Assembly (NCBI RefSeq): GCF_017352135.1
Contig: NZ_CP071454.1
Coordinates: 3,745,001 to 3,809,000 of the forward strand
Direction: 5' to 3'
Length of the DNA stretch: 64,000 bases
Source of the DNA: Rhizobium lentis
Lineage (GTDB): Bacteria > Pseudomonadota > Alphaproteobacteria > Rhizobiales > Rhizobiaceae
The translations under genes and the position numbers were made by a program. Numbering within the stretch: the first letter of the stretch is position 1; each line of letters starts with the position of its first letter. This document shows positions 1 through 64,000 of the stretch, piece after piece. The notes beneath the pieces are model-generated. The model was not told the DNA's origin, ran no database searches, and saw nothing but the letters and a program-made list of their open reading frames with translations.

Positions 1-167
1 ATGGAGGGGGGCATTCCACGCCTGAGGTGCAGCGCCTGGCCGTCCTGTGGCGCGAAAGAGGCGTCCGGCGGATTCTTTTCGCCGACCGTTGCCAAGCCTT
101 GAAAGCGTCGGTGGCGGAGATTAAGAGACGAGGGACAGGAACCGCTTTTCAAGAGCGAGAGGACATA
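1..167. other. Upstream flank, no gene recognised
   Basis: This is leader sequence in front of the first methyltransferase gene. An open frame runs through it into that gene, but the 47 residues it would add match nothing in the family, and a good ribosome binding site lies at the later ATG (168). The segment probably holds the promoter and 5' leader. I see no convincing -35/-10 pair. Confidence 0.4.
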
Positions 168-830
168 ATGGATTTCGAAGCAGCGCGCGCAAAGATGGTC
201 GACAATCAGATTCGCACGACGGACGTTACCTCGCATTCCGTGCTGACGGCCTTTCTCACGGTGCCGCGTGAGGATTTCGTGCCGGAGAAGGCGAAGATGC
301 TGGCCTATATCGACAACGACGTCGAGATATCGGCCGCCGCACCCGGCAAGCCGGCCCGCTTCCTGATGGAGGCTTCGCCGCTCGCCAAATTGCTGCAGCT
401 GGCAGCAATCGGCAAAGATGATTTCGTGCTCGAAGTCGGCTGCGGCACGGGTTACACATCGGCGCTGCTGTCGATCATCGCCGGCTCGGTCATCGCGCTC
501 GAATGCGACGAGGCGCTGGCCGCAGAAGCGAAGGCAAAACTTTCCGGCTACGGCAAGGTCGAGGTCGTCACAGGTCCGCTCGAAAAGGGCTACGCCGCCG
601 GCGCTCCTTATGATCTGATTTTCGTCAACGGCGCAGTCGAAGAGGTTCCGGCCGCTCTTCTCGGTCAATTGCGCGACGGCGGCCGCCTGGTCACTGTCGA
701 AGGTCATGGCAATGCCGCTCGCGCCAAAGTCTTCGTCGCCGAACGCGGCGCCATTTCGGAGAATGTCTTCTTCAATGCTTCGGTCAAGCCGCTGCCCGGT
801 TTCGCGAAGGCACGCGAATTCGTTTTCTGA
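168..830 (+). CDS. Protein-L-isoaspartate O-methyltransferase-like protein (first of two)
   Basis: A 220-residue cytoplasmic class I SAM-dependent methyltransferase of the PCMT family, whose members methylate isoaspartyl residues in damaged proteins. The SAM-binding motif I is LEVGCGTG at residues 88-95. The N-terminus (MDFEAARAKMVDNQIRTTDV) is typical of the alphaproteobacterial branch. I chose ATG 168 because GAGAGGA precedes it at normal spacing; a longer frame from about position 27 has no such support. A terminator follows directly, so it is probably monocistronic. A second, diverged paralogue lies at 22785-23438 in the surE locus. That one is the better candidate for the true repair enzyme; the exact substrate of this copy is uncertain. 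Confidence 0.85.
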   Translation: MDFEAARAKMVDNQIRTTDVTSHSVLTAFLTVPREDFVPEKAKMLAYIDNDVEISAAAPGKPARFLMEASPLAKLLQLAAIGKDDFVLEVGCGTGYTSALLSIIAGSVIALECDEALAAEAKAKLSGYGKVEVVTGPLEKGYAAGAPYDLIFVNGAVEEVPAALLGQLRDGGRLVTVEGHGNAARAKVFVAERGAISENVFFNASVKPLPGFAKAREFVF

Positions 831-856
831 CGCTGTTCTCCCCGGTGAATTCGAGC

Positions 857-882
857 AACGGGCGCCATCGGCGCCCGTTTTT
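857..882 (+). terminator. Intrinsic terminator
   Basis: An 8-9 bp GC-rich inverted repeat (ACGGGCGCC, loop ATC, GGCGCCCGT) is followed by a run of T, 27 bases after the methyltransferase stop codon. Confidence 0.8.
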
Positions 883-1094
883 GTCGGTGCTCTTGGAAAG
901 CCTTCACAAACATCATTTATCCTGACGCTGTCGTCTCGGTTGCGAGCGGCAAGCATTGGGTAACAAAACTGTGCATGGCAGCATTCATTTGATTCGCGAT
1001 GATTTTTTTCACGTCTGGGGTATTCTAAGGTCATGGTGATTCGGATGAATGCTCCACACCATCCGGTCGTTGTTTTGGGATAACGGGGATAGAT

Positions 1095-1958
1095 ATGGCT
1101 CAGCCAGGTGTAGCGCGTGAACCGTCCATGGAAGAGATTCTGGCCTCCATCCGCCAGATCATCGAAAGCAATGAACCCGGCGCCGGCAAGGCAATTTCCG
1201 CATCCCTGCCGCCGGTTTACGGCGCCGACGAGGACGAAAACGGCTCCGAAATTCATCTGACGGTGGATGACACCTATGCCGGCGTGGAGTTTCCCGAACC
1301 GGCCATGCGCTCGTCCGATCCGCGGTTCGTCGCTGCCAACTCGGCCGGCACCGCCCCTGAGACAGAAGCGCCGCCCCGCGCGCTGTCGCTTGCCGATGTC
1401 GCCGCACGAGTGCGCGCCGCCTCCGAGCGCAGCGCCGTGCAGGCCGGTCAAGCCCTGCGCGAAATTCCGAGCGGCTTCCGCCAGCCAGAGCCGCAGCCGG
1501 CCGTGATGCCGGAGCCGCCGCGCACTGTAAGCCCGCAGCCGCAGCCGGCACAGCCTGTTTTTGCCGCTGCCGCGGCACCTGTTTCCCCGGCTCCGGTCCA
1601 GCAGTCGGCCGAACCGACGTTTGACGAAACACCGCAGGCCCCAGTCGCCGAGCAGGCCGCTGAAATTGCGCCGCCGGTTTCTGAGCCCGCCCGCGCGTCG
1701 ACCGAGCGTTTCCTGCCTAGCGTCGTGGACGAAGTCCAGTCGACACTCCTGTCGGAGGATGCCGGGCTGCAGATCAGCCGCTCTTTCGAAGAGCTTGCCG
1801 CCGCGATCGACGGTGCCGAGCGCCGCTCGCTGGATGAGATCGCCGAGGACATGCTGCGCCCGATGCTGCGCGAATGGCTTGATGACAATCTGCCGACGCT
1901 CGTCGAGCGGCTTGTGCGCGAAGAGATCGAGCGCGTGGCACGCGGCCCGCGCCGCTGA
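1095..1958 (+). CDS. popZ: DUF2497 / PopZ-type polar organising protein
   Basis: A 287-residue acidic, proline-rich cytoplasmic protein. It has the three-part layout of PopZ: a short N-terminal helix with the conserved SMEEILASIRQII (about residues 11-23), a long disordered Pro/Ala/Glu linker (about 90-220), and a C-terminal helical oligomerisation region ending in LREWLDDNLPTLVERLVREEI. In Caulobacter and Agrobacterium, PopZ forms a polar network that anchors the chromosome origin and recruits polarity factors. Start ATG 1095 follows GGGGAT. The gene has its own terminator and lies just upstream of valS, a common arrangement in this order. Identity rests on the two terminal motifs, since the linker is not conserved. 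Confidence 0.85.
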   Translation: MAQPGVAREPSMEEILASIRQIIESNEPGAGKAISASLPPVYGADEDENGSEIHLTVDDTYAGVEFPEPAMRSSDPRFVAANSAGTAPETEAPPRALSLADVAARVRAASERSAVQAGQALREIPSGFRQPEPQPAVMPEPPRTVSPQPQPAQPVFAAAAAPVSPAPVQQSAEPTFDETPQAPVAEQAAEIAPPVSEPARASTERFLPSVVDEVQSTLLSEDAGLQISRSFEELAAAIDGAERRSLDEIAEDMLRPMLREWLDDNLPTLVERLVREEIERVARGPRR

Positions 1959-1976
1959 TCGGATTGCTTTTTCTTG

Positions 1977-2010
1977 GAAAAGCCGCTCCGGTCTCCGGGG
2001 CGGCTTTTTT
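1977..2010 (+). terminator. Intrinsic terminator after popZ
   Basis: AAAAGCCGCTCCGG pairs with CCGGGGCGGCTTTT, with one G-T pair and a short loop, and ends in a T tract. It separates popZ from valS. Confidence 0.85.
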
Positions 2011-2075
2011 ATTGACTTGGCTGTGCCCATCCTATTTACAAACCCCGATCCTCGAACCTCGAAATTGGTCAGAAA

Positions 2076-4919
2076 ATGCTTGACAAGACCTATGATTCCG
2101 CCGCCGTCGAACCAAAAATCGCCGCGAAATGGGATGAGGCGGACGCCTTCCGCGCCGGCGCGAACGCCAGGCCGGGGGCCGAGACCTTCACCATCGTGAT
2201 CCCGCCTCCGAATGTCACCGGCTCGCTGCACATGGGGCACGCGCTGAACAATACGCTGCAGGACATCCTGGTGCGCTTCGAGCGCATGCGCGGCAAGGAC
2301 GTGCTCTGGCAGCCGGGCATGGATCACGCCGGCATCGCCACGCAGATGGTCGTCGAGCGCAAGCTGATGGAGCAGCAGCTGCCCGGCCGCCGCGACATGG
2401 GCCGTGACGCCTTCATCGACAAAATCTGGGAGTGGAAGGCAGAATCGGGGGGATTGATCTTCAATCAGCTGAAGCGCCTCGGCGCTTCATGCGATTGGTC
2501 GCGTGAACGCTTCACCATGGACGAAGGCCTGTCGGAGGCGGTTCTCGAAGTCTTCGTCACGCTCTACAAGGAAGGGCTGATCTACAAGGACAAGCGCCTC
2601 GTCAACTGGGATCCGAAACTCTTGACGGCGATCTCCGACCTTGAAGTCGAACAGCATGAAATCAAGGGCAATCTCTGGCATCTCCGTTATCCGCTGGAGC
2701 CGGGTGTAACCTATCAGTATCCGATCGCTTTCGACGAGGAAGGCAAGCCGACCGAATGGGAAACGCGCGACTATCTGGTCGTTGCCACCACCCGTCCGGA
2801 AACGATGCTCGGCGATACAGGTGTTGCCGTCAATGCCGAGGATGAGCGCTACAAGTCGATCATCGGCAAGCATGTAATTCTGCCGATCGTCGGTCGCCGC
2901 ATTCCGATCGTTGCCGACAACTATGCCGATCCGACCGCCGGTACCGGTGCCGTCAAGGTCACGCCTGCGCATGACTTCAATGACTTCGACGTCGGCAAGC
3001 GGGCCGGTCTGCGCGCGATCAACATCATGAATATCGACGGCACGATTGCCATCAAGGACAATGAGGATTTCCTCGAAGGCCTCGATAATCCGGCCGCGTT
3101 GCATGGCGCCTGGGATCGCCTGGAAGGGCAGGATCGGTTTTATGCACGCAAGGTCATCGTCGAGATTTTCGAAGAGGCGGGCCTCCTCGACAAAATCGAA
3201 CCGCATAAGCACATGGTCCCGCACGGCGACCGTGGCGGCGTGCCGATCGAGCCGCGGCTGACTGAACAGTGGTATGTCGATGCCAAGACGCTCGCCGAAC
3301 CGGCGATCGCCTCGGTCCGCGAAGGGCGCACCAGGATGGTGCCGAAGAGCTGGGACAAGACCTATTACGAATGGATGGAAAATATCCAGCCTTGGTGCGT
3401 CTCCCGCCAGCTCTGGTGGGGACATCAGATCCCCGCCTGGTATGGGCCGGACGGCCAGGTTTTCGTCGAAAAGACCGAAGAAGAGGCGCTGCAGGCGGCG
3501 ATCCAGCATTACCTCTCGCATGAGGGGCCGATGAAGGCCTATGTCGAGGACCTGCTCGAAAACTTCAAGCCGGGTGAGATCCTGACGCGGGACGAGGATG
3601 TGCTCGACACATGGTTCTCCTCGGCGCTTTGGCCCTTCTCGACTCTTGGCTGGCCGGAGAAGACGCCGGAGCTTGCGCGTTATTACCCGACCAACGTGCT
3701 CGTCACCGGCTTCGACATCATCTTCTTCTGGGTCGCCCGCATGATGATGATGGGCCTGCATTTCATGAAGGACGATGATGGCGAACCCGTCGAACCGTTC
3801 CAGACGGTTTATGTCCATGCGCTGGTGCGCGACAAGAACGGGCAGAAGATGTCGAAGTCGAAGGGCAACGTCATCGACCCCCTGGAACTGATCGACGAAT
3901 ACGGTGCCGATGCGCTGCGGTTCACCCTGGCAATCATGGCGGCGCAAGGCCGTGACGTGAAGCTCGATCCGGCCCGCATTGCCGGCTACCGCAATTTCGG
4001 CACCAAGCTCTGGAACGCTACTCGCTTTGCCGAGATGAACGGGGCAAAGAGCGACCCGCATTTCGTGCCGGAGGCCGCCGAGCTCACTATCAACCGCTGG
4101 ATCCTCACGGAACTTGCCCGTACGGAACGTGACGTTACGGAAGCGCTCGAAGCCTTCCGCTTCAACGATGCCGCCGGCGCACTTTATCGCTTCGTCTGGA
4201 ACGAAGTCTGCGACTGGTATCTCGAGCTCCTGAAGCCGGTCTTCAACGGTGAGGACGAGGGTGCAAAAGCCGAAGCCCAGTCTTGCAGCGCCTATATTCT
4301 CGAAGAGATCTATAAGCTGCTGCATCCCTTCATGCCCTTCATGACAGAAGAGCTCTGGGCGCATACCGCAGGCGAGGGCAGGGAGCGCGACACGCTGGTC
4401 TGCCATGCCGAATGGCCGTCGCCGTCCTATGCCGATGACGGCGCCGCCGACGAGATCAACTGGTTGATCGACCTCGTTTCCGGCATCCGTTCGGTCCGGG
4501 CCGAGATGAACGTACCGCCGTCGGCGACAGCCCCGCTCGTCGTCGTGAAGGCCAACAATCTGACGCGCGAACGGCTGTTCCGCCACGATGCTGCGATCAA
4601 GCGGCTCGCTCGCGTCGAGGCGATATCGCTGGCAGACGATGCGCCGAAGGGGGCGGCGCAGATCGTCGTCGCCGAGGCCACCATCTGCCTTCCGCTCGGC
4701 AATCTGATCGACCTTTCCGCCGAAAAAGCCCGCCTCGAAAAGGCGATTGCCAAGATGGAAGGAGAAATCGCCCGCATCAACGGCAAGCTCTCCAACGAAA
4801 AGTTCGTCGCCAACGCCAATCCCGAGGTGGTCGAGGCCGAGCGCGAGCGCCTTGAGGAGCTGGAGGGGCAGATCGCAAGCTTGAGGACGGCCCTCTCTCG
4901 GGTCAGCGAAGCCGGGTAA
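2076..4919 (+). CDS. valS: Valyl-tRNA synthetase
   Basis: A 947-residue class I aminoacyl-tRNA synthetase that charges tRNA-Val. The HIGH motif appears as HMGH (residues 52-55) after PPPNVTGS, and KMSKS is at 591-595. The editing (CP1) domain lies between them with [15 protein letters not shown]. The C-terminus carries the ValS coiled-coil arm (about 880-940, [19 protein letters not shown]). The length is normal for the family. ATG 2076 gives the family N-terminus [22 protein letters not shown] terminator follows 28 bases after the stop. Confidence 0.98.
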
Positions 4920-4946
4920 GCAGAAGCCGCTTTGATAAGACATTTC

Positions 4947-4979
4947 AAGGACGCCCCCCTCGCGGGGCGCGTCCTTTTT
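4947..4979 (+). terminator. Intrinsic terminator after valS
   Basis: AAGGACGCCCC pairs with GGGGCGCGTCCTT, with a small bulge, and is followed by TTTTT. Confidence 0.85.
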
Positions 4980-5314
4980 CTGCTGAGACGTACGCGATTC
5001 GGTCTTGAAGCGGTCGAGTTCAGGCCTCAGGCCTGTGGATTGTGGCTGTTCGAGCATGTCGCGGGCGAAAACTCGGACTGTTGTCGGTTTGATACAGCTT
5101 TCACGATGTTTGGAATGAACGCCCTAAAACAGCACCGAAATGGTGCCGGCAGTGGAATAGAATTTTATTAACCAGATTTTTTGACGTGTCCGTCAATTTC
5201 TTTACGTAAATTAGCCATTGCAATGATCGGGAGCGTCGCCGTGGGGCGCGTTGCCATTTCTGGCGAACACTTACACTGTGTCGCCACATGAATTGCTGGA
5301 GTGGGGGAGACACA
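4980..5314. other. Intergenic region upstream of the FadL-like gene
   Basis: About 335 bases without a convincing gene. The right half is AT-rich and probably carries the promoter of the outer membrane protein gene, including the palindrome at 5181-5196. Confidence 0.5.
5181..5209 (+). promoter_or_regulatory. Candidate promoter/operator with perfect palindrome
   Basis: TTGACGTGTCCGTCAA (5181-5196) is a perfect 6-bp inverted repeat with a 4-base spacer, and its left arm is also a good -35 box (TTGACG). A weak -10-like TACGTA follows about 16 bases later. Overlap of a -35 with a dyad suggests a repressor or activator site controlling the FadL-like gene. The regulator is unknown. Confidence 0.4.
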
Positions 5315-6595
5315 ATGGCATCGCGTATGTTTTCCAAGAGCGTAACGTCGCTCATTCTTCTTTCGTCACTGGCCTCGCCGTCCTTTGCCGGTGGCCTGGA
5401 GCGCGGCGGATACAATATCGATCAACTGTTCGATACGTCGCCTTTCTCGTTTCAGTCAGGTGTGACCTATGTCACACCGCAGAGAAGGCTGAAGGACGTT
5501 CGTGACACGGATACTTCGGCAGCGCCTGGGGGCGGCAATCTGAACACCCGTGCACACAGTGCCGACGAGACCGCGAATTACACCATCCCTTATATTGGCT
5601 TCAAGGCTGGTTTCGCCGATACAATCGACTGCCTTGTCGACTATTCCGAGCCCTTCGGTGGGCATTCCAATCCCGGCTTGAACTGGGCCGGCGCCAACAA
5701 CAATATCGAGACGGAGATCAAGACCCGCAACTACGGCGGCACCTGCTCCTATCGTTTTGATGTCGGCCCGGGGCAGCTGCGCTTCATTGGCGGCGCTTTC
5801 TATCAGGAAGTTGAAGGCTTCAAGGAACGTCTGGTTTCTACAGTTCCGATCCTGATCGGTACCGGCAGTGGCATCGGCCGCCTTGATCTCGAGGATAGTG
5901 GCTGGGGCTGGCGCGCCGGTCTCGCCTACGAGATTCCGGAATATGCGATGCGTGCGAGCCTCGTCTATAACAGCCGCGTCAAATACGACAATCTGACCGG
6001 CACGGTGGACCTGACGCAGGTAACCGCGCCAATTGCACCGCTGAATGGCGCACCTTACGGCAGGGTCACGGACGTTTTCGGCTCTGCCGAAGCGCCGGAT
6101 TCACTGGAGCTGAAAGTGCAGAGCGGTATCGCTCCGGATTGGCTCGCCTTCGGCTCAGTTAAGTGGACGAACTGGAGTATCCTCCAGTCTGTATCTTTCT
6201 GCCCGACGTCGACGAAGGGTCTGGTCGCCTGCAGATCCGGCGGTGCGACGGAGCTGACTTCGCTCGACCTTCTTTATCGTGACGGCTGGACGATTACCGG
6301 TGGTGTCGGCCACAAGTTCAACGATCAATGGGCAGGTGCAGTCAGCCTGACATGGGACCGCGGCACCAGCCAGGGATATGGTGCGCAGACCGATAGCTGG
6401 ACGCTGGGTCTCGGTGCAGCTTATACCCCGACCGAACATATCGAATGGCGCGTAGCCGGCGCCGTGGGTGTGTTGACGAGCGGTTCGTCTGGCGTTGTGA
6501 CCCAGGATGGCGTCACCTTTGGCGATGATGTCTCCTATTCCTTTGGCAATGATTTGGTCGCTGCACTGTCGACAAGTCTAAAGATCAAGTTCTAA
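5315..6595 (+). CDS. OmpP1/FadL-family outer membrane protein
   Basis: A 426-residue predicted outer membrane beta-barrel of the FadL/TodX type; such proteins pass long-chain fatty acids or other hydrophobic compounds across the outer membrane. A signal peptide (MASRMFSKS...SPSFA, about 25 residues) is followed by a FadL-like N-terminal hatch region (GGLERGGYNIDQLFDTSPFSF). The chain is rich in alternating aromatic/polar segments and ends in a terminal phenylalanine (LKIKF), the usual barrel-assembly signature. I chose ATG 5315, preceded by GGGGGAGA, over the upstream ATG at 5288, which would extend the signal peptide with polar residues. It is monocistronic, with a terminator at 6614. The ligand cannot be inferred. 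Confidence 0.85.
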   Translation: MASRMFSKSVTSLILLSSLASPSFAGGLERGGYNIDQLFDTSPFSFQSGVTYVTPQRRLKDVRDTDTSAAPGGGNLNTRAHSADETANYTIPYIGFKAGFADTIDCLVDYSEPFGGHSNPGLNWAGANNNIETEIKTRNYGGTCSYRFDVGPGQLRFIGGAFYQEVEGFKERLVSTVPILIGTGSGIGRLDLEDSGWGWRAGLAYEIPEYAMRASLVYNSRVKYDNLTGTVDLTQVTAPIAPLNGAPYGRVTDVFGSAEAPDSLELKVQSGIAPDWLAFGSVKWTNWSILQSVSFCPTSTKGLVACRSGGATELTSLDLLYRDGWTITGGVGHKFNDQWAGAVSLTWDRGTSQGYGAQTDSWTLGLGAAYTPTEHIEWRVAGAVGVLTSGSSGVVTQDGVTFGDDVSYSFGNDLVAALSTSLKIKF

Positions 6596-6613
6596 TTCGC
6601 GATTTGAAGAATT

Positions 6614-6643
6614 GAAGAGCCCGGTATTGCCGGGCTCTTCTTT
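6614..6643 (+). terminator. Intrinsic terminator after FadL-like gene
   Basis: GAAGAGCCCGG pairs with CCGGGCTCTTC around a 5-base loop, followed by TTT. Confidence 0.8.
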
Positions 6644-7307
6644 GTTCGCGCCCGTTAATCATGTCATTTCCTGACGCCGTTTTGTGACGATTCAGCAACA
6701 GTTTTTTACGACGGTTGGCGTATGGTGGCGGCGGGGCGAGTTTGTCTATTTCCCGCCACAAAGAGGGCGCAGCGCTATTGGCAGACGAGCAGATGGCAGG
6801 CTTAGGGTGCGTGTAAATAGTAGCATGGGTGAATTTTTTCCGGCAACAGCAGATCATGCGGCGCGATTGGCGACAATCGTCCGATTGTGGCCGTTTCGCT
6901 CTTTGAACACGGCTGTTCCGGCCGCAAATCTGGCCTCGAAATGAGAATGTCGATCCATCCATCGCCGGTATTTTCGACTCGTTCGGCGGAGCAGCGCGGC
7001 TTTGGCGCAGAAGCCGATACTGGTTTCGTCACATTTGCTGTTTACGAAAGCAATAAAGGCGGGAAGGCGGATGCCGCGCCCGCCGAAAGAATGCCAGGCA
7101 GATTGCAGTCGGGCCATGCCGGGAGCCGGGTGGTTCCACATGATACGCTGAAAATTCGGCCTTTCGAAAAAGGCCAATGGGCTGGATGCGACGCGGGCAA
7201 AGGGGCCATGGAGCTCGCCGCGGGATCGCTCGCCTCGAAGGAATACATCGGCGGTATGCCCGGCGTCAGCGCCGGCTGCGTGCGATGAACGAAAGAAATC
7301 GGTTGAA
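6644..7307. other. Long intergenic region upstream of exoR; no gene seen
   Basis: About 660 bases with open frames on both strands, none with a convincing ribosome binding site, domain or protein-like composition. It contains short inverted repeats such as ACAATCG...CGATTGT near 6870-6890. It probably holds the exoR promoter and a long leader. An unannotated small RNA is possible, but I see no terminator hairpin with a T tract. Confidence 0.45.
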
Positions 7308-8105
7308 ATGGTAACGTCCGAGTTCAAACTGTTCAAATTCATGCTGATGGGCATGTGGATAGCCATGGCGCTGACCGGTCCTGTTCACGCTTTCGACATC
7401 AAGAGCGACGTCAGCAAGGAATCCGGTCCTTTCGACCTCTTCAAGTTCGGCTTCAAGGCCTATAAGAACGGACAGAAGGAGGAGGCGGTCGAAGCCTACA
7501 AATACGCCGCGGAAAAGGGTCATACCGGTTCGCGCTGGGCGCTCGCCAATATGTATGCCGATGGTGACGGCGTTACCCAGGATGATTTCGAAGCCTTCAA
7601 GATCTACAGTGAGATCGCTCAGCAGGGTGTCGAACCCGGCTCGGAAGATACCGGCTTCTTCGTCAACGCCCTTCTCTCGCTCGCCAATTACTACAAGCAC
7701 GGAATTGCCGGCAGCCCGGTCAAGATCGACCTTACCCAGGCGCGTCAGCTTTATTTCCAGGTGGCCTCCACCTTCGGTGTTCCCGAAGCGCAGTTCCAGC
7801 TGGCGCAGATGATGCTGGCCGGCGAGGGCGGCAATGCCAGCCCGCAGCAGGCGAAGAAATGGTTGAACCAGGCCCGCAAAAGTGGTCATCCCGGCGCCAT
7901 GGCGGTTTTCGGAAATATTCTTTTCGACGAAGGACAGACGGCCCGCGGTCTCGCGCTGATGACCGCCGCTCTCGACCGCTGCAAGCCGAAAGATTGCAAC
8001 TGGATGGAAGCGCTGCAGGAGCAGGCCTTCTCGGTTGCGAACGAGGCCGACCGTCGCACGGCAGTTTCGCTGTCGCACGCCATCGCGAGCGGCTCAGCCG
8101 ACTGA
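7308..8105 (+). CDS. exoR: Exopolysaccharide regulator ExoR (Sel1-repeat, periplasmic)
   Basis: A 265-residue exported protein with a signal peptide (about residues 1-28, ending GPVHA) and several Sel1/TPR-like repeats, for example AVEAYKYAAEKGHTGSRWAL and ARQLYFQVASTFGVPEAQFQL. The mature start FDIKSDVSKESGPFDLFKFGF and the whole repeat pattern match rhizobial ExoR. In Sinorhizobium and Agrobacterium, ExoR is a periplasmic inhibitor of the ExoS (ChvG) sensor kinase and so controls succinoglycan, motility and host invasion; proteolysis relieves the inhibition. No exoS or chvI lies nearby. The ribosome binding site before ATG 7308 is weak (GAAAG...GAAATG), so the start rests mainly on the signal peptide. 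Confidence 0.9.
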   Translation: MVTSEFKLFKFMLMGMWIAMALTGPVHAFDIKSDVSKESGPFDLFKFGFKAYKNGQKEEAVEAYKYAAEKGHTGSRWALANMYADGDGVTQDDFEAFKIYSEIAQQGVEPGSEDTGFFVNALLSLANYYKHGIAGSPVKIDLTQARQLYFQVASTFGVPEAQFQLAQMMLAGEGGNASPQQAKKWLNQARKSGHPGAMAVFGNILFDEGQTARGLALMTAALDRCKPKDCNWMEALQEQAFSVANEADRRTAVSLSHAIASGSAD

Positions 8106-8170
8106 CGCTTCATGCGGCATTGAAACTGCGCCTTCCATTGCGCGTCAGAAACGACGCGCTGCCCGGAACG

Positions 8171-8962
8171 TCAGGCCGCGAAATCGAAATAGGCGATGAC
8201 AGGCACGTGGTCGGACGGCTTTTCCCAGGCCCGTACATGTTTTTCGATGGCTGCCGAGGTCATCCGGTCGGCAGCTTCCGGTGACAGCAGCAGGTGGTCG
8301 ATTCGGATGCCGTTGTTCTTCGGCCATGCCCCCGCCTGATAGTCCCAGAAGGAATAGAGCCGCGTCGCATCCGTCGTCGCCCGCACCGCATCGATCAATC
8401 CGAGATTTTCGAGCCTGCGGAATGCGTGCCGCGTCTGCGGCAGAAACAACGCATCGCTTTCCCAGACCCTCGGATCGAAGCAGTCGTGCGGTTCGGGGAT
8501 GACGTTGTAATCGCCGGCAAGCACCAGCATCTCCTCATAGGCCAGCCGTTCGGCTGCGAAGCTCCTCAGACGCTCCATCCAGGCGAGCTTGTACGGATAT
8601 TTCTCCGTGTCGACGGGATTGCCGTTCGGGAGATAGATGCAGCAGACGCGCAGGATGCGCGTGTCGGGCAGCGTGAACACCGCTTCGAGGAAGCGCGACT
8701 GCTCGTCGAGCGGATCGCCGGGCAAGCCGCGGTTCACTTCGGAAGGTGAACTCTTGGAGAGGATCGCCACGCCGTTGAAGCCCTTCTGGCCGTGCGTTTC
8801 GACGTGATAGCCGAGCGCCTCGATCTCCAGCCTGGGAAAACCTTCGTCGATCGTCTTGATCTCCTGCAGGCAGACGATATCCGGATCGGAATCCTTGAGC
8901 CACTGCGTGAGATTGTCGATGCGCGCCTTGACGCCATTGATGTTCCAGGTCGCGATCTTCAT
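8171..8962 (-). CDS. xth: Exodeoxyribonuclease III (AP endonuclease)
   Basis: A 263-residue endonuclease/exonuclease/phosphatase-fold enzyme of base excision repair that cleaves abasic sites and acts as a 3'-5' exonuclease. The catalytic motifs occur in order: WNINGVKARI at the N-terminus, LQEIKT, AGDYNVIPEP, RIDHLLLS and SDHVPVIAYF at the C-terminus. The start was set at the ATG complementary to 8960-8962, giving MKIATWNINGVK; an upstream start would add 32 non-conserved residues. It lies tail to tail with exoR, 65 bases apart. Confidence 0.95.
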   Translation of the reverse strand: MKIATWNINGVKARIDNLTQWLKDSDPDIVCLQEIKTIDEGFPRLEIEALGYHVETHGQKGFNGVAILSKSSPSEVNRGLPGDPLDEQSRFLEAVFTLPDTRILRVCCIYLPNGNPVDTEKYPYKLAWMERLRSFAAERLAYEEMLVLAGDYNVIPEPHDCFDPRVWESDALFLPQTRHAFRRLENLGLIDAVRATTDATRLYSFWDYQAGAWPKNNGIRIDHLLLSPEAADRMTSAAIEKHVRAWEKPSDHVPVIAYFDFAA

Positions 8963-9124
8963 GGTTCCATCCCGTTCCGCTGGATGCATGTCGCCCAGAA
9001 GCATGCTGCGGTCTGGGACAATCTCGTGCACTAAACAAAGAGCCAGGGCGCATCGCATGAATCAGCTTCGATGCGGCACGCCATGATGGGCTTCTTTTAT
9101 CTTGGTCTTTCATCACCGGACAAG

Positions 9125-9160
9125 ACGATAAACCGGCCGAAAGCAATTCTTCGGCCGGTT
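9125..9160 (-). terminator. Putative terminator downstream of erpA
   Basis: A perfect 10-bp inverted repeat (AACCGGCCGA / TCGGCCGGTT) lies 30 bases past the erpA stop. On the minus strand the T-rich tail is short (TTTATCGTCTT), so termination may be moderate. Confidence 0.6.
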
Positions 9161-9189
9161 CATGGGGACAATGCCGTGCGTTCAGATGG

Positions 9190-9522
9190 TCAGATCGAGA
9201 AGCTTGTGCCACAGCCGCAGCTGGCCACCGCATTCGGGTTCTTGATCTGGAAGGATTGACCGAGCAGATTGTCGACGAAGTCGATCTCGGATCCCGCCAT
9301 GTAGACGAGCGACAGGCTGTCTATCAGCACCTTGGCGTCGTTCTTTTCGACGATGATGTCGTCGTCGCTTGCGCTGTCGGCAAGGTCGAACTTGTAGGAA
9401 AAGCCCGAACAGCCGCCGCCTTCGACGGAAACGCGCAGGGCGTTTTTGCCGGCCTGCGAACCGATGATCGCAGCGATCCGCTTTGCCGCGGCATCCGAAA
9501 GAGTTACACTCGTATCCGTCAT
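9190..9522 (-). CDS. erpA: A-type iron-sulfur cluster carrier/insertion protein (ErpA/IscA family)
   Basis: A 110-residue A-type carrier that delivers Fe-S clusters to apoproteins. The three cluster-binding cysteines are present: one in EGGGCSGFSYKF and two in the C-terminal SCGCGTSF. Start at the ATG complementary to 9520-9522 with a near-perfect AGGAGG at ideal spacing; an ATG 21 bases upstream is less likely. No isc or suf genes are adjacent, as is common for the stand-alone copy in alphaproteobacteria. ErpA and IscA cannot be separated on sequence alone here. Confidence 0.92.
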   Translation of the reverse strand: MTDTSVTLSDAAAKRIAAIIGSQAGKNALRVSVEGGGCSGFSYKFDLADSASDDDIIVEKNDAKVLIDSLSLVYMAGSEIDFVDNLLGQSFQIKNPNAVASCGCGTSFSI

Positions 9523-9744
9523 ATTTCCTCCTGCCGGGGTCAAGATCCGGAGAGAATGGGTTTTGGCACAGAAATGTTCAAATGCCTGATATCAAAGGAA
9601 CTTACCATGTTCTTCGCGAAAAGGCCATGATGCGCCGAAGCGGTCGGGCGAGCGCCTCTTTGCCGTTTCGTCGGGCTATAGGTATGAAGAGGGCAAAGCG
9701 GCGTCAATGGGCAGATGCGGCAACAGGCAGAATGACGGTGAAGA

Positions 9745-10962
9745 ATGACGATTGACAGGCGGGCTTTAGGTTTCGGCGGCAGCGAAAGGGCAGTCTATGC
9801 GGCAGACCCGTGGACGACGCGTGGGCGTCTCTATCCGGAAGACGACAGCCCGACGCGCTCCGATTTCCAACGCGACCGCGATCGCATTGTCCATACCACT
9901 GCCTTCCGCAGGCTCAAGCACAAGACCCAGGTCTTCATCGCCCAGGACGGCGATCATTACCGGACCCGGCTGACTCATACGATCGAGGTGGCACAGATCG
10001 CTCGCGCACTCGCCCGCGCCCTGAAGCTCGATGAGGATCTAGCCGAGGGCGTGGCCCTCGTCCACGATTTCGGCCACACACCGTTCGGCCATACCGGCGA
10101 GGACGCGCTGCACGAGGTGTTGCTGCCCTATGGCGGCTTTGACCATAATGCCCAATCGCTGCGCATCGTGACCAAGCTGGAGCGGCGTTATGCCGAATTC
10201 GACGGCATCAATCTCACATGGGAAAGCCTCGAAGGTCTCGTCAAACATAATGGTCCGCTGCTGACGCCGGAGGGAGTCGGCACACGCGGCCCCGTTCCGC
10301 AGCCGATTCTCGATTATTGCGAATTGCACGATCTCGAGCTCGCGACTTACGCCAGCTTGGAAGCTCAGGTCGCGGCGATCGCCGACGACATCGCCTATAA
10401 TACCCACGATATCGATGATGGTCTGCGCTCCGGCTATCTGAGTTTCGACATGCTGGAGGAAATCCCCTTTCTTGCCAGGCTGATGGCCGAGGTGAGGGGG
10501 CGATATCCGCACCTGGAGGCGAGCCGCTTCACCCACGAGATCATGCGCCGTCAGATCACCCGCATGGTCGAGGACGTCATCGGCGTTGCGCAGGAGCGCC
10601 TTTCCCTTCTTCGCCCCGAGAGCGCTGCCGACATCCGCGGCGCCGACCGGGTTATCGCCACATTTTCCGAAGAGATGGCCGAAACCGACAGGCAGATCAA
10701 GGCGATGCTCTTCAAGCGCATCTACCGCAATCCCGATATCATGCGCATCCGCGCCGGCGCAGCCCAGATTGTCACCGATCTCTTTGCCGCCTACATGGCC
10801 AGTCCCAAGGAAATGCAGAGTCATTACTGGGTCGATCATATCGCCGGGCTCTCCGATGCTCCGAAAGCTCGCCATGTCGGCGACTACCTCGCCGGTATGA
10901 CCGACACCTATGCCATCAGCGCGCACAGGCGATTGTTTGACCACACTCCGGATTTGCGATAG
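9745..10962 (+). CDS. dgt: dGTPase-like deoxynucleotide triphosphohydrolase
   Basis: A 405-residue HD-domain enzyme that hydrolyses dGTP or other dNTPs to the nucleoside and triphosphate. The N-terminal [10 protein letters not shown] and [14 protein letters not shown] motifs precede the metal-binding HD motif in [14 protein letters not shown], and a third metal aspartate is in [14 protein letters not shown]. The length is that of the type 2 dGTPase-like family. It opens the long rightward run dgt-argS-SPOR-nagZ-scpAB, with a 63-base gap to argS. The start is ATG 9745 after GGTGAAGA. Confidence 0.93.
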
Positions 10963-11025
10963 GCAGCGGTCGCCCGCCGGAGCCCGATTTTGCGCCTTGG
11001 CACAGCCTATGCATGGAAGAGTGCG

Positions 11026-12783
11026 ATGAACCTTTTTACCGACTTCGAAGCCAGGATCAAAACCGCCCTTGAACAGATCGATCTGGTCAGGGAAAGGCGA
11101 TCCGAGCTCGATTTCGGCCGCATCACCGTCGAACCGCCGCGCGACGCGAGCCATGGCGACGTTGCGACCAACGCCGCGATGGTGCTGGCAAAACCGCTTG
11201 GAACCAATCCTCGCGCCCTTGCAGACGTCATCATCGCCAAGCTCAAGGAAGATGCCGACGTCGCCGATGTCTCGGTCGCAGGTCCCGGCTTCATCAACAT
11301 CCGCCTCGCCGTCGGCTATTGGCAGCGGCTGCTCGCCTCGATGATCGGCGCCGGCACCGACTATGGCCGTTCGACCCTCGGCGAAGGCCGGAAGGTCAAC
11401 GTCGAATATGTCTCGGCCAATCCGACCGGCCCGATGCATGTCGGCCATTGCCGTGGCGCCGTCGTCGGCGATGCGCTCGCCAACTTGCTCGCCTTTGCCG
11501 GTTACGGCGTCGAGAAGGAATACTACATCAACGATGCCGGCTCGCAGATCGACGTGCTCGCCCGCTCCGTCTTCCTGCGTTACCGCGAGGCGCTCGGCGA
11601 GCGGATCGGTGAAATCCCCTCGGGCCTCTATCCGGGCGATTATCTCGTGCCTGTCGGCCAGTCGCTTGCCGCCGATTACGGCGTGCGGCTTCACAATATG
11701 CCGGAAGAAGAATGGATGCCGCTCGTCAAGGATCGCACGATTGATGCGATGATGGCGATGATCCGCGAAGATCTGGCGGCGCTGAATGTCCATCACGACA
11801 TCTTCTTCTCCGAGCGCACCTTGCATGCCAACGGTGCGGCAGCGATCCGCACCGCGATCAACGATCTGACCTTCAAGGGTTATGTCTACAAAGGCACCTT
11901 GCCGCCGCCGAAGGGTCAGCTTCCCGAAGATTGGGAGGATCGCGAACAGACGCTGTTCCGCTCGACCGAGGTGGGCGACGATATGGACCGGCCGCTGATC
12001 AAGTCGGACGGCTCCTATACCTATTTCGCCGCCGACGTCGCCTATTTCAAGAACAAGTTCGACCGTGGCTTCGAGGAGATGATCTATGTGCTCGGCGCCG
12101 ATCACGGCGGGTACGTCAAGCGCCTGGAAGCGGTTGCACGCGGCGTTTCGGAAGGGAAGGCGAAGCTGACGGTGCTGCTCTGCCAGCTGGTCAAGCTCTA
12201 TCGCAACGGCGAGCCGGTAAAGATGTCGAAGCGTTCGGGCGATTTCGTCACGCTTCGGGACGTCGTCGAGGAAGTCGGCCGTGATTCGGTCCGCTTCATG
12301 ATGCTTTACCGCAAGAATTCCGAACCGCTGGACTTCGATTTCGCCAAAGTGACGGAACAGTCGAAGGATAATCCCGTCTTTTACGTGCAGTATGCGCATG
12401 CCCGCTGCATGTCGGTCTTCCGGCAGGCGAGGGAGGCTTTTCCAGGCTTCGATGTTTCGCCCGAGGATCTTGCGAAAACCGTTGCTGGCATTGACGATCC
12501 GGCCGAATTACAGCTCGTCGCCAAGCTTGCCGAATTCCCGCGTGTTGTCGAGGCGGCGGCCCAGGCGCAGGAGCCGCATCGCATTGCTTTTTACCTCTAT
12601 GACCTCGCCAGTTCCTTCCACGCGCACTGGAACAAAGGTAAAGATCAGCCGGAATTACGATTTGTTAATGATAAAAACCGAGAATCAAGTATTGCCAGGC
12701 TTGGGCTGGTGTACGCCGTCGCGTCGGTTTTGAAGTCGGGACTCGCCATTACAGGCACTGCCGCACCTGACGAAATGCGATAA
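11026..12783 (+). CDS. argS: Arginyl-tRNA synthetase
   Basis: A 585-residue class I synthetase for tRNA-Arg. The signature [12 protein letters not shown] contains the HIGH motif (HVGH, 138-141), and the KMSKS-like KMSKR is at 399-403, with the C-terminal DALR anticodon-binding domain ending at EMR. I selected ATG 11026 ([10 protein letters not shown], preceded by GGAAGAG) instead of an in-frame ATG 36 bases upstream because the family starts here. It sits 63 bases after dgt and 61 bases before the SPOR gene and is probably cotranscribed. Confidence 0.97.
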
Positions 12784-12844
12784 CGTCACCATTTACCCAC
12801 AATGCGCTGGCATTCGAGTGTTGGCGTTTGCGAGTGGGATAGGC

Positions 12845-15800
12845 ATGGCTGAGAAACAACTTGCGTATGATGCGCGCGGAAAAGATGATCTGTTTGCTGA
12901 CGACGATCCGTTGGCCGAGCTTGCTCGTATCGTCGGCTTCGAACCGCGTGTTGCAGCGAATACGGTGAGCGCCGCTCGGCGCGAGCCTGCCCTCGATCTC
13001 GAGGACGAGCTCGGGCGTCAGTTCGATCGTTACGATTCGCCGCGTCCGCTCGCAGAACTCGACCGGCCGGCCGAGCCGATCTCTGATGGCGTCGCTCCGG
13101 AAGACTATGTTGAGCCCGTTCTCGATGCTTCGCCTGGTGCCGCAGGCGCGGATGTTCCGGAGCCCGTCTCCGTTGGCCCCGTCGTCGCAGAAGAAGCAGC
13201 CGAACCTCCGGCGAGGAACTGGGACGTGGCCACTGCAGACTGGGCGGCCGGTCCACAGCCGCTTTCTGTTGATCCTGCCGCCGAGGTGCCGACCCAAGCC
13301 GCTTTCGGCGGCGCCCGCGACCTGATCGAGGAACTCGAATTGTCGATCGGCGCAGCGCCGGTCTCTTCACTGGCGCAGCCCGCCAAAGCCCCGCAGTGGT
13401 CGGCTGCCAGCATCAGGCTTCCGCTCGCCAATTTCCACGCTCCCAAGCGCGAGGAGCCCGTGGCTCCGCCGGCGGCTGCGGTCGAGCCGGCCGCCGAGGC
13501 GATTGCCGCACCTGTGGCTGAGGCGCCCGCTGACCCGATGGCTGAAGCAGAGGTTGCTGATCTTGCCCCGGCGGAGCCGGTGGCCGTGGTCGAGCAGCCG
13601 GCGCCTGTCGCCGCTGTCGAGCCTCCCGAGAAGTTCCAATCCGCGTCGCCATCGCTCGGCTTTCCTGCCGAGCTCGATCGCCATGATGAGGTAATTGCGC
13701 CGCAGGAAACTGCCGAAGCCGAAGAGTTCGTTGAAGTCGAGGACGAGCTGGAAGAGTTCAGCTCCGACACCGGTTTTGATCTCGCGGCCGCCGTCGAGGG
13801 CGAGATCCAGGCCGACGCCGCGCTGACCGAGGTCGTGCCCGAAGTTCCGCACACCGTCGGCACTTTCGATCTCGATGACCTGCTGGCCGACGTCTCGCGC
13901 TATCCAGTGCCCCATCCGGTCTTGCAACGCGCCAATCTGGCACCTGTTTCGTCGCAATCCGCCTCCGCCGAAGTCACGCCCGCTGCCGCCACAAAGGTTC
14001 AGCCCGAGGCGATCGCGCCCGTACCTGTCGTTGCAGCACCTGTCCTGTCGGCTCCGATGGAAGCGGTTCCTGCCCATGCTGCCGAAGCCGCAAGACCGGT
14101 CGCGCCGCAGCCCGCCGAGGTGGTCGCCCCGCCCCAGCCTGCCGCAACGGCATCTTCACGGTCGCCGCAGCCCGCGCCGGAAGCTGATGATCCTTTCGCT
14201 GGCCATGATTTCGAACTGGATCTCGCCGGCATCGAGTTGGAACTTGCCGATCTCGATTTTTCCGAAGCATCCGAGCCTGCGCCGCAGCCAAAGGCTGAGC
14301 CGGTATCCTCTGCGACCCAGCAGGCAGCGCCTGTCCGCCCGCACGACGCCGCCCCGGCGCGGTCCGAACCGGCCTTCGCCGCTGAGCCGCCGACCCCAGC
14401 TCCGGCTCCGGCCTTCAACTGGGCAGCTGCTACAGAGGCACCTTCCGCGGAATCGACCGAAGACCTGCCGTTCGATCCGGCGATGATCTCCGATCCGGAG
14501 GATCGTCCCGAAACGGTGGACGACATGCATGTACCGGCCTTGCCGCCGGTCGAGCAGCCCGCTTCGGTCGCGAAAACCGCGGATTTCGATTTCGATCTCG
14601 ACGCGGAGATCGCGAGTTTCTTTGAACCGGCCAAACCGCGCGAAACGCCGGTGCCGGCCCGTGATGCGGCTGCTGCGGCAAAGCCGGCCAAGCCGACCAT
14701 TGCCGACGGTCTCGATGATTTCGAACGAGCGCTGGAGGAGGATTTCCGCCGCAGCGTGCGCGAGCCGGTCGAGCGCCGCGAGACCTCCGAGGTCCACATC
14801 GAGTCGGCAAGCCAGGCCGCTGATTTCAGCCGCGCCCGGTCGATGCGCCGGCTGCTTGCCGGGGCCGTCGTGCTGGTGGTCTTCGCCGGCGTCGGTTATG
14901 GCGTCTATTCCTCCGTCTGGAACGGCGAAGGGCTTGGCATTGTCGCGTCCGGCGAGCCGCGCGTGATCACGGCCGACAAGGAGCCGGTCAAGGTCGTTCC
15001 GGAAAATCCCGGCGGCAAGACGGTTCCGAACCAGGATAAGGCCGTCTACGATCGCGTTGCGGGTTCTGCCGAGGAGCCGAAGCAGAAGGCGCTCGTTTCC
15101 TCGGACGAGGCACCCGTCGATGTCGTCCAGCGCACTCTGACGCCGGAGGCGTTGCCGGAGGATGACGAGAACGCCGGCGCCGAGGATCGGGTCACGCCGA
15201 CGGCGGTTGGTGAAACGGAGGATCCCCGTCTGCTGCCGAACCAGGCCAGCGCCGACGACGCTCCCGCAAGCGACACCGACAAGACGCCGGCCGTTTCGCC
15301 GCGTAAGGTCCGCACGATGATCGTCAAGCCTGACGGCACCCTGGTCGCCCGCGAGGAAGCGGCGCCCGCCGACCAGCCGGTTTCCTCTGCGCCGATTGCC
15401 CAGACGACCACGCCTGCGCAGCCGCCGGTAACGGCCCGCTCGGCTCCGTCTGCGCCGTCGGCCCCGGCCGCACCGCCGATTGCCGGCACGGCTGCGAGCT
15501 TCCCGGCAGCCGCCGAGGTTGCTTCCGCCGATGCGCGTTCCGCAGCACCTGTCGAAACCACGCCGGCACAGCCGTCGCCTGCCGCAACGGCCGATGTTCA
15601 GCCGGCAAATCCCGCGCCGGTCGATGCGCCGGCACGGCCGGTCAAGACGACGCCGATTGCCGATACGGCCCCGGTTCCGATCGCCCGCCCGGCCGATCAG
15701 CCCGTCAACGTCGTCGGCACCGTCACCGATAAGGGCAATGTCCGTTCGCCCGCGCAGCAGCCGAAACCGACGCAGGTCGCCTCCGCAACACCGGCCGCCC

Positions 15801-16066
15801 AGCCGCAGCAGGCCGCATCCGCCGGCGGATACGGCATCCAGATCGCCTCGCTGCCATCGGAAGACGAGGCGAACAAATCCTATGCCAGCCTGTCGAAGAA
15901 ATTCGCCGGCGTGCTTGCCGGCCGCGCTTATGAGATCCGCAGGGCCGATGTTGCCGGCAAGGGGACTTTCTACCGTGTTCGCATTCCGGCCGGCTCCAAG
16001 GACGAGGCCGCGGCACTTTGCGAGAAGTATCGTGCCGCCGGCGGTAGCTGCCTGATCTCCAGGTAA
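12845..16066 (+). CDS. Giant SPOR-domain membrane protein
   Basis: A 1073-residue bitopic inner membrane protein. The first 660 or so residues are cytoplasmic and mostly low-complexity Ala/Pro/Glu/Val, with short ordered acidic patches such as DDLLADVSRYPVPHP, FELDLAGIELELADLDF and GLDDFERALEEDFRRSV. One membrane helix lies near 670-691 (LLAGAVVLVVFAGVGYGVY). A second Pro/Ala-rich linker spans the periplasm to a C-terminal SPOR domain (about 994-1073). SPOR domains bind denuded glycan at the division septum, so a septal role is likely. It starts at ATG 12845 after GGGATAGG and is followed by a strong terminator. SPOR genes commonly follow argS in this order. Confidence 0.88.
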   Translation: MAEKQLAYDARGKDDLFADDDPLAELARIVGFEPRVAANTVSAARREPALDLEDELGRQFDRYDSPRPLAELDRPAEPISDGVAPEDYVEPVLDASPGAAGADVPEPVSVGPVVAEEAAEPPARNWDVATADWAAGPQPLSVDPAAEVPTQAAFGGARDLIEELELSIGAAPVSSLAQPAKAPQWSAASIRLPLANFHAPKREEPVAPPAAAVEPAAEAIAAPVAEAPADPMAEAEVADLAPAEPVAVVEQPAPVAAVEPPEKFQSASPSLGFPAELDRHDEVIAPQETAEAEEFVEVEDELEEFSSDTGFDLAAAVEGEIQADAALTEVVPEVPHTVGTFDLDDLLADVSRYPVPHPVLQRANLAPVSSQSASAEVTPAAATKVQPEAIAPVPVVAAPVLSAPMEAVPAHAAEAARPVAPQPAEVVAPPQPAATASSRSPQPAPEADDPFAGHDFELDLAGIELELADLDFSEASEPAPQPKAEPVSSATQQAAPVRPHDAAPARSEPAFAAEPPTPAPAPAFNWAAATEAPSAESTEDLPFDPAMISDPEDRPETVDDMHVPALPPVEQPASVAKTADFDFDLDAEIASFFEPAKPRETPVPARDAAAAAKPAKPTIADGLDDFERALEEDFRRSVREPVERRETSEVHIESASQAADFSRARSMRRLLAGAVVLVVFAGVGYGVYSSVWNGEGLGIVASGEPRVITADKEPVKVVPENPGGKTVPNQDKAVYDRVAGSAEEPKQKALVSSDEAPVDVVQRTLTPEALPEDDENAGAEDRVTPTAVGETEDPRLLPNQASADDAPASDTDKTPAVSPRKVRTMIVKPDGTLVAREEAAPADQPVSSAPIAQTTTPAQPPVTARSAPSAPSAPAAPPIAGTAASFPAAAEVASADARSAAPVETTPAQPSPAATADVQPANPAPVDAPARPVKTTPIADTAPVPIARPADQPVNVVGTVTDKGNVRSPAQQPKPTQVASATPAAQPQQAASAGGYGIQIASLPSEDEANKSYASLSKKFAGVLAGRAYEIRRADVAGKGTFYRVRIPAGSKDEAAALCEKYRAAGGSCLISR

Positions 16067-16084
16067 CATCGGAACGTTAAATTG

Positions 16085-16121
16085 AAGAGCGGCGGGCCAG
16101 ATCGGTCCGCCGCTCTTTTTT
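16085..16121 (+). terminator. Intrinsic terminator after SPOR gene
   Basis: AAGAGCGGCGGG pairs with TCCGCCGCTCTT and is followed by TTTT. It separates the SPOR gene from nagZ, so nagZ probably has its own promoter or depends on read-through. Confidence 0.85.
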
Positions 16122-16176
16122 GTGCATCGCGCCTGGGCTTGCTCGCATTTGGCCGGGCTCCGTCTATGATTCGGGT

Positions 16177-17190
16177 ATGACCGAATCAAAAGCGATGATC
16201 CTTGGCTGCAGCGGCCTTGCCCTCACACCCGAAGAAAAGAGTTTCTATCGGGGCGAACGGCCCTGGGGTTTCATCCTCTTCGGGCGCAATATCTCCGAAG
16301 CCTCGCAGATTACCGATCTCGTCGCCGAACTGCGCGACAGTGTCGGCTGGCATGCGCCGGTGCTGATCGACCAGGAGGGCGGTCGCGTCCAGCGCATCCG
16401 TCCGCCGGTCCTGCCGCGTTACCCCTCGGGTCAGGCGCTGGGCGATCTCTATCGCCGCGATCCGGCGCTTGGCCTGCGCGCCGCCTGGGTGATGTCGCGA
16501 CTGCATGCCTTCGATCTTTCGAGCCTCGGCATCAATGTCGATTGCCTGCCGGTGCTCGACGTGCCGGTCGAAGGCAGCAGCAATGTCATCGGCGACCGGG
16601 CCTATGGCCGCGATCCCGAAACCGTCATCGCCATGGGCCGGGCGGCCGGCGAAGGGCTGAAGGCCGGCGGCTTGCTGCCCGTCATGAAGCACATGCCCGG
16701 CCACGGCCGCGGTTTTGCCGATTCCCATCTGGAACTGCCGGTGGTCACCGTCTCGCGCGATGAGCTGGAAGCTCATGATTTCCCGCCCTTCGTCGCGATG
16801 AAGGACGAGCTGATGGCAATGACCTGCCATCTCGTCTTCACATCAATCGACCCGGACAATCCGGCGACGACCTCGCGCAAGATGATCGACGGCGTCATCC
16901 GTAAGCACATCGGCTTTGATGGTCTGTTGCTTTCCGACGATAGTTCGATGAATGCTCTTTCCGGCACGATCGGTGAACGAGCGGCGAATATTATTGCAGG
17001 CGGATGCGATATCGTGCTGCATTGCAACGGCCATATGGACGAGATGGTCGAAGTCGTGGCAAATGTTCCGCCGCTCGCCGGTCTGTCGCTTGCCCGCGCG
17101 AAGGCGGTCGAAGCAGGTTTCGCGACGCCGGATACGGCCGATCAGGCGGAGCTGAGGGCGGAATTCGAGGCGATATTTGCAACAGTCTGA
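16177..17190 (+). CDS. nagZ: Beta-N-acetylglucosaminidase (GH3)
   Basis: A 337-residue cytoplasmic glycoside hydrolase family 3 enzyme that removes GlcNAc from anhydromuropeptides during peptidoglycan recycling. The NagZ signature KHMPGHG (171-177) is followed by the Asp-x-His acid/base dyad (D182, H184), and the nucleophile aspartate lies in LLSDDSSM (D254 or D255). The start ATG 16177 gives the usual short N-terminus MTESKAMILGCSG; an upstream frame to 16120 would run back into the terminator stem. It is followed 15 bases later by scpA. Confidence 0.93.
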   Translation: MTESKAMILGCSGLALTPEEKSFYRGERPWGFILFGRNISEASQITDLVAELRDSVGWHAPVLIDQEGGRVQRIRPPVLPRYPSGQALGDLYRRDPALGLRAAWVMSRLHAFDLSSLGINVDCLPVLDVPVEGSSNVIGDRAYGRDPETVIAMGRAAGEGLKAGGLLPVMKHMPGHGRGFADSHLELPVVTVSRDELEAHDFPPFVAMKDELMAMTCHLVFTSIDPDNPATTSRKMIDGVIRKHIGFDGLLLSDDSSMNALSGTIGERAANIIAGGCDIVLHCNGHMDEMVEVVANVPPLAGLSLARAKAVEAGFATPDTADQAELRAEFEAIFATV

Positions 17191-17205
17191 TCTTAAGGGA
17201 GCAGG

Positions 17206-18063
17206 GTGGTGAGCACAAAGGGCACCGAACGTCCGCAGGCGGCAACGCCGATGGACAAGCTGTGGCAGGAGAACGGTTCCGAGCGCGCCAGCCACGAGCC
17301 GGCGCTGGTGATCGACGTCGCCGGCTTCGAGGGGCCGCTCGACCTGCTGCTCTATCTCGCGCGTAACCAGAAGGTCGATCTGTCGCGCATTTCGGTGCTG
17401 GCACTCGCAGAGCAATATCTGCAGTTCGTCGAAAGCGCCCGGCGCATCCGCATCGAACTTGCCGCCGACTATCTCGTCATGGCCGCCTGGCTTGCCTATC
17501 TCAAGTCGCGGCTGCTCATACCCCAGCAGGTCAAGGATGACGGTCCCTCGGGCGAGGAGATGGCGGCAACACTCGCCTTCCGGCTGAAACGCCTGGAGGC
17601 CATGCGGCAGGCGGCGGAAGGCCTCGTCAATCGCAACCGTCTCGGCCGTGATATTTTCGCCCGCGGCGCGCCCGAACATATTCCCGACCGGCAGCAGTCC
17701 GCTTATGCGGCAAGCCTCTACGATCTCCTGACCGCCTATGCGGCACTGCGCCAGCGCCATGCCGTTACCCAGGTAACGATCGAGAGGCGCAATGTCTGGT
17801 CGCTGACCGACGCCCGCGAACTGCTGACCCAGATGATCGGCGAGATCGGCGACTGGACGGCGATGGAACATTATCTGCTGCGGTACCTGGCAGCACCCGA
17901 GGAACGCGTCACGGCGATCGCCAGCGCCTTTGCCGCCTCGCTGGAACTGGTGCGTGAGGGCAAGCTCGAAATCCGCCAGGATGGGGCCTTTCAGCCGATC
18001 TACATGCGGCGCGGCCCGAAACATGCGACGCTGCAGGTCGTGGAACAGGAGCGACCGATTTGA
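17206..18063 (+). CDS. scpA: Segregation and condensation protein A (kleisin)
   Basis: A 285-residue kleisin subunit that bridges the SMC head domains in the bacterial condensin complex. The conserved N-terminal FEGPLDLLLYLARNQKVDL and the following LAEQYLQFV are classic ScpA, and the C-terminal winged-helix region is present. It starts at GTG 17206 (or GTG 17209) after AAGGGAGCAG. The stop overlaps the start of scpB, so the two are translationally coupled. Confidence 0.94.
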   Translation: MVSTKGTERPQAATPMDKLWQENGSERASHEPALVIDVAGFEGPLDLLLYLARNQKVDLSRISVLALAEQYLQFVESARRIRIELAADYLVMAAWLAYLKSRLLIPQQVKDDGPSGEEMAATLAFRLKRLEAMRQAAEGLVNRNRLGRDIFARGAPEHIPDRQQSAYAASLYDLLTAYAALRQRHAVTQVTIERRNVWSLTDARELLTQMIGEIGDWTAMEHYLLRYLAAPEERVTAIASAFAASLELVREGKLEIRQDGAFQPIYMRRGPKHATLQVVEQERPI

Positions 18064-18764
18064 TCGATCCGAAGGGCGAAGAGGATTTCGAGGACGAGGG
18101 CCGCGACCTGCAGGCCGAGATTGAGGCCGAGCGCGTCGCCGAGGCGCTGGTCTTCGCCTCCTCGCAACCGGTCTCCGAAGGCTTTATCGCTGAGCGGCTG
18201 CCGAGGGGCGCCAATGTGCATGCGATCATGCTGCGCCTGAAGGAGCAATACGCGCCGCGGGGCGTCAACCTCGTGCAGGTCGAAGGCGCCTGGGCATTCC
18301 GTACCGCCGCCGATCTCTCCTTCGTCATTCGCCGCGACGATAACGAGGTGAAGAAGCTTTCGCGCGCCGCCCTCGAAGTGCTGGCGATCATCGCCTATCA
18401 TCAGCCGGTGACGCGCGCCGAGATCGAGGATATTCGCGGCGTTCAGACCTCGCGCGGCACGCTCGACGTGCTGATGGAAGCCGGCTGGGTAAGGTTTCGC
18501 GGCCGCCGGCGCACACCGGGCCGGCCGGTGACATTGGGCACGACCCGGGATTTTCTCGACCATTTCGGTCTCGAGGAGCTGCGCGATCTGCCCGGTCTCG
18601 AAGAGTTGAAGGGAGCGGGCCTGCTGTCAGGCCGCATTCCGGCAAATTTCAATATTCCCTCACCATCGATGAACGACGAGCTGACCGAGGACGAGGATCC
18701 GATCACCCAGATGGATCTCGAAGAACTTGGGTTGCTCGCCCCGCGTTCTACCTCCGAGGATTGA
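18060..18764 (+). CDS. scpB: Segregation and condensation protein B
   Basis: A 234-residue partner of ScpA that stabilises the SMC-ScpAB complex, built of two winged-helix domains. It contains the family stretch VKKLSRAALEVLAIIAYHQPVTRAEIEDIRGV and GRPVTLGTT. It starts at TTG 18060 inside the scpA stop codon, with AGGAG upstream; this start gives direct coupling and no better ATG exists. The C-terminus is acidic. A gap of about 180 bases to tatA probably contains the tat promoter. Confidence 0.94.
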   Translation: MIDPKGEEDFEDEGRDLQAEIEAERVAEALVFASSQPVSEGFIAERLPRGANVHAIMLRLKEQYAPRGVNLVQVEGAWAFRTAADLSFVIRRDDNEVKKLSRAALEVLAIIAYHQPVTRAEIEDIRGVQTSRGTLDVLMEAGWVRFRGRRRTPGRPVTLGTTRDFLDHFGLEELRDLPGLEELKGAGLLSGRIPANFNIPSPSMNDELTEDEDPITQMDLEELGLLAPRSTSED

Positions 18765-18945
18765 GCGCCTTCGTCTTGTTTTTGCCATGCACGGCGAAAA
18801 CAATGTCCTCACCACTTTTCGATGGGTCGGTGGCTTGTCATAAAGGGCGATACCGTGACATTAAGCGCAGTTCAAAAGGCGTGATGTTGGAAACGGTGTT
18901 GGAAATCCTTACATCGTGGGAACATCGAAACAGGGAGTTAGAGTA

Positions 18946-19140
18946 ATGATTGGTTCTCTTAGCGTGTGGCACTGGCTGATCGTTCTGGTGATCGTGCTGT
19001 TGTTGTTCGGTCGCGGCAAGATTCCGGAACTGATGGGCGATGTCGCCAAGGGCATTAAGAGCTTCAAGAAGGGCATGACGGACGAAGACGCGCCGGATAC
19101 GGCAAAGACCGTCGATCACAAGGCCGACGAAACGAAGTAA
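18946..19140 (+). CDS. tatA: Twin-arginine translocase subunit TatA
   Basis: A 64-residue membrane protein that forms the protein-conducting assembly of the Tat pathway for folded proteins. One N-terminal transmembrane helix ([15 protein letters not shown]) is followed by the amphipathic helix [22 protein letters not shown] and a charged tail. It starts at ATG 18946 after GGGAG. First gene of tatABC. Confidence 0.96.
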
Positions 19141-19190
19141 CCAAGTCCGGGAAAAGCGCAGCCCCCGCGCTTCCCGTCCAGGAGCCTTGC

Positions 19191-19805
19191 ATGTTCGATA
19201 TAGGCTGGACCGAGCTTTTGGTCATCGCGGTCGTCCTGATCGTCGTTGTCGGTCCGAAGGATTTGCCGCCGATGCTGCGCGCTTTCGGCAAGATGACACA
19301 GCGCGCCCGCAAGGTCGCAGGTGAATTTCGGGCGCAGTTCGACGAAGCGTTGCGCGAAGCCGAGCTTGACGATGTCCGCCAGACGATCAGCGACGCCCAG
19401 AAGCTCAACCCGGTTAATAGCCTGCGCGAGGCGATGAACCCGCTTCGCCAGATGGGCAACGAGATCAAGGCCGACCTGCAGAAGGCGACCGTGGTCACGG
19501 AAAACAAGACCGAGGTGGCGCCGGATGCCGTCTCGGCTCCGACGCCGTCGATGAGCCTGCCTGAAACGCCGCCGCTGGTGCCGGCGCCTGCGCAGCCAGA
19601 ACCCGTCGCAGCAGCGGCGGTTCAGGCCGATACGGTTGCCGCCAAGCCGAAACCCGTGCGCAAGCCGCGCGTCAAGGCGGCCGACAAGGTCGATGCTGCG
19701 GCGGCCACTGCCGTGCCTGTGGAAAAACCGAAACGGGCGACGGTGGCCAGAAAGCCCGCAATGCCGAAAAAGCCGGCGCAGACGAAGAAGAAGGACGAGG
19801 CATGA
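19191..19805 (+). CDS. tatB: Twin-arginine translocase subunit TatB
   Basis: A 204-residue TatB that binds Tat substrates together with TatC. The N-terminus MFDIGWTELLVIAVVLIVVVGPKDLPPMLRAFGKM holds the single membrane helix and amphipathic helix. A long Ala/Pro/Lys-rich tail follows, rich in KPK repeats, as usual in rhizobia. AGGAG precedes ATG 19191. The stop codon overlaps the tatC start by four bases (ATGA). Confidence 0.95.
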   Translation: MFDIGWTELLVIAVVLIVVVGPKDLPPMLRAFGKMTQRARKVAGEFRAQFDEALREAELDDVRQTISDAQKLNPVNSLREAMNPLRQMGNEIKADLQKATVVTENKTEVAPDAVSAPTPSMSLPETPPLVPAPAQPEPVAAAAVQADTVAAKPKPVRKPRVKAADKVDAAAATAVPVEKPKRATVARKPAMPKKPAQTKKKDEA

Positions 19806-20629
19806 GCGGTGATATCGAAGACAAGCCGCAGCCGCTGATCGAGCACCTGATGGAGCTGCGCACGCGGCTGATCTGGTCGATCGGGGCGTTCTTCATCGCC
19901 TTTATCGTGTGCTTCTTTTTCGCCAAGCACATCTTCAACTACCTGGTCTATCCTTACAAGCTCGCCGTCAGCTGGGCCAATCTCGACGTCGAGAAGGCGC
20001 AGCTCATCTATACCGCGCCGCAGGAGTTCTTCTTTACGCAGGTGAAGGTCGCCATGTTCGGCGGCCTTGTCATCGCTTTTCCGATCATCGCCGCGCAGAT
20101 CTACAAGTTCGTCGCTCCGGGCCTCTATAAGAACGAACGAGCGGCATTCCTGCCGTTCCTGATCGCTTCGCCGATTCTGTTCCTCTTGGGCGCCGCGCTG
20201 GTCTATTTCTTCTTCACCCCAATGGTCATGTGGTTCTTTCTGTCGATGCAGCAGGCGCCGGGCCAGGATGAAGTGGCAATCTCGCTCTTGCCGAAGGTTT
20301 CGGAATATCTGAGCCTGATCATGACCCTGGTCTTTTCCTTCGGCCTCGTCTTCCAGCTTCCGGTTATCACGACGCTGCTTGCCCGTGTCGGTCTGCTGAC
20401 GTCGCAATGGCTCGCCGAAAAGCGCAAGTTCGCCATCGTACTCGCCTTCGTCGTCGCTGCCGTGCTGACGCCGCCGGATCCGATGTCCCAGATCGGCCTT
20501 GCGATACCCGCGATCCTTCTCTACGAGATTTCCATCTATGCGGCGCGACTCGTGGAGCGCCAGCGTGCCCGGCAGGTGCTCGAAAAGGAAACCGGATCCG
20601 CAGACGTTGCCAAGACCGACAGCGTCTGA
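19802..20629 (+). CDS. tatC: Twin-arginine translocase subunit TatC
   Basis: A 275-residue polytopic inner membrane protein with six predicted helices; it recognises the twin-arginine signal peptide. It carries the family motif PLIEHLMELRTRLIWSI at the N-terminus, the loop YTAPQEFFFTQVKVA, and VLTPPDPMSQIGLAIPAILLYEISI near the end. Coupled to tatB by an ATGA overlap. No clear terminator precedes serS, 97 bases downstream. Confidence 0.96.
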   Translation: MSGDIEDKPQPLIEHLMELRTRLIWSIGAFFIAFIVCFFFAKHIFNYLVYPYKLAVSWANLDVEKAQLIYTAPQEFFFTQVKVAMFGGLVIAFPIIAAQIYKFVAPGLYKNERAAFLPFLIASPILFLLGAALVYFFFTPMVMWFFLSMQQAPGQDEVAISLLPKVSEYLSLIMTLVFSFGLVFQLPVITTLLARVGLLTSQWLAEKRKFAIVLAFVVAAVLTPPDPMSQIGLAIPAILLYEISIYAARLVERQRARQVLEKETGSADVAKTDSV

Positions 20630-20726
20630 GGCGATGCCGGAAATCCCTTTATGACGCCGTCTCATCCGGTCGAGGCCAGGTCAGGCTTTGACCGGGTCAT
20701 TTCTGTTGCAACGAGTTGGAACGACG

Positions 20727-22010
20727 ATGCTCGATATCAAATGGATCCGTGAGAATCCCGAAGCGCTCGATGCCGCCCTTGCCAAGCGCGGAGCGGAACC
20801 TCTGGCCCAGAGTCTCGTCGCCCTCGATGAAAGGCGCCGCTCTGCTGTACAGAAAGCGCAGGATATGCTGTCGCGTCGCAACCTTGCCTCCAAGGAAATC
20901 GGCGCGGCAATGGCCCAGAAGAACACCGATCTCGCCGAGAAGCTGAAGGCCGAGGTCGCCGAACTGAAGACCCTGCTGCCTGCGATCGAGGAAGAAGAAC
21001 GGCAAGTGACGGCCGATCTCAACGATGCGCTTTCGCGCATCCCGAACGTGCCCTTAGACGACGTTCCGGTCGGCAAGGACGAGCACGACAACGTCGTCAC
21101 CCGCGTCGTCGGAGAAAAGCCGCGCTGGAACCACACGCCGAAGGAGCACTTCGAGATCGGCGAGGCGCTCGGCTATATGGACTTCGAGCGCGCCGCCAAA
21201 CTCTCCGGTGCGCGCTTCACGGTTCTGACCGGCCCGCTCGCCAGGCTCGAGCGCGCGCTCGGCCAGTTCATGATCGATCTCCACACGAGTGAGCACGGCT
21301 ATACCGAAGTCAGCTCGCCGCTGATGGTCCGCGCTGAGGCGCTGTTCGGCACGGGCAACCTGCCGAAGTTCGAAGAGGATCTCTTTAAGACGACGGATAG
21401 CCGCTATCTCATCCCGACGGCCGAAGTGACGCTGACCAATCTGGTGCGAGACGAGATCCTCGACCAGGAAAAGCTGCCGCTGCGTTTCACGGCGCTGACC
21501 CCGTCCTTCCGCTCGGAAGCGGGCTCTGCCGGCCGCGATACGCGCGGCATGCTGCGCCAGCATCAGTTCTGGAAATGTGAGCTCGTCTCGATCACCGATG
21601 CCGAAAGCGCCGTTACCGAGCATGAGCGGATGACCGCTTGCGCGGAAGAGGTGCTGAAGCGCCTCGGCCTGCATTTCCGCACGATGACCCTTTGCACCGG
21701 GGATATGGGCTTCGGCTCGCGCAAAACCTACGATCTCGAAGTCTGGCTGCCGGGGCAGAATGCCTTCCGTGAAATCTCCTCCTGCTCGGTCTGCGGCGAT
21801 TTCCAGGGCCGGCGCATGAATGCGCGCTACCGCGGCAAGGACGACAAGAGCATCAAGTTCGTGCACACGCTGAACGGTTCCGGCACTGCCGTCGGCCGCT
21901 GCCTGATCGCCGTCCTCGAAAATTATCTGAATGAAGACGGTTCCGTCACGATTCCGGACGTTTTGCTGCCCTATATGGGCGGCTTGACCAAGATCGAACG
22001 GGCGGCCTGA
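20727..22010 (+). CDS. serS: Seryl-tRNA synthetase
   Basis: A 427-residue class II synthetase for tRNA-Ser, which also supplies the precursor for selenocysteine where that exists. The N-terminal coiled-coil arm (about residues 30-100) binds the long variable arm of the tRNA. Class II motif 2 is in [21 protein letters not shown] and motif 3 near the C-terminus in [17 protein letters not shown]. It starts at ATG 20727 ([12 protein letters not shown]) after GTTGGAA; an in-frame start at 20688 is discarded as non-family sequence. Confidence 0.97.
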
Positions 22011-22014
22011 GGCG

Positions 22015-22788
22015 ATGCGCATCCTGCTTACGAATGACGATGGCATTCACGCTGAAGGCTTGGCCGCGCTGGAGCGGATCGCCCGCACACTGTCCGATGA
22101 CGTCTGGATCGTGGCGCCTGAGACCGACCAGAGCGGCCTTGCGCATTCGCTGAGCCTGTCGGAGCCTTTGCGATTGCGCAAGATTTCCGACAAGCACTTC
22201 GCCCTGCGCGGCACGCCGACCGATTGCGTGATCATGGGCATCCGGCAGGTGATGGACATCAAGCCCGATCTCGTTCTCTCCGGCGTCAATTCGGGCTCGA
22301 ACGTTGCCGACGATGTAACCTATTCCGGCACGATCGCCGGCGCCATCGAGGGCACGATGCAGGGCGTGCGTTCCATCGCGCTGAGCCAGGCCTATCTCTA
22401 TGAGGATGGCGCGCGCATCGTGCCCTGGGAGGTCTGCGAGACGCATGCACCGGCGCTCCTCGAAAAGCTGATGGTGCTCGACCTGCCTGAAGGTACCTTC
22501 CTCAATCTCAACTTCCCGAACTGCCGTCCCGACGAAGTCGACGGCGCCGAGGTGACGATGCAGGGCAAGCTCGCCTTCAATCTGCAAGTCGACGCCCGCT
22601 CCGACGGCCGGGGTTTTCCCTATTACTGGCTGAAGTTCGGTGAACGCGCCGGCGCCTTCATCGAAGGTACCGATATTCACGCTTTGAAGCATAACAAGAT
22701 TTCGGTAACGCCTTTGAAACTTGATCTGACCGATTATTCCGTGACGGACCGCGTGGCGCGGGCCCTGGGATACGGAGCACAGGTTTGA
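22015..22788 (+). CDS. surE: 5'/3'-nucleotidase SurE
   Basis: A 257-residue survival protein E, a metal-dependent phosphatase acting on nucleoside monophosphates. The metal-binding NDDG is at residues 7-10 ([15 protein letters not shown]), and the second signature [18 protein letters not shown] is present. It starts five bases after serS and overlaps pcm by four bases, so the three are almost certainly cotranscribed. Confidence 0.96.
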
Positions 22789-23438
22789 CGGCAAGACTGG
22801 CGGAGAAAGAGGGCTTTGCAGCGCTCGTCCTCAGGTTGCGTGCCGAAGGCATCTCCGATCTCGATCTGCTGACGGCGGTCGAGCAGACGCAGCGCTCGCT
22901 GTTCGTGCCGCCGCAATTTGCAGACGACGCCTATTCCAGCCGGACGATCCCGATCGAATGCGGTTCCTTCCTGGAAGGCATCGACTTTGTCGTGCGCATC
23001 CTCCACCACCTGAAACTCAAGCCGGGACAGCGCGTCCTGGAGATCGGCACCGGCAGCGGCTTCACCGCCGCCGTCATGGGCCGGCTCGCCGAGCGCGTCC
23101 TGTCCATCGACCGTTATAAGACGCTGACATCGGCGGCACAGCGGCGCATGGAATCGCTTGGCCTGCGCAACGTCGTCATCCGTCATGCCGACGGCAGCGC
23201 CGGCATGCAGGGAGAGGGCACTTTCGACCGCATCCTGGTGACGGCGGCCTTCAATTCGATGCCGCGCTTTTATACCGACCAGCTCGTTTCCGGCGGCTCG
23301 ATGATCGCGCCGCTGATGATTTCCGAGAATGAATGCCGCATGGTGCGGCTGACGAAAACCGGCAGCCGGTTCGAACGCGAGGAACTGTTCGAAGCTCCTT
23401 ATCTGCCGATCGTTCCACGTCTTGCCTCGCTGCTTTAG
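22785..23438 (+). CDS. pcm: Protein-L-isoaspartate O-methyltransferase
   Basis: A 217-residue SAM-dependent repair methyltransferase for isoaspartyl damage. The SAM motif LEIGTGSG is at residues 85-92, preceded by the substrate-side motif IPIECGSF and followed by [11 protein letters not shown]. It starts at TTG 22785 within the surE stop codon, after GGAG. Position in surE-pcm-nlpD supports this copy as the orthologue of enteric Pcm rather than the paralogue at 168-830. Confidence 0.93.
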
Positions 23439-23553
23439 ACGCTGGGTCTGAATGCAGACACGAGGTGTTCGCCAGCGCCTCCCGCCACTGTGATTTTTCA
23501 CCCGTAAGCTATGGTTAGCAACTTCTCAAAAATATCGCACTGATTCCAGCATC

Positions 23554-23568
23554 TTAACCGCGTGGTAA
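23554..23568 (+). promoter_or_regulatory. CtrA-like site upstream of nlpD-like gene
   Basis: TTAA-N7-GTAA (TTAACCGCGTGGTAA), one mismatch from the CtrA consensus TTAA-N7-TTAA, lies 56 bases before the start of the LysM/M23 gene. CtrA control would fit a division-linked envelope gene, but short AT motifs occur by chance. Confidence 0.3.
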
Positions 23569-23623
23569 CACTAACGCGCTTTAATAGACTCACAAATGGT
23601 TGCGTTCTCAGTGGGTCGAGTCA

Positions 23624-25213
23624 ATGCGTTTCAGTCTTTCGCCGAAGTTCGGTAAGTCTGCCGGCAATTTCCTGGTTGTAGGCCTGCTGGCGAGTACCGC
23701 AACGGGCTGCAGTTCCGATGTGACACGGTTCGGCGGCTTGTTTTCCTCCTCGGGGCAGGATCAGATCACCACCAGTTCCATTCCGCGCGGCGGTCAGCAA
23801 GGTGATCCGGTGCCTCGCGCCGATCTCGGCGGTTCCGCCGTCGCCAGTCAGCCAGGTTATGGTGGCGGCAATAATACGCTGAATCAGCCTTATCCGGCGC
23901 GTCAGAGTTACGAACCGATGCCCCCCTCGAGCGCACGCATGGCTTCCTCGCCGGTCTCGATACAGCGTTCCGAGCTTGCTGCTCCGCCGGCTGCTGCGCC
24001 CGCCCGCCATCGGGAAAGAGAAGTCGCGCTCGCCCAGCCTTTCCCGACTTCGGCTCAGGCCGAAAAGCCGCGGCTCGTAGCGCCGGCTGCCCCGAAGCCG
24101 ACGCCCGATTCTCTGACGACAGGCACGACGCCAAAGGTTTCCGGCTGGTCCGCGACCAATGCGCCTTCTGTCACGCTGCGTCCGGGTGAGAGCATTGCGA
24201 CGTTGGCCCGGCGCTTCGGTGTCCCGGAAAAGGAAATCCTGCGCGTCAACAATCTGAAGACGGCCGCAGCGGCCAAGCCCGGCCAGGCAGTGCTGATCCC
24301 AACTTTCAACGGCGGCAATGCGGCCAAGGCGGCGTCCCAGGCGGCTGATCTTTCCAAGCCCGGCAATATGCCGGAGCCGGCCAAGGCGCCGGAGCAGAAG
24401 GTCGCTGTCGTTCCCGGCGCCAATTCCGCCCGGGACAAGACCGTGGCGAGCGCCGATCCCACCGGCAAGCTTCCGGCTGGCGCCGGCAAGGATCCGAAGG
24501 CGCCTGCCGGCGCGTATGTGGTCAAGCAGGGCGATTCGCTGGCAAAGATCGCCAAGGCGACCGGCACCGACATCGACGATCTCAAGGCTGCCAACAATCT
24601 TTCGGCGAACTCGCTGCGTGTCGGCCAGGCACTGAAGATCCCGAACGGCAATGCCGACACCATCAAGACCGCCTCGATCCCGGCTGAGAAGGTCGATCCG
24701 AAGCCGGCTCAGACGGCGTCAGTGCAGGAAACGGCTTCCGCTCAGCCCGCGCCCTATAAGGCGCCGGTCGCCACTCAGACCGTCGACGACGTCGAGAAGA
24801 AATCCGACGTCAGCTCCGACGCGCCGGAATCGACCGGTATCGGCAAATATCGCTGGCCGGTTCGTGGACAGGTCATTGCCTCCTATGGTGCCAACGTCAA
24901 CGGCAACCGCAATGACGGCATTGATATCTCGGTGCCGCAGGGCACGCCGATCAAGGCGGCCGAAAACGGCGTCGTCATCTATGCCGGCAACGGCCTGAAG
25001 GAACTGGGCAACACCGTTCTCGTCCGTCACGACGATGGCACCGTCACTGTCTATGGCAACGCCGACACATTGAGCGTCACCCGCGGTCAGAAGATCCAGC
25101 GCGGTCAGACGGTCGCCGTCTCCGGCATGAGCGGCGACGTCAAGCAGCCGCAGGTCCATTTCGAGGTGCGCAAAGACGCTTCGCCGGTCAACCCGATGAC
25201 TTTCCTGGAATAG
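23624..25213 (+). CDS. NlpD-like LysM/LytM lipoprotein with degenerate catalytic site
   Basis: A 529-residue envelope lipoprotein. The signal peptide ends in a lipobox-like STATGC, with lipidated Cys29. A disordered Pro/Ala region is followed by two LysM peptidoglycan-binding repeats (about 182-226 and 296-341) and a C-terminal M23/LytM domain (about 408-529). In active M23 enzymes the ligands lie in HxxxD and HxH. Here the first is N430-DGI-D434 and the second is Q510-V-H512, so two key histidines are replaced. This is the pattern of NlpD/EnvC, which activate cell-wall amidases instead of cutting glycan cross-links. The location after surE-pcm supports the NlpD assignment. It starts at ATG 23624 and ends at a strong terminator. 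Confidence 0.9.
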   Translation: MRFSLSPKFGKSAGNFLVVGLLASTATGCSSDVTRFGGLFSSSGQDQITTSSIPRGGQQGDPVPRADLGGSAVASQPGYGGGNNTLNQPYPARQSYEPMPPSSARMASSPVSIQRSELAAPPAAAPARHREREVALAQPFPTSAQAEKPRLVAPAAPKPTPDSLTTGTTPKVSGWSATNAPSVTLRPGESIATLARRFGVPEKEILRVNNLKTAAAAKPGQAVLIPTFNGGNAAKAASQAADLSKPGNMPEPAKAPEQKVAVVPGANSARDKTVASADPTGKLPAGAGKDPKAPAGAYVVKQGDSLAKIAKATGTDIDDLKAANNLSANSLRVGQALKIPNGNADTIKTASIPAEKVDPKPAQTASVQETASAQPAPYKAPVATQTVDDVEKKSDVSSDAPESTGIGKYRWPVRGQVIASYGANVNGNRNDGIDISVPQGTPIKAAENGVVIYAGNGLKELGNTVLVRHDDGTVTVYGNADTLSVTRGQKIQRGQTVAVSGMSGDVKQPQVHFEVRKDASPVNPMTFLE

Positions 25214-25234
25214 GTATGGCGTACCAGGAAGCGC

Positions 25235-25261
25235 AAAAGCCCGGCCACCCGCCGGGCTTTT
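25235..25261 (+). terminator. Intrinsic terminator after nlpD-like gene
   Basis: A perfect 11-bp stem (AAAAGCCCGGC / GCCGGGCTTTT) with a 5-base loop. It lies between convergent genes and, because the arms carry A and T runs, may work in both directions. A second 7-bp repeat (TTCCTGG/CCAGGAA, 25202-25229) surrounds the stop codon. Confidence 0.85.
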
Positions 25262-25292
25262 GTTATTTCTGGACATGTCTCAGCGACGCGTT

Positions 25293-26165
25293 TCAGTCCC
25301 GGTCGATGTGAACGCGCATGCGTCCGGCCAGATCCTGGATGTATTGCCAGGCGACGCGACCAGAGCGCGCGCCGCGGGTCGTCGCCCATTCCAGTGCCTC
25401 GGCATGCATCTTGTCGCGATCGAGCCCGAGCTTGAAGTGATCGGCATAACCGTCGATCATGCCGAGATAATCCTCCTGGCTGCATTTGTGAAAGCCGAGC
25501 CAAAGACCGAAGCGGTCGGACAGCGAGACCTTTTCCTCGACGGCCTCCGAGGGATTGATCGCTGTCGACTGTTCGTTTTCCATCATGTGACGCGGCAGAA
25601 GATGGCGTCGGTTCGACGTGGCGTAGAACAGCACATTGTCCGGCCGTCCTTCGACGCCGCCGTCGAGCGCCGCCTTCAGCGACTTGTAGGCGGTGTCGTC
25701 GTGATCGAAGGAGAGATCGTCGCAGAAAACGATCACGCGGTACGGCGTGTCCTTCAGAAGGTCGAGCAGATTGGGCAGGCTGGCAATATCCTCGCGATGG
25801 ACCTCGACCAGCTTCAGCGGGAGGCCGCTTTCGCGCCTGACATCCTCGTGCACAGCCTTAACAAGCGAGGATTTGCCCATGCCGCGCGCACCCCAGAGCA
25901 ACACGTTGTTGGCGGCATACCCCTCGGCGAACCGCGCTGTATTCTCATGCAGGATATCGCGCACGTGATCGACGCCGCGGATGAGCTTCAGCGCGACCCG
26001 GTTCGGCTTCTTCACCGGCTGCAAATAATGACGCAGCGGCGCCCAGACGAAGCAGTCGGCCGCGTCCCAATCGTTGACGGCAGGCGCCGGCCCGGCAAGA
26101 CGCTGCACCGCATCAGCGAGCCTTTTCACTTCGGCAAGCAGGGCGCTGTTGATTTCCTCGGTCAT
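25293..26165 (-). CDS. DUF815 AAA-type ATPase
   Basis: A 290-residue predicted P-loop ATPase of the DUF815 family, common next to tat or sec genes in alphaproteobacteria; its function is not established. Walker A is GARGMGKS (92-99) and the Walker B-like strand is YRVIVFCDDLSF. The N-terminus is a short helical stretch (NSALLAEVKRLADAVQRL). The start is supported by an AGGAGG on the minus strand seven bases upstream. It is convergent with the nlpD-like gene and divergent from yajC, so it occupies the place where rpoS follows nlpD in enteric bacteria. Confidence 0.85.
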   Translation of the reverse strand: MTEEINSALLAEVKRLADAVQRLAGPAPAVNDWDAADCFVWAPLRHYLQPVKKPNRVALKLIRGVDHVRDILHENTARFAEGYAANNVLLWGARGMGKSSLVKAVHEDVRRESGLPLKLVEVHREDIASLPNLLDLLKDTPYRVIVFCDDLSFDHDDTAYKSLKAALDGGVEGRPDNVLFYATSNRRHLLPRHMMENEQSTAINPSEAVEEKVSLSDRFGLWLGFHKCSQEDYLGMIDGYADHFKLGLDRDKMHAEALEWATTRGARSGRVAWQYIQDLAGRMRVHIDRD

Positions 26166-26288
26166 CGTGGACCTCCTGATTTCTCACTGCGGTAAGTCGC
26201 TTTGATCTTTCGAAGCGGCCTACCATGGCGTTTTCCCGGCGGAAAGGTTATGAGGCAGCGGAATCGGTACTGTTTCCGGCTGTTTCTG

Positions 26289-26316
26289 TTGCATTCATCA
26301 AAGCGGCAACTATAGT
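26289..26316 (+). promoter_or_regulatory. Candidate promoter for yajC-secDF
   Basis: TTGCAT (26289-26294) and TATAGT (26311-26316) are separated by 16 bases, in the gap between the divergent ATPase and yajC, 55 bases before the yajC start. Confidence 0.4.
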
Positions 26317-26370
26317 CCGGCAACCTGAAAAGCAGGCGGAGTTCCGCCGTTTAAGCCTGAGGAGTTTAGC

Positions 26371-26718
26371 ATGTTCATCACCCCGGCATTCGCCCAGACT
26401 GCGACCGATACCACGACGGGATTCGGCGGCTCCGGTTTCGAAATGATCATCCTGTTCGTGCCGCTGATGGTCGTCTGGTACTTCCTGCTGATCCGGCCGC
26501 AACGCGCGCAGGCAAAGAAGCGCGAGGAAACTCTGAAGGCGATTCGTCGCGGCGATCAGATCGTGACCGGCGGTGGACTCGTCGGCAAGGTGACGAAGGT
26601 CGTCGACGACAAGGAAGTCGAAGTCGAGATTGCTGAAGGCGTGCGCGTACGCATCGTCCGCAGCGGCATTTCGGAAGTTCGCGTCAAGGGTGAGCCTGTC
26701 AAGGCCGACGCGGCGTAA
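26371..26718 (+). CDS. yajC: Preprotein translocase subunit YajC
   Basis: A 115-residue inner membrane accessory of the Sec translocon that associates with SecDF. One membrane helix (MIILFVPLMVVWYFLLI) is followed by the conserved RPQRAQAKKREE and the small cytoplasmic domain GDQIVTGGGLVGKV. Start ATG 26371 follows GAGGAG. It is 45 bases upstream of secDF, the usual operon partner. Confidence 0.96.
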   Translation: MFITPAFAQTATDTTTGFGGSGFEMIILFVPLMVVWYFLLIRPQRAQAKKREETLKAIRRGDQIVTGGGLVGKVTKVVDDKEVEVEIAEGVRVRIVRSGISEVRVKGEPVKADAA

Positions 26719-26763
26719 ACCGCGATAACGGCGGATCCGCCGGATCGGAAGATCGTCGAGAGA

Positions 26764-29298
26764 ATGTTGCATTTTTCCCGTTGGAAAACACTTCTGATTT
26801 GGCTGGTTGCGTTTGCGGCCGTCGTCGTCGCTGCGCCCAATCTCTTGAGCGAGGCGCAGCGTTCATCTCTGCCGGGATGGTTGCGAAACGACCGCGTGAC
26901 GCTCGGTCTCGACCTGCAGGGCGGTTCGCATATCGTTCTGAAGGTCGAGCGTTCCGATATCGTCAAGGACCGCCTGGAGGAGGCGGTTGCGAATGTGCGC
27001 AACGCGTTGCGGGGCGCCGGCATCCGCTATACCGGGCTGACCGGAAACGGCCAGACCGTGACGGTCCGGATTACCGATCCGGCCGAGACGCAGAAGGCGG
27101 TCGATCTCCTGGAGCCTTTGACGACGGCCGGCGGCCAGTCAGGGTTGGCGCTGCAGCAGGGCGGGGAAGGGCAGCTCTCGCTACAGATTTCCGATGCCGG
27201 CATTGCCGCCGACGTTGTATCCACCCGGAACCGGTCGCTTGATGTCGTCGGTCGCCGCATCACAGGCTTCGGATACAAGGATTTCCAGGTTCGTCCCGAA
27301 GGCGCCGACCGGATCGCCGTGCAGGTGCTGGGATCGGTCGATGCGGAGCGGCTTAAGAATATTCTGAACCAACCGGCCAAGCTTTCCTTTCGTCTGCTCG
27401 ACGAAAGCATGTCCGGGCAGGAGGCACTCAACGGCCGCTGGCCGGCTACCTCCGAAGTGCTCTATTCGCTCGACGATCCGCCGGTGCCCTATCTTGTCGA
27501 CCGCACGGCTTTCGTCACCGGCGCCAACATGATCGATATCGAACCTGCCATCGCTCCGCAGACGCAGGATACCTCGATTGTCTATCGTCTCGACGCCGAA
27601 GGCACGCAGCGGTTGGCTGAGGCGACGAGTCGGAATATTGGCAAGCACCTTGCCATCGTCTTCGACGATCAGGTGATGTCGTCGCCGGTCATCGATGCGG
27701 CGATCACCGGCGGCGAGGGGCGGATTTCGGCAAACTTCTCCGAGGATGGCGTTCGTGACCTTGCGGTGATGCTGCGCGCCGGCGCCTTGCCCGCGACGCT
27801 GACGAGCGTCGAGGAGCGCAGCATAAGCCCGAGCTTCGGTGCCGACTCCATCGTCTCCGGCCTGGTTGCCGGCCTCGTCGCCGTCGTGCTGGTCGCAGCA
27901 CTGATGATCGCGCTCTACCGCATTCTCGGCGTCATCGCCGTCGTCTCGCTCTTTTTCAACCTGATCCTCATCGTCGCGGGGCTCAGTCTTGCCGGTGCGA
28001 CACTCACCTTGCCCGGCATTGCCGGCATCGTGCTGATCGTCGGCATGGCGGTCGATTCCAACGTGCTGATCTATGAGCGCATCCGCGAAGAGGAAAGAGC
28101 CGGCCCCTCCTTTGCACGGGCCGTCGACCGCGGCTTCTCCCGCGCGTTTGCCACGATCGTCGACGCGAATGTCACAATCTTCATCGCCGCCATCATCCTC
28201 CTCTTCCTCGGCAGCGAATCCATCCGCGGTTTCGCCGTGACGCTGGCGGCCGGCATTCTGACGACCGTCATCACGGCTTTCACGCTGACGCGCTCGATCG
28301 TCGCCGTCTGGCTGAAAGCGCGCCATCCCCGGCATTTGCCGAAGAGCGTTGTGGCGCATCTTTTCGAGCACACCAATGTCCGCTTCATGGGGATCCGCCG
28401 CTTTGTCTTCACGGCGTCGGCCGCGATCTCGCTGATCGCCATGGCGGCCTTTGCCACTGTCGGCCTGCAGCTCGGCATCGATTTTACCGGCGGCTCGCTC
28501 ATCGAGGTGACGGCGAAACAGGGCAATGCCGACATCGATGATCTCAGGTCGCGCCTCGACGAGCTCAATCTCGGCGAGGTCAGCGTCGAGCCTACGGGCC
28601 GGCCGTCGAATGCGCGCATCCGCATCGCGTCCCAAGGCGGCGGCGAGAATGCCGAGCAATCGGCGGCGACGCTGGTGCGCGGCGAACTCGCGGCCGATTA
28701 CGATTTCCGCCGCGTCGAGGTCGTCGGTCCTGCCATCTCTGGCGAATTGACGATGATGGCCACACTGGGGATCGTTGCCGCCCTCGCGGCGATCCTGATC
28801 TACATTTGGATCCGCTTCGAATGGCAGTTCGCCGTCGGCGCCATCGTTGCCACGCTGCACGACGTCATCATCATGCTCGGTCTCTTCGTGCTGACCGGAA
28901 TCGAGTTCAACCTGACGAGCATCGCCGCCGTACTGACCATCGTCGGTTATTCCCTGAATGACACGGTCGTCGTCTATGACCGGATGCGCGAGAATCTTAA
29001 GCGATACAGGAAGATGCCGCTGCCGATCCTGATCGATGCCTCGATCAATCAGACATTGTCGCGCACTGTCCTGACAGCGGCGACGACGCTGCTTGCGTTG
29101 CTCGCGCTGTATCTTTTCGGCGGCGATGTTATCCGCTCCTTCTCCTTTGCGATGCTGTTCGGGGTCGCTCTCGGCACTTTCTCTTCGATCTATATCGCGG
29201 CTCCCGTGTTGATCGTCTTCCGGCTGCGGCCCGAGGCTTCCAACGGAGAAGAGAGCAACAAGACGGACGCTGGTGTAAGATCCGGCACGGTGGTTTGA
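26764..29298 (+). CDS. secDF: Fused protein-export membrane protein SecDF
   Basis: An 844-residue fusion of SecD and SecF, a proton-driven pump that pulls translocating proteins into the periplasm. The SecD half shows GLDLQGGSHIVLKV near the N-terminus, the P1 periplasmic domain, and the membrane block around AGIVLIVGMAVDSNVLIYERIREE. The SecF half begins near residue 540 (VRFMGIRRFVFTASAAIS) with DFTGGSLIEV and ends with the second block SLNDTVVVYDRMRENL. Twelve membrane helices are expected. The fusion is normal for this group. It is followed four bases later by an NDUFAF3-like gene. Confidence 0.96.
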   Translation: MLHFSRWKTLLIWLVAFAAVVVAAPNLLSEAQRSSLPGWLRNDRVTLGLDLQGGSHIVLKVERSDIVKDRLEEAVANVRNALRGAGIRYTGLTGNGQTVTVRITDPAETQKAVDLLEPLTTAGGQSGLALQQGGEGQLSLQISDAGIAADVVSTRNRSLDVVGRRITGFGYKDFQVRPEGADRIAVQVLGSVDAERLKNILNQPAKLSFRLLDESMSGQEALNGRWPATSEVLYSLDDPPVPYLVDRTAFVTGANMIDIEPAIAPQTQDTSIVYRLDAEGTQRLAEATSRNIGKHLAIVFDDQVMSSPVIDAAITGGEGRISANFSEDGVRDLAVMLRAGALPATLTSVEERSISPSFGADSIVSGLVAGLVAVVLVAALMIALYRILGVIAVVSLFFNLILIVAGLSLAGATLTLPGIAGIVLIVGMAVDSNVLIYERIREEERAGPSFARAVDRGFSRAFATIVDANVTIFIAAIILLFLGSESIRGFAVTLAAGILTTVITAFTLTRSIVAVWLKARHPRHLPKSVVAHLFEHTNVRFMGIRRFVFTASAAISLIAMAAFATVGLQLGIDFTGGSLIEVTAKQGNADIDDLRSRLDELNLGEVSVEPTGRPSNARIRIASQGGGENAEQSAATLVRGELAADYDFRRVEVVGPAISGELTMMATLGIVAALAAILIYIWIRFEWQFAVGAIVATLHDVIIMLGLFVLTGIEFNLTSIAAVLTIVGYSLNDTVVVYDRMRENLKRYRKMPLPILIDASINQTLSRTVLTAATTLLALLALYLFGGDVIRSFSFAMLFGVALGTFSSIYIAAPVLIVFRLRPEASNGEESNKTDAGVRSGTVV

Positions 29299-29302
29299 AA
29301 AC

Positions 29303-29689
29303 ATGGCAAAAGGCATAGAAATCCGCGCGGCGCATTTTCCCGGCCGAGCTCCGATCGACACATACGGCAATGGCGGTTTCCGTTTTGCCGACATGTCGCA
29401 TCGCGGCTCCATCCTTTGCCTGCCCTCCGGCATTCACGGGTGGGACATGGACATGTCGAAGCCGCTGTCGCTTGAAAATTTCCGCCGTGTGCTGGAAGAG
29501 GCTGGTGATATCGAGGTTCTGCTTGTCGGCACCGGAACCGAGCTTCGTCGTCTGCCCGACGAATTGAAGCAGGCGCTGAAGGCGCGCGGCATCTCCTCCG
29601 ATCCGATGAGTACAGGTGCCGCGGTCCGAACCTTCAACATCATGCTGTCCGAGCAGCGCGCCGTCGCCGCGGCATTGATTGCGGTCTGA
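29303..29689 (+). CDS. Mth938-like domain protein (NDUFAF3 homologue)
   Basis: A 128-residue DUF498/Mth938 protein related to human NDUFAF3, a mitochondrial complex I assembly factor. The typical core is visible: YGNGGFRFADMSHRGSILCLPSGIHGWD, then VLLVGTGTELRRLP and the C-terminal TGAAVRTFNIMLSEQR. It begins four bases after secDF and ends two bases before the phytoene-synthase-like gene, so all three should be cotranscribed. Its role in bacterial complex I assembly is inferred from the eukaryotic homologue. Confidence 0.9.
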   Translation: MAKGIEIRAAHFPGRAPIDTYGNGGFRFADMSHRGSILCLPSGIHGWDMDMSKPLSLENFRRVLEEAGDIEVLLVGTGTELRRLPDELKQALKARGISSDPMSTGAAVRTFNIMLSEQRAVAAALIAV

Positions 29690-29691
29690 CG

Positions 29692-30549
29692 ATGGCTGAA
29701 GCGAATATTGCGACGAACCAGGGGATCTGCCTGGCGATGCTGCGCGACAATGATCGCGACCGTTATCTTGCATGCCTGCTGTCACCGGAGGATAAGCGCG
29801 GGTCGCTTGCTGCCCTTTACGCCTTCAATGCCGAGCTTGCCCGTGTCCGCGATCTCGTGCACGAGCCGCTGCCCGGCGAGGTGCGCATGCAATATTGGCG
29901 GGATCTGCTGGAAGGCAGCGCCCATGGTTCGACGGCGGCCAATCCGGTTGCCGCAGCGCTTCTGACGGCGATCGAAACGCATCGCCTGCCGCGCAAGACG
30001 CTGGTCGACATGATCGAGGCTCGCACCTTCGATCTCTATGACGACCCGATGGAGACGCGGCTGACGCTCGAGGGTTATGCCGGCGAGACGGCATCCGCGC
30101 TGATCCAGCTCGCAAGCCTCGTGCTTTCGCCGGAGGAGGCCGCGCGATCGGCGGATGCCGCCGGCCATGCCGGCGTCGCCCAGGCGATTGCCGGCCTGTT
30201 GCTGCTGATGCCGCTGCATTGCCGCCGCGGCCAGCTCTATATTCCGTTGCAAATCCTTTCCGCCACCGGTCTCGACCGCGATACCTTCCTCGCCGGCGAA
30301 GACCGGCCGCGCATCTCCGCCGCTGTCGAAGCCTTCGCCGGCCTCGGCCGCGATCATCTGGCAAAGGCAAGAGCAGCAGCGCCGATTGCAGCAGCCGTCT
30401 TTCCGGCCTTCTTGCCGGCGGTGCTGGCCGAACCAGTGCTCCTCAAGGCGCAGAGGCGTGGCGCTCTCCTGTTCGACCGGCCGCTGCAGCCGCCGCAGTG
30501 GCGCCGCCAGCTCAGAATGGCGCTGGCCGCATTCCGCAGGAAACTTTGA
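29692..30549 (+). CDS. Squalene/phytoene synthase-fold protein, NDUFAF6-like
   Basis: A 285-residue all-helical protein of the squalene/phytoene synthase superfamily. True synthases carry two Asp-rich DxxxD motifs for Mg-diphosphate. Here the first site reads FNAELARVRDLVHE (45-58), followed by EVRMQYWRDLL, which resembles human NDUFAF6 rather than an enzyme; the second site, around GVAQAIAGLLLLMPLHCRRG, also lacks an Asp cluster. A terpenoid synthase role is therefore unlikely, and a complex I assembly role is likely by homology. The neighbour upstream is the NDUFAF3 homologue. Confidence 0.85.
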   Translation: MAEANIATNQGICLAMLRDNDRDRYLACLLSPEDKRGSLAALYAFNAELARVRDLVHEPLPGEVRMQYWRDLLEGSAHGSTAANPVAAALLTAIETHRLPRKTLVDMIEARTFDLYDDPMETRLTLEGYAGETASALIQLASLVLSPEEAARSADAAGHAGVAQAIAGLLLLMPLHCRRGQLYIPLQILSATGLDRDTFLAGEDRPRISAAVEAFAGLGRDHLAKARAAAPIAAAVFPAFLPAVLAEPVLLKAQRRGALLFDRPLQPPQWRRQLRMALAAFRRKL

Positions 30550-30619
30550 TCCCGGTCAAATTCGCGCAAGTCTCGCGCGTTACAAGGGGCGTACCGCTAC
30601 CATTGAACGGAGACTCGGC

Positions 30620-31087
30620 GTGGGCATTATCGTCTGGTGCGTCCTTTGCGCCATCGTCATTTTCTTCGCTTTCGTGGCAACACGCATGGCTGCGCAAAAC
30701 AAGGAAGACAGTCTGCACGACACGGGGCTTGCCATCATCGAGTTCGGCCGCGCCTTCCCCAACGAGGCGATCCGACAGTTGCAGGCGACGAAAAACGGTC
30801 AGGCGATCTTCGTGCGCCTGCACGACAACAAAGCGGGCCTTATGCGCAACATGGCGCGCCATTTCTCCTGCCATCTGATCAAGCCCGGCCGTGTGCGTGT
30901 AGTAAGCTCGGAGACGGGCCGGGGGTTGGTGATCGATTTTCTCGATGCACCCCATCACAACGGCAAATTCGAGTTCGCTTCACCGAAGGAGGCTTCCGAA
31001 GTTGCACTCTGGCTGCTTGGCAACTACATCGCCGAGCCGGATAAGGATCTGCCGCCGGGCGATATTTCGGCGGCGAACAAGCACTGA
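30620..31087 (+). CDS. Small membrane-anchored protein of unknown function
   Basis: A 155-residue protein with one N-terminal membrane helix (IIVWCVLCAIVIFFAFVATRMAA) and a soluble domain of about 125 residues. That domain contains NGQAIFVRLHDNKAGLMRNMARHFSCHLI, then SSETGRGLVIDFLDAPHHNGKFEF and a final EASEVALWLLGNYIAE. I do not recognise a family. It starts at GTG 30620 after GGAGA; the open frame extends upstream but would overlap the previous gene. It lies 70 bases after the NDUFAF6-like gene in the same direction and may belong to that transcript. Confidence 0.7.
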   Translation: MGIIVWCVLCAIVIFFAFVATRMAAQNKEDSLHDTGLAIIEFGRAFPNEAIRQLQATKNGQAIFVRLHDNKAGLMRNMARHFSCHLIKPGRVRVVSSETGRGLVIDFLDAPHHNGKFEFASPKEASEVALWLLGNYIAEPDKDLPPGDISAANKH

Positions 31088-31103
31088 TGCATGTGAGATA
31101 CGT

Positions 31104-32549
31104 TCAAAGTGTTCCTCGGGCACTTTCGGCAAACACCCGTGTCTGGCCGAGCCAGGCGGCGCAGTCCGCAAGCGCGCGCCGGGCGATCAACTGCCGTTTC
31201 ATGATCGTCTTGTCCTTGCCACGAAAGCGCTTGACCCCCTCGGGCTTGACGATCGAACCGGGCTCAAGCTCCGGGAACAGCCCGAAATTGATGTTCATCG
31301 GCTGGAACGACCGTTTGCCGGGCTCCTCGTCAGTGACGATGTGCCCGCCTGTGATATGACCGAGCAGCGAACCGAGCGCCGTCGTAGTCGGCGGCAGCGA
31401 GATCGCTTCGCCCTTGCGTTCGGCGGCGGCGAAACGCCCCGCGAGCAGCCCGACGCTGGCGCTTTCCACATAGCCCTCGCAGCCGGTGATCTGCCCGGCG
31501 AAACGCAGGCCGGCCCGGGATTTCAGCGTCAGCGATCGATCGAGCAGGGTGGGAGAATTGATGTAGGTGTTGCGGTGCAGGCCGCCGAGGCGGGCAAATT
31601 CCGCATTTTCCAGACCCGGGATCATCCGGAAGATTTCTGCCTGCGCACCATATTTCAGCTTCGTCTGGAAGCCGACCATATTGTAGAGCGTGCCGAGCGC
31701 GTTGTCCTGCCGCAGTTGCACGACGGCATAGGCTTTGACCGTCGGGTTATGCGCGTTCGTCAGCCCCATCGGCTTCATCGGCCCGTGGCGCAGCGTCTCG
31801 CGGCCGCGTTCGGCCATGACCTCGATCGGCAGGCAGCCATCGAAATAGGGCGTGCCTTCCCATTCCTTGAAACCGACCGTGTCACCTGCGATCAGCGCGT
31901 CGACGAAGGCATTGTACTGGGCCTCGTCCATCGGGCAATTGATGTAGTCCTTGCCGGTGCCGCCGGGACCGACCTTGTCATAGCGCGACTGGTACCAACA
32001 GATATCCATGTCGATGCTCTCGCGATAGACGATGGGCGCGATGGCGTCGAAGAACGCGAGCGAATCCTCACCGGTCTCCGCCTGGATCGCAGTTGCGAGC
32101 GACGGCGCCGTCAACGGTCCCGTGGCGACGATGGCAAGATCCCAGTCGCTTGGCGGCAGGCCGGTGATCTCTTCACGCACGACGGTGATGAGCGGATGGT
32201 CGTGGATGGCGTGGGTCACGGCATCCGAGAAACCGTCGCGATCGACGGCGAGCGCGCCGCCTGCAGGCACCTGGTGACGGTCGGCAGCGGCCATGATCAG
32301 CGAGCCTGCCATGCGCATTTCCGCGTGGATGACCCCGACGGCATTGCTGGTCGCATCGTCGGACCGGAAGGAATTGGAGCAGACGAGTTCGGCAAGTCCC
32401 TCGGTCTTGTGGGCATCCGTACCGCGCACGCCGCGCATTTCATGCAGAATGACGGGAACGCCCGCGCTGGCGATCTGCCAGGCGGCTTCCGAGCCGGCAA
32501 GCCCGCCGCCTACCACGTGAATGGGGGAATAGGAGGAGATGGTGTTCAT
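31104..32549 (-). CDS. trmFO: Folate-dependent tRNA (uracil-54-C5)-methyltransferase TrmFO
   Basis: A 481-residue flavoprotein that makes ribothymidine at position 54 of tRNAs using methylenetetrahydrofolate and FADH2. The FAD-binding [11 protein letters not shown] is near residue 14, and the catalytic cysteine lies in [10 protein letters not shown] (C57), with a second conserved Cys in [22 protein letters not shown] and [10 protein letters not shown] are typical family motifs. It is convergent with the small membrane protein, 16 bases from its stop. The ribosome binding site is weak. Confidence 0.95.
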
Positions 32550-32595
32550 GCCGGGCTGATATCATGTCGGCGGGTGCGATCCAACACCTGGAATC

Positions 32596-32619
32596 AAAAA
32601 CGGCGCCCTGAGGCGCCGT
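32596..32619 (-). terminator. Intrinsic terminator after first DUF1127 gene
   Basis: On the minus strand a perfect 8-bp stem (ACGGCGCC / GGCGCCGT) with a 4-base loop is followed by TTTTT. It closes the DUF1127 gene at 32652-32795 before trmFO. Confidence 0.85.
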
Positions 32620-32651
32620 CTTGAAGCATCGTTCGCGTGATCGGTCCGCGA

Positions 32652-32795
32652 TTAGCGGAACGAGCGGGATGCGATGTTGCGGATGTCGTAACGGCTGACG
32701 CCGATGTCGGACAGGGTCTGGTTGGAAAGGCTGCCGAGTTCATTGAGCGTACGGCGGTAGCTGATCCAGCTTTTTGCAATGCGAATTGGGTTCAT
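32652..32795 (-). CDS. DUF1127 (YjiS-like) small protein A
   Basis: A 47-residue, strongly basic protein: it begins MNPIRIAKSWISYRRTLNEL and contains LSDIGVSRYDIRNIA, the Arg-rich DUF1127 core. Members are abundant in rhizobia and related bacteria; some bind RNA or a sensor kinase and influence stress or phosphate responses. Start at the ATG complementary to 32793-32795, with GAGGAAAAAG upstream. It has its own promoter candidate (32896-32925) and terminator, so it is a single-gene unit with a leader of roughly 90 bases. A paralogue sits 300 bases upstream on the same strand. Confidence 0.92.
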   Translation of the reverse strand: MNPIRIAKSWISYRRTLNELGSLSNQTLSDIGVSRYDIRNIASRSFR

Positions 32796-32895
32796 TGTCT
32801 TTTTCCTCGAACAAATGTCCGCGGGACGGCGGGATCGCCTGTCTCTTTGCGGTTGATGTTTATATAGGCGAAGGCGGCCCCATTGTGCAGTGCAA

Positions 32896-32925
32896 ATTAA
32901 AGGCGTCTGCCATGCAAATGTGCAA
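32896..32925 (-). promoter_or_regulatory. Candidate promoter for DUF1127 protein A
   Basis: On the minus strand TTGCAC (32925-32920) and TTTAAT (32901-32896) are separated by 18 bases. The element TTGCACTGCA also occurs just downstream (32895-32886) and again upstream of the sRNA (33898-33909). Confidence 0.4.
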
Positions 32926-33016
32926 TACGATGCTTGGAAATTGAGCGGTGAATATTTTTTGAGCGGAGTTGAGAGAGCTGAAACGATCGCAACCGGAGCG
33001 TCGGCGAATTGCCGGC

Positions 33017-33048
33017 AAAAGAAAACGCCCGCTGTTGTGCAGCGGGCG
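33017..33048 (-). terminator. Intrinsic terminator after second DUF1127 gene
   Basis: On the minus strand a perfect 9-bp stem (CGCCCGCTG / CAGCGGGCG) with a 5-base loop precedes TTTTCTTTT. Confidence 0.9.
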
Positions 33049-33094
33049 CTCAGTCACGGACGGATCTGCTTGGGAGGAAGCAGAGGCCGTTGAA

Positions 33095-33241
33095 TTAGCG
33101 AGAAGAAGCTTCGCGAGCAACGCGATGGATGTCCGAACGGTCGATGCCGAGGTCATGCAATTCGCGGTTGGTCATACGGCCAAGTTCCGTAACGGTCTGA
33201 CGATACTTGCGCCAGTTGTTGAAAGAGCGAGTGATGTTCAT
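33095..33241 (-). CDS. DUF1127 (YjiS-like) small protein B
   Basis: A 48-residue basic protein, MNITRSFNNWRKYRQTVTEL..., with the DUF1127 core NRELHDLGIDRSDIHRVAREA. It aligns along its whole length with protein A (shared YRxTxxELG, LxDxGxxRxDI), so the two are likely tandem duplicates. The start at 33241 is preceded by AAAGGGGC; a longer frame to 33355 adds residues foreign to the family. It carries its own terminator at 33017-33048. Confidence 0.92.
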   Translation of the reverse strand: MNITRSFNNWRKYRQTVTELGRMTNRELHDLGIDRSDIHRVAREASSR

Positions 33242-33682
33242 TTTAAGCCCCTTTCTGAGGGTTGATCTGCCAGCAGCCACCAATCGGCGCTGACCTCTAT
33301 TTGATGACCGGAATATATGTTGCGGTGCGAAGAACGAAAACAGACAAGTTTTCAAGTCACCTATGCAAGGTATGCAATGGTTTACACAATCTTACCGCAG
33401 TTTGGTCAACGAATAGGCAAAGTAATCTAGCGGGACTGCGCTTTGGAAGCCCGCGCGGCGGTCGTGATGAGTGAAAAAACTGATTCTCCAGCGGACCGGT
33501 CTACACGACTTCCGCACCGCAGTCGGCAAGCTCTCCATCCATCCTGGCCGTCGACAACTCGATGTGCGGTACCACGGCTTCATACAACGAAGACTTCGGT
33601 TGCTGTCGCTTGCCCAGTCGCGCTGGTCGATCGCTCGATGGCGCGGTAAACCTTTGAATTTAAACATCCTAGCGACGGTAAA
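33242..33682. other. Intergenic region between DUF1127 B and the sRNA; no gene seen
   Basis: About 440 bases. The left part, AT-rich, should hold the promoter of DUF1127 protein B. Open frames on both strands here have no supported start or family features. Confidence 0.45.
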
Positions 33683-33797
33683 TAAAACGCCCGCCGGGGG
33701 AGGATCCGGCGGGCGCATTATATTGACTGGCAACTGGGAGGAGGAGTGTTGCCAGTCTATCGCAACGCGCTTGGGAGGAGGAGTGCGCGGCTGCGAA
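33683..33797 (-). ncRNA. Alpha-r14 family sRNA (Smr14C/NfeR1-like)
   Basis: On the minus strand three hairpins lie in a row. Hairpin 1 (33795-33761) and hairpin 2 (33757-33725, a perfect 10-bp stem GACTGGCAAC/GTTGCCAGTC) each expose the same loop ACTCCTCCTCCCA. Hairpin 3 (33715-33688, stem CGCCCGCCGG/CCGGCGGGCG) ends in a T-rich tail and is the terminator. Two exposed CUCCUCCC anti-Shine-Dalgarno loops plus a terminator are the hallmark of alphaproteobacterial alpha-r14 RNAs, trans-acting regulators that pair with ribosome binding sites of many mRNAs. The 5' end is uncertain: about 33797 if the RNA has the usual length, or up to about 33868 if the promoter candidate there is used. Confidence 0.85.
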
Positions 33798-33875
33798 TCT
33801 CGTCACGAACAAAGCGTCCGCGGGCGTCCGGAGAACCGGGCCAGGGTGCCATCCCCGTGCTTCGATGCATCGTAA

Positions 33876-33909
33876 ATAGTATGACTAATTGATATTTTGC
33901 AGTGCAATA
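33876..33909 (-). promoter_or_regulatory. Candidate promoter upstream of the sRNA
   Basis: On the minus strand TTGCAC followed about 18 bases later by CATACT, in an AT-rich segment. It shares the TTGCACTGCA element with the DUF1127 A upstream region. It would give a transcript about 70 bases longer than a typical alpha-r14 RNA, so another start is possible. Confidence 0.25.
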
Positions 33910-34123
33910 AATACATGAGGGGTATGCGAAAAGCGCATGTCTCTTCTCTTATAGCCTCATAATAGCAGCTCCGACGTTAGCGACCGGTTAATGCCTGACC
34001 CAAATTAGACCAATGAGGAATTTGCATATTTGCTGCTGGGGCGTTTGCGAAGCCGCTCGCTGAGGCTATAACGAGCGAAGCCGTAGCGCCGCAGCGAGCG
34101 TCACGGAAACGAGGGGTGGAAGC

Positions 34124-35218
34124 ATGTATCGCGGCAGATTGGAGCGGGATCTCTCGCTCTGGGTGGGCAAGGGTCTGCTTGGAGCGGAAACGGCCGGCGC
34201 GCTTCTCGCCGAATATGACAGCCGCCCGGCAAGCTTCAGCCTCGGCCGGGTGCTGATGGCGTTGGCGGCGGTGCTGCTTGCCGCTGCGGTCCTGCTGGTC
34301 GTCGCCTCCAACTGGGAGGCCATCCCGCGCCTCGTGCGGGTCGGCGCCATCCTCGCCCTGATCTGGGCGGTGCACATTGCCGCCGCCCTCATGCTCGCCC
34401 GTGGCGCGACGGCGGTCGCAAGCGGGCTGCTGGTCATCGGCGCGATGAGCTTCGGCGGTGCCATATCGCTGGTGGGGCAAATGTATCATCTCTCTGGTGA
34501 CGAGCAGACGGTGATGTATCTCTGGTTCGCGATCACGGCAATCTCGGCGATCCTGTTCCGTTCGGGCGCGGTGGTTGTGGTTGCTGGTTTCCTTTCCTGG
34601 GCGTCCTTCGCCGTCTATCTCGAGAACAACGACACACACTGGATCGGGTTCGATCCCTGGATGGCGCCGGCCATGGCGGTGATCACAATCGCGCTGGTGC
34701 GTTACACCGGCGCCGAACGCGCCCGTCATCTCGCCTATCTGCTGCTGATCGGCTGGCTCGCCTGGCTCTACACGCTTCATGAGGAGATCGCCGTGGCGAT
34801 CGCCTTCGCCATTGGCGGAATGGCGGCCTTCGTGGCGACCGCACTGCCGGTTCCGCGCGTTGTCTCCCTGGTCAGGAGCGCCGGTGCGGCACCGGCCTTC
34901 TATAGTTTCCTGGTCGCCACGATCGGCTTGTTGCTGCTGCATATCGAGATCGAGCAAGGTTGGCGGCTGGTGGTACTCGGAGTGGCGACACTCGGTGCTG
35001 CCGTACTGGCGATCGCTCTCCATGGCCGCGATAATGGCGCCGTGCGTTATCTCGCCTACACGACCTTTGCCGCGGAGATGCTTTATCTCGCCTCCGTCAC
35101 CGTCGGTTCAATCCTCGGCACCTCGAGTCTTTTCCTTTTTTCTGGCATCGTGGTGGCGCTTGTCGCCTGGATCGTCATTCGTCTCGAGCGGCGCTTTTCA
35201 CGGGAGGCGCGCGCATGA
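34124..35218 (+). CDS. DUF2157 polytopic membrane protein
   Basis: A 364-residue inner membrane protein with a short soluble N-terminus (MYRGRLERDLSLWVGKGLLGAETAGALLAEYD) and about ten hydrophobic helices. The DUF2157 core includes VVASNWEAIPRLVRVGAIL. It has no known biochemical role; the family is typically found beside GDYXXLXY proteins, as here (four-base overlap). ATG 34124 follows GAGGGGTGG. Confidence 0.85.
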   Translation: MYRGRLERDLSLWVGKGLLGAETAGALLAEYDSRPASFSLGRVLMALAAVLLAAAVLLVVASNWEAIPRLVRVGAILALIWAVHIAAALMLARGATAVASGLLVIGAMSFGGAISLVGQMYHLSGDEQTVMYLWFAITAISAILFRSGAVVVVAGFLSWASFAVYLENNDTHWIGFDPWMAPAMAVITIALVRYTGAERARHLAYLLLIGWLAWLYTLHEEIAVAIAFAIGGMAAFVATALPVPRVVSLVRSAGAAPAFYSFLVATIGLLLLHIEIEQGWRLVVLGVATLGAAVLAIALHGRDNGAVRYLAYTTFAAEMLYLASVTVGSILGTSSLFLFSGIVVALVAWIVIRLERRFSREARA

Positions 35219-35805
35219 ACTCGTTGATGGCAAGACTGCAATCCGGCAGTGGCTATCTGCTTTCGGCAATCATCGTCGCCAGCCTGCAGACCGTCATCCT
35301 CGGCGCGATCATCCAGAGCCGGGCGTCGATCCTCAGTAATGGCGCCGAGGTCCTGCTGAAGACGGCTCCGGTCGATCCACGCGATTTCCTGCGCGGTGAT
35401 TATGTCATCTTGAATTACGACATTTCCACCGTGCCGGTGCAGACGATCTCCGGTGGCGTGCCCACCGAGCCCGGCGAGCGCACGCTGTGGGTCCGGTTGA
35501 AGAAGCAGGGGGATGGCTTCTGGACGGTAAGCGAATCGGCCTTCCACGCGCTGCCGCCGCAGCCGGAGACGGTGATCCTGCGCAGTCATCCTTTCTATAG
35601 CAGTGGGCTGGCCGCGGGCGACAGTGTCCGGGTCGAATACGGCATCGAGCGCTACTATGTTCCGGAAGGTCAGGGCAAGCCGATCGAGGAGGCCCGCAAT
35701 GATGGGGCCGTCGCCATTATGGCGCGCGTCTCGCCTGATGGAAGTGCGCAGATTCGCAGCCTGCTCGTCGACGGCAAGCCGGTTTACGAAGAACCGCTAT
35801 ACTGA
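35215..35805 (+). CDS. GDYXXLXY-domain membrane-anchored protein
   Basis: A 196-residue protein with one N-terminal membrane helix (about 15-34) and an extracytoplasmic domain bearing the family motif as GDYVILNY (61-68), preceded by VDPRDFLR. The function is unknown; the pairing with DUF2157, with overlapping stop and start (ATGA), indicates that the two work together in the membrane. Confidence 0.87.
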   Translation: MNSLMARLQSGSGYLLSAIIVASLQTVILGAIIQSRASILSNGAEVLLKTAPVDPRDFLRGDYVILNYDISTVPVQTISGGVPTEPGERTLWVRLKKQGDGFWTVSESAFHALPPQPETVILRSHPFYSSGLAAGDSVRVEYGIERYYVPEGQGKPIEEARNDGAVAIMARVSPDGSAQIRSLLVDGKPVYEEPLY

Positions 35806-35875
35806 TCTCTCAAGCCTTGAGGGCAGGGCAGCGTTTGGGCTCCAAATACGCTGTCATTTGCCGTTCATTTTTCCT

Positions 35876-35903
35876 TTGCCTCGACCAAATCGGGTGATAT
35901 AGA
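35876..35903 (+). promoter_or_regulatory. Candidate tRNA-Leu promoter
   Basis: TTGCCT (35876-35881) and TATAGA (35898-35903) are spaced by 16 bases, 54 bases before the tRNA. Confidence 0.4.
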
Positions 35904-35957
35904 GACGCCGCGCTCCGGAAGGCCTCATGCGCAGGCATAGGCATGCGGTTTGTGAAC

Positions 35958-36042
<85 letters not shown>

Positions 36043-36244
36043 GGCTGTTTGCAGGGGGAGACTAAGAACTTAGTTGTCCCGAATGACCGAAGGTTGTTCC
36101 GAATACTCGGACGTGAGTGCCGTTCCCCTTTTGGCGGAATGATACAGGAATTGGGAAAAGCCACGCGCGGCACGCTGCCGGCGTCGTGCTCATCGAAACG
36201 AACGGCGTCTGGGCACGGCCGCCACGACATGAAGGTAGGAAGAC

Positions 36245-37732
36245 ATGCAGGTTATCGAAACGCTCGCTGAAGGGCTGAAGCGCGAAATCAAGGTCGTTAT
36301 CCCGGCCAAGGACATGGAAGACAAGATGAATGAGCGTCTTGCCGATGTGAAGGACAAGATCCGCATCAACGGCTTCCGTCCGGGCAAGGTCCCCGCTGCT
36401 CACCTGAAGAAGGTTTACGGCAAGTCGATCATGGCCGATCTCGTCAACGAGATCGTCCGCGAGCAGCCCGCCGCTATCCTGTCCAGCCGCGGCGAGAAGT
36501 CGGCCACGCAGCCGGAAATCGCCATGACTGAGGACAAGGACGAGGCCGACAAGATCCTCACCGCCCAGCAGGATTTCGAATTCACGCTGTCCTACGAAGT
36601 GCTGCCGCCGATTGAGCTTAAGTCCGTCAAGGGCATCAAGGTTACGCGCGAAGTCATCGATATCTCGGATGAGGAAGTCAACGAGCAGGTCCTGAAGGTC
36701 GCCGAAAGCGCCCGCTCCTACGAGAGCAAGACCGGCAAGGCCGCAAACGGCGACCGCGTCACCATGGATTATGTCGGCAAGGTTGACGGCGAAGCCTTCG
36801 AAGGCGGCACCGATCAGGGCGCCGAACTGGTGATCGGCTCCGGCCGCTTCATTCCGGGCTTCGAAGACCAGCTCGTTGGCGTCAAGGCTGGCGAAGAGAA
36901 GACCATCACCGTGACCTTCCCGGCCGACTATCCGGCCAAGAATCTTGCCGGCAAGGAAGCGACCTTCGACATCACGGTCAAGGACGTCGCAGCTCCGGGC
37001 GCTGTCGAAATCAACGACCAGCTCGCCTCCAAGCTCGGCATCGAATCTGCCGATCGCCTGAAGGAGATCGTCCGTGGCCAGATCGAATCGCAGTACGGCT
37101 CGCTGACCCGCCAGAAGCTGAAGCGTCAGATCCTCGATCAGCTCGATGAGATGTACAAGTTCGATACCCCGGCTTCGCTCGTCGACGCCGAGTACAACGG
37201 CATCTGGAGCCAGGTGAACAACGATCTCGCCCAGTCCGGTAAGACCTTCGAAGACGAAGACACGACCGAAGAGAAGGCACGTGAGGAATACAAGACGCTT
37301 GCCGAGCGTCGCGTCCGCCTCGGCCTCGTTCTCTCCGAGATCGGCGAAAAGGCCGGCGTCGAAGTCACCGAAGACGAAATGCAGCGGGCTATCTACGATC
37401 AGCTGCGCCAGTATCCGGGCCAGGAAAAGCAGATCCTCGAATTCTTCCGCAGCCAGCCGGGTGCCGCCGCTTCGATCCGCGCGCCGATCTTCGAAGAGAA
37501 GGTCATCGATCACCTGCTGACGGAAATCGACGTTACGGACAAGAAAGTGACGAAGGAAGAACTGCTCGCCGAGGAAGAAGGCGAAGCCAAGGCTGAAACC
37601 AAGAAGGCCGCGCCGAAGAAGAAGGCCGCCGCCAAGGCCGATGCTGCCGAGGCCGGTGAAGGCGAGGAAGCCGCCGCTCCGAAGAAAAAGGCTGCTTCGA
37701 AGAAGAAGGCTTCCGAGGACAGCGCCGAATAA
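36245..37732 (+). CDS. tig: Trigger factor (ribosome-associated chaperone)
   Basis: A 495-residue chaperone that docks at the ribosome exit tunnel and folds nascent proteins. The ribosome-binding signature GFRPGKVP is at 43-50. The FKBP-type prolyl isomerase domain lies at about 170-255 ([35 protein letters not shown]), followed by the C-terminal chaperone domain. The last 50 residues are a Lys/Ala/Glu-rich tail with PKKKAA repeats, longer than in E. coli and usual in rhizobia. ATG 36245 follows GGTAGGAAG. A terminator follows. Confidence 0.97.
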
Positions 37733-37757
37733 TCGATCGCCGGTTCTGAGAGTTTGG

Positions 37758-37792
37758 AAGGCCCCGCCATCGTGCGGGGCCTTTTTCTTTTT
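37758..37792 (+). terminator. Intrinsic terminator after tig
   Basis: A perfect 10-bp stem (AAGGCCCCGC / GCGGGGCCTT) with a 6-base loop and a long T-rich tail. Confidence 0.92.
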
Positions 37793-37913
37793 CCGATCAT
37801 TCATCCCTCGGGCATCGTCGTCACGATGGTGTTATTATCGGCCTCGGCAACAAATAGTTGAAATAAAGTATAATTGGATGCAGATTAAGCTGAGTTGTGG
37901 GGAGAAACTTGGG

Positions 37914-38336
37914 ATGACCGAAAAGAATGACATGAAGAAGCTGGTAGAGGAAATCTATGCTGTGCGTGATCGCGGCGATATAGAGAGCACACTGGCCCTG
38001 ATCGGCGACGATTGCACTTTCCGAATGGTCGGCAATACACGGATGTCGCCCTTTTCGACTGAAGCAAGCGGGGCCGCCTTTCGCCAGGCGATAATGCAGC
38101 TGATTACTGTGTGGGATCTATCCAAGGTCAAGACAGCGGGCATCTATGTGGACGAAGACGAGCATATGGTCTTCGCCCATCGCGAGGGCGAGGTCAGGCA
38201 CATCCCATCGGGTGTGAGCTTCCACACGGAATTCGTCGACAAGATCCATTTCAGGGATGGGAGACCGTTCAAGATCGTCGAATTCGTCGACACGCTGCAA
38301 GTGGCCGAGACAACCAAGATGATCCAGATCGCATGA
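37914..38336 (+). CDS. SnoaL-like / NTF2-fold protein
   Basis: A 140-residue protein that looks like a small cone-shaped NTF2/SnoaL domain. It has an N-terminal helix pair (MKKLVEEIYAVRDRGDIESTLALIGDDCTFRMVG), then beta strands such as HMVFAHREGEVRHIPSGVSFHTEFVDKIHFRDGRPFKIVEFVDT. Such proteins are isomerases, cyclases or ligand-binding proteins; the substrate cannot be predicted. It starts at ATG 37914 after GGGGAGA. An upstream ATG at 37878 is possible but less well placed. Confidence 0.75.
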   Translation: MTEKNDMKKLVEEIYAVRDRGDIESTLALIGDDCTFRMVGNTRMSPFSTEASGAAFRQAIMQLITVWDLSKVKTAGIYVDEDEHMVFAHREGEVRHIPSGVSFHTEFVDKIHFRDGRPFKIVEFVDTLQVAETTKMIQIA

Positions 38337-38341
38337 ACGGC

Positions 38342-38377
38342 CATCAAAGTCGAAGCCTCCGGGCTTCGACTTTGATG
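38342..38377. terminator. Long perfect hairpin between convergent genes
   Basis: A 16-bp perfect inverted repeat (CATCAAAGTCGAAGCC / GGCTTCGACTTTGATG) around a 4-base loop, five bases past the NTF2-fold gene. It has no T tract after it on either strand, so it is either an atypical bidirectional terminator or an mRNA 3' end stabiliser. Confidence 0.6.
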
Positions 38378-38419
38378 CTCGACGTCCGCCCAATCGGCCG
38401 CCGGTGCGAGAATCGCAGC

Positions 38420-40195
38420 TTAATTCGCGGTCCGTGTCAGTTCCGCGACTTTCCTGACATGATTGACGGCTGCGGTTCCGCCCGATGTCTTGGTGAAGAG
38501 GCTGAGCGTCTCTTCCTCGTCCTCCGCGACCGGCGTCAGCGCCTGATCCATATAGGTCTTCGATTTCGCATCCCTTGAGATCAGGAACGCCGAGATCGTC
38601 AAGCCGATGATCGTGCCGGCGAGCGACGCATGTTTGCGGACGGTTTCCCAGGCAAAACGCGGCCAGAAAAGCAGCGGATTTTCGCGCCTGAGTTCCGGGC
38701 GCCGCTCCGACGGCGTCTTCAGGCGCAGGAGGCCGCTTTGCAGCGGATGCACATTTTCCAAAGGCACGGTGGTGGCGAAGGAGACGAGAACCTTGACCAG
38801 CCTTGCTAGCGGTACTCCCGTCGCCACGGCGCGGCGCAGCAGCGTCTTCATATGATCACGTGAATAATAGAGTGACCAGGCCTCGTGATAGATGTCTTCC
38901 CACTCCTGCTTGCTCATCTTGGGATGGGCGGTGCAGACATGCTCGACATCGTAGATATTGAGGTCGCCATTCATCTCGATGCCCTTCTTCCATAGAACCT
39001 GATGGTCCTCGGAGCCGGGAAGCGGCGTCAAGATGAAGAATTCGATGACGTCGAGCGGCAGCTCTTCCTGGATGATCGCGATATCACGGCGGATCGATTC
39101 CGGCGTGTCGGCGGGGAAGCCCAGGATATAGCCGGCGAGCGTCATGATGCCCTGCGCCTTCCAGGCGAGCAGCATCTTGCGATATTCGGTGATCTTGTTT
39201 TGGTTCTTCTTGGCGGCGGTCAGATTGTCCGGATTGACGTTTTCGAGACCGATGAAGACACGTGTGACGCCGGCGCGCCTGGATTTCTCGATGAAATTCG
39301 GGATCTTGTGGCAGAGCGTGTCGACCTGGATCATCAGGCCGAGCGGAATGCCGTCCCGCTCCTTGAGCTCGATCAGCCGATCGAAGATCGCTTCCCAATC
39401 CTTGTTGCGGGCGAAATTGTCGTCAGTGATGAAGAATTTGTGGATGCCCTGCGCCCAGTTCATTCGCACCAGCTTTTCGACGTCGTCCGCCGAGCGGAAG
39501 CGCGACTTGCGCCCCTGCACGTTGATGATGGTGCAGAAGGAGCACTGGTAGGGACAGCCGCGTCCGGCATCGAAGCTGGTGCTGAGCCCGAGTGTGCGCT
39601 GGATATTGTCCTTCGGCAGGAAGGGAACCGGCGTGCCGCCGATGCCGGGAAGGTCGTTCATGAAATTGTAGAGCGGCTTCAGCTCGCCGGCGGCGGCATC
39701 GCGGAGCACCATGTCCAGCCGCCCCTCGGCCTCGCCGGCAAACATCGAGATGCCCATGTCGCGGCAGGCCTCGAGCCCGACGGCCGTGCCATCAAGCATC
39801 GACAGACAGCCGGATACATGAAAGCCGCCCATCGAAACAGGCAGACCGGCATCGCGGAAGGGCCGGGCGATGTCGAGCGCGCGCGGATATTGGTTGGATT
39901 GGACGCCGACCAGCGCGACCATGCCGAAATTGTCGTGACGCCTGAACTGGGCGAGCAGCCGGGCGAAATCGATCCGCGTATTGGTCTCGTCGATCACGGT
40001 GATGTCGATCGCGATATCGGGACCGAGCACCTTGCGCTCGGCACATTCGGCGGCGATGCCGTAGAGGGCGGCGAGTGAATTCGAAGGAATCATCGCCCGC
40101 CACCAGCGGATGACATAGCCGTCATCGTCATAATGCGACGGCTTGATCAGGATGAGCTGAAAACGTCTGCGCGCTGACTCCAGGGCATGGGACAA
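38420..40195 (-). CDS. Radical SAM protein with N-terminal B12-binding-like domain and C-terminal membrane helix
   Basis: A 591-residue radical SAM protein. The 4Fe-4S motif is CxxxCxxC at C214, C218 and C221 (GCPYQCSFC), followed by a TIM-barrel with FFITDDNFARN and RVFIGLENVN. The first 170 or so residues resemble a cobalamin-binding Rossmann domain (GMVALVGVQSNQYPRAL...VSMGGFHVSG), but the DxHxxG base-off motif is not visible. After the barrel come about 200 extra residues including one hydrophobic helix (about 523-541, AGTIIGLTISAFLIS), so the protein is probably membrane-attached. B12-type radical SAM enzymes often act on lipids or hopanoids, but no pathway genes are adjacent. Substrate unknown. 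Confidence 0.85.
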   Translation of the reverse strand: MSHALESARRRFQLILIKPSHYDDDGYVIRWWRAMIPSNSLAALYGIAAECAERKVLGPDIAIDITVIDETNTRIDFARLLAQFRRHDNFGMVALVGVQSNQYPRALDIARPFRDAGLPVSMGGFHVSGCLSMLDGTAVGLEACRDMGISMFAGEAEGRLDMVLRDAAAGELKPLYNFMNDLPGIGGTPVPFLPKDNIQRTLGLSTSFDAGRGCPYQCSFCTIINVQGRKSRFRSADDVEKLVRMNWAQGIHKFFITDDNFARNKDWEAIFDRLIELKERDGIPLGLMIQVDTLCHKIPNFIEKSRRAGVTRVFIGLENVNPDNLTAAKKNQNKITEYRKMLLAWKAQGIMTLAGYILGFPADTPESIRRDIAIIQEELPLDVIEFFILTPLPGSEDHQVLWKKGIEMNGDLNIYDVEHVCTAHPKMSKQEWEDIYHEAWSLYYSRDHMKTLLRRAVATGVPLARLVKVLVSFATTVPLENVHPLQSGLLRLKTPSERRPELRRENPLLFWPRFAWETVRKHASLAGTIIGLTISAFLISRDAKSKTYMDQALTPVAEDEEETLSLFTKTSGGTAAVNHVRKVAELTRTAN

Positions 40196-40355
40196 CAGGA
40201 TCTATCTTTCTCTAGAAGCTTCTGCCCGCAGGCAAAATGGACGTGAAACACAAACCAGGCACTGCGTATCGATGTGATTATGGAGATCTAATGCGAAGGC
40301 GTAAGAAGGCGGCGCTGAATGCAAGCAGTTCGTGCGGCGCACAATCCTTAATATA

Positions 40356-40685
40356 CTACATGATATCGAGCAGCAATGCGCGGTGGTCGGAGACCTCGGG
40401 CGCCCCCACTACCTCGAATTTTGCAATTTTCACTTCCGGTGTCACCAGCATATAGTCGGCGAAGAAGCCGTCATGGCCGGGCAGGGCGGCACCGATCTCA
40501 GCGAAGAGATTAGCGCGCTGCGGCAGTTCAAGTCCCGGATCCCGATAGACCGACCATCCCGAGGCCACACACGTCGCCCGCAGCACTTCCTGCAGGCACA
40601 GGACATCGGGATCGGTCTGCCTGATATAGCTGATCAAAGCCTCATGCAGCCTGCCGCCCCATGCGTTCAGCGAAATGATCCGCAA
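40356..40685 (-). pseudogene. Internally deleted endonuclease/exonuclease/phosphatase family gene
   Basis: A 109-residue frame that begins like a complete EEP enzyme (MRIISLNAWGGRLHEAL, DPDVLCLQEV) and ends like one (DYMLVTPEVKIAKFEV, EVSDHRALLLDI). The central part of the fold, including the catalytic GDFN-type segment, is missing. EEP enzymes are normally 220-270 residues. The join is near residue 75 (about 40455-40462), in frame. The most economical reading is an in-frame deletion of about 120-160 codons, leaving a non-functional remnant. It lies 38 bases downstream of sthA on the same strand. Confidence 0.65.
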
Positions 40686-40723
40686 TATCCTTCGGCTCCG
40701 TTGTGGCGTCTATGTCAGGCTTC

Positions 40724-42130
40724 TTAGAGTTCCGACTTGATGTCGCCCATCCGGTTCCAGGCGTCGAGACCGGCGATCTTGTATGCTTCGGCGAGCGTTG
40801 GATAGTTGAAGGTGTTTTCGACGAAGTATTCGACGGTGCCTTTGAGATTGAGCACGGCCTGGCCGATATGCACCAGCTCGGTGGCGCCTTCGCCGACGAT
40901 ATGCACGCCGAGCAGGCGACGGGTCTTGAGCGAGAAGATCAGTTTCAGAAGCCCGGTGTCGAGGCCCATGATATGGCCGCGCGAAGTTTCGCGGAAGCGG
41001 GCAATGCCGCATTCATAGGGAATGCCGCGCTCCTTCATTTCCTCCTCGGTCAAGCCGCAGGTCGAGATCTCGGGTACCGCATAGATGCCGTAGGGGAAAT
41101 ATTTCTGCGGCTCCTTGGCGACCGCGCCGATCGCCACGCGCGCGGCGATGCGGCCCTGTTCCATCGAGGTCGAGGCAAGGCTCGGAAAGCCGACCACGTC
41201 GCCGGCGGCGTAGACATTGGGCACGGAAGTCTGGAACGTCTCGGGGTTGACCTTGAGACGGCCACGGCTGTCGGCCTCCAGCCCAATGGCTCGGAGGTTC
41301 AGCGCGTCGGTCGCACCCATGCGTCCGGCGGCAAACAGCACCATGTCGGTCACTAGATGACGGCCGTTGTCGAGCGTCAGCTGGACCTTGCCGGTATCCA
41401 ACCGCTCGACCTTCTCCGCCTTCGTACCGAGCAGCAGCTTCATATTACGGTCGCGCAGCTGATAGGTGAAATCTTCGACGATTTCCTTGTCGATAAAGTC
41501 AAGCATGGTCGCCTTTGGATCGATCACGGTCACCGCAGTGTCGAGCGCCGAGAAGATCGTCGCATATTCGATGCCAATAACGCCGGCGCCGATGACAATC
41601 ATGGTGCGCGGCAGTTCTTCGATATCGAGCAGCTCGTCGCTGTCGAGCACGGTCTTGCCATCAAAGGGCATATAATCCGGCCGGAAGGGTTTGGTGCCGA
41701 CGGCAAGCAGAATGCTCGCGCCGCTTACCGTCATTGCTTCGCCATCGTCCTTGATGACCTGCAAGGTGGTGGCATCGATGAAGCTTGCCCTGCCGCGCAT
41801 ATGGTGTACGCGGTTGCGAGCGAACTGATGCTCAAGCACCTCGACTTCATGGTTGAGCGTAATCAGTAGGCGGCGGCGCAGGTCTTCAGCACTGATTTCC
41901 TGCTTCACGCGATAACTGCGGCCATAAAAGCCGCGTTCACGCCAGCCGGAGAGATTGAGCGCGGTTTCGCGCAGCGTCTTCGAGGGGATGGTGCCGGTAT
42001 GGACGGATACGCCGCCGACACGCTTGCCTTGTTCGATGACAAGCACTTTCTTGCCGAGTTTCGCAGCCTGGATCGCGCCGCGGCGCCCTGCGGGACCGCT
42101 ACCCACCACAACGAGATCGTACTGAAACAT
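40724..42130 (-). CDS. sthA: Soluble pyridine nucleotide transhydrogenase
   Basis: A 468-residue FAD flavoprotein of the disulfide reductase superfamily that reoxidises NADPH with NAD+. The N-terminal FAD site is VVVGSGPAGRRGAIQAA, and the NAD(P) site is VIGAGVIGIEYATIF. In lipoamide dehydrogenase and glutathione reductase the next element is GGxCxxxGCxPSK; here it reads GGVSVHTGTIPSKTL with neither redox cysteine, which identifies SthA rather than a dithiol reductase. The C-terminal dimerisation domain is complete. Confidence 0.9.
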   Translation of the reverse strand: MFQYDLVVVGSGPAGRRGAIQAAKLGKKVLVIEQGKRVGGVSVHTGTIPSKTLRETALNLSGWRERGFYGRSYRVKQEISAEDLRRRLLITLNHEVEVLEHQFARNRVHHMRGRASFIDATTLQVIKDDGEAMTVSGASILLAVGTKPFRPDYMPFDGKTVLDSDELLDIEELPRTMIVIGAGVIGIEYATIFSALDTAVTVIDPKATMLDFIDKEIVEDFTYQLRDRNMKLLLGTKAEKVERLDTGKVQLTLDNGRHLVTDMVLFAAGRMGATDALNLRAIGLEADSRGRLKVNPETFQTSVPNVYAAGDVVGFPSLASTSMEQGRIAARVAIGAVAKEPQKYFPYGIYAVPEISTCGLTEEEMKERGIPYECGIARFRETSRGHIMGLDTGLLKLIFSLKTRRLLGVHIVGEGATELVHIGQAVLNLKGTVEYFVENTFNYPTLAEAYKIAGLDAWNRMGDIKSEL

Positions 42131-42247
42131 CCTCTAGCCTCGAATTGGAAATGGAATCATTTGCGACAAAAATGTCGCTCCTCTATCGGTAGCCGGTCAA
42201 TGTTACAGATTGTTTTACAGCTGCCGATTCAGCCGCATCTGTGCTTT

Positions 42248-43066
42248 TCAGATCAGCTTCAGCCCCTTCAGGCTGACATGTCCATCCTTACCGATGATGA
42301 CATGGTCGTGGACGGTTATATCGAGTGCCTTCGCCGCCTCGATGATCACCTTCGTCATATCGATGTCAGCGCGCGACGGGGTCGGGTCGCCGGACGGGTG
42401 ATTGTGCACGAGGATCATCGCCGTTGCCGACAGCTCGAGCGCCCGTTTGACCACCTCGCGCGGATAGACCGGCGTATGGTCGACGGTGCCGCGGCCCTGC
42501 ACCTCGTCGGCAATCAGCACGTTGCGCTTGTCGAGGAAGAGGATGCGGAACTGTTCGCGCGTTTCATGCGCCATGGCGGCATGGCAATATTGGATGACCG
42601 ATGACCAGGAGGACAGGACCTGTTTGTTGCGAATCTCACTCTTCAGGGTCCGCTGGGCCACGGTAGAGATCAGCTTCAGGTCGAGTGCGACCGCCTCGCC
42701 CACGCCTTTTACCTCCAGGAGCAGTGATGCCGGCGCGCCGAAGACGCCGGAAAGCGAGCCGAACCGTTCGATCAGCGCCTTGGCGATCGGTTTGGTGTCG
42801 CGCCGTGGGATCAGGCGAAAGAGCAGGAGCTCGAGGATTTCGTAATCGGCAAGCGCGGTGTCGCCCTGTTCGCGAAAGCGGTCGCGCAACCGCTCGCGAT
42901 GGCCGTGGTAATGCTCTTGACCTGCAAGCGAGGCGGGCAGGGAGGTCCTGGCCTTCGCGGATGGTTTTCCCAGGCGCCCAAAGAACGCGCGTTCGTCGGC
43001 AACAGGCTCTTCAGTTTCAAAAGGCAGCTCGTGGTCGGAAGATGTCGCAACAGGCCCCTTCGCCAT
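42248..43066 (-). CDS. radC: RadC/JAMM-domain protein
   Basis: A 272-residue protein with an N-terminal helix-hairpin-helix region ([20 protein letters not shown]) and a C-terminal JAMM/MPN+ metalloprotease-like domain with [14 protein letters not shown]. It is historically called DNA repair protein RadC; the actual biochemical role is unclear. I placed the start at 43066 ([12 protein letters not shown]), seven bases after the map stop codon; an upstream ATG would overlap map by 41 bases. The first 60 residues are low complexity. Confidence 0.9.
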
Positions 43067-43073
43067 CAGTTTG

Positions 43074-43910
43074 TCACCTAGCGAGCGACGGCAGTCCGGG
43101 TCGGTCGAGCCCACCCGGTGACAGCGTGAAGATTTCGCAACCGTCCGCGGTGACGCCGACCGTGTGCTCGTACTGCGCCGACAGCGAGCGGTCGCGGGTC
43201 ACGGCCGTCCAGCCGTCTGCAAGTACCTTTACATGCGGCCGGCCGAGATTGATCATCGGCTCGATGGTGAAGATCATGCCTTCGCGCAGCTCCGGCCCTT
43301 CATTGGCGCGGCCATAATGGAGGATGTTCGGCGAATCGTGGAACAGCCGGCCCACACCGTGGCCGCAGAAATCCCGGACTACCGAGCAGCGCTCGGCTTC
43401 CGCATAGGTCTGGATCGCCTCGCCGATCGCGCCTGTGCGGGCACCGGGTCTGACGGCGGCAATGCCGCGCATCAGCGATTCATAAGTGACCTCGAGCAGC
43501 CGCTCGGCGGCGCGCTTGATCGTGCCGACAGGATACATCCGGCTGGAATCGCCATGCCAGCCGTCGAGCACGAAGGTGACGTCGATATTGACGATATCGC
43601 CTTCTCGCAGCGGCTTGTCATTGGGAATGCCGTGACAGACGACGTGGTTGATCGAGGTGCAGGTCGATTTGGTGTAGCCGCGATAATTCAGCGTCGCCGG
43701 ATGGGCGCCGTGATCCATGCCGAAATCGAAAACGAAACGGTCGATGTCATCGGTCAGTAGTCCCGGCTTGACGATATCGGCGAGCGCATCGAGGCAGCGC
43801 GCGGTCAGCTGGCAGGCCCTGCGCATGCCTTCAAATGCTTCGGCGTCATATAGCCGGATGGCGCCCGTATTCTTCGGCGGTGCAGAAGAGGCTTCGATAT
43901 AATTCACCAT
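43074..43910 (-). CDS. map: Methionine aminopeptidase type I
   Basis: A 278-residue metalloenzyme that removes the initiator methionine. All metal ligands are present: the two aspartates in [20 protein letters not shown], the histidine in [13 protein letters not shown], and the glutamates in MIFTIEPM and the final YEHTVGVT. The first 20 residues ([20 protein letters not shown]) are an extension common in this order. radC follows directly downstream. Confidence 0.95.
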
Positions 43911-44105
43911 TGCAGGGCCTTAGCGGAGATTGTTAGATTTGTTCATAATGCAGCTATGCCGGGTTCGTCCATCGCGATCAACCATACGGGCGAGATTTCT
44001 GAAGGGATTCGGTCCGCCTTCCGCGCCCATTCGACGCCGAATTATGAGTGCCGGCTGAAATATCCACAGTCTTCCCAAAGGGATAGGATTGATCGGACAA
44101 GACCT

Positions 44106-44136
44106 CCCCGCTACTCACCGATTGGTGACAGCGGGG
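44106..44136 (+). promoter_or_regulatory. Dyad symmetry overlapping the tetR-type leader
   Basis: An outer arm CCCCGCT/AGCGGGG and an inner arm TCACC/GGTGA around GATT end 11 bases before the start codon. As DNA this could be the autoregulatory operator of the TetR protein; as RNA it could fold and mask part of the GGGGAAGG ribosome binding site. Confidence 0.45.
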
Positions 44137-44147
44137 AAGGGTCGGTC

Positions 44148-44807
44148 ATGCTGAATGAAGCGGAAAATCTTGATAATTCGCGCCGGGTCGGCGCTGAGCC
44201 GGAACGACGGGTGCGCGATCGCGGCGCCACCGAGCGCGCGATCCTGGCCGCCGCCAAGGGCTTGCTGGCCGAGGAGGGCTTCCAGAACTTCGGCATCAAT
44301 GCGGTCGCCCGTCGCGCCGGTTGCGACAAGCAGCTGATCTACCGCTATTATGGCGGTCTCGACGGACTGGTCGAGGCAATCGGCGCCGATCTCGGGACCT
44401 GGGTGAGAGACCGCATCCCCGAAGATACCGGCGGCATGTTCCTGCTCACCTATGGCGACCTGATGGAGCGCCTGGCGCTTCTCTTCCTCGATGCTTTGAG
44501 GAACGATCCGCTGATGCGCCGCATCCTCGCCTGGGAAATTTCCGAGAATACCGAGCAGGTGAGGCGGCTTTCCGAAGCGCGCTCGAAAGCCCTTGCTCTC
44601 TGGCTCGAACGGATGCGCGGCTCGCTGGCGCCGCCAAAGGGCGTGGATGCAGCCGCCGTCAATGCCGTCTTCATCGCTGCGATTCAGTATCTCGTGCTTG
44701 CCGGTGCGGCAGGTGGGCAATGTGCCGGCGTGTCGCTGAAGACCCCGAGGGACTGGGAGAAGGCGGCAACCGCGCTCAAGCGCATCGTGCGCGGCGTCTA
44801 CGGCTGA
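44148..44807 (+). CDS. TetR-family transcriptional regulator
   Basis: A 219-residue regulator with an N-terminal helix-turn-helix of the TetR type (ERAILAAAKGLLAEEGFQNFGINAVARRAGCDKQLIYRYYGGLDGLVEAIG) and a helical ligand/dimerisation domain. The frame is open for another 64 codons upstream, but GGGGAAGG before ATG 44148 and the family N-terminus support this start. The ligand and target are not evident; it is divergent from map-radC and upstream of a small membrane pair. Confidence 0.88.
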   Translation: MLNEAENLDNSRRVGAEPERRVRDRGATERAILAAAKGLLAEEGFQNFGINAVARRAGCDKQLIYRYYGGLDGLVEAIGADLGTWVRDRIPEDTGGMFLLTYGDLMERLALLFLDALRNDPLMRRILAWEISENTEQVRRLSEARSKALALWLERMRGSLAPPKGVDAAAVNAVFIAAIQYLVLAGAAGGQCAGVSLKTPRDWEKAATALKRIVRGVYG

Positions 44808-44845
44808 TGCCTCTTCATCCACAGGCGGCGCCTGCCGCGTTAACC

Positions 44846-44860
44846 TTAATGAATGGTTTA
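44846..44860 (+). promoter_or_regulatory. CtrA-like site upstream of small membrane pair
   Basis: TTAA-N7-TTTA (TTAATGAATGGTTTA), one mismatch from the CtrA consensus, 76 bases before the first gene of the pair. Confidence 0.25.
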
Positions 44861-44936
44861 CGTTGCGTAAGGGTGGTTAACCCGACAGTGTGGCGGTCAG
44901 CAGAGATGATACGAGTAGAGTCCCGAGTTGACGTCC

Positions 44937-45110
44937 ATGGGAGCCAAAATCGCTAAAGCTTTGTTGCTCGTGACGGCGATGATGTTTTTCGCAGTGCTGG
45001 CGCTGGATATCGCGGTTCCCACGCTGGTGCTTTGCCTCATGGCATCGTCGACCTGGCTGGTGTCTCGCGATCTGCCCGTTGCGCGCAAGCATGGAGGAGG
45101 GGCCGCATGA
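44937..45110 (+). CDS. Small membrane protein (57 residues)
   Basis: A short protein with two hydrophobic helices (KALLLVTAMMFFAVLALDI and PTLVLCLMASSTWLV) ending in a basic tail ([14 protein letters not shown]). I do not recognise it. The start may be ATG 44937 or TTG 44928. Its stop codon overlaps the start of the next gene (ATGA), and a strong GGAGGAGG for that gene lies inside it, so the two are cotranslated and presumably act together. Confidence 0.65.
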   Translation: MGAKIAKALLLVTAMMFFAVLALDIAVPTLVLCLMASSTWLVSRDLPVARKHGGGAA

Positions 45111-45439
45111 AGTGGTTTCTGATCTTCTGGGCCGGCCCCATCGTCTTTCTGGGCGGATGGTATTGGCTCTCCTACTACGATATCAATTTCGGCATGCTGA
45201 TGCTCACACGGCAGGTCCATGACCTGACGTTCGAGATTTACGGCAAAGCCCTCGGTGTTCCGCCTGAAACCATCCCGCCTCTTGTCGCCCGCGCCATTGC
45301 GGTGGACAGTCTCATCGTCTTCGCCGTCCTGGGTTTCAGAAAGCGCAGGTCGATCGCCGCGTGGTGGAAGGCGCGTCAGGCGCTGAATTCGTCTCCGGCA
45401 GACATTGCCAGCAACGAAAGCCTGTCGAGCGCCCCCTGA
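45107..45439 (+). CDS. Small membrane protein (110 residues) overlapping ruvX
   Basis: A protein with one or two N-terminal membrane helices ([21 protein letters not shown] and possibly a later [12 protein letters not shown]) and a cytoplasmic tail. Not recognised. It starts at ATG 45107 after GGAGGAGGGG. Its last 64 bases run through the 3' end of ruvX on the other strand, so the two genes overlap tail to tail. Confidence 0.75.
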
Positions 45440-45870
45440 AGGATGAAGCTTGCCGCGGCCGAATCGATCCGTTCGGCCCGCTTGGCGCGTGAGACGTCCA
45501 TTTCGATGAGCGTCCGTTCGGCCGCGACCGTCGAAAGCCGTTCGTCCCAATAGACGAAGGGCAGCACCGTTTTCTGCTCCATGTTGCGCACGAAGGCGCG
45601 TGTCGCCTGTACGCGCGGTCCCGCCGACCCGTCCATATTCATCGGCAGGCCGATGATGAAGCCGGCAATCCTTTCTGCCGTTGCGAAGTCCAGGAGCGCC
45701 TGCGCATCGACGGTGAACTTGACGCGGCGGATCACCGGACGCGGCGTGGCGAAACGCCGGCCGAGATCGGACATCGAAAGCCCGATCGTCTTAGTGCCGA
45801 GATCAAGGCCGGCAATCGCCTGCCCGGAGGCCAAGGTCCTGGCCATTTCCTCGATCGTCAGCACCGTCAT
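45376..45870 (-). CDS. ruvX: RuvX/YqgF Holliday junction resolvase-like protein
   Basis: A 164-residue RNase H-fold nuclease (YqgF family) associated with pre-16S rRNA 5' end maturation. The N-terminal catalytic strand is [16 protein letters not shown], followed by [14 protein letters not shown], the glutamate in [13 protein letters not shown], and the C-terminal aspartate in [11 protein letters not shown]. The 3' end overlaps the convergent small membrane gene by 64 bases. Confidence 0.92.
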
Positions 45871-45983
45871 TGCCGTCTCGTCCTGTCAAAAGAAATTGAA
45901 ACCGCCGGCGCTTTTCTTTGCCGGTGCATGAGATATGTCCTTACCATCGAAATCAGATTTTGCATCACGTAAGGAGAGATTTC

Positions 45984-46688
45984 ATGAAGATCACCTGGCT
46001 TGGCCATTCCGCCTTCCGCATCGAGACAGGGAAGGCAAAGATCCTGCTCGATCCGTTCCTCACCCACAACGCCTCCTTTTCCGGCCAGGATATCAAGGAT
46101 GTTTCGTCGGGCGCCACTCACATCCTGCTGACCCATGGCCATGGCGACCACGTCGGCGATACCGTGGCTCTCGCCAAGGAGACGGGTGCGGTCGTGCTTG
46201 CCAATGCCGATCTCGCCGCCTGGCTGGGTTCCAAGGGCGTCGACAGGATCGAGATGGGCAATACCGGCGGCACGATCACGCTCGGCGGCTTCTCCGTGAC
46301 TTTCACCAATGCGCTGCATTCTTCGGCCCAAATCACCGAGGACGGCATCTCGCATGCGCTTGGCAATGCCAACGGCCTGATGCTGCATTTTGACGACGAA
46401 GCTTCGATCTTCGCCATGGGCGACACCGACATCTTCTCCGACATGACGCTGATCAATGAGTTGCATCAGCCCGACATCGGCTTCGTCCCGGTCGGCGACC
46501 GCTTCACCATGGGCGGCGCGGTGGCCGCGCTCGCCTGCCAGCGCTACTTCAGCTTCAAGACAGCAATCCCCTGCCATTACGGCACCTTCCCGATCATCGA
46601 CCAGACGGCCGATAAATTCGTTGCCGGCATGGAGGGATCGGAGACGGACGTGAAGGCGCTCAAGCCCGCCGAGAGCCTGTCGATCTGA
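45984..46688 (+). CDS. UPF0173 metal-dependent hydrolase (beta-lactamase fold)
   Basis: A 234-residue metallo-beta-lactamase-fold protein of the UPF0173/UlaG-like group. The metal motif is HGHGDHVGD, with further ligands in NALHSS, AMGDTD and CHYGTFP. It starts at ATG 45984, preceded by an ideal AAGGAGAG. The substrate is unknown. It sits alone between ruvX and gatC. Confidence 0.92.
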
Positions 46689-46757
46689 CGAAACCCCGTT
46701 GCACCGGGCGGACATGGCCTTTATAGCGGGTAGGAAAAATCCTATCCGGAGAATGCC

Positions 46758-47045
46758 ATGTCCGTCGATCTTGCCACCGTGAAGCGCGTTGCCAAACTTG
46801 CTCGTATTGCCGTCTCCGAGGACGAGGCAAACCGCATGGTCGACGAGCTGAACGGCATCCTCGGCTTCGTCGAGCAGCTCTCCGAAGTCAATGTCGATGG
46901 CGTCGAGGCGATGACATCGGTGACCCCGATGGCGATGAAGAAGCGGACCGACGAGGTGAGCGACGGCAACAAGGCGGCCGATATTGTCGCCAACGCGCCG
47001 GTCACCGACCATAATTTCTTCCTGGTGCCGAAAGTCGTCGAATAA
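46758..47045 (+). CDS. gatC: Aspartyl/glutamyl-tRNA amidotransferase subunit C
   Basis: A 95-residue small subunit of GatCAB, which converts Glu-tRNA-Gln and Asp-tRNA-Asn to the amidated forms in organisms lacking the matching synthetases. It shows the family start [24 protein letters not shown] and the C-terminal [12 protein letters not shown], which wraps around GatA. It lies 59 bases upstream of gatA. Confidence 0.96.
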
Positions 47046-47104
47046 GGCTTGAAACGCCTCTTTCCGACCCTGTTGCCATTTTCAAGATCTGAAGCGAAAA
47101 CACG

Positions 47105-48586
47105 ATGAGCGAACTCACCAGCCTGACCATTGCCGAAGCCCGCCAGAAGCTGCGCGCCAAGGAAATCACCGCAATCGAACTGACCGAAGCCTATATCTCG
47201 GCGATCGATGCGGCCAATGGCCGGCTGAACGCCTATGTAAAGGTCACCCCTGACCTCGCCCGTCTCATGGCAAAAAATTCCGACGAGCGCATCGCCGCCG
47301 GCAAGGCGGGCGATCTCGAAGGCATTCCGCTGGGAATCAAGGATCTCTTCGCCACGGTCGGCGTCCACACCCAGGCCTGCAGCCACATTCTCGACGGTTT
47401 CGAGCCGCGCTATGAATCGACGGTCACGCAAAACCTCTGGGATGACGGCGCCGTCATGCTCGGCAAATTGAACATGGACGAATTCGCCATGGGCTCGTCC
47501 AACGAGACCTCCTATTACGGACCGGTGATCAATCCGTGGCGTGCGGAGGGCTCCAATCAGCAGCTCGTCCCAGGCGGCTCCTCCGGCGGCTCGGCCGCAG
47601 CCGTCGCTGCGCATCTTTGCGCCGGCGCCACCGCGACCGATACCGGCGGCTCGATTCGCCAGCCGGCTGCCTTCACCGGTACCGTCGGCATCAAACCGAC
47701 CTATGGCCGCTGCTCGCGCTGGGGCACCGTCGCCTTCGCTTCCTCGCTCGACCAGGCCGGCCCGATCGCACGCGACGTGCGTGACGCCGCAATCCTCTTG
47801 AAGTCGATGGCAAGCGTCGACGCCAAGGACACGACTTCGGTCGATCTGCCGGTGCCGGATTACGAGGCTGTCCTTGGCCAGTCGCTGAAGGGCATGAAAA
47901 TTGGTATCCCGAACGAATACCGGGTCGACGGCATGCCCGAGGAGATCGAGATCCTCTGGCGCCAGGGTATCGCCTGGCTGAAGGACGCCGGCGCCGAGAT
48001 CGTCGACATCTCGCTGCCGTACACGAAATACGCGCTTCCGGCCTATTACATCGTCGCCCCGGCCGAGGCCTCTTCGAACCTCGCGCGTTATGACGGCGTG
48101 CGATACGGCCTGCGTGTCGACGGCAAGGATATCGTCGACATGTACGAGAAGACGCGCGCCGCCGGCTTCGGCAAGGAAGTCAAGCGCCGCATCATGATCG
48201 GCACCTACGTGCTGTCGGCCGGCTATTACGATGCCTATTACATCCGCGCCCAGAAGGTCCGCACGCTGATCAAGCGCGATTTCGAACTCGCCTTCGACGC
48301 CGGTGTCGACGCGATCCTGACGCCGGCAACACCGTCCTCGGCCTTCGGCGTCGCCGACGAGAACCTCGCCGCCGATCCGGTGAAGATGTACCTCAACGAC
48401 ATCTTCACGGTTACGGTCAACATGGCGGGCCTGCCCGGCATCGCGGTGCCCGCCGGCCTCGACCAGAAGGGCCTGCCGCTCGGCCTGCAGTTGATCGGCA
48501 AGGCCTTCGACGAGGAAACCCTCTTCAAGACCGCTTACGTTATCGAACAGGCAGCCGGCAAGTTCACGCCGGCCAAGTGGTGGTAA
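47105..48586 (+). CDS. gatA: Aspartyl/glutamyl-tRNA amidotransferase subunit A
   Basis: A 493-residue amidase that liberates ammonia from glutamine for GatB. The Ser-cisSer-Lys catalytic set is visible: K79 in GIKDLF, the serine pair S159/S160 in [11 protein letters not shown], and the nucleophile S183 in [10 protein letters not shown]. The length is normal. The stop codon overlaps the start region of a downstream acetyltransferase gene that is frameshifted. Confidence 0.97.
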
Positions 48587-49067
48587 CGGAGCTCGCGATC
48601 CGAAAGATAACGCCCGACCGCGAAGCGGCGCTGTCGGTTTCGCCGCCTGGGCCGCAGGCCGTGCCTTTGAGGAAAGCTATCGTGATCCCGAGGTGATTGC
48701 CAAAGTCCAGCACGAATTCGCCGTCTTTCCCCATGAGGCGAAAGGCGAGATATTTGTTGCCGAGCTGGACTCTGAGATCATCGGATGGGGAGCGCGCGAC
48801 GGCGACCCGAATTATGTGTCCGACCTCTGGGTGCATCCCGATCATCAGGGCAGAGGCATCGGCCGGGCTCTGCTCCTGCATCTGTGCGAGCTGATGGCGG
48901 CCGAAGGGCTGGCAATTGCCCGGCTCGATACACATGCCAGGAATGAGGGTGCAATCCGGCTTTACCAACGCTGCGGCTTCACCGTCATCTGGCACGGTAT
49001 CGAATTTTCCAAGAGCATGGGTGTCCCGCTCGAAAAGGTGCATATGGAGAAGCGCTTGGTCGAGTGA
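48580..49067 (+). pseudogene. Frameshifted GNAT acetyltransferase
   Basis: A GNAT-family N-acetyltransferase split between two frames. From GTG 48580 one frame encodes [20 protein letters not shown], a typical GNAT beginning, then runs into unrelated sequence and stops near 48690. The frame one base earlier takes up with GFAAWAAGRAFEESYRDPEVIAKVQHEF and continues to the end, including the acetyl-CoA loop HPDHQGRGIGRALLLH and EGAIRLYQRCGF. Loss of one base between about 48631 and 48640 explains this. An internal GTG (48693) would give a 124-residue product lacking the first strand and helices. This may be a real mutation or a sequencing error. Confidence 0.7.
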
Positions 49068-49089
49068 CGTCAGGAACAGGGGAAGTCTT

Positions 49090-49365
49090 ATGGCAGGCAA
49101 TGAACTTATGCGGCTGATCGAGGCAATCGATCGCCTTGCTGCCGGCGGTTTTGCCATGGGTGTGGATTGGCAAGCGGTTCACGATATCTGTCAGCGCCAC
49201 GAAGGCGAGCAGCCGTTCGACTGGGGCCATGCTCTCTGCCATCGCATCGAGGGCGACGACTGGAACGCTGATTACTGGTATCGCCGCGCCGGCAAGGCGC
49301 GCGCCACGGGCACAATGGCCGACGAGTGGTCGGCGATGCGGACGGAATTGTCTTCAAAGGCCTGA
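49090..49365 (+). CDS. Conserved small protein, function unknown
   Basis: A 91-residue acidic, helical protein (MAGNELMRLIEAIDRLAAGG...) with a tryptophan-rich C-terminal part (DDWNADYWYRRAGKARATGTMADEWSAMR). No family recognised. AGGGGAAG precedes ATG 49090 at good spacing, and composition and codon use match neighbouring genes, so I consider it real. It lies 22 bases after the frameshifted GNAT gene. Confidence 0.7.
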   Translation: MAGNELMRLIEAIDRLAAGGFAMGVDWQAVHDICQRHEGEQPFDWGHALCHRIEGDDWNADYWYRRAGKARATGTMADEWSAMRTELSSKA

Positions 49366-49414
49366 AGTGAACCCGACCACGCGCCGATGCCGGCGCGTGG
49401 TCGGGGCTGCCTGA

Positions 49415-49672
49415 TTACCTGTTGTCCAGCTGCGATCTGACCAGCCTCAGTCCTCTTTCGCTGATCCTGTAGGGTTGGCCGCCCGAGGACTTGATCGCCT
49501 TGAGGCGTTTCAGCCTGCGGAAGAGATCGAGATCGACGCCGGGATAGAGCCAGCCATCGCGGGTGAAGCAACTGACGGCCTCGATCTTCCTGTTGTCGTC
49601 GCGGGTAATTTCGATGCGGCCGCCTTGGGCCATGAGATGCAGGATGCGCTGCTCCGTGCGGGAAATGTCCAT
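49415..49672 (-). CDS. YjhX-family (UPF0386) putative toxin
   Basis: An 85-residue protein, exactly the length of E. coli YjhX, with the full family pattern: MDISRTEQRILHLMAQGGRI, AVSCFTRDGWLYPGVDLDLFRRLK, and the conserved end SSGGQPYRISERGLRLVRSQLDNR. YjhX has been listed as a putative toxin whose partner YjhQ is a GNAT acetyltransferase. No GNAT gene shares its operon here, but GNAT genes flank it on both sides on the other strand. The start was placed at 49672. The ribosome binding site is weak. Confidence 0.88.
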   Translation of the reverse strand: MDISRTEQRILHLMAQGGRIEITRDDNRKIEAVSCFTRDGWLYPGVDLDLFRRLKRLKAIKSSGGQPYRISERGLRLVRSQLDNR

Positions 49673-49983
49673 ATGGTGAGATCCGGTATCGCGCCCGGCA
49701 GGGCGCACAAAAACGATCTGGCGCTCGTTCGAACGTCAGGGCTTCGTTTTTTTCGGGCCCATGCGCGCAAGAAGACTTGCGGGCAGGGCCTTTACCGGGT
49801 CTCAGGCAGGCTCAACATAAAACACCTCGATAAGCCTTCTTATTCAGCGCGGAAAACGCGGTCAAGGGCGCCCTTGCCGGTCAAATCAGGTTGAAAACCA
49901 CAGTTTCCACGCATCATCCCTTTGCAGCCACTGGTAAATTCCGCGACTCAATGGTCTACTTGTGGGGTAACGCGGAGGTGTCG

Positions 49984-50490
49984 TTGATCCACATTCGCAA
50001 TGCCCGCGATGGGGAAGCGGAGCTGTTGAGCGAGATCGGGCTGAGGGCTTGGCAAAAGGCGATGGCGTCGATCGGCGAATCGGACGCAATGATCGACGCG
50101 GCGCGCAACGCCTTTCGCAACTTCGTGGAAAACGACTGGCTGACCATCACCGTCGTTGAGCAGAACGGCCAGGCCGCAGGCTGGGCGGCGCGCGAGGGAC
50201 TTGACGAAACCATCTCGGATTTCTGGATCGATCCCGTCTTCACCCGCCAGGGTCTCGGCTCGGCCCTTCTCGAACGCATCGAAAAGGAGATCGCCGAGCA
50301 GGGCTTCGAGAAGGCGGCGATGCAGACCCACTCCGGCAATAACGAGGCGATCGGCTTTTTCCGGAAGCACGGCTATGGGATCCAGTGGCTCTCGGTAGCC
50401 TACAATCCGAAGCTCGACCGCGACGTGCCTTCGGTCGGGCTAACGAAACAGCTCGTCGCCGGCGGTGGGGGATACGGGCAGGAATTCTGA
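49984..50490 (+). CDS. GNAT-family acetyltransferase
   Basis: A 168-residue acetyltransferase. The acetyl-CoA-binding segment is DPVFTRQGLGSALLERIEKEI, followed by AMQTHSGNNEAIGFFRKHGYGI. I favour TTG 49984 (IHIRNARDGEAELL) because GCGGAGG precedes it and GNAT domains usually begin here; ATG 49951 or 49891 would add 11-31 residues of no family character. The substrate is unknown. It is divergent from the YjhX-family gene about 310 bases away. Confidence 0.8.
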   Translation: MIHIRNARDGEAELLSEIGLRAWQKAMASIGESDAMIDAARNAFRNFVENDWLTITVVEQNGQAAGWAAREGLDETISDFWIDPVFTRQGLGSALLERIEKEIAEQGFEKAAMQTHSGNNEAIGFFRKHGYGIQWLSVAYNPKLDRDVPSVGLTKQLVAGGGGYGQEF

Positions 50491-50534
50491 CGTATGGCAG
50501 ATGCCGCCGGGCGCGATTCTCGGCCCATGGCTAA

Positions 50535-50909
50535 CTATTCGGACGTCACGCAGAAGTTGTTGCCTTCAGGATCATTCAAAACCGTGTAGGCATGCGTCTC
50601 GCGGACGTATCTCGCGCCAAGCAATATGAGCCGTTCCACTTCCTTCTCCCGATCCGTAGCGGCGATATCGAGGTGAACACGGTTGCGGGCGGGACGCTCT
50701 CCCTGGCGAAGGTGGAAGCAAAGGCGTGTTCCCGGACCCTCGACCATCACGGTCGCGTCCGTTTCAGGTGTCAGTCCCATCGCGGCAAGGCGGGCCAATT
50801 CCGCATCGTCATAAGGCATCACTTGATAGCCATCGAGCGCCGCCGCCCAGAAACGAGCGACGCGCGAGGGAATGTCGCAGTCAATGACGATTTCTTTCAG
50901 CTTTCCCAT
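50535..50909 (-). CDS. Glyoxalase/VOC-fold protein
   Basis: A 124-residue vicinal oxygen chelate-fold protein with the paired beta-alpha-beta-beta-beta modules: MGKLKEIVIDCDIPSRVARFWAAALDGYQV at the N-terminus and NRVHLDIAATDREKEVERLILLGARYV followed by VLNDPEGNNFCVTS at the C-terminus. Such small proteins are lyases, dioxygenases or drug-binding proteins; the substrate is not predictable. A small membrane protein gene lies 12 bases upstream on the same strand. Confidence 0.85.
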   Translation of the reverse strand: MGKLKEIVIDCDIPSRVARFWAAALDGYQVMPYDDAELARLAAMGLTPETDATVMVEGPGTRLCFHLRQGERPARNRVHLDIAATDREKEVERLILLGARYVRETHAYTVLNDPEGNNFCVTSE

Positions 50910-50921
50910 GGTCTTCTAAAG

Positions 50922-51104
50922 CTAGTCGGATCTATGCTGGAAAACCCGCTCGACAACCGCGCCGCCGATGGCCGGCAGCAATGCGAAAAGCATCAGCTGT
51001 GGTATTCCGTGTAACGTCAACAGGCCGGAAATAGCGAGCGCGACCAACAATCCCGCCAGCGTCCCGGCCAGATAGGGCAGATACGCCTTCAATAGCGCCT
51101 CCAT
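50922..51104 (-). CDS. Small two-helix membrane protein
   Basis: A 60-residue hydrophobic protein (MEALLKAYLPYLAGTLAGLL...) with two membrane helices joined by HGIP and a short polar tail ending VFQHRSD. Not recognised. No strong ribosome binding site is visible, so the call rests on composition and close spacing to the VOC gene. Confidence 0.5.
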   Translation of the reverse strand: MEALLKAYLPYLAGTLAGLLVALAISGLLTLHGIPQLMLFALLPAIGGAVVERVFQHRSD

Positions 51105-51363
51105 GTGGTGAGGGTCTCAAATCCAGGGCGGCATTTTTGGCTGAAAATAGAGATCATTGTCGTGCCGACAACTGGGCCGGTGGAAAATTCGCGTTGATCG
51201 CCCGGCTGATGCGGAATCGAGCCGCTGCTGGTGCAAAACGGCCTCGTGGCTCAAGCAGAAGCCGAGGCGGTGCACCCGCTACACAATTCCGCGGAAGCCT
51301 TGCACCGGCACGCCATTTCCTTTACCTCACCAATGGAAAAGAACAGCCTGCAAAGAGCATCAG

Positions 51364-52866
51364 ATGACCATTGTCGACGTCCGCACGCCCGATCCGAAAC
51401 GCTTCATCCCCGGCGCCACCGGCGACTGGGAAGTCATCGTCGGCATGGAAGTCCATGCCCAGGTTCTGTCCAATTCGAAGCTCTTCTCCGGCGCCTCGAC
51501 GGAATTCGGCAAGCCGCAGAATTCGAACGTGTCGCTGGTCGATGCCGCCATGCCCGGCATGCTGCCGGTCATCAACGAGGAATGCGTCAAGCAAGCGGTG
51601 CGCACCGGCCTCGGCCTGAAGGCTGCGATCAACAAGCGTTCGGTCTTCGACCGCAAGAACTATTTCTATCCCGACCTGCCGCAGGGCTATCAGATCTCGC
51701 AATACAAGGATCCGATCGTCGGTGAGGGCAAGATCGTCATTTCGCTCGGCCCGGATCGCCAGGGCCAGTTCGAAGATATCGAGATAGGCATCGAGCGTCT
51801 GCACCTGGAGCAGGATGCGGGCAAGTCGATGCACGACCAGCATCCGACCATGTCCTATGTCGACCTGAACCGTTCCGGTGTCGCGCTGATGGAGATCGTC
51901 TCCAAACCCGACATGCGCTCGTCCGACGAAGCCAAGGCCTATATGACCAAGTTGCGTTCCATTGTGCGCTATCTCGGCACCTGTGACGGCAACATGGACG
52001 AAGGCTCGATGCGCGCCGACGTCAACGTTTCCGTTCGCCGCCCGGGCGAGGCCTTTGGCACGCGCTGCGAAATCAAGAACGTCAACTCCATCCGCTTCAT
52101 CGGCCAGGCAATCGAATACGAAGCCCGCCGCCAGATCGGCATCCTGGAGGAGGGCGGCGAGATCGAGCAGGAAACACGCCTCTTCGACCCGAACAAGGGC
52201 GAAACGCGCTCCATGCGCTCCAAGGAAGACGCGCACGACTACCGCTACTTCCCGGATCCGGATCTGCTGCCGCTCGAATTCGACGACGCGTTCATCAAGG
52301 CGCTCGAGGCCGATCTGCCGGAGCTGCCTGATGATAAGAAGGAACGCTTCGTGCGCGAGCTCGGCCTGTCGGTCTACGATGCCTCCGTGCTCGTTTCCGA
52401 AAAGGCGATCGCCGATTATTTCGAGGCCGTGGCCGCCGGCCGCGACGGCAAGACGGCGGCAAACTGGGTGATTAACGACCTGCTCGGTGCGCTGAACCGC
52501 ACCGGCAAGGATATCGAGCAGACGCCGGTGTCGTCGGCTCAGCTTGGCGCTATCATCGACCTCATCAAGGCTGGAACCATCTCCGGCAAGATCGCCAAGG
52601 ACCTGTTCGAGATCGTGCTGGCAGAGGGCGGCGATCCGGCCGAGATCGTCGAAGCGCGCGGCATGAAGCAGGTAACGGATACCGGCGCGATTGAAAAGGC
52701 CGTCGACGAGATTATCGCCGCCAATCCCGAGCAGGTGGAGAAGGTCAAGGCGAAGCCGACCATGGCGGCATGGTTCGTCGGCCAGGTGATGAAGGCGACC
52801 GGCGGCAAGGCCAATCCGCAGGCCGTCCAGGCGCTTGTCAAGGCGAAGCTCGGCATCGAGGAATAA
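51364..52866 (+). CDS. gatB: Aspartyl/glutamyl-tRNA amidotransferase subunit B
   Basis: A 500-residue kinase/transamidase subunit that phosphorylates the misacylated tRNA's carboxyl group and amidates it. The family start [21 protein letters not shown], the [12 protein letters not shown] loop, and [19 protein letters not shown] are visible, and the C-terminal YqeY-like tail ends at [11 protein letters not shown] 51364 is chosen; the open frame upstream (from 51157) is not family sequence. It is separated from gatCA by about 2.8 kb of unrelated genes. Confidence 0.97.
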
Positions 52867-52869
52867 GCG

Positions 52870-53373
52870 GTGTATTTCGTCCGCACCGCCGCAGAGCGCG
52901 ACCTGGAGAAGGTGCGCGCCCTTCTGGTGGAGAGCTTTCACGCCACCTATGACGATCTTCATGGCAAAGCCAGGGTGGATGAGCTGATCGCCCATCTGTT
53001 GTCGCCGCCGGCGCTGAAGGCGCGCCTTCAGCGCAAGGACGCCGAGTTCCTCGTCGCCGATGACGGCCGCAACATCGGCGGCATGGGCTATGCGGTTATG
53101 TCGAAGGAGCTGACGAAGACCGTCATGCTGCATCTGCTCTATGTCAGCCCGGCGCTCCAGCGCCAGGGTATCGGCCGGGATATTTTCGCCGAGCTCGAAA
53201 CCTGCTTCCCGGATGCGGAAATCATGCGTCTCGAAGTCGAACCGCGAAACGCGGCGGCAATTGCCTTCTACCGGGCGCACGGCTTCACCGAGGTCGGCCG
53301 CAATGAGAACAGAGCGCCTGGACAATCCGGCATTCCGGCGCTGATTTTCGAGAAAGCGCTCGAAGGCCATTGA
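52870..53373 (+). CDS. GNAT-family acetyltransferase
   Basis: A 167-residue GNAT enzyme. The core is MLHLLYVSPALQRQGIGRDIFAELETCF with the acetyl-CoA loop QRQGIG, followed by EPRNAAAIAFYRAHGFTEVGR. It starts at GTG 52870, three bases after gatB, with GAGGAATAAG as the ribosome binding site overlapping the gatB stop codon. Cotranscription with gatB is likely, but a functional link is not implied. Confidence 0.87.
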   Translation: MYFVRTAAERDLEKVRALLVESFHATYDDLHGKARVDELIAHLLSPPALKARLQRKDAEFLVADDGRNIGGMGYAVMSKELTKTVMLHLLYVSPALQRQGIGRDIFAELETCFPDAEIMRLEVEPRNAAAIAFYRAHGFTEVGRNENRAPGQSGIPALIFEKALEGH

Positions 53374-53380
53374 GATCGTG

Positions 53381-53851
53381 ATGATCGACTTGCCCGATAT
53401 TCTCATTCGCGAAGCGTGCGAGGAGGATCTGCCGGCGCTTGTGGCGCTGTTTGCCGCCGACGCGCTCGGCGGTCACGGCGATACGACGGATGCCGAGGCT
53501 TTTTCCGATTATGCCAGGGCTTTCGCCGTCATCGAGGCGTCGCCCGACCAGACGCTCTACGTCGCCGAGCGCCGTGGCGAAGTGGTCGGCACATTTCAGA
53601 CGATGCTGACGACCTCTCTAACCGGTCGCGGCGCCTCCGCGATGATCATCGAGGCGGTGCAGACGCGTGCCGACATGCGCGGGCAGGGGATCGGTAACGC
53701 AATGATCGAGTTCGCCATCACCGAGGCAAAAGGCCGCGGTGCGCGTCTTGTTCAATTGACCTCGAATGCAATACGCAAGGATGCCCACCGTTTCTATGAA
53801 AGGCTTGGCTTCAAAGCCTCGCATCTGGGCTTCAAGATGGCCCTGAAATGA
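53381..53851 (+). CDS. GNAT-family acetyltransferase
   Basis: A 156-residue GNAT enzyme with IEAVQTRADMRGQGIGNAMIEFAI (acetyl-CoA loop RGQGIG) and NAIRKDAHRFYERLGFKASHLGFK at the C-terminus. Start ATG 53381, seven bases after the previous gene; GTG 53378 is an alternative. With its neighbour it forms a GNAT pair after gatB. It differs clearly in sequence from that neighbour, so this is not a recent duplication. Confidence 0.87.
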   Translation: MIDLPDILIREACEEDLPALVALFAADALGGHGDTTDAEAFSDYARAFAVIEASPDQTLYVAERRGEVVGTFQTMLTTSLTGRGASAMIIEAVQTRADMRGQGIGNAMIEFAITEAKGRGARLVQLTSNAIRKDAHRFYERLGFKASHLGFKMALK

Positions 53852-53954
53852 CCCTTGCCTCTCGTGGAATCGCTGGACAATTCGGCTTGGCGACGGCATA
53901 AGCGGGAAAACGAATTCTGGTTTGGCTCGCATTCGGCGGGCACAAGGAAAAGAC

Positions 53955-54353
53955 ATGTGGAATCTTCTGGTTCAAATCTTTACCTGGTGGAACAGTCAGA
54001 CGATAGGCACGCGTTTTGCGACCTGGCGTTTCGGCAAGCGCGTCGGCGAGGATGAATTCGGCAACGTCTATTACGAAGGCGGCATGTCTTCCTACGGTCT
54101 GCCGAAGCGTTGGGTGATCTACAAAGGTTATGCCGAAGCCTCCGCCATCCCTCCGGGCTGGCACGGCTGGATGCATCATCGCACTGATGTTCCGCCCTCC
54201 AAGGAAAACTACGTCGCCAAGGAATGGCAGAAGGCGCATCGGCCGAACTTCACTGGTTCTCCGCAGGCTTACCGTCCGCCGGGCTCACTCGCGGTTCCGG
54301 GCGAGCGGCCGCGCGTCACCGGCGATTACGACGCCTGGACGCCTGGCAACTGA
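53955..54353 (+). CDS. NADH:ubiquinone oxidoreductase NDUFA12-like subunit (B17.2)
   Basis: A 132-residue homologue of the mitochondrial complex I accessory subunit NDUFA12, found in alphaproteobacterial complex I. Diagnostic motifs are FGNVYYEGG, PKRWVIYKGYAEASAIPPGWHGWMHHRTDVPP and the Pro-rich C-terminus AYRPPGSLAVPGERPRVTGDYDAW. ATG 53955 follows AAGGAAAAG. The nuo genes themselves are not in the window. DUF2155 follows on the same strand. Confidence 0.95.
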   Translation: MWNLLVQIFTWWNSQTIGTRFATWRFGKRVGEDEFGNVYYEGGMSSYGLPKRWVIYKGYAEASAIPPGWHGWMHHRTDVPPSKENYVAKEWQKAHRPNFTGSPQAYRPPGSLAVPGERPRVTGDYDAWTPGN

Positions 54354-54467
54354 GACGGCTTAACCGGGTGATCCCAAGCCCGGCTTTTGGCCACAATTGA
54401 CCTTTACCCGCAGGTTGGCCGTGCTTGACCGCGGCCGTGAACTGAAAATGTCTGGAGACGGGTACAC

Positions 54468-54908
54468 ATGAAGCTCTTCACGCGGAACATGGTCCTGCGT
54501 GGCGCCGGATCGCTGCTGGCGCTCTTGGCTCTGCTTCCACCGGTTGCGGCGCATGCCGCACGCATCGAGAATCCGGTTGCCGTCTTCTCCGGCCTTGACA
54601 AGATCACCGGGCGTATCACCACTTTCGACGTTTATGTCAACGAGACGGTGCAATTCGGCGCGCTGCAGGTGACGCCGAAGGCCTGCTATTCACGCGATCA
54701 GGCCGAAGCGCAGAAGATCGACGGTTTCGTCGAGGTCGACGAGATCACCCTCGACCGCAAGATCCGCCGCATCTTCACCGGTTGGATGTTCGCCGACAGC
54801 CCCGGTCTCAATGCCGTCGAACACCCGATCTATGACGTTTGGCTGAAGGAGTGCAAGACCACCTCGGACGTCCCGGCGCCCGATAAGGCCAAGGCGCCCG
54901 CCCGCTAG
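54468..54908 (+). CDS. DUF2155 exported protein
   Basis: A 146-residue periplasmic protein with a signal peptide ending near AAHAA and the DUF2155 core GRITTFDVYVNETVQFGALQVTPKACYSR and FTGWMFADSPGLNAVEHPIYDVWLKEC. Two cysteines (ACYSR and KECK) could form a disulfide. The function is unknown; it is usually located beside NDUFA12 and aat in rhizobia. The start follows GGAGACGGG. Confidence 0.9.
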   Translation: MKLFTRNMVLRGAGSLLALLALLPPVAAHAARIENPVAVFSGLDKITGRITTFDVYVNETVQFGALQVTPKACYSRDQAEAQKIDGFVEVDEITLDRKIRRIFTGWMFADSPGLNAVEHPIYDVWLKECKTTSDVPAPDKAKAPAR

Positions 54909-55029
54909 CATGTCCCCCGAGGGTCACGCGGGGAATGCATTCAGCCAATATTGGAAGCGCGGCGCACACTCGAAAGATGCGACGCGCCTTGGCTTGGCTG
55001 GGTTCCGTTTTGGCGGGCGCACGGCGCGG

Positions 55030-55959
55030 TTATGCGGTGGGTGTTTTGTTCCTTTTGAAGAGGCCCTTGGCGAGGCGGAGCCCGCCCGCGAGCGCAACAA
55101 CGACGAGGATGCCGGCCTTCTTGAAGAAGGCAAGGGCTAGGGCCAGCAGCCCGACTTTCGTAGCAACCTTGGCGCCTGCGCCGGCAGCGATCATTCCCGC
55201 CATACCATAAGCGGCGATCTTGTCGCCTTCAACATAGTCGGCATAGGCCACTCCCTTGTCGAACTGCACGAGCTGGGTGACGGTCGAAATGGCGTCCTTG
55301 ATCTCGTTCAGCTGCTCGAGCCCCGCAACGAAGTTGAATTGGAAAACGCCTTCGCGGCCGAACACGCGCACGGAATAGTTCAGCGTGTGCGGCACCTTCG
55401 GATCGTCACCGAACGTCAGGTCGCGGGCCCAATGCAATGCATGCGCAGATTTGTCGTAATGCGGAGGCGAAGCCCAGCCGACCAGCGTGATCTTCTCGAA
55501 ACCCTGCTTCTGGCGTTCGACGTTACTTTCCCTGATCGAATCCTTGATGCTCTGCAACAGTTCGTCGTAATCCGTCGTGGCGGCGTCGGCGTCCGAGACG
55601 TAGCCGTCGGCACTGTATCCCACGACGGAACCCCAGGATTCCTCATCGGTCGGCGCATACCTCGCCGGGAAAATCATGCCGAGCGTCCCTTCTGCTGTTT
55701 CCGCTGGATTTCCCCAGATGTCGACGAGCACTTTCTTCGTATCGGCAGGATTGAGATAGTAGAAGTCGGCGGGCACGTTGAGTGTTGCCTTGGCTTCAGG
55801 CAGCTTGATCGCGCCCTGCTGAAAATCGAGCTTCTCCAGCAATGGCTTTTCCGCCTCGGAAAAATCGGTCCGGTTCGCAAACATTTCCTGGTAAGGGCGT
55901 GCGTCCGCATAAGCCGTAAACAAGGCGAAAAGCATCGCCGCGGCAAAATATTGCTTCAA
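55030..55959 (-). CDS. DUF2167 membrane-anchored protein
   Basis: A 309-residue protein with a signal peptide (MKQYFAAAMLFALFTAYADA), a periplasmic DUF2167 domain (GAIKLPEAKATLNVPADFYYL, then LVGWASPPHYDKSAHALHWARDL), and C-terminal hydrophobic helices (GMAGMIAAGAGAKVATKVGLLALALAFF and ILVVVALAGGL) with a basic tail. The function is unknown. Convergent with DUF2155 and in the same direction as aat but with a separate promoter. Confidence 0.88.
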   Translation of the reverse strand: MKQYFAAAMLFALFTAYADARPYQEMFANRTDFSEAEKPLLEKLDFQQGAIKLPEAKATLNVPADFYYLNPADTKKVLVDIWGNPAETAEGTLGMIFPARYAPTDEESWGSVVGYSADGYVSDADAATTDYDELLQSIKDSIRESNVERQKQGFEKITLVGWASPPHYDKSAHALHWARDLTFGDDPKVPHTLNYSVRVFGREGVFQFNFVAGLEQLNEIKDAISTVTQLVQFDKGVAYADYVEGDKIAAYGMAGMIAAGAGAKVATKVGLLALALAFFKKAGILVVVALAGGLRLAKGLFKRNKTPTA

Positions 55960-56036
55960 AATTCTATCCCCCGTTGTATTTTCGACCCCTATTCAAATCG
56001 GTCGGAAAAATCAACGGGAGTGGGAAACGAGCCCGT

Positions 56037-56651
56037 TTAAAACTTGAGGTGTGGCGATTCCATCGCGGCGGCAAGCAGCGCCGCATAATCTGCCTTCGAA
56101 ACGTCGACCGCTCCGAACGTCTTCAGATGCTCGGTGGTGAATTGCGTGTCGAGCAGGGTGAAGCCCTTTTCCTGCAGCCGGCGGACCAGATGCACGAGGC
56201 AGATTTTCGAGGCGTCCCGCCGGCGCGAAAACATGCTTTCGCCGAAAAAGGCCGAGCCGAGTGAAACCCCGTAGAGGCCGCCGACAAGGGTGTCGCCGTC
56301 CCAGGCTTCGACGGTATGGGCATGACCGATTTCGAAGAGCGTCGAATAGAGCGATCGGATCGTCTGGTTGATCCAGGTGCTGGGACGTCCGGATGTTTCC
56401 TCCGCGCAAGCTGCGATCACCTCACCGAAGGCGTGATCGAACCGGATATCGAAGGGTTTCCTGCGAATCGTTTTGGCGAGGCTTTTTGATATGTGGAAAT
56501 CATCGAGCGGCAGCACACCGCGCAATTCCGGCTCGACCCAGAAGATCTCCGGGTCGTCGGCAGATTCGGCCATCGGAAAGAGGCCGATCGAATAGGCGCG
56601 CAGGAGGATGTCAGGAGTGATGCCTGGTGACTTCCTGCGCGAGCCTCCCAT
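56037..56651 (-). CDS. aat: Leucyl/phenylalanyl-tRNA-protein transferase
   Basis: A 204-residue N-end rule enzyme that adds Leu or Phe to N-terminal Arg or Lys, marking proteins for ClpS/ClpAP. The family motifs are [14 protein letters not shown] and the signature [35 protein letters not shown] is near the end. It starts seven bases after accC and is probably part of the aroQ-accB-accC-aat transcript. Confidence 0.95.
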
Positions 56652-56658
56652 TCCTGTC

Positions 56659-58008
56659 CTACGCCGCCGGTGTGTTGGCCAGATAGTGCTCCAGCCAGTG
56701 GATGTCGTAGTCGCCGTTGGCGATGTCCTGGTTGGAGACGAGATCCTGGAACAGCGGCAGCGTCGTCTTGATGCCGTCGACCACGAATTCGTCGAGCGCG
56801 CGGCGCAGGCGCATCATGCATTCGACGCGGGTGCGGCCGTGCACGATCAGCTTGCCGATGAGACTGTCGTAATAGGGTGGGATCTTGTAGCCCTGATAGG
56901 CGCCCGAATCGATGCGCACCCCGAGCCCGCCTGGCGCGTGGAAATGCGTGATCGTGCCGGGCGAGGGCACGAACGTGCGCGCGTCCTCGGCATTGATGCG
57001 GCACTCGATGGCGTGGCCGGAAAAATGGATCTCATCCTGCGTCACCGAGAGACCGCCGCCGGAGGCGACGCGGATCTGCTCGTGCACGAGATCGATACCG
57101 GTTATCGCTTCGGTGATCGGATGCTCCACCTGCAGGCGGGTGTTCATTTCGATGAAATAGAATTCGCCGTTCTCGTAGAGGAATTCGATCGTGCCGGCGC
57201 CGCGATATTTCAGCTTCTTCATGGCGTCGGCGCAGATCTGGCCGATCTTCATGCGCTGCTCGACATTGAGCGCCGGCGAATTCGCCTCTTCCCAGACCTT
57301 CTGATGGCGCCGCTGCAGCGAGCAGTCGCGTTCGCCGAGGTGGATGGCATTGCCTTCGCCGTCGCCGAACACCTGGATTTCGATATGGCGCGGCTTGCCG
57401 AGGTATTTTTCCATATAGACGGCATCGTTGCCGAAGGCGGCTGCCGCTTCCGTGCGCGCCGTCGACCAGGCCTCGATCAGGTCGGCCTCGCTTCTGGCAA
57501 CCTTCATGCCACGGCCGCCGCCGCCGGCCGTCGCCTTGATCAGCACGGGATAGCCGATTTCGGCAGCTGTCCGCAGCGCATCCTCTTCGGTCTTCACTTC
57601 GCCGTCCGAGCCTGGGACGACGGGAATGCCGAGTTCCAGCGCCGTCGTCTTGGCGGTGATCTTGTCGCCCATGATGCGGATGTGGTCCGCCGTTGGCCCG
57701 ATAAAGGTGATGCCGTGGGCTTCGAGGATATCGGCGAACTTGGCATTCTCAGAGAGGAAGCCGTAGCCCGGATGTACGGCGTCGGCGCCGGTGATCTCGC
57801 AGGCGGCGACGATCTGATGAATATTGAGATAGCTCTCGCGCGAGGAGGGCGGGCCGATGCAGACGCTCTCGTCGGCAAGGCGCACATGCATGGCATCGGC
57901 GTCGGCGGTGGAGTGCACCACGACGCAGGCAATGCCGAGCTCTTTGCAGGCCCGAAGGACCCGAAGGGCGATTTCCCCGCGATTGGCGATGAGGATTTTC
58001 GAAATCAT
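56659..58008 (-). CDS. accC: Acetyl-CoA carboxylase, biotin carboxylase subunit
   Basis: A 449-residue ATP-grasp enzyme that carboxylates biotin on AccB, the first step of fatty acid synthesis. It begins [17 protein letters not shown] and carries the ATP loop [13 protein letters not shown] and the biotin/bicarbonate region [16 protein letters not shown]. The start at 58008 is preferred to an in-frame ATG 60 bases upstream, which would overlap accB and add non-conserved residues. Confidence 0.97.
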
Positions 58009-58018
58009 GGGCTTGGGC

Positions 58019-58495
58019 CTATTCGATGACGACGAGGGCTTGGCCGTATTCGACGGGATGTCCGTCATCGACGAGGATCTCGGTGACTTTGCCTGACTTC
58101 GGCGACGGAATCTGGTTCATCGTCTTCATCGCTTCGATGATGATGAGCGTCTGGCCTTCCTTGACGGTGGCGCCGATCTCGATGAAGGGACGTGCGCCCG
58201 GAGCCGGTGCCATATAGACGGTGCCGACCATCGGTGCGTTGACGACATTCGCCGGGTTGCGGCCGGGTGCTGCGGGCGCGGCAGCGGCTGCTGCCGGAGC
58301 AGCGGCGGCCGCCGGAGCGGCGAAGGCCGGTGCTGCGATCGGAGCCTGGACGTATTGCGGCGTGCCTCCGCCGCGCGAAACGCGGATGCGCAAGTCGTCC
58401 TGCTCGACCTCGATCTCCGTCAGATCCGTCTCGTTGAGGATGTTGGCGAGATCGCGGATCAGTGCCTGATCGATACCCGATTTCTTTTCAGCCAT
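58019..58495 (-). CDS. accB: Acetyl-CoA carboxylase biotin carboxyl carrier protein
   Basis: A 158-residue carrier. The biotin acceptor lysine is in the canonical EAMKTMNQI, and the thumb is present near [15 protein letters not shown]. An Ala/Pro-rich linker (about 60-85) joins it to the N-terminal helix. The start at 58495 gives [17 protein letters not shown]. It lies ten bases upstream of accC. Confidence 0.97.
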
Positions 58496-58515
58496 GGTGT
58501 TGCCCTGTCTTCTTC

Positions 58516-58953
58516 TTATGCCGTGATGTTCTTCAGCGCATGCAGCGCCAGGATGTAGCTGTAAGGCCCGAAGCCGCAAATCACGCCCTTGCATGCCGGC
58601 GCGATCATCGACTTGTGGCGGAATTCTTCCCGTGCATGAACGTTGGAGATGTGAAGCTCGATGACGGGAATGGAAATGGCGCGGATCGCGTCATGCAGCG
58701 CGACCGATGTATGCGTATAGGCGCCTGCATTGATGGCAACGCCGGCGGCCTTTTCGTCGGCCTCATGGAACCAGTCGACGAGCACGCCCTCGTGATTGCT
58801 CTGGCGGAAATCGATATCAAAGCCGAGTTCGCGCCCGGCTGCCTTGCAGTCCGCTTCGATGTCCTTGAGAGTCTTTCCGCCATAAATGCCGGGCTCTCGT
58901 TTGCCCAGCATGTTCAGGTTTGGGCCGTTCAGGACAAAAATCGTTTGCGTCAT
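58516..58953 (-). CDS. aroQ: Type II 3-dehydroquinate dehydratase
   Basis: A 145-residue dodecameric enzyme of the shikimate pathway. The signature is LNGPNLNMLGKREPGIYG (catalytic Tyr and Arg), with the catalytic His in HTSVALHDA and the substrate-binding region ELHISNVHAREEFRHKS. It starts at 58953. It is the first gene of the cluster ending in aat, a gene order widespread in proteobacteria. Confidence 0.96.
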   Translation of the reverse strand: MTQTIFVLNGPNLNMLGKREPGIYGGKTLKDIEADCKAAGRELGFDIDFRQSNHEGVLVDWFHEADEKAAGVAINAGAYTHTSVALHDAIRAISIPVIELHISNVHAREEFRHKSMIAPACKGVICGFGPYSYILALHALKNITA

Positions 58954-58982
58954 CGAATGTTCCGTTAAATCCACGACGGCAA

Positions 58983-59011
58983 CCTATAGACTCCGCGACG
59001 GCTGATTGAAA
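58983..59011 (-). promoter_or_regulatory. Candidate promoter for aroQ-accBC
   Basis: On the minus strand TTTCAA and TATAGG are separated by 17 bases, 30 bases before the aroQ start. Confidence 0.4.
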
Positions 59012-59112
59012 GCCCTTACGGATTGGCCGGCAGGAATCGTGCCACAATTGTCCACATGGCTGAAACGCTTCGATTCTGGCGATTTGATGAGTGCCCCGAT
59101 CGGCGTCTTTCG

Positions 59113-59871
59113 TCAGCAGGCAGTCTTGCCGCAGCTGCGCATGTTCTTGACCTTGGCTTCGAGGTCATCGAGCCCGACGGCACCCGGTACCAGTTCGTTG
59201 CCGATCACATAGGAGGGCGTGCCGCTGATGCCGAGGCTGGAGGCGAGCTGGTAGGTCGCCTGAACGATTCCGTCATTCGGGCTCTTTGCCATCTCGGCAC
59301 GAATCTTGTCTTCGCTGACGCCAAGCGAGGCGGCGACGGCCATCGCCGTTTCGTCCGAGGCGCGGCCAGCGTGTCCGAGAAGCGCAACATGGAAATCGGC
59401 ATATTTCTCGGGCGCCAGCCTGCGGAAGGCGTCGGCCACTTTGTGGGCGGCGACCGAGTCCGGGCCGAGGATCGGGAATTCCTTGAGTACGAAGCGAACG
59501 TTCTTGTCCTTCTTCAGCATCGCCTGCATGTCGGGAAGGGCGTGACGGCAGTAGCTGCAGTTATAATCGAAGAATTCGACGACGGTGACGTCGCCCTTGG
59601 GATTGCCAAGCGTAACGTCGTTCTTCGAGGAGAAGATATCGGCCGTGTTCTCTTCGATCGCCATATTCGCCTTCACCAGCCGTGCGGCTTCCTGCTTCTT
59701 CTGCAGCGCATCCTGGACTTCAAGCATGATCTCGGGGTTTTCGATCAGATATTGCTTGATGAATTCACCAAACTCCTTCTTCTGCTGATCATCGAGCGCT
59801 GCCGCCGGAAACGGGAGCGCGATCGATGCGGCAAGCGCCAGTGCGGTGAAGCTTTTCGAGAAGAAGGCCAT
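59113..59871 (-). CDS. DsbA/ScsC-family periplasmic thiol:disulfide oxidoreductase
   Basis: A 252-residue exported thioredoxin-fold protein. The signal peptide ends near PAAALDD. Residues 28-65 form a charged helix of the ScsC N-terminal type, which mediates oligomerisation in some members. The active site is C105-S-Y-C108 (FFDYNCSYCRHALP) and the cis-proline loop is GTPSYVIG. Two more cysteines sit at the very C-terminus (SCGKTAC), which is unusual. Whether it oxidises or isomerises disulfides cannot be told from sequence. Confidence 0.9.
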   Translation of the reverse strand: MAFFSKSFTALALAASIALPFPAAALDDQQKKEFGEFIKQYLIENPEIMLEVQDALQKKQEAARLVKANMAIEENTADIFSSKNDVTLGNPKGDVTVVEFFDYNCSYCRHALPDMQAMLKKDKNVRFVLKEFPILGPDSVAAHKVADAFRRLAPEKYADFHVALLGHAGRASDETAMAVAASLGVSEDKIRAEMAKSPNDGIVQATYQLASSLGISGTPSYVIGNELVPGAVGLDDLEAKVKNMRSCGKTAC

Positions 59872-60074
59872 GATATCCTCGTCATCGGCGATGTGATCCT
59901 GGTCGAGAGACCGTCGCCGGGTTATGGACTTGAACGCGTCGCGTCAAGGTACGGCGCGTCGGGTTCTGCTCAAACAGGAATTTTCGTCCCAGGGCGAGCC
60001 TCTCGGGATTGTGATGAGCCGATTAATGCGGCAATTGTCTGGCCATCATCGAAGAAGCCGAGCGAGAAGCGATC

Positions 60075-61232
60075 TTGTTTTCCATATCGAAACGCAGTGA
60101 AGTCGAGCCCTTTCATGCCATGGACGTGCTGGCTGAAGCGACGAAACGGCGCGCGAGCGGCCATCCCGTCATTTCGATGGCGGTCGGTCAACCCTCGCAC
60201 CCCGCGCCTCGGGCCGCTCTCGATGCAGCGCGCGCAGCCCTTGCCGAAGGCCGAATCGGTTACACCGATGCGCTGGGAACGGCGCGGCTCAGATCCGCGC
60301 TTGCCTGGCACTATAAGGATCGCCGCGGTCTGGAAATCGACCCCGCGCGGATTGCCATCACCACCGGTTCCTCGGCCGGCTTCAACCTTGCCTTCCTGTC
60401 GCTCTTCGATGCCGGTGATGCCGTGGCGATTGCCAGGCCCGGCTACCCCGCCTATCGCAATATCATGGGTGCGCTGGGTCTGAAGGTTGTCGAGGTGCCG
60501 GTCACGGCGGAGACCCATTTTACCCTGACCCCCGAGAGCCTTGAGGCGGCGCAGAAGGAAAGCGGCGTGAGGCTGAAGGGCGTGCTGCTCGCAAGCCCCG
60601 CCAACCCCACGGGCACGGTGACCGGCCGCGATGGACTGAAGGCGCTCGCCGATTATTGCGCGGCCCATTCCATCGCCTTCATCTCGGATGAAATCTACCA
60701 CGGGCTGACCTTTGCCGGCGAGGAGGCGAGCGCGCTGGAACTGACCGACGAGGCGATCGTCATCAATTCCTTCTCCAAATATTATTGCATGACCGGCTGG
60801 CGGATCGGCTGGATGGTGCTCCCCGAGCGCCTGGTACGGCCGATCGAGCGGGTGGCGCAGAGCCTCTATATCTCCCCGCCCGAACTCTCCCAGATCGCAG
60901 CGGTGGCGGCACTTGGCGCAAGCGAAGAGCTCGATCAGGTCAAAGCGAGTTATGCAGCAAATCGGCAATTGCTGCTCGACCGTCTGCCAAAGATCGGCCT
61001 GGCGCCCGCTTCGCCGATGGACGGCGCCTTCTATGCCTATGTCGATGTTTCCCGCTTCACCAATGACAGCATGGGCTTTGCCAAACGCATGCTTGCCGAA
61101 ATCAATGTCGCCGCAACACCGGGCCTGGATTTTGACCCGCTGGAGGGCCACCGCAGCCTGCGTTTGTCCTATGCAGGCTCGCAGGTGGAAATCGCCGAGG
61201 CGGTGGAGCGGATCGCAGCCTGGCTGAAGTAG
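60075..61232 (+). CDS. PLP-dependent class I/II aminotransferase
   Basis: A 385-residue fold type I aminotransferase. The PLP lysine is in NSFSKYYCMTGWRIGW, and other family residues appear in ASPANPTGTVTGRDGL, FISDEIYHGL, and the C-terminal arginine of RSLRLSYAGS. It resembles aspartate/aromatic-type aminotransferases; the amino acid substrate is not determinable. It starts at TTG 60075 after GAGAAG; no better ATG yields the family N-terminus. Confidence 0.88.
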   Translation: MFSISKRSEVEPFHAMDVLAEATKRRASGHPVISMAVGQPSHPAPRAALDAARAALAEGRIGYTDALGTARLRSALAWHYKDRRGLEIDPARIAITTGSSAGFNLAFLSLFDAGDAVAIARPGYPAYRNIMGALGLKVVEVPVTAETHFTLTPESLEAAQKESGVRLKGVLLASPANPTGTVTGRDGLKALADYCAAHSIAFISDEIYHGLTFAGEEASALELTDEAIVINSFSKYYCMTGWRIGWMVLPERLVRPIERVAQSLYISPPELSQIAAVAALGASEELDQVKASYAANRQLLLDRLPKIGLAPASPMDGAFYAYVDVSRFTNDSMGFAKRMLAEINVAATPGLDFDPLEGHRSLRLSYAGSQVEIAEAVERIAAWLK

Positions 61233-61261
61233 CGGGGCAAGCCGCTTCTTGCCCTCATCCA

Positions 61262-62599
61262 TCAGCTGCGCGATGAAAACAGCGAGGCTAGCGTCGAAGC
61301 CGGCTTGTTGCTCAGCCGTGGCACGACCACAAGCTGCTTGATTTCGCCGCGTTTGTAGGCGGCCAGGAAGCGCTTGTAATCCTTGAAGGAGACGCAGCCG
61401 TTGGAATCGCCGTTCTTGCCGAGCATATAGGTATGGGCAAGCAGACCGACGCGGTCATAGATGGCATCCGAGCCTTCGACCGGCGTCAAGCGCAGGGCTT
61501 CGACGCCGTGGAAAAGAGCCTCGCGCATGGTGAGGACATAGGTATGCGGCGGCGTCGGCCCGCGCATTTTCTGGTTTGCGAAACGCGGCTTGTCGCGCAT
61601 CTTGCCGAGACCGGAATGGGCCTCCAGCCGTTCGCCGTTGGGCAGGTAGACGGTGCTGTTTTCGATGTCGTAGATCGCAACACCCGCACGCAGCTTCGGC
61701 GAGAAAAGCGGCTTGTCGTAGCGCGGCACCGCGTCGTCCTCGTCGTCCTGGATCGGCGAGTTCGGCTTGGCATAGGCAAGAACGGGTTCGGCGGAGCGCT
61801 GCGAACCCTTGGCGGCCGGTGCCGGTTTGCCGATCAGGCCGTCTGGACGCGCCATCGGCAACGGCACAGAAGCGGCATCCGGCGACAGGACGAGATCGAA
61901 GGGTTGATCTTCCGCTGCTGCGACGACGACCGGTGCGGATTCTGCTGCAGGAATTGAGGCGGTCCGGACAGGAGGCGCGATCGGCTCGACCGGGGCGGGC
62001 GCGATCTGCCGGGGGCCAGCGTCGGCAAGTGCGAGCATCGCCGGGAGTTCGGCCGCGGCGACGGCTTCCTTCGACGGAACGATGATGCGGTCACCGTCCT
62101 CTTCTTCTATCTCTGCCGAGGCGAGCTCAACCGGCGGGGATGCTATCGCATCATCCTTGCGAAACTTGACGCTGTCCGAGATCGCGACAACGACCGGTTG
62201 CTCGGCAGCCGTGGTGAGCCGAGTGTTTCTTGTAAGAGCCGCCAATGCGGTTGCGGCGGCGGCAGTCTTCTCGGCGTGGGACTGGATGAGGCTTGCTGTC
62301 AGCGGCATTTTCGGCTTCGCGTTGAAGGCGGCCAGCCGGTCGGCCTTGCCGACATGGATCAGCCGCTCATGGCGCGTTGACGGCGCCAGCTTCGGCGCGG
62401 TCCCGATCTGTGTCAGGCTACCAGGTGGAGAAAAAGGCGCGGCCACCGAATGCATGGTCGCCAAGGTCGCGATCAGCCATGTTGAGGTTAAAAGCCCGGC
62501 GCCGACGACACCGTAAAGAAAACCGCGAGATCTGCGTGAACGCAAAGCAGATCCGCCAAGAGGGGCGACGTTATCCAACGTCCCTACCGCAAACGCCAT
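61262..62599 (-). CDS. DUF2778 (Tlde1-like L,D-transpeptidase-type) membrane-anchored protein
   Basis: A 445-residue protein with a short cytoplasmic N-terminus, one membrane helix (about 27-48, GFLYGVVGAGLLTSTWLIATLA), a long Ala/Pro/Glu-rich periplasmic linker and a C-terminal DUF2778 domain. The domain shows the H...S-x-G-C pattern of L,D-transpeptidase-like enzymes (LLAHTYMLGKNGDSNGCVSF), the fold of the Tlde1 effector family. In rhizobia such proteins are chromosomal, suggesting peptidoglycan remodelling rather than a toxin role. The start at 62599 is chosen over an upstream frame. Confidence 0.82.
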   Translation of the reverse strand: MAFAVGTLDNVAPLGGSALRSRRSRGFLYGVVGAGLLTSTWLIATLATMHSVAAPFSPPGSLTQIGTAPKLAPSTRHERLIHVGKADRLAAFNAKPKMPLTASLIQSHAEKTAAAATALAALTRNTRLTTAAEQPVVVAISDSVKFRKDDAIASPPVELASAEIEEEDGDRIIVPSKEAVAAAELPAMLALADAGPRQIAPAPVEPIAPPVRTASIPAAESAPVVVAAAEDQPFDLVLSPDAASVPLPMARPDGLIGKPAPAAKGSQRSAEPVLAYAKPNSPIQDDEDDAVPRYDKPLFSPKLRAGVAIYDIENSTVYLPNGERLEAHSGLGKMRDKPRFANQKMRGPTPPHTYVLTMREALFHGVEALRLTPVEGSDAIYDRVGLLAHTYMLGKNGDSNGCVSFKDYKRFLAAYKRGEIKQLVVVPRLSNKPASTLASLFSSRS

Positions 62600-62807
62600 A
62601 CTACACTCGTCTTTCAAACTCGCTACGCAGGCCGGCGGCACTGACTGACTGAACTTCGCCGGGCGCCGGTAAAGGCGCAAAAGGGCCGAATTTTGGCCGC
62701 CTGCGACTTCCGACTGTTTCGCAAGGATGACGAATTATGGTTTCTAATTTGTTTACGCGATATCGCGGTTTCTTGCGATGTCTCAAAAAGAGATGCGCGT
62801 CGGCGTC

Positions 62808-64000
62808 TCAGGCGCGTTCCATCACATAACTTCCCGGCGCTTCCTCGATCGCGTTCAGGGCATCGCCGCCGGGTTTGCGCGCCGCAACGCGCCTGCCGTC
62901 ATGCGTCTCGATCCAGGCTTGCCAATGCGGCCACCACGACCCCGGCGTCTCGGTTGCCTGCTCCAGCCAGGTCTCATAGTCGCCCTTGGCCGGGCCGCCG
63001 GTCCAGAATTGGTATTTCTTCTTGTCGGGCGGGTTCACGACGCCGGCGATATGTCCCGAACCGGTGACGACGAACTCCACCTTGCCGCCGAAGAACTGGC
63101 TGCCGAGGAAAACGGATTTGGCAGGGGCAATGTGATCCTCGCGGGTGGCGAGATTATAGATCGGGATTTTCACGTCCTTCAGCGACACGCGTTTGCCGTC
63201 GAGGATCATCTCGTTCTGCGTCAGCGCATTGCGGAGGTAGCAGTTGCGCAGGTAGAAGGCGTGGTTTGCCGCCGCCATGCGGGTCGAATCGGCGTTCCAG
63301 AACAACAGGTCGAAGGGCAGGGGCTCCTGGCCCTTGAGGTAGCTGTTGACGAAATAGGGCCAGATCAGCTCGGAGGCGCGCAGCATGTTGAAGGCCATCG
63401 ACATCTTCGAGCCGTCGAGATAGCCGGCCGCCTGCATATGCTCCTCGAGTGCCGCAAGCTGCTCCTCGTCGACGAAGACCTTGAGGTCGCCGGCATGGGT
63501 GAAATCCACCTGAGTGGTGAAGAGCGTGGCGGTCTTGATGCGTTTGTTCTTTTCCTTGGCATGCAACGCCAGCGTTGCCGCCAGCAGCGTGCCGCCGACG
63601 CAGTAGCCGACGGCATTGACCTCCTTCTCGCCGGTCGCCTTCTCGATCGTCGCAAGCGCAAAATCGATGCCCTCGCGGGCATAGGCTGCCCAGTCCTTGT
63701 CGGCGTGGCGCGCATCCGGGTTGACCCAGGAAATGACGAAGACGCTATGACCCTGGTCGACGCACCACTTTATGAAGGATTTCTGCGGATTGAGGTCGAG
63801 AATATAGAATTTATTGATCCAGGGTGGGCAGATCAGCAGCGGCCGCTTCAACACGGTCTCAGTCGATGCCTCGTACTGGATGATCTGGCAGATGTCGTTC
63901 TGGGCGATTACCTTGCCAGGCGTCAGCGCCATGTCGCGGCCGACGGCAAATTTCGTCATGTCGGTCTGGCGAAGGCGAAGATCGCCATTTCCGGCGGCAA
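62808..64000 (-). CDS. phaC: Poly(3-hydroxyalkanoate) synthase (class I), 5' end beyond window
   Basis: The C-terminal 397 or so residues of a PHA synthase that polymerises hydroxyacyl-CoA into storage polyester. The catalytic cysteine is in the lipase-like box GYCVGG, the aspartate in TREDHIAP, and the histidine in [12 protein letters not shown]. The frame remains open to base 64000 with family sequence upstream of the internal Met at 63959 ([17 protein letters not shown]), so the true start lies outside the window; class I synthases are about 600 residues. Confidence 0.95.

What the first reader, a model, noticed from the sequence alone, without database searches (positions are those of the whole stretch)
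32596..33909. Two single-gene DUF1127 units next to an alpha-r14 sRNA, sharing a promoter element
Within 1.3 kb on one strand lie an anti-Shine-Dalgarno sRNA and two paralogous 47-48 residue DUF1127 proteins, each with its own intrinsic terminator. The sRNA and DUF1127 A upstream regions share TTGCACTGCA. Some DUF1127 proteins (such as CcaF1 in Rhodobacter) bind RNA, so a protein-RNA regulatory module is possible. The clustering itself is what I see; the functional link is inference.
Basis: partly seen in the sequence, partly recalled or inferred. Interest (0 to 1): 0.7.

Follow-up and report, generated by a model that had tools for sequence, protein, structure and literature searches.

The report
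Shared-promoter sRNA and DUF1127 locus
A soil bacterium of the Rhizobium group keeps a regulatory small RNA and two tiny proteins side by side, a known pairing, and their promoters carry what look like binding sites for a redox-sensing activator and a carbon-store-sensing repressor, suggesting that they are switched together when carbon stores and stress change.

Summary
On the minus strand lie an ar14 sRNA (RF02344, 109 bits; NfeR1 family), a 48-aa DUF1127 gene (B) and a 47-aa DUF1127 gene (A), each with a terminator. TTGCACTGCA occurs exactly twice in 64 kb, upstream of the sRNA and of A. Such sRNA-DUF1127 neighbourhoods are already described ("CIN1 locus", cuckoo RNA). This one looks like the positional counterpart of S. 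meliloti nfeR1-SMc02051, near tig, with trmFO on the other side. New here: the decamer is best read as an operator of PhaR/AniA, the repressor that senses polyhydroxybutyrate. A matrix of published S. meliloti PhaR sites ranks the two copies 1st and 2nd of 63,980 window positions; a weaker site precedes B (6th). A second element fits the box of the redox activator LsrB/VtlR: complete before B, half before the sRNA, spacer one base short before A. In this genome 6 of 13 complete LsrB boxes precede ar14, AbcR or DUF1127 genes; seven were not assigned. Best reading: LsrB-activated, PhaR-repressed co-expression of an anti-Shine-Dalgarno sRNA and small proteins of the PhoR-binding kind. Binding is inferred, not shown. 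A physical protein-RNA partnership is untested.

The parts
33682..33801 (-). ar14 (NfeR1-family) sRNA, three hairpins with anti-Shine-Dalgarno loops (third loop shortened)
   Evidence: RF02344 109 bits; both-side pair changes in the stems of 30 aligned sequences, window included; loops
33802..33868 (-). probable 5' leader of the sRNA (start of transcription predicted by eye, not mapped)
   Evidence: aligned in 30 sequences, window included; a consensus hairpin has both-side changes at 5 of 7 pairs but is broken in some rows at 6 of 7, and the minimum-energy fold of the window alone forms another hairpin; open frames in it are not conserved
33876..33881 (-). putative -10 TACTAT of the sRNA
   Evidence: conserved CATACTAT in most rows of the alignment; assigned by eye; position
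33892..33912 (-).
   Evidence: rank 1 of 63,980 positions, 24.1 bits; exact match to the S. meliloti 21-mer
33924..33937 (-). LsrB-type half box TGCGCTTTTCGCAT (TGCR-N6-GCAT) of the sRNA
   Evidence: half box in 37 of 52 relatives
33687..33716 (-). terminator of the sRNA, its third hairpin
33098..33241 (-). DUF1127 B, 48 aa
   Evidence: PF06568 59.3 bits
33312..33317 (-). putative -10 TATATT of B
   Evidence: conserved ATATATT in many rows of the alignment; assigned by eye; position
33315..33335 (-). weaker PhaR-type site of B
   Evidence: 12.5 bits, rank 6 of 63,980; PhaR core somewhere in the 190 nt upstream in 54 of 54 relatives that also have A, 57 of 80 in all
33354..33376 (-). complete LsrB/VtlR-type box of B, TGCATACCTTGCATAGGTGACTT
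   Evidence: one of 13 exact places in the genome, 0 in the reversed-pattern control; complete box in 70 of 80 relatives
33023..33051 (-). terminator of B
32655..32795 (-). DUF1127 A, 47 aa
   Evidence: PF06568 50.2 bits
32861..32866 (-). putative -10 TATATA of A
   Evidence: CTATATA conserved in most rows of the alignment; assigned by eye; position
32880..32900 (-). PhaR/AniA-type operator of A, TTAATTTGCACTGCACAATGG
   Evidence: rank 2 of 63,980, 19.4 bits; its 12-mer TGCACTGCACAA also lies inside a listed S. meliloti phaP1 site
32912..32924 (-). LsrB-like element of A with a 5-base spacer, TGCACATTTGCAT
   Evidence: TGCR-N5-GCAT in 54 of 54 relatives, TGCR-N6-GCAT in 0 of 54
32600..32619 (-). 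terminator of A
   Evidence: fold z -4.9; by eye, not listed by the scan
31104..32549 (-). trmFO-type GidA-family gene, conserved neighbour downstream
   Evidence: PF01134 326 bits; synteny; the name trmFO is recalled
36245..37732 (+). tig (trigger factor), conserved neighbour upstream
   Evidence: TIGR00115 423 bits; synteny

Best explanation
The interval is a CIN1-type locus, apparently the positional counterpart of S. meliloti nfeR1-SMc02051, made of three separately transcribed short units: an NfeR1-family anti-Shine-Dalgarno sRNA and two short DUF1127 genes. The three promoters have a similar layout: an LsrB/VtlR-type element (complete in B, half in the sRNA, 5-base spacer in A) beginning 56-59 nt upstream of the putative -10, and a PhaR/AniA-type palindrome between it and the -10 (in B overlapping the -10 by 3 nt). 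Most likely LsrB (redox) activates, and PhaR represses until it is drawn onto polyhydroxybutyrate granules. The sRNA would then silence uptake and ntrBC-type mRNAs, and the small proteins would restrain PhoR, as a joint brake on nutrient uptake when carbon is stored or stress is sensed. Shown here: the genes, the sites, their layout and conservation. Inferred: binding, direction of control, start sites and the physiological output.
For: Genes. PhaR matrix from the 20 published sites of S. meliloti promoters listed as bound 'Efficient': ranks 1, 2 and 6 of 63,980 for sRNA, A and B. Positive control: the two best of three phasin matches of the same genome have sites of 24.0/18.5 and 15.1 bits and no LsrB half box upstream. 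PhaR core in 52/52 sRNA, 54/54 A and 54/54 B promoters (B with A behind it; 57/80 of all B), control stretches 13.4%. Complete LsrB box: 13 places in the genome against 0 for the reversed pattern; 6 of 13 precede ar14 (2), ar15/AbcR (2) or DUF1127 (2). Family-wide sample: PhaR-type site in 23/30 ar14 and 22/30 DUF1127 promoters, control 2.4%; LsrB half box 19/30 and 17/30, control 0.5%. The genome has a LysR gene behind trxB and before two ar15 copies, as lsrB lies (passages), and a PHB_acc_N (PhaR) gene. Published: LsrB activates nfeR1 through TGCA-N6-GCAT (passages); VtlR activates three DUF1127 genes in Brucella (passages) and atu1667 in Agrobacterium (section); SMc02051 protein is PhaR-repressed, log2(phbC phaR/phbC) 1.51 in low phosphate and 4.63 in TY, with two listed sites, binding not evaluated; smrC14 (nfeR1) lies between SMc02051 and tig (passage).
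Against: No binding, start-site or expression data for this strain. The complete LsrB box is missing from the ar14 (0/52) and A (0/54) promoters of the named set; the ar14 half box is in only 37/52, and A's spacer is 5, not 6. I relaxed the published TGCA to TGCR. B's PhaR site is weak (12.5 bits, below three unrelated window positions of 12.6-13.1). Exact 21-mer counts in the whole genome exceed the reversed pattern only modestly (40 places against 25). Two ar14 copies of this genome (L196, L197) have neither an exact PhaR core nor a half box in 250 nt, and the second linked DUF1127 gene (L001) has no exact PhaR core. Promoters of genomes without a detected phaR have fewer PhaR-type sites (7/19 against 37/45, Fisher p 0.0008), but LsrB half boxes drop too (3/19 against 31/45), so this test is confounded by lineage. 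Control stretches came from flanks, mostly coding and less AT-rich than promoters. That SMc02051 is a DUF1127 gene is inferred from position; no call read its sequence.
Confidence: 0.68

Rival explanations
1. TTGCACTGCA is not a PhaR operator but the second (activation) half-site of LsrB itself, so one regulator explains both elements.
For: The palindrome starts 24-25 nt from the start of the LsrB-type element before the sRNA and A, in the range usual between recognition and activation sites of LysR-type regulators (recalled); LsrB boxes and palindromes are scarce together in genomes without a detected phaR.
Against: The distance is not fixed: start to start 25 (sRNA), 24 (A), 41 (B), 11 (L018), -11 (L038 type). 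The same palindrome precedes phasin genes that have no LsrB half box upstream. The matrix came from PhaR-bound promoters only.
Confidence: 0.15
2. A protein-RNA module: the DUF1127 proteins bind and help process the neighbouring sRNA, as CcaF1 does for CcsR1-4. This could be true together with shared promoter control.
For: Conserved neighbourhood; CcaF1 precedent (section and passages); a predicted leader that could be processed.
Against: Separate promoter elements and terminators here, not one operon; the 47-48-aa proteins of Agrobacterium act through PhoR; 13 of 30 ar14-anchored loci have no DUF1127 within 1.5 kb.
Confidence: 0.2
3. The clustering is only duplication and hitch-hiking in a permissive gap between tig and trmFO, with no common control.
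For: Copy numbers and order vary among genomes.
Against: The cluster lies in the tig-trmFO gap in 15 of 16 fetched stretches (chosen because both genes were seen there), and the promoters keep PhaR cores in 52/52, 54/54 and 54/54.
Confidence: 0.07

Closest known systems
CIN1 locus / cuckoo RNA (Reinkensmeier and Giegerich 2015; paper not held; known here through passages of PMC10253847 and others)
   Same: Short DUF1127 gene beside sRNA with CCUCCUCCC loops
   Different: No structural difference known to me; the PhaR and LsrB reading of the promoters was not met in the passages seen
S. meliloti nfeR1 (smrC14, ar14 family)
   Same: Sequence and fold family; gap next to tig; neighbour SMc02051 where the DUF1127 gene stands here; LsrB-type element
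   Different: Here the promoter seems to start further upstream, giving a predicted leader of about 67 nt; PhaR is not mentioned in the nfeR1 paper PMC10746234 outside its reference list
Short DUF1127 proteins (SDPs) of Agrobacterium tumefaciens
   Same: 47-48 aa, DUF1127
   Different: PhoR binding not tested here
ccaF1-CcsR1-4 of Rhodobacter sphaeroides
   Same: DUF1127 plus sRNAs with CUCCUCC motifs
   Different: One operon from an RpoH promoter with four sRNAs after a 71-aa protein there; three separate units, sRNA first, here
S. meliloti PhaR (AniA) regulon including mmgR
   Same: Same 21-base palindrome; an sRNA (mmgR) already listed as bound
   Different: ar14, AbcR and DUF1127 promoters as targets are predictions here (SMc02051 was predicted in print)

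Membership tests
ar14 / NfeR1 sRNA family (RF02344) | Covariance-model score above gathering, three hairpins with anti-Shine-Dalgarno loops | tested here: met
   109 bits, cut-off 58.8; pair changes in stems; third loop shortened to UCCUCCC
ar14 / NfeR1 sRNA family (RF02344) | Expressed as a discrete transcript that silences mRNAs by anti-Shine-Dalgarno pairing | not testable with these tools
   needs RNA and reporter work
DUF1127 short proteins | PF06568 above cut-off, about 47-48 aa | tested here: met
   59.3 and 50.2 bits, cut-off 23.3
DUF1127 short proteins | Binds PhoR or RNA | not testable with these tools
   no call
CIN1 locus | Short DUF1127 gene next to a CUCCUCC-loop sRNA | tested here: met
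   also in 64 of 80 named loci
LsrB/VtlR regulon | Complete box TGCR-N6-GCAT-N3-TG-N3-T | tested here: inconclusive
   met for B only; half box for the sRNA; 5-base spacer for A
LsrB/VtlR regulon | Regulator gene present | tested here: met
   LysR gene behind trxB and before two ar15 copies; named by position, no lsrB reference sequence was compared
LsrB/VtlR regulon | Binding in vitro or loss of transcript without lsrB | not testable with these tools
   no call
PhaR (AniA) regulon | 21-base palindrome in the promoter | tested here: met
   ranks 1, 2, 6 of 63,980; exact 21-mer only for the sRNA; B weak
PhaR (AniA) regulon | phaR gene present | tested here: met
   PF07879 108.5 bits
PhaR (AniA) regulon | Binding or derepression without phaR | not testable with these tools
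   published for SMc02051 at protein level only
CcaF1-CcsR operon type | DUF1127 and sRNAs in one operon, protein first | tested here: not met
   sRNA first, three terminators, separate promoter elements

The most novel reading that the evidence does not exclude
Across the Rhizobiaceae the anti-Shine-Dalgarno sRNAs (ar14, partly AbcR/ar15) and the short DUF1127 genes form one regulon with two inputs, redox through LsrB and stored carbon through PhaR, in which the two operators often overlap so that the regulators compete. Its output is a combined RNA and protein brake on nitrogen, phosphate and carbon uptake.
Probability: 0.4. Interest if true: 0.65.

Novelty: new member of a known kind. Interest (0 to 1): 0.45.

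Why it matters
It would explain why these sRNAs and small proteins travel together without needing a physical complex, link polyhydroxybutyrate stores to sRNA silencing and phosphate control, and turn an open puzzle (what DUF1127 proteins are for in rhizobia, and why there are several copies) into a test with two gene deletions. The tig-trmFO position gives a landmark for finding the locus in other genomes of the family.

Tried and rejected
A uORF in the sRNA leader, as in the tetracycline-induced duf1127-1 of S. meliloti: frames of 12 aa or more starting with ATG/GTG in the leader differ in frame and length among 32 sequences (window and 31 of the 52 relatives) and are missing in two, so rejected; that S. 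meliloti gene is also of the long DUF1127 type (section).

Sigma-70 scan: no hit at the three promoters, compatible with activator-dependent promoters but not evidence for them.

Weak model hits at 4109-4233 in many named loci (about 22-37 bits) and at window 33020-33095 (23.8 bits) overlap the terminator of B and were not counted as sRNAs; nor was a 24.4-bit hit at L097 6966.

Loss of the PhaR site in genomes without phaR: significant but confounded. The 18 phaR-negative promoters fetched were those listed in the cut table; one more (L058, upstream 220 nt instead of 260) was taken over. The 45 phaR-positive ones were 25 plus 20 of the next ranks, with three rows dropped (one at a contig start, one second identical-scoring copy, one tandem neighbour). 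Two phaR-negative genomes are incomplete or fragmented (G110 68% complete, G031 96% complete in 140 contigs), and they hold the three strongest sites of that group.

The first ar14 alignment had wrong strands for several loci and was discarded; one search replaced it. The last literature search (LsrB with PhaR; 159 papers, 20 listed) was swamped by words beginning with 'phar'; of those listed I judged only PMC11975290 relevant, and it holds no whole-word PhaR or AniA.

Full report
WHAT IS THERE. On the minus strand of 32596-33937 the order is ar14 sRNA (33801-33682), DUF1127 B (33241-33098, 48 aa), DUF1127 A (32795-32655, 47 aa), then a GidA-family gene of the trmFO type. Upstream on the plus strand lie a DUF2157 gene (34124), a tRNA (35958) and tig (36245). 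Each of the three short units ends in a terminator hairpin. TTGCACTGCA occurs twice in the window and nowhere else in it. Among the fetched named loci the closest is Rhizobium aethiopicum, 90% over 6.7 kb.

THE PAIRING IS CONSERVED AND KNOWN. Of 80 named loci fetched with B as query (the 80 best of 333 relatives, so biased to close kin), a home-made ar14 model finds an sRNA (48 bits or more) on the same strand upstream in 52 and downstream in 12; 16 have none, one of them (L129) cut just behind B. A follows B in 54 of 80. In a sample chosen only by ar14 score, 17 of 30 loci have a DUF1127 gene within 1.5 kb, all on the same strand; chosen only by DUF1127 score, 29 of 30 have an ar14 within 1.5 kb, 28 on the same strand (counted by eye; one best locus per genome, two places, of G024 and G025, occur in both samples). 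Of 121 genomes of the family 116 have ar14 at E 0.001 (108 over the cut-off) and 116 have DUF1127. In 15 of 16 stretches taken from other genomes the cluster sits between tig and trmFO, with 1-3 sRNA and 1-3 DUF1127 copies (chosen where both genes had been seen; sRNAs found there by a CTCCTCC proxy). S. meliloti smrC14, later named nfeR1, lies between SMc02051 and tig (passage of PMC2780559; naming in a passage of PMC7143759). [quoted passage not shown]

THE SHARED ELEMENT. The alignment of sRNA promoters from 53 relatives and the window (some distant rows are misaligned) shows a conserved block: ATGCR-N6-GCAT, then TTGCACTGCA or a variant, then CATACTAT. The alignments of B and A show corresponding blocks. 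The Bradyrhizobium PhaR consensus is TGCRNYGCASMA (PMC6201568, passages), and the S. meliloti one is WNWDDNYGCRNYGCRNHHWNW (PMC12542648, section read). A matrix from the 20 sites of promoters listed as bound 'Efficient' places the sRNA site first (24.1 bits) and the A site second (19.4) among 63,980 window positions; the next best is 13.1; the B site is sixth (12.5). The 12-mer of A, TGCACTGCACAA, is inside an S. meliloti phaP1 site. The two best phasin genes of this genome carry the same kind of site. TGCRNYGCASMA occurs 118 times in the genome against 30 for the reversed pattern; the exact 21-mer 40 times against 25.

THE SECOND ELEMENT. LsrB activates nfeR1 through TGCA-N6-GCAT at -72 to -60 (PMC10746234, passages). 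For VtlR, the same regulator, a box GCAT-N3-TG-N3-T was confirmed in B. abortus and hypothesised in Agrobacterium (PMC7486931, sections); the Brucella motif is printed as CAATGCAGCCATGCA (PMC12595884, passage). Joined into one pattern, with TGCA relaxed to TGCR, the two descriptions give 13 places in the genome and none for the reversed pattern. Six of the 13 lie before ar14 (L182, L185), ar15/AbcR (L181, L193) or DUF1127 (L187 = B, L192); the other seven were not assigned. The sRNA of the window has only the first half, and A has a 5-base spacer. From box start to the putative -10 the distances are 56, 59 and 58 nt for sRNA, B and A.

BREADTH AND CONTROLS. Named set (175, 190 and 215 nt upstream of sRNA, B and A): PhaR core 52/52 sRNA, 57/80 B (54/54 of those with A), 54/54 A, control 13.4% of 4000 stretches of 190 nt; LsrB half box 37/52, 71/80, 0/54 (54/54 with spacer 5), control 1.0%; complete box 0/52, 70/80, 0/54, control 0; TTGCACTGCA itself 29/52, 0/80, 47/54, control 0. 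Family sample: PhaR matrix at least 12 bits 23/30 ar14 and 22/30 DUF1127, control 2.4% of 3000; half box 19/30 and 17/30, control 0.5%; complete box 6/30 and 14/30, control 0; half box and PhaR site together 19/30 and 14/30. Control stretches are mostly coding. Of seven ar14 loci without a PhaR-type site, four (L024, L027, L030, L032) follow a DUF1127 gene closely and may share its promoter. Absence of a detected phaR (16 of 121 genomes) goes with fewer sites (7/19 against 37/45), but LsrB half boxes fall as well, so that test does not separate the rivals. The varying distance between the two elements and the phasin promoters without a half box speak for two regulators.

HOW IT MOST LIKELY WORKS. 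LsrB and PhaR would set the level of all three short transcripts: activation by redox state, repression by PhaR until polyhydroxybutyrate titrates it (the latter model is confirmed in S. meliloti, abstract of PMC12542648). In S. meliloti the SMc02051 protein rises without PhaR in a phbC background (log2 1.51 and 4.63). PhaR already controls another sRNA, mmgR, and AniA is a putative AbcR1/2 target (passage of PMC8844928), so a loop is possible. NfeR1 silences ntrBC and some transporter mRNAs; short DUF1127 proteins bind PhoR, and without them phosphate uptake rises (abstract). A brake on uptake under carbon excess or stress is therefore a reasonable output, but it is inference.

LIMITS. Starts of transcription, binding and expression are not measured. 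That SMc02051 is a DUF1127 gene rests on position. The leader of the sRNA is predicted; its consensus hairpin is not in the minimum-energy fold of the window sequence alone. PMC12542648 holds no NfeR1, DUF1127, LsrB or AbcR in its main text, and PMC10746234 names PhaR/AniA only in its references; searches run for such a link: in the open-access library only, listings capped.

Noticed in passing
L202 1483-3811 (own genome, C1): trxB, a LysR gene (presumed lsrB) and two ar15/AbcR sRNAs lie in a row; the first AbcR has a complete LsrB box, and a PhaR-type site of 20.0 bits lies between the two (L181 1704-1724).
   Followed up: partly
L193 1341-1523 (own genome, C5): A third ar15/AbcR copy on a smaller contig with an LsrB box overlapping a PhaR-type site of 21.3 bits.
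   Followed up: partly
window 33802-33868 (-): The sRNA seems to carry a leader of about 67 nt, unlike the L018 and L194 copies, whose half box starts 66 nt from the model start.
   Followed up: partly
L001 1501-1971 (own genome, C3): A second DUF1127-ar14 pair in the same genome, protein first, with a complete LsrB box before the DUF1127 gene but no exact PhaR core there.
   Followed up: partly
L218, L219, L220: In more distant genomes the order in the tig-trmFO gap is reversed (DUF1127 first), with up to three sRNAs in tandem (tandems of L038 and L059).
   Followed up: no
L198 1615-1635: A sub-threshold ar14-like sRNA (52.5 bits) on C5 with a PhaR-type site of 20.7 bits upstream.
   Followed up: no
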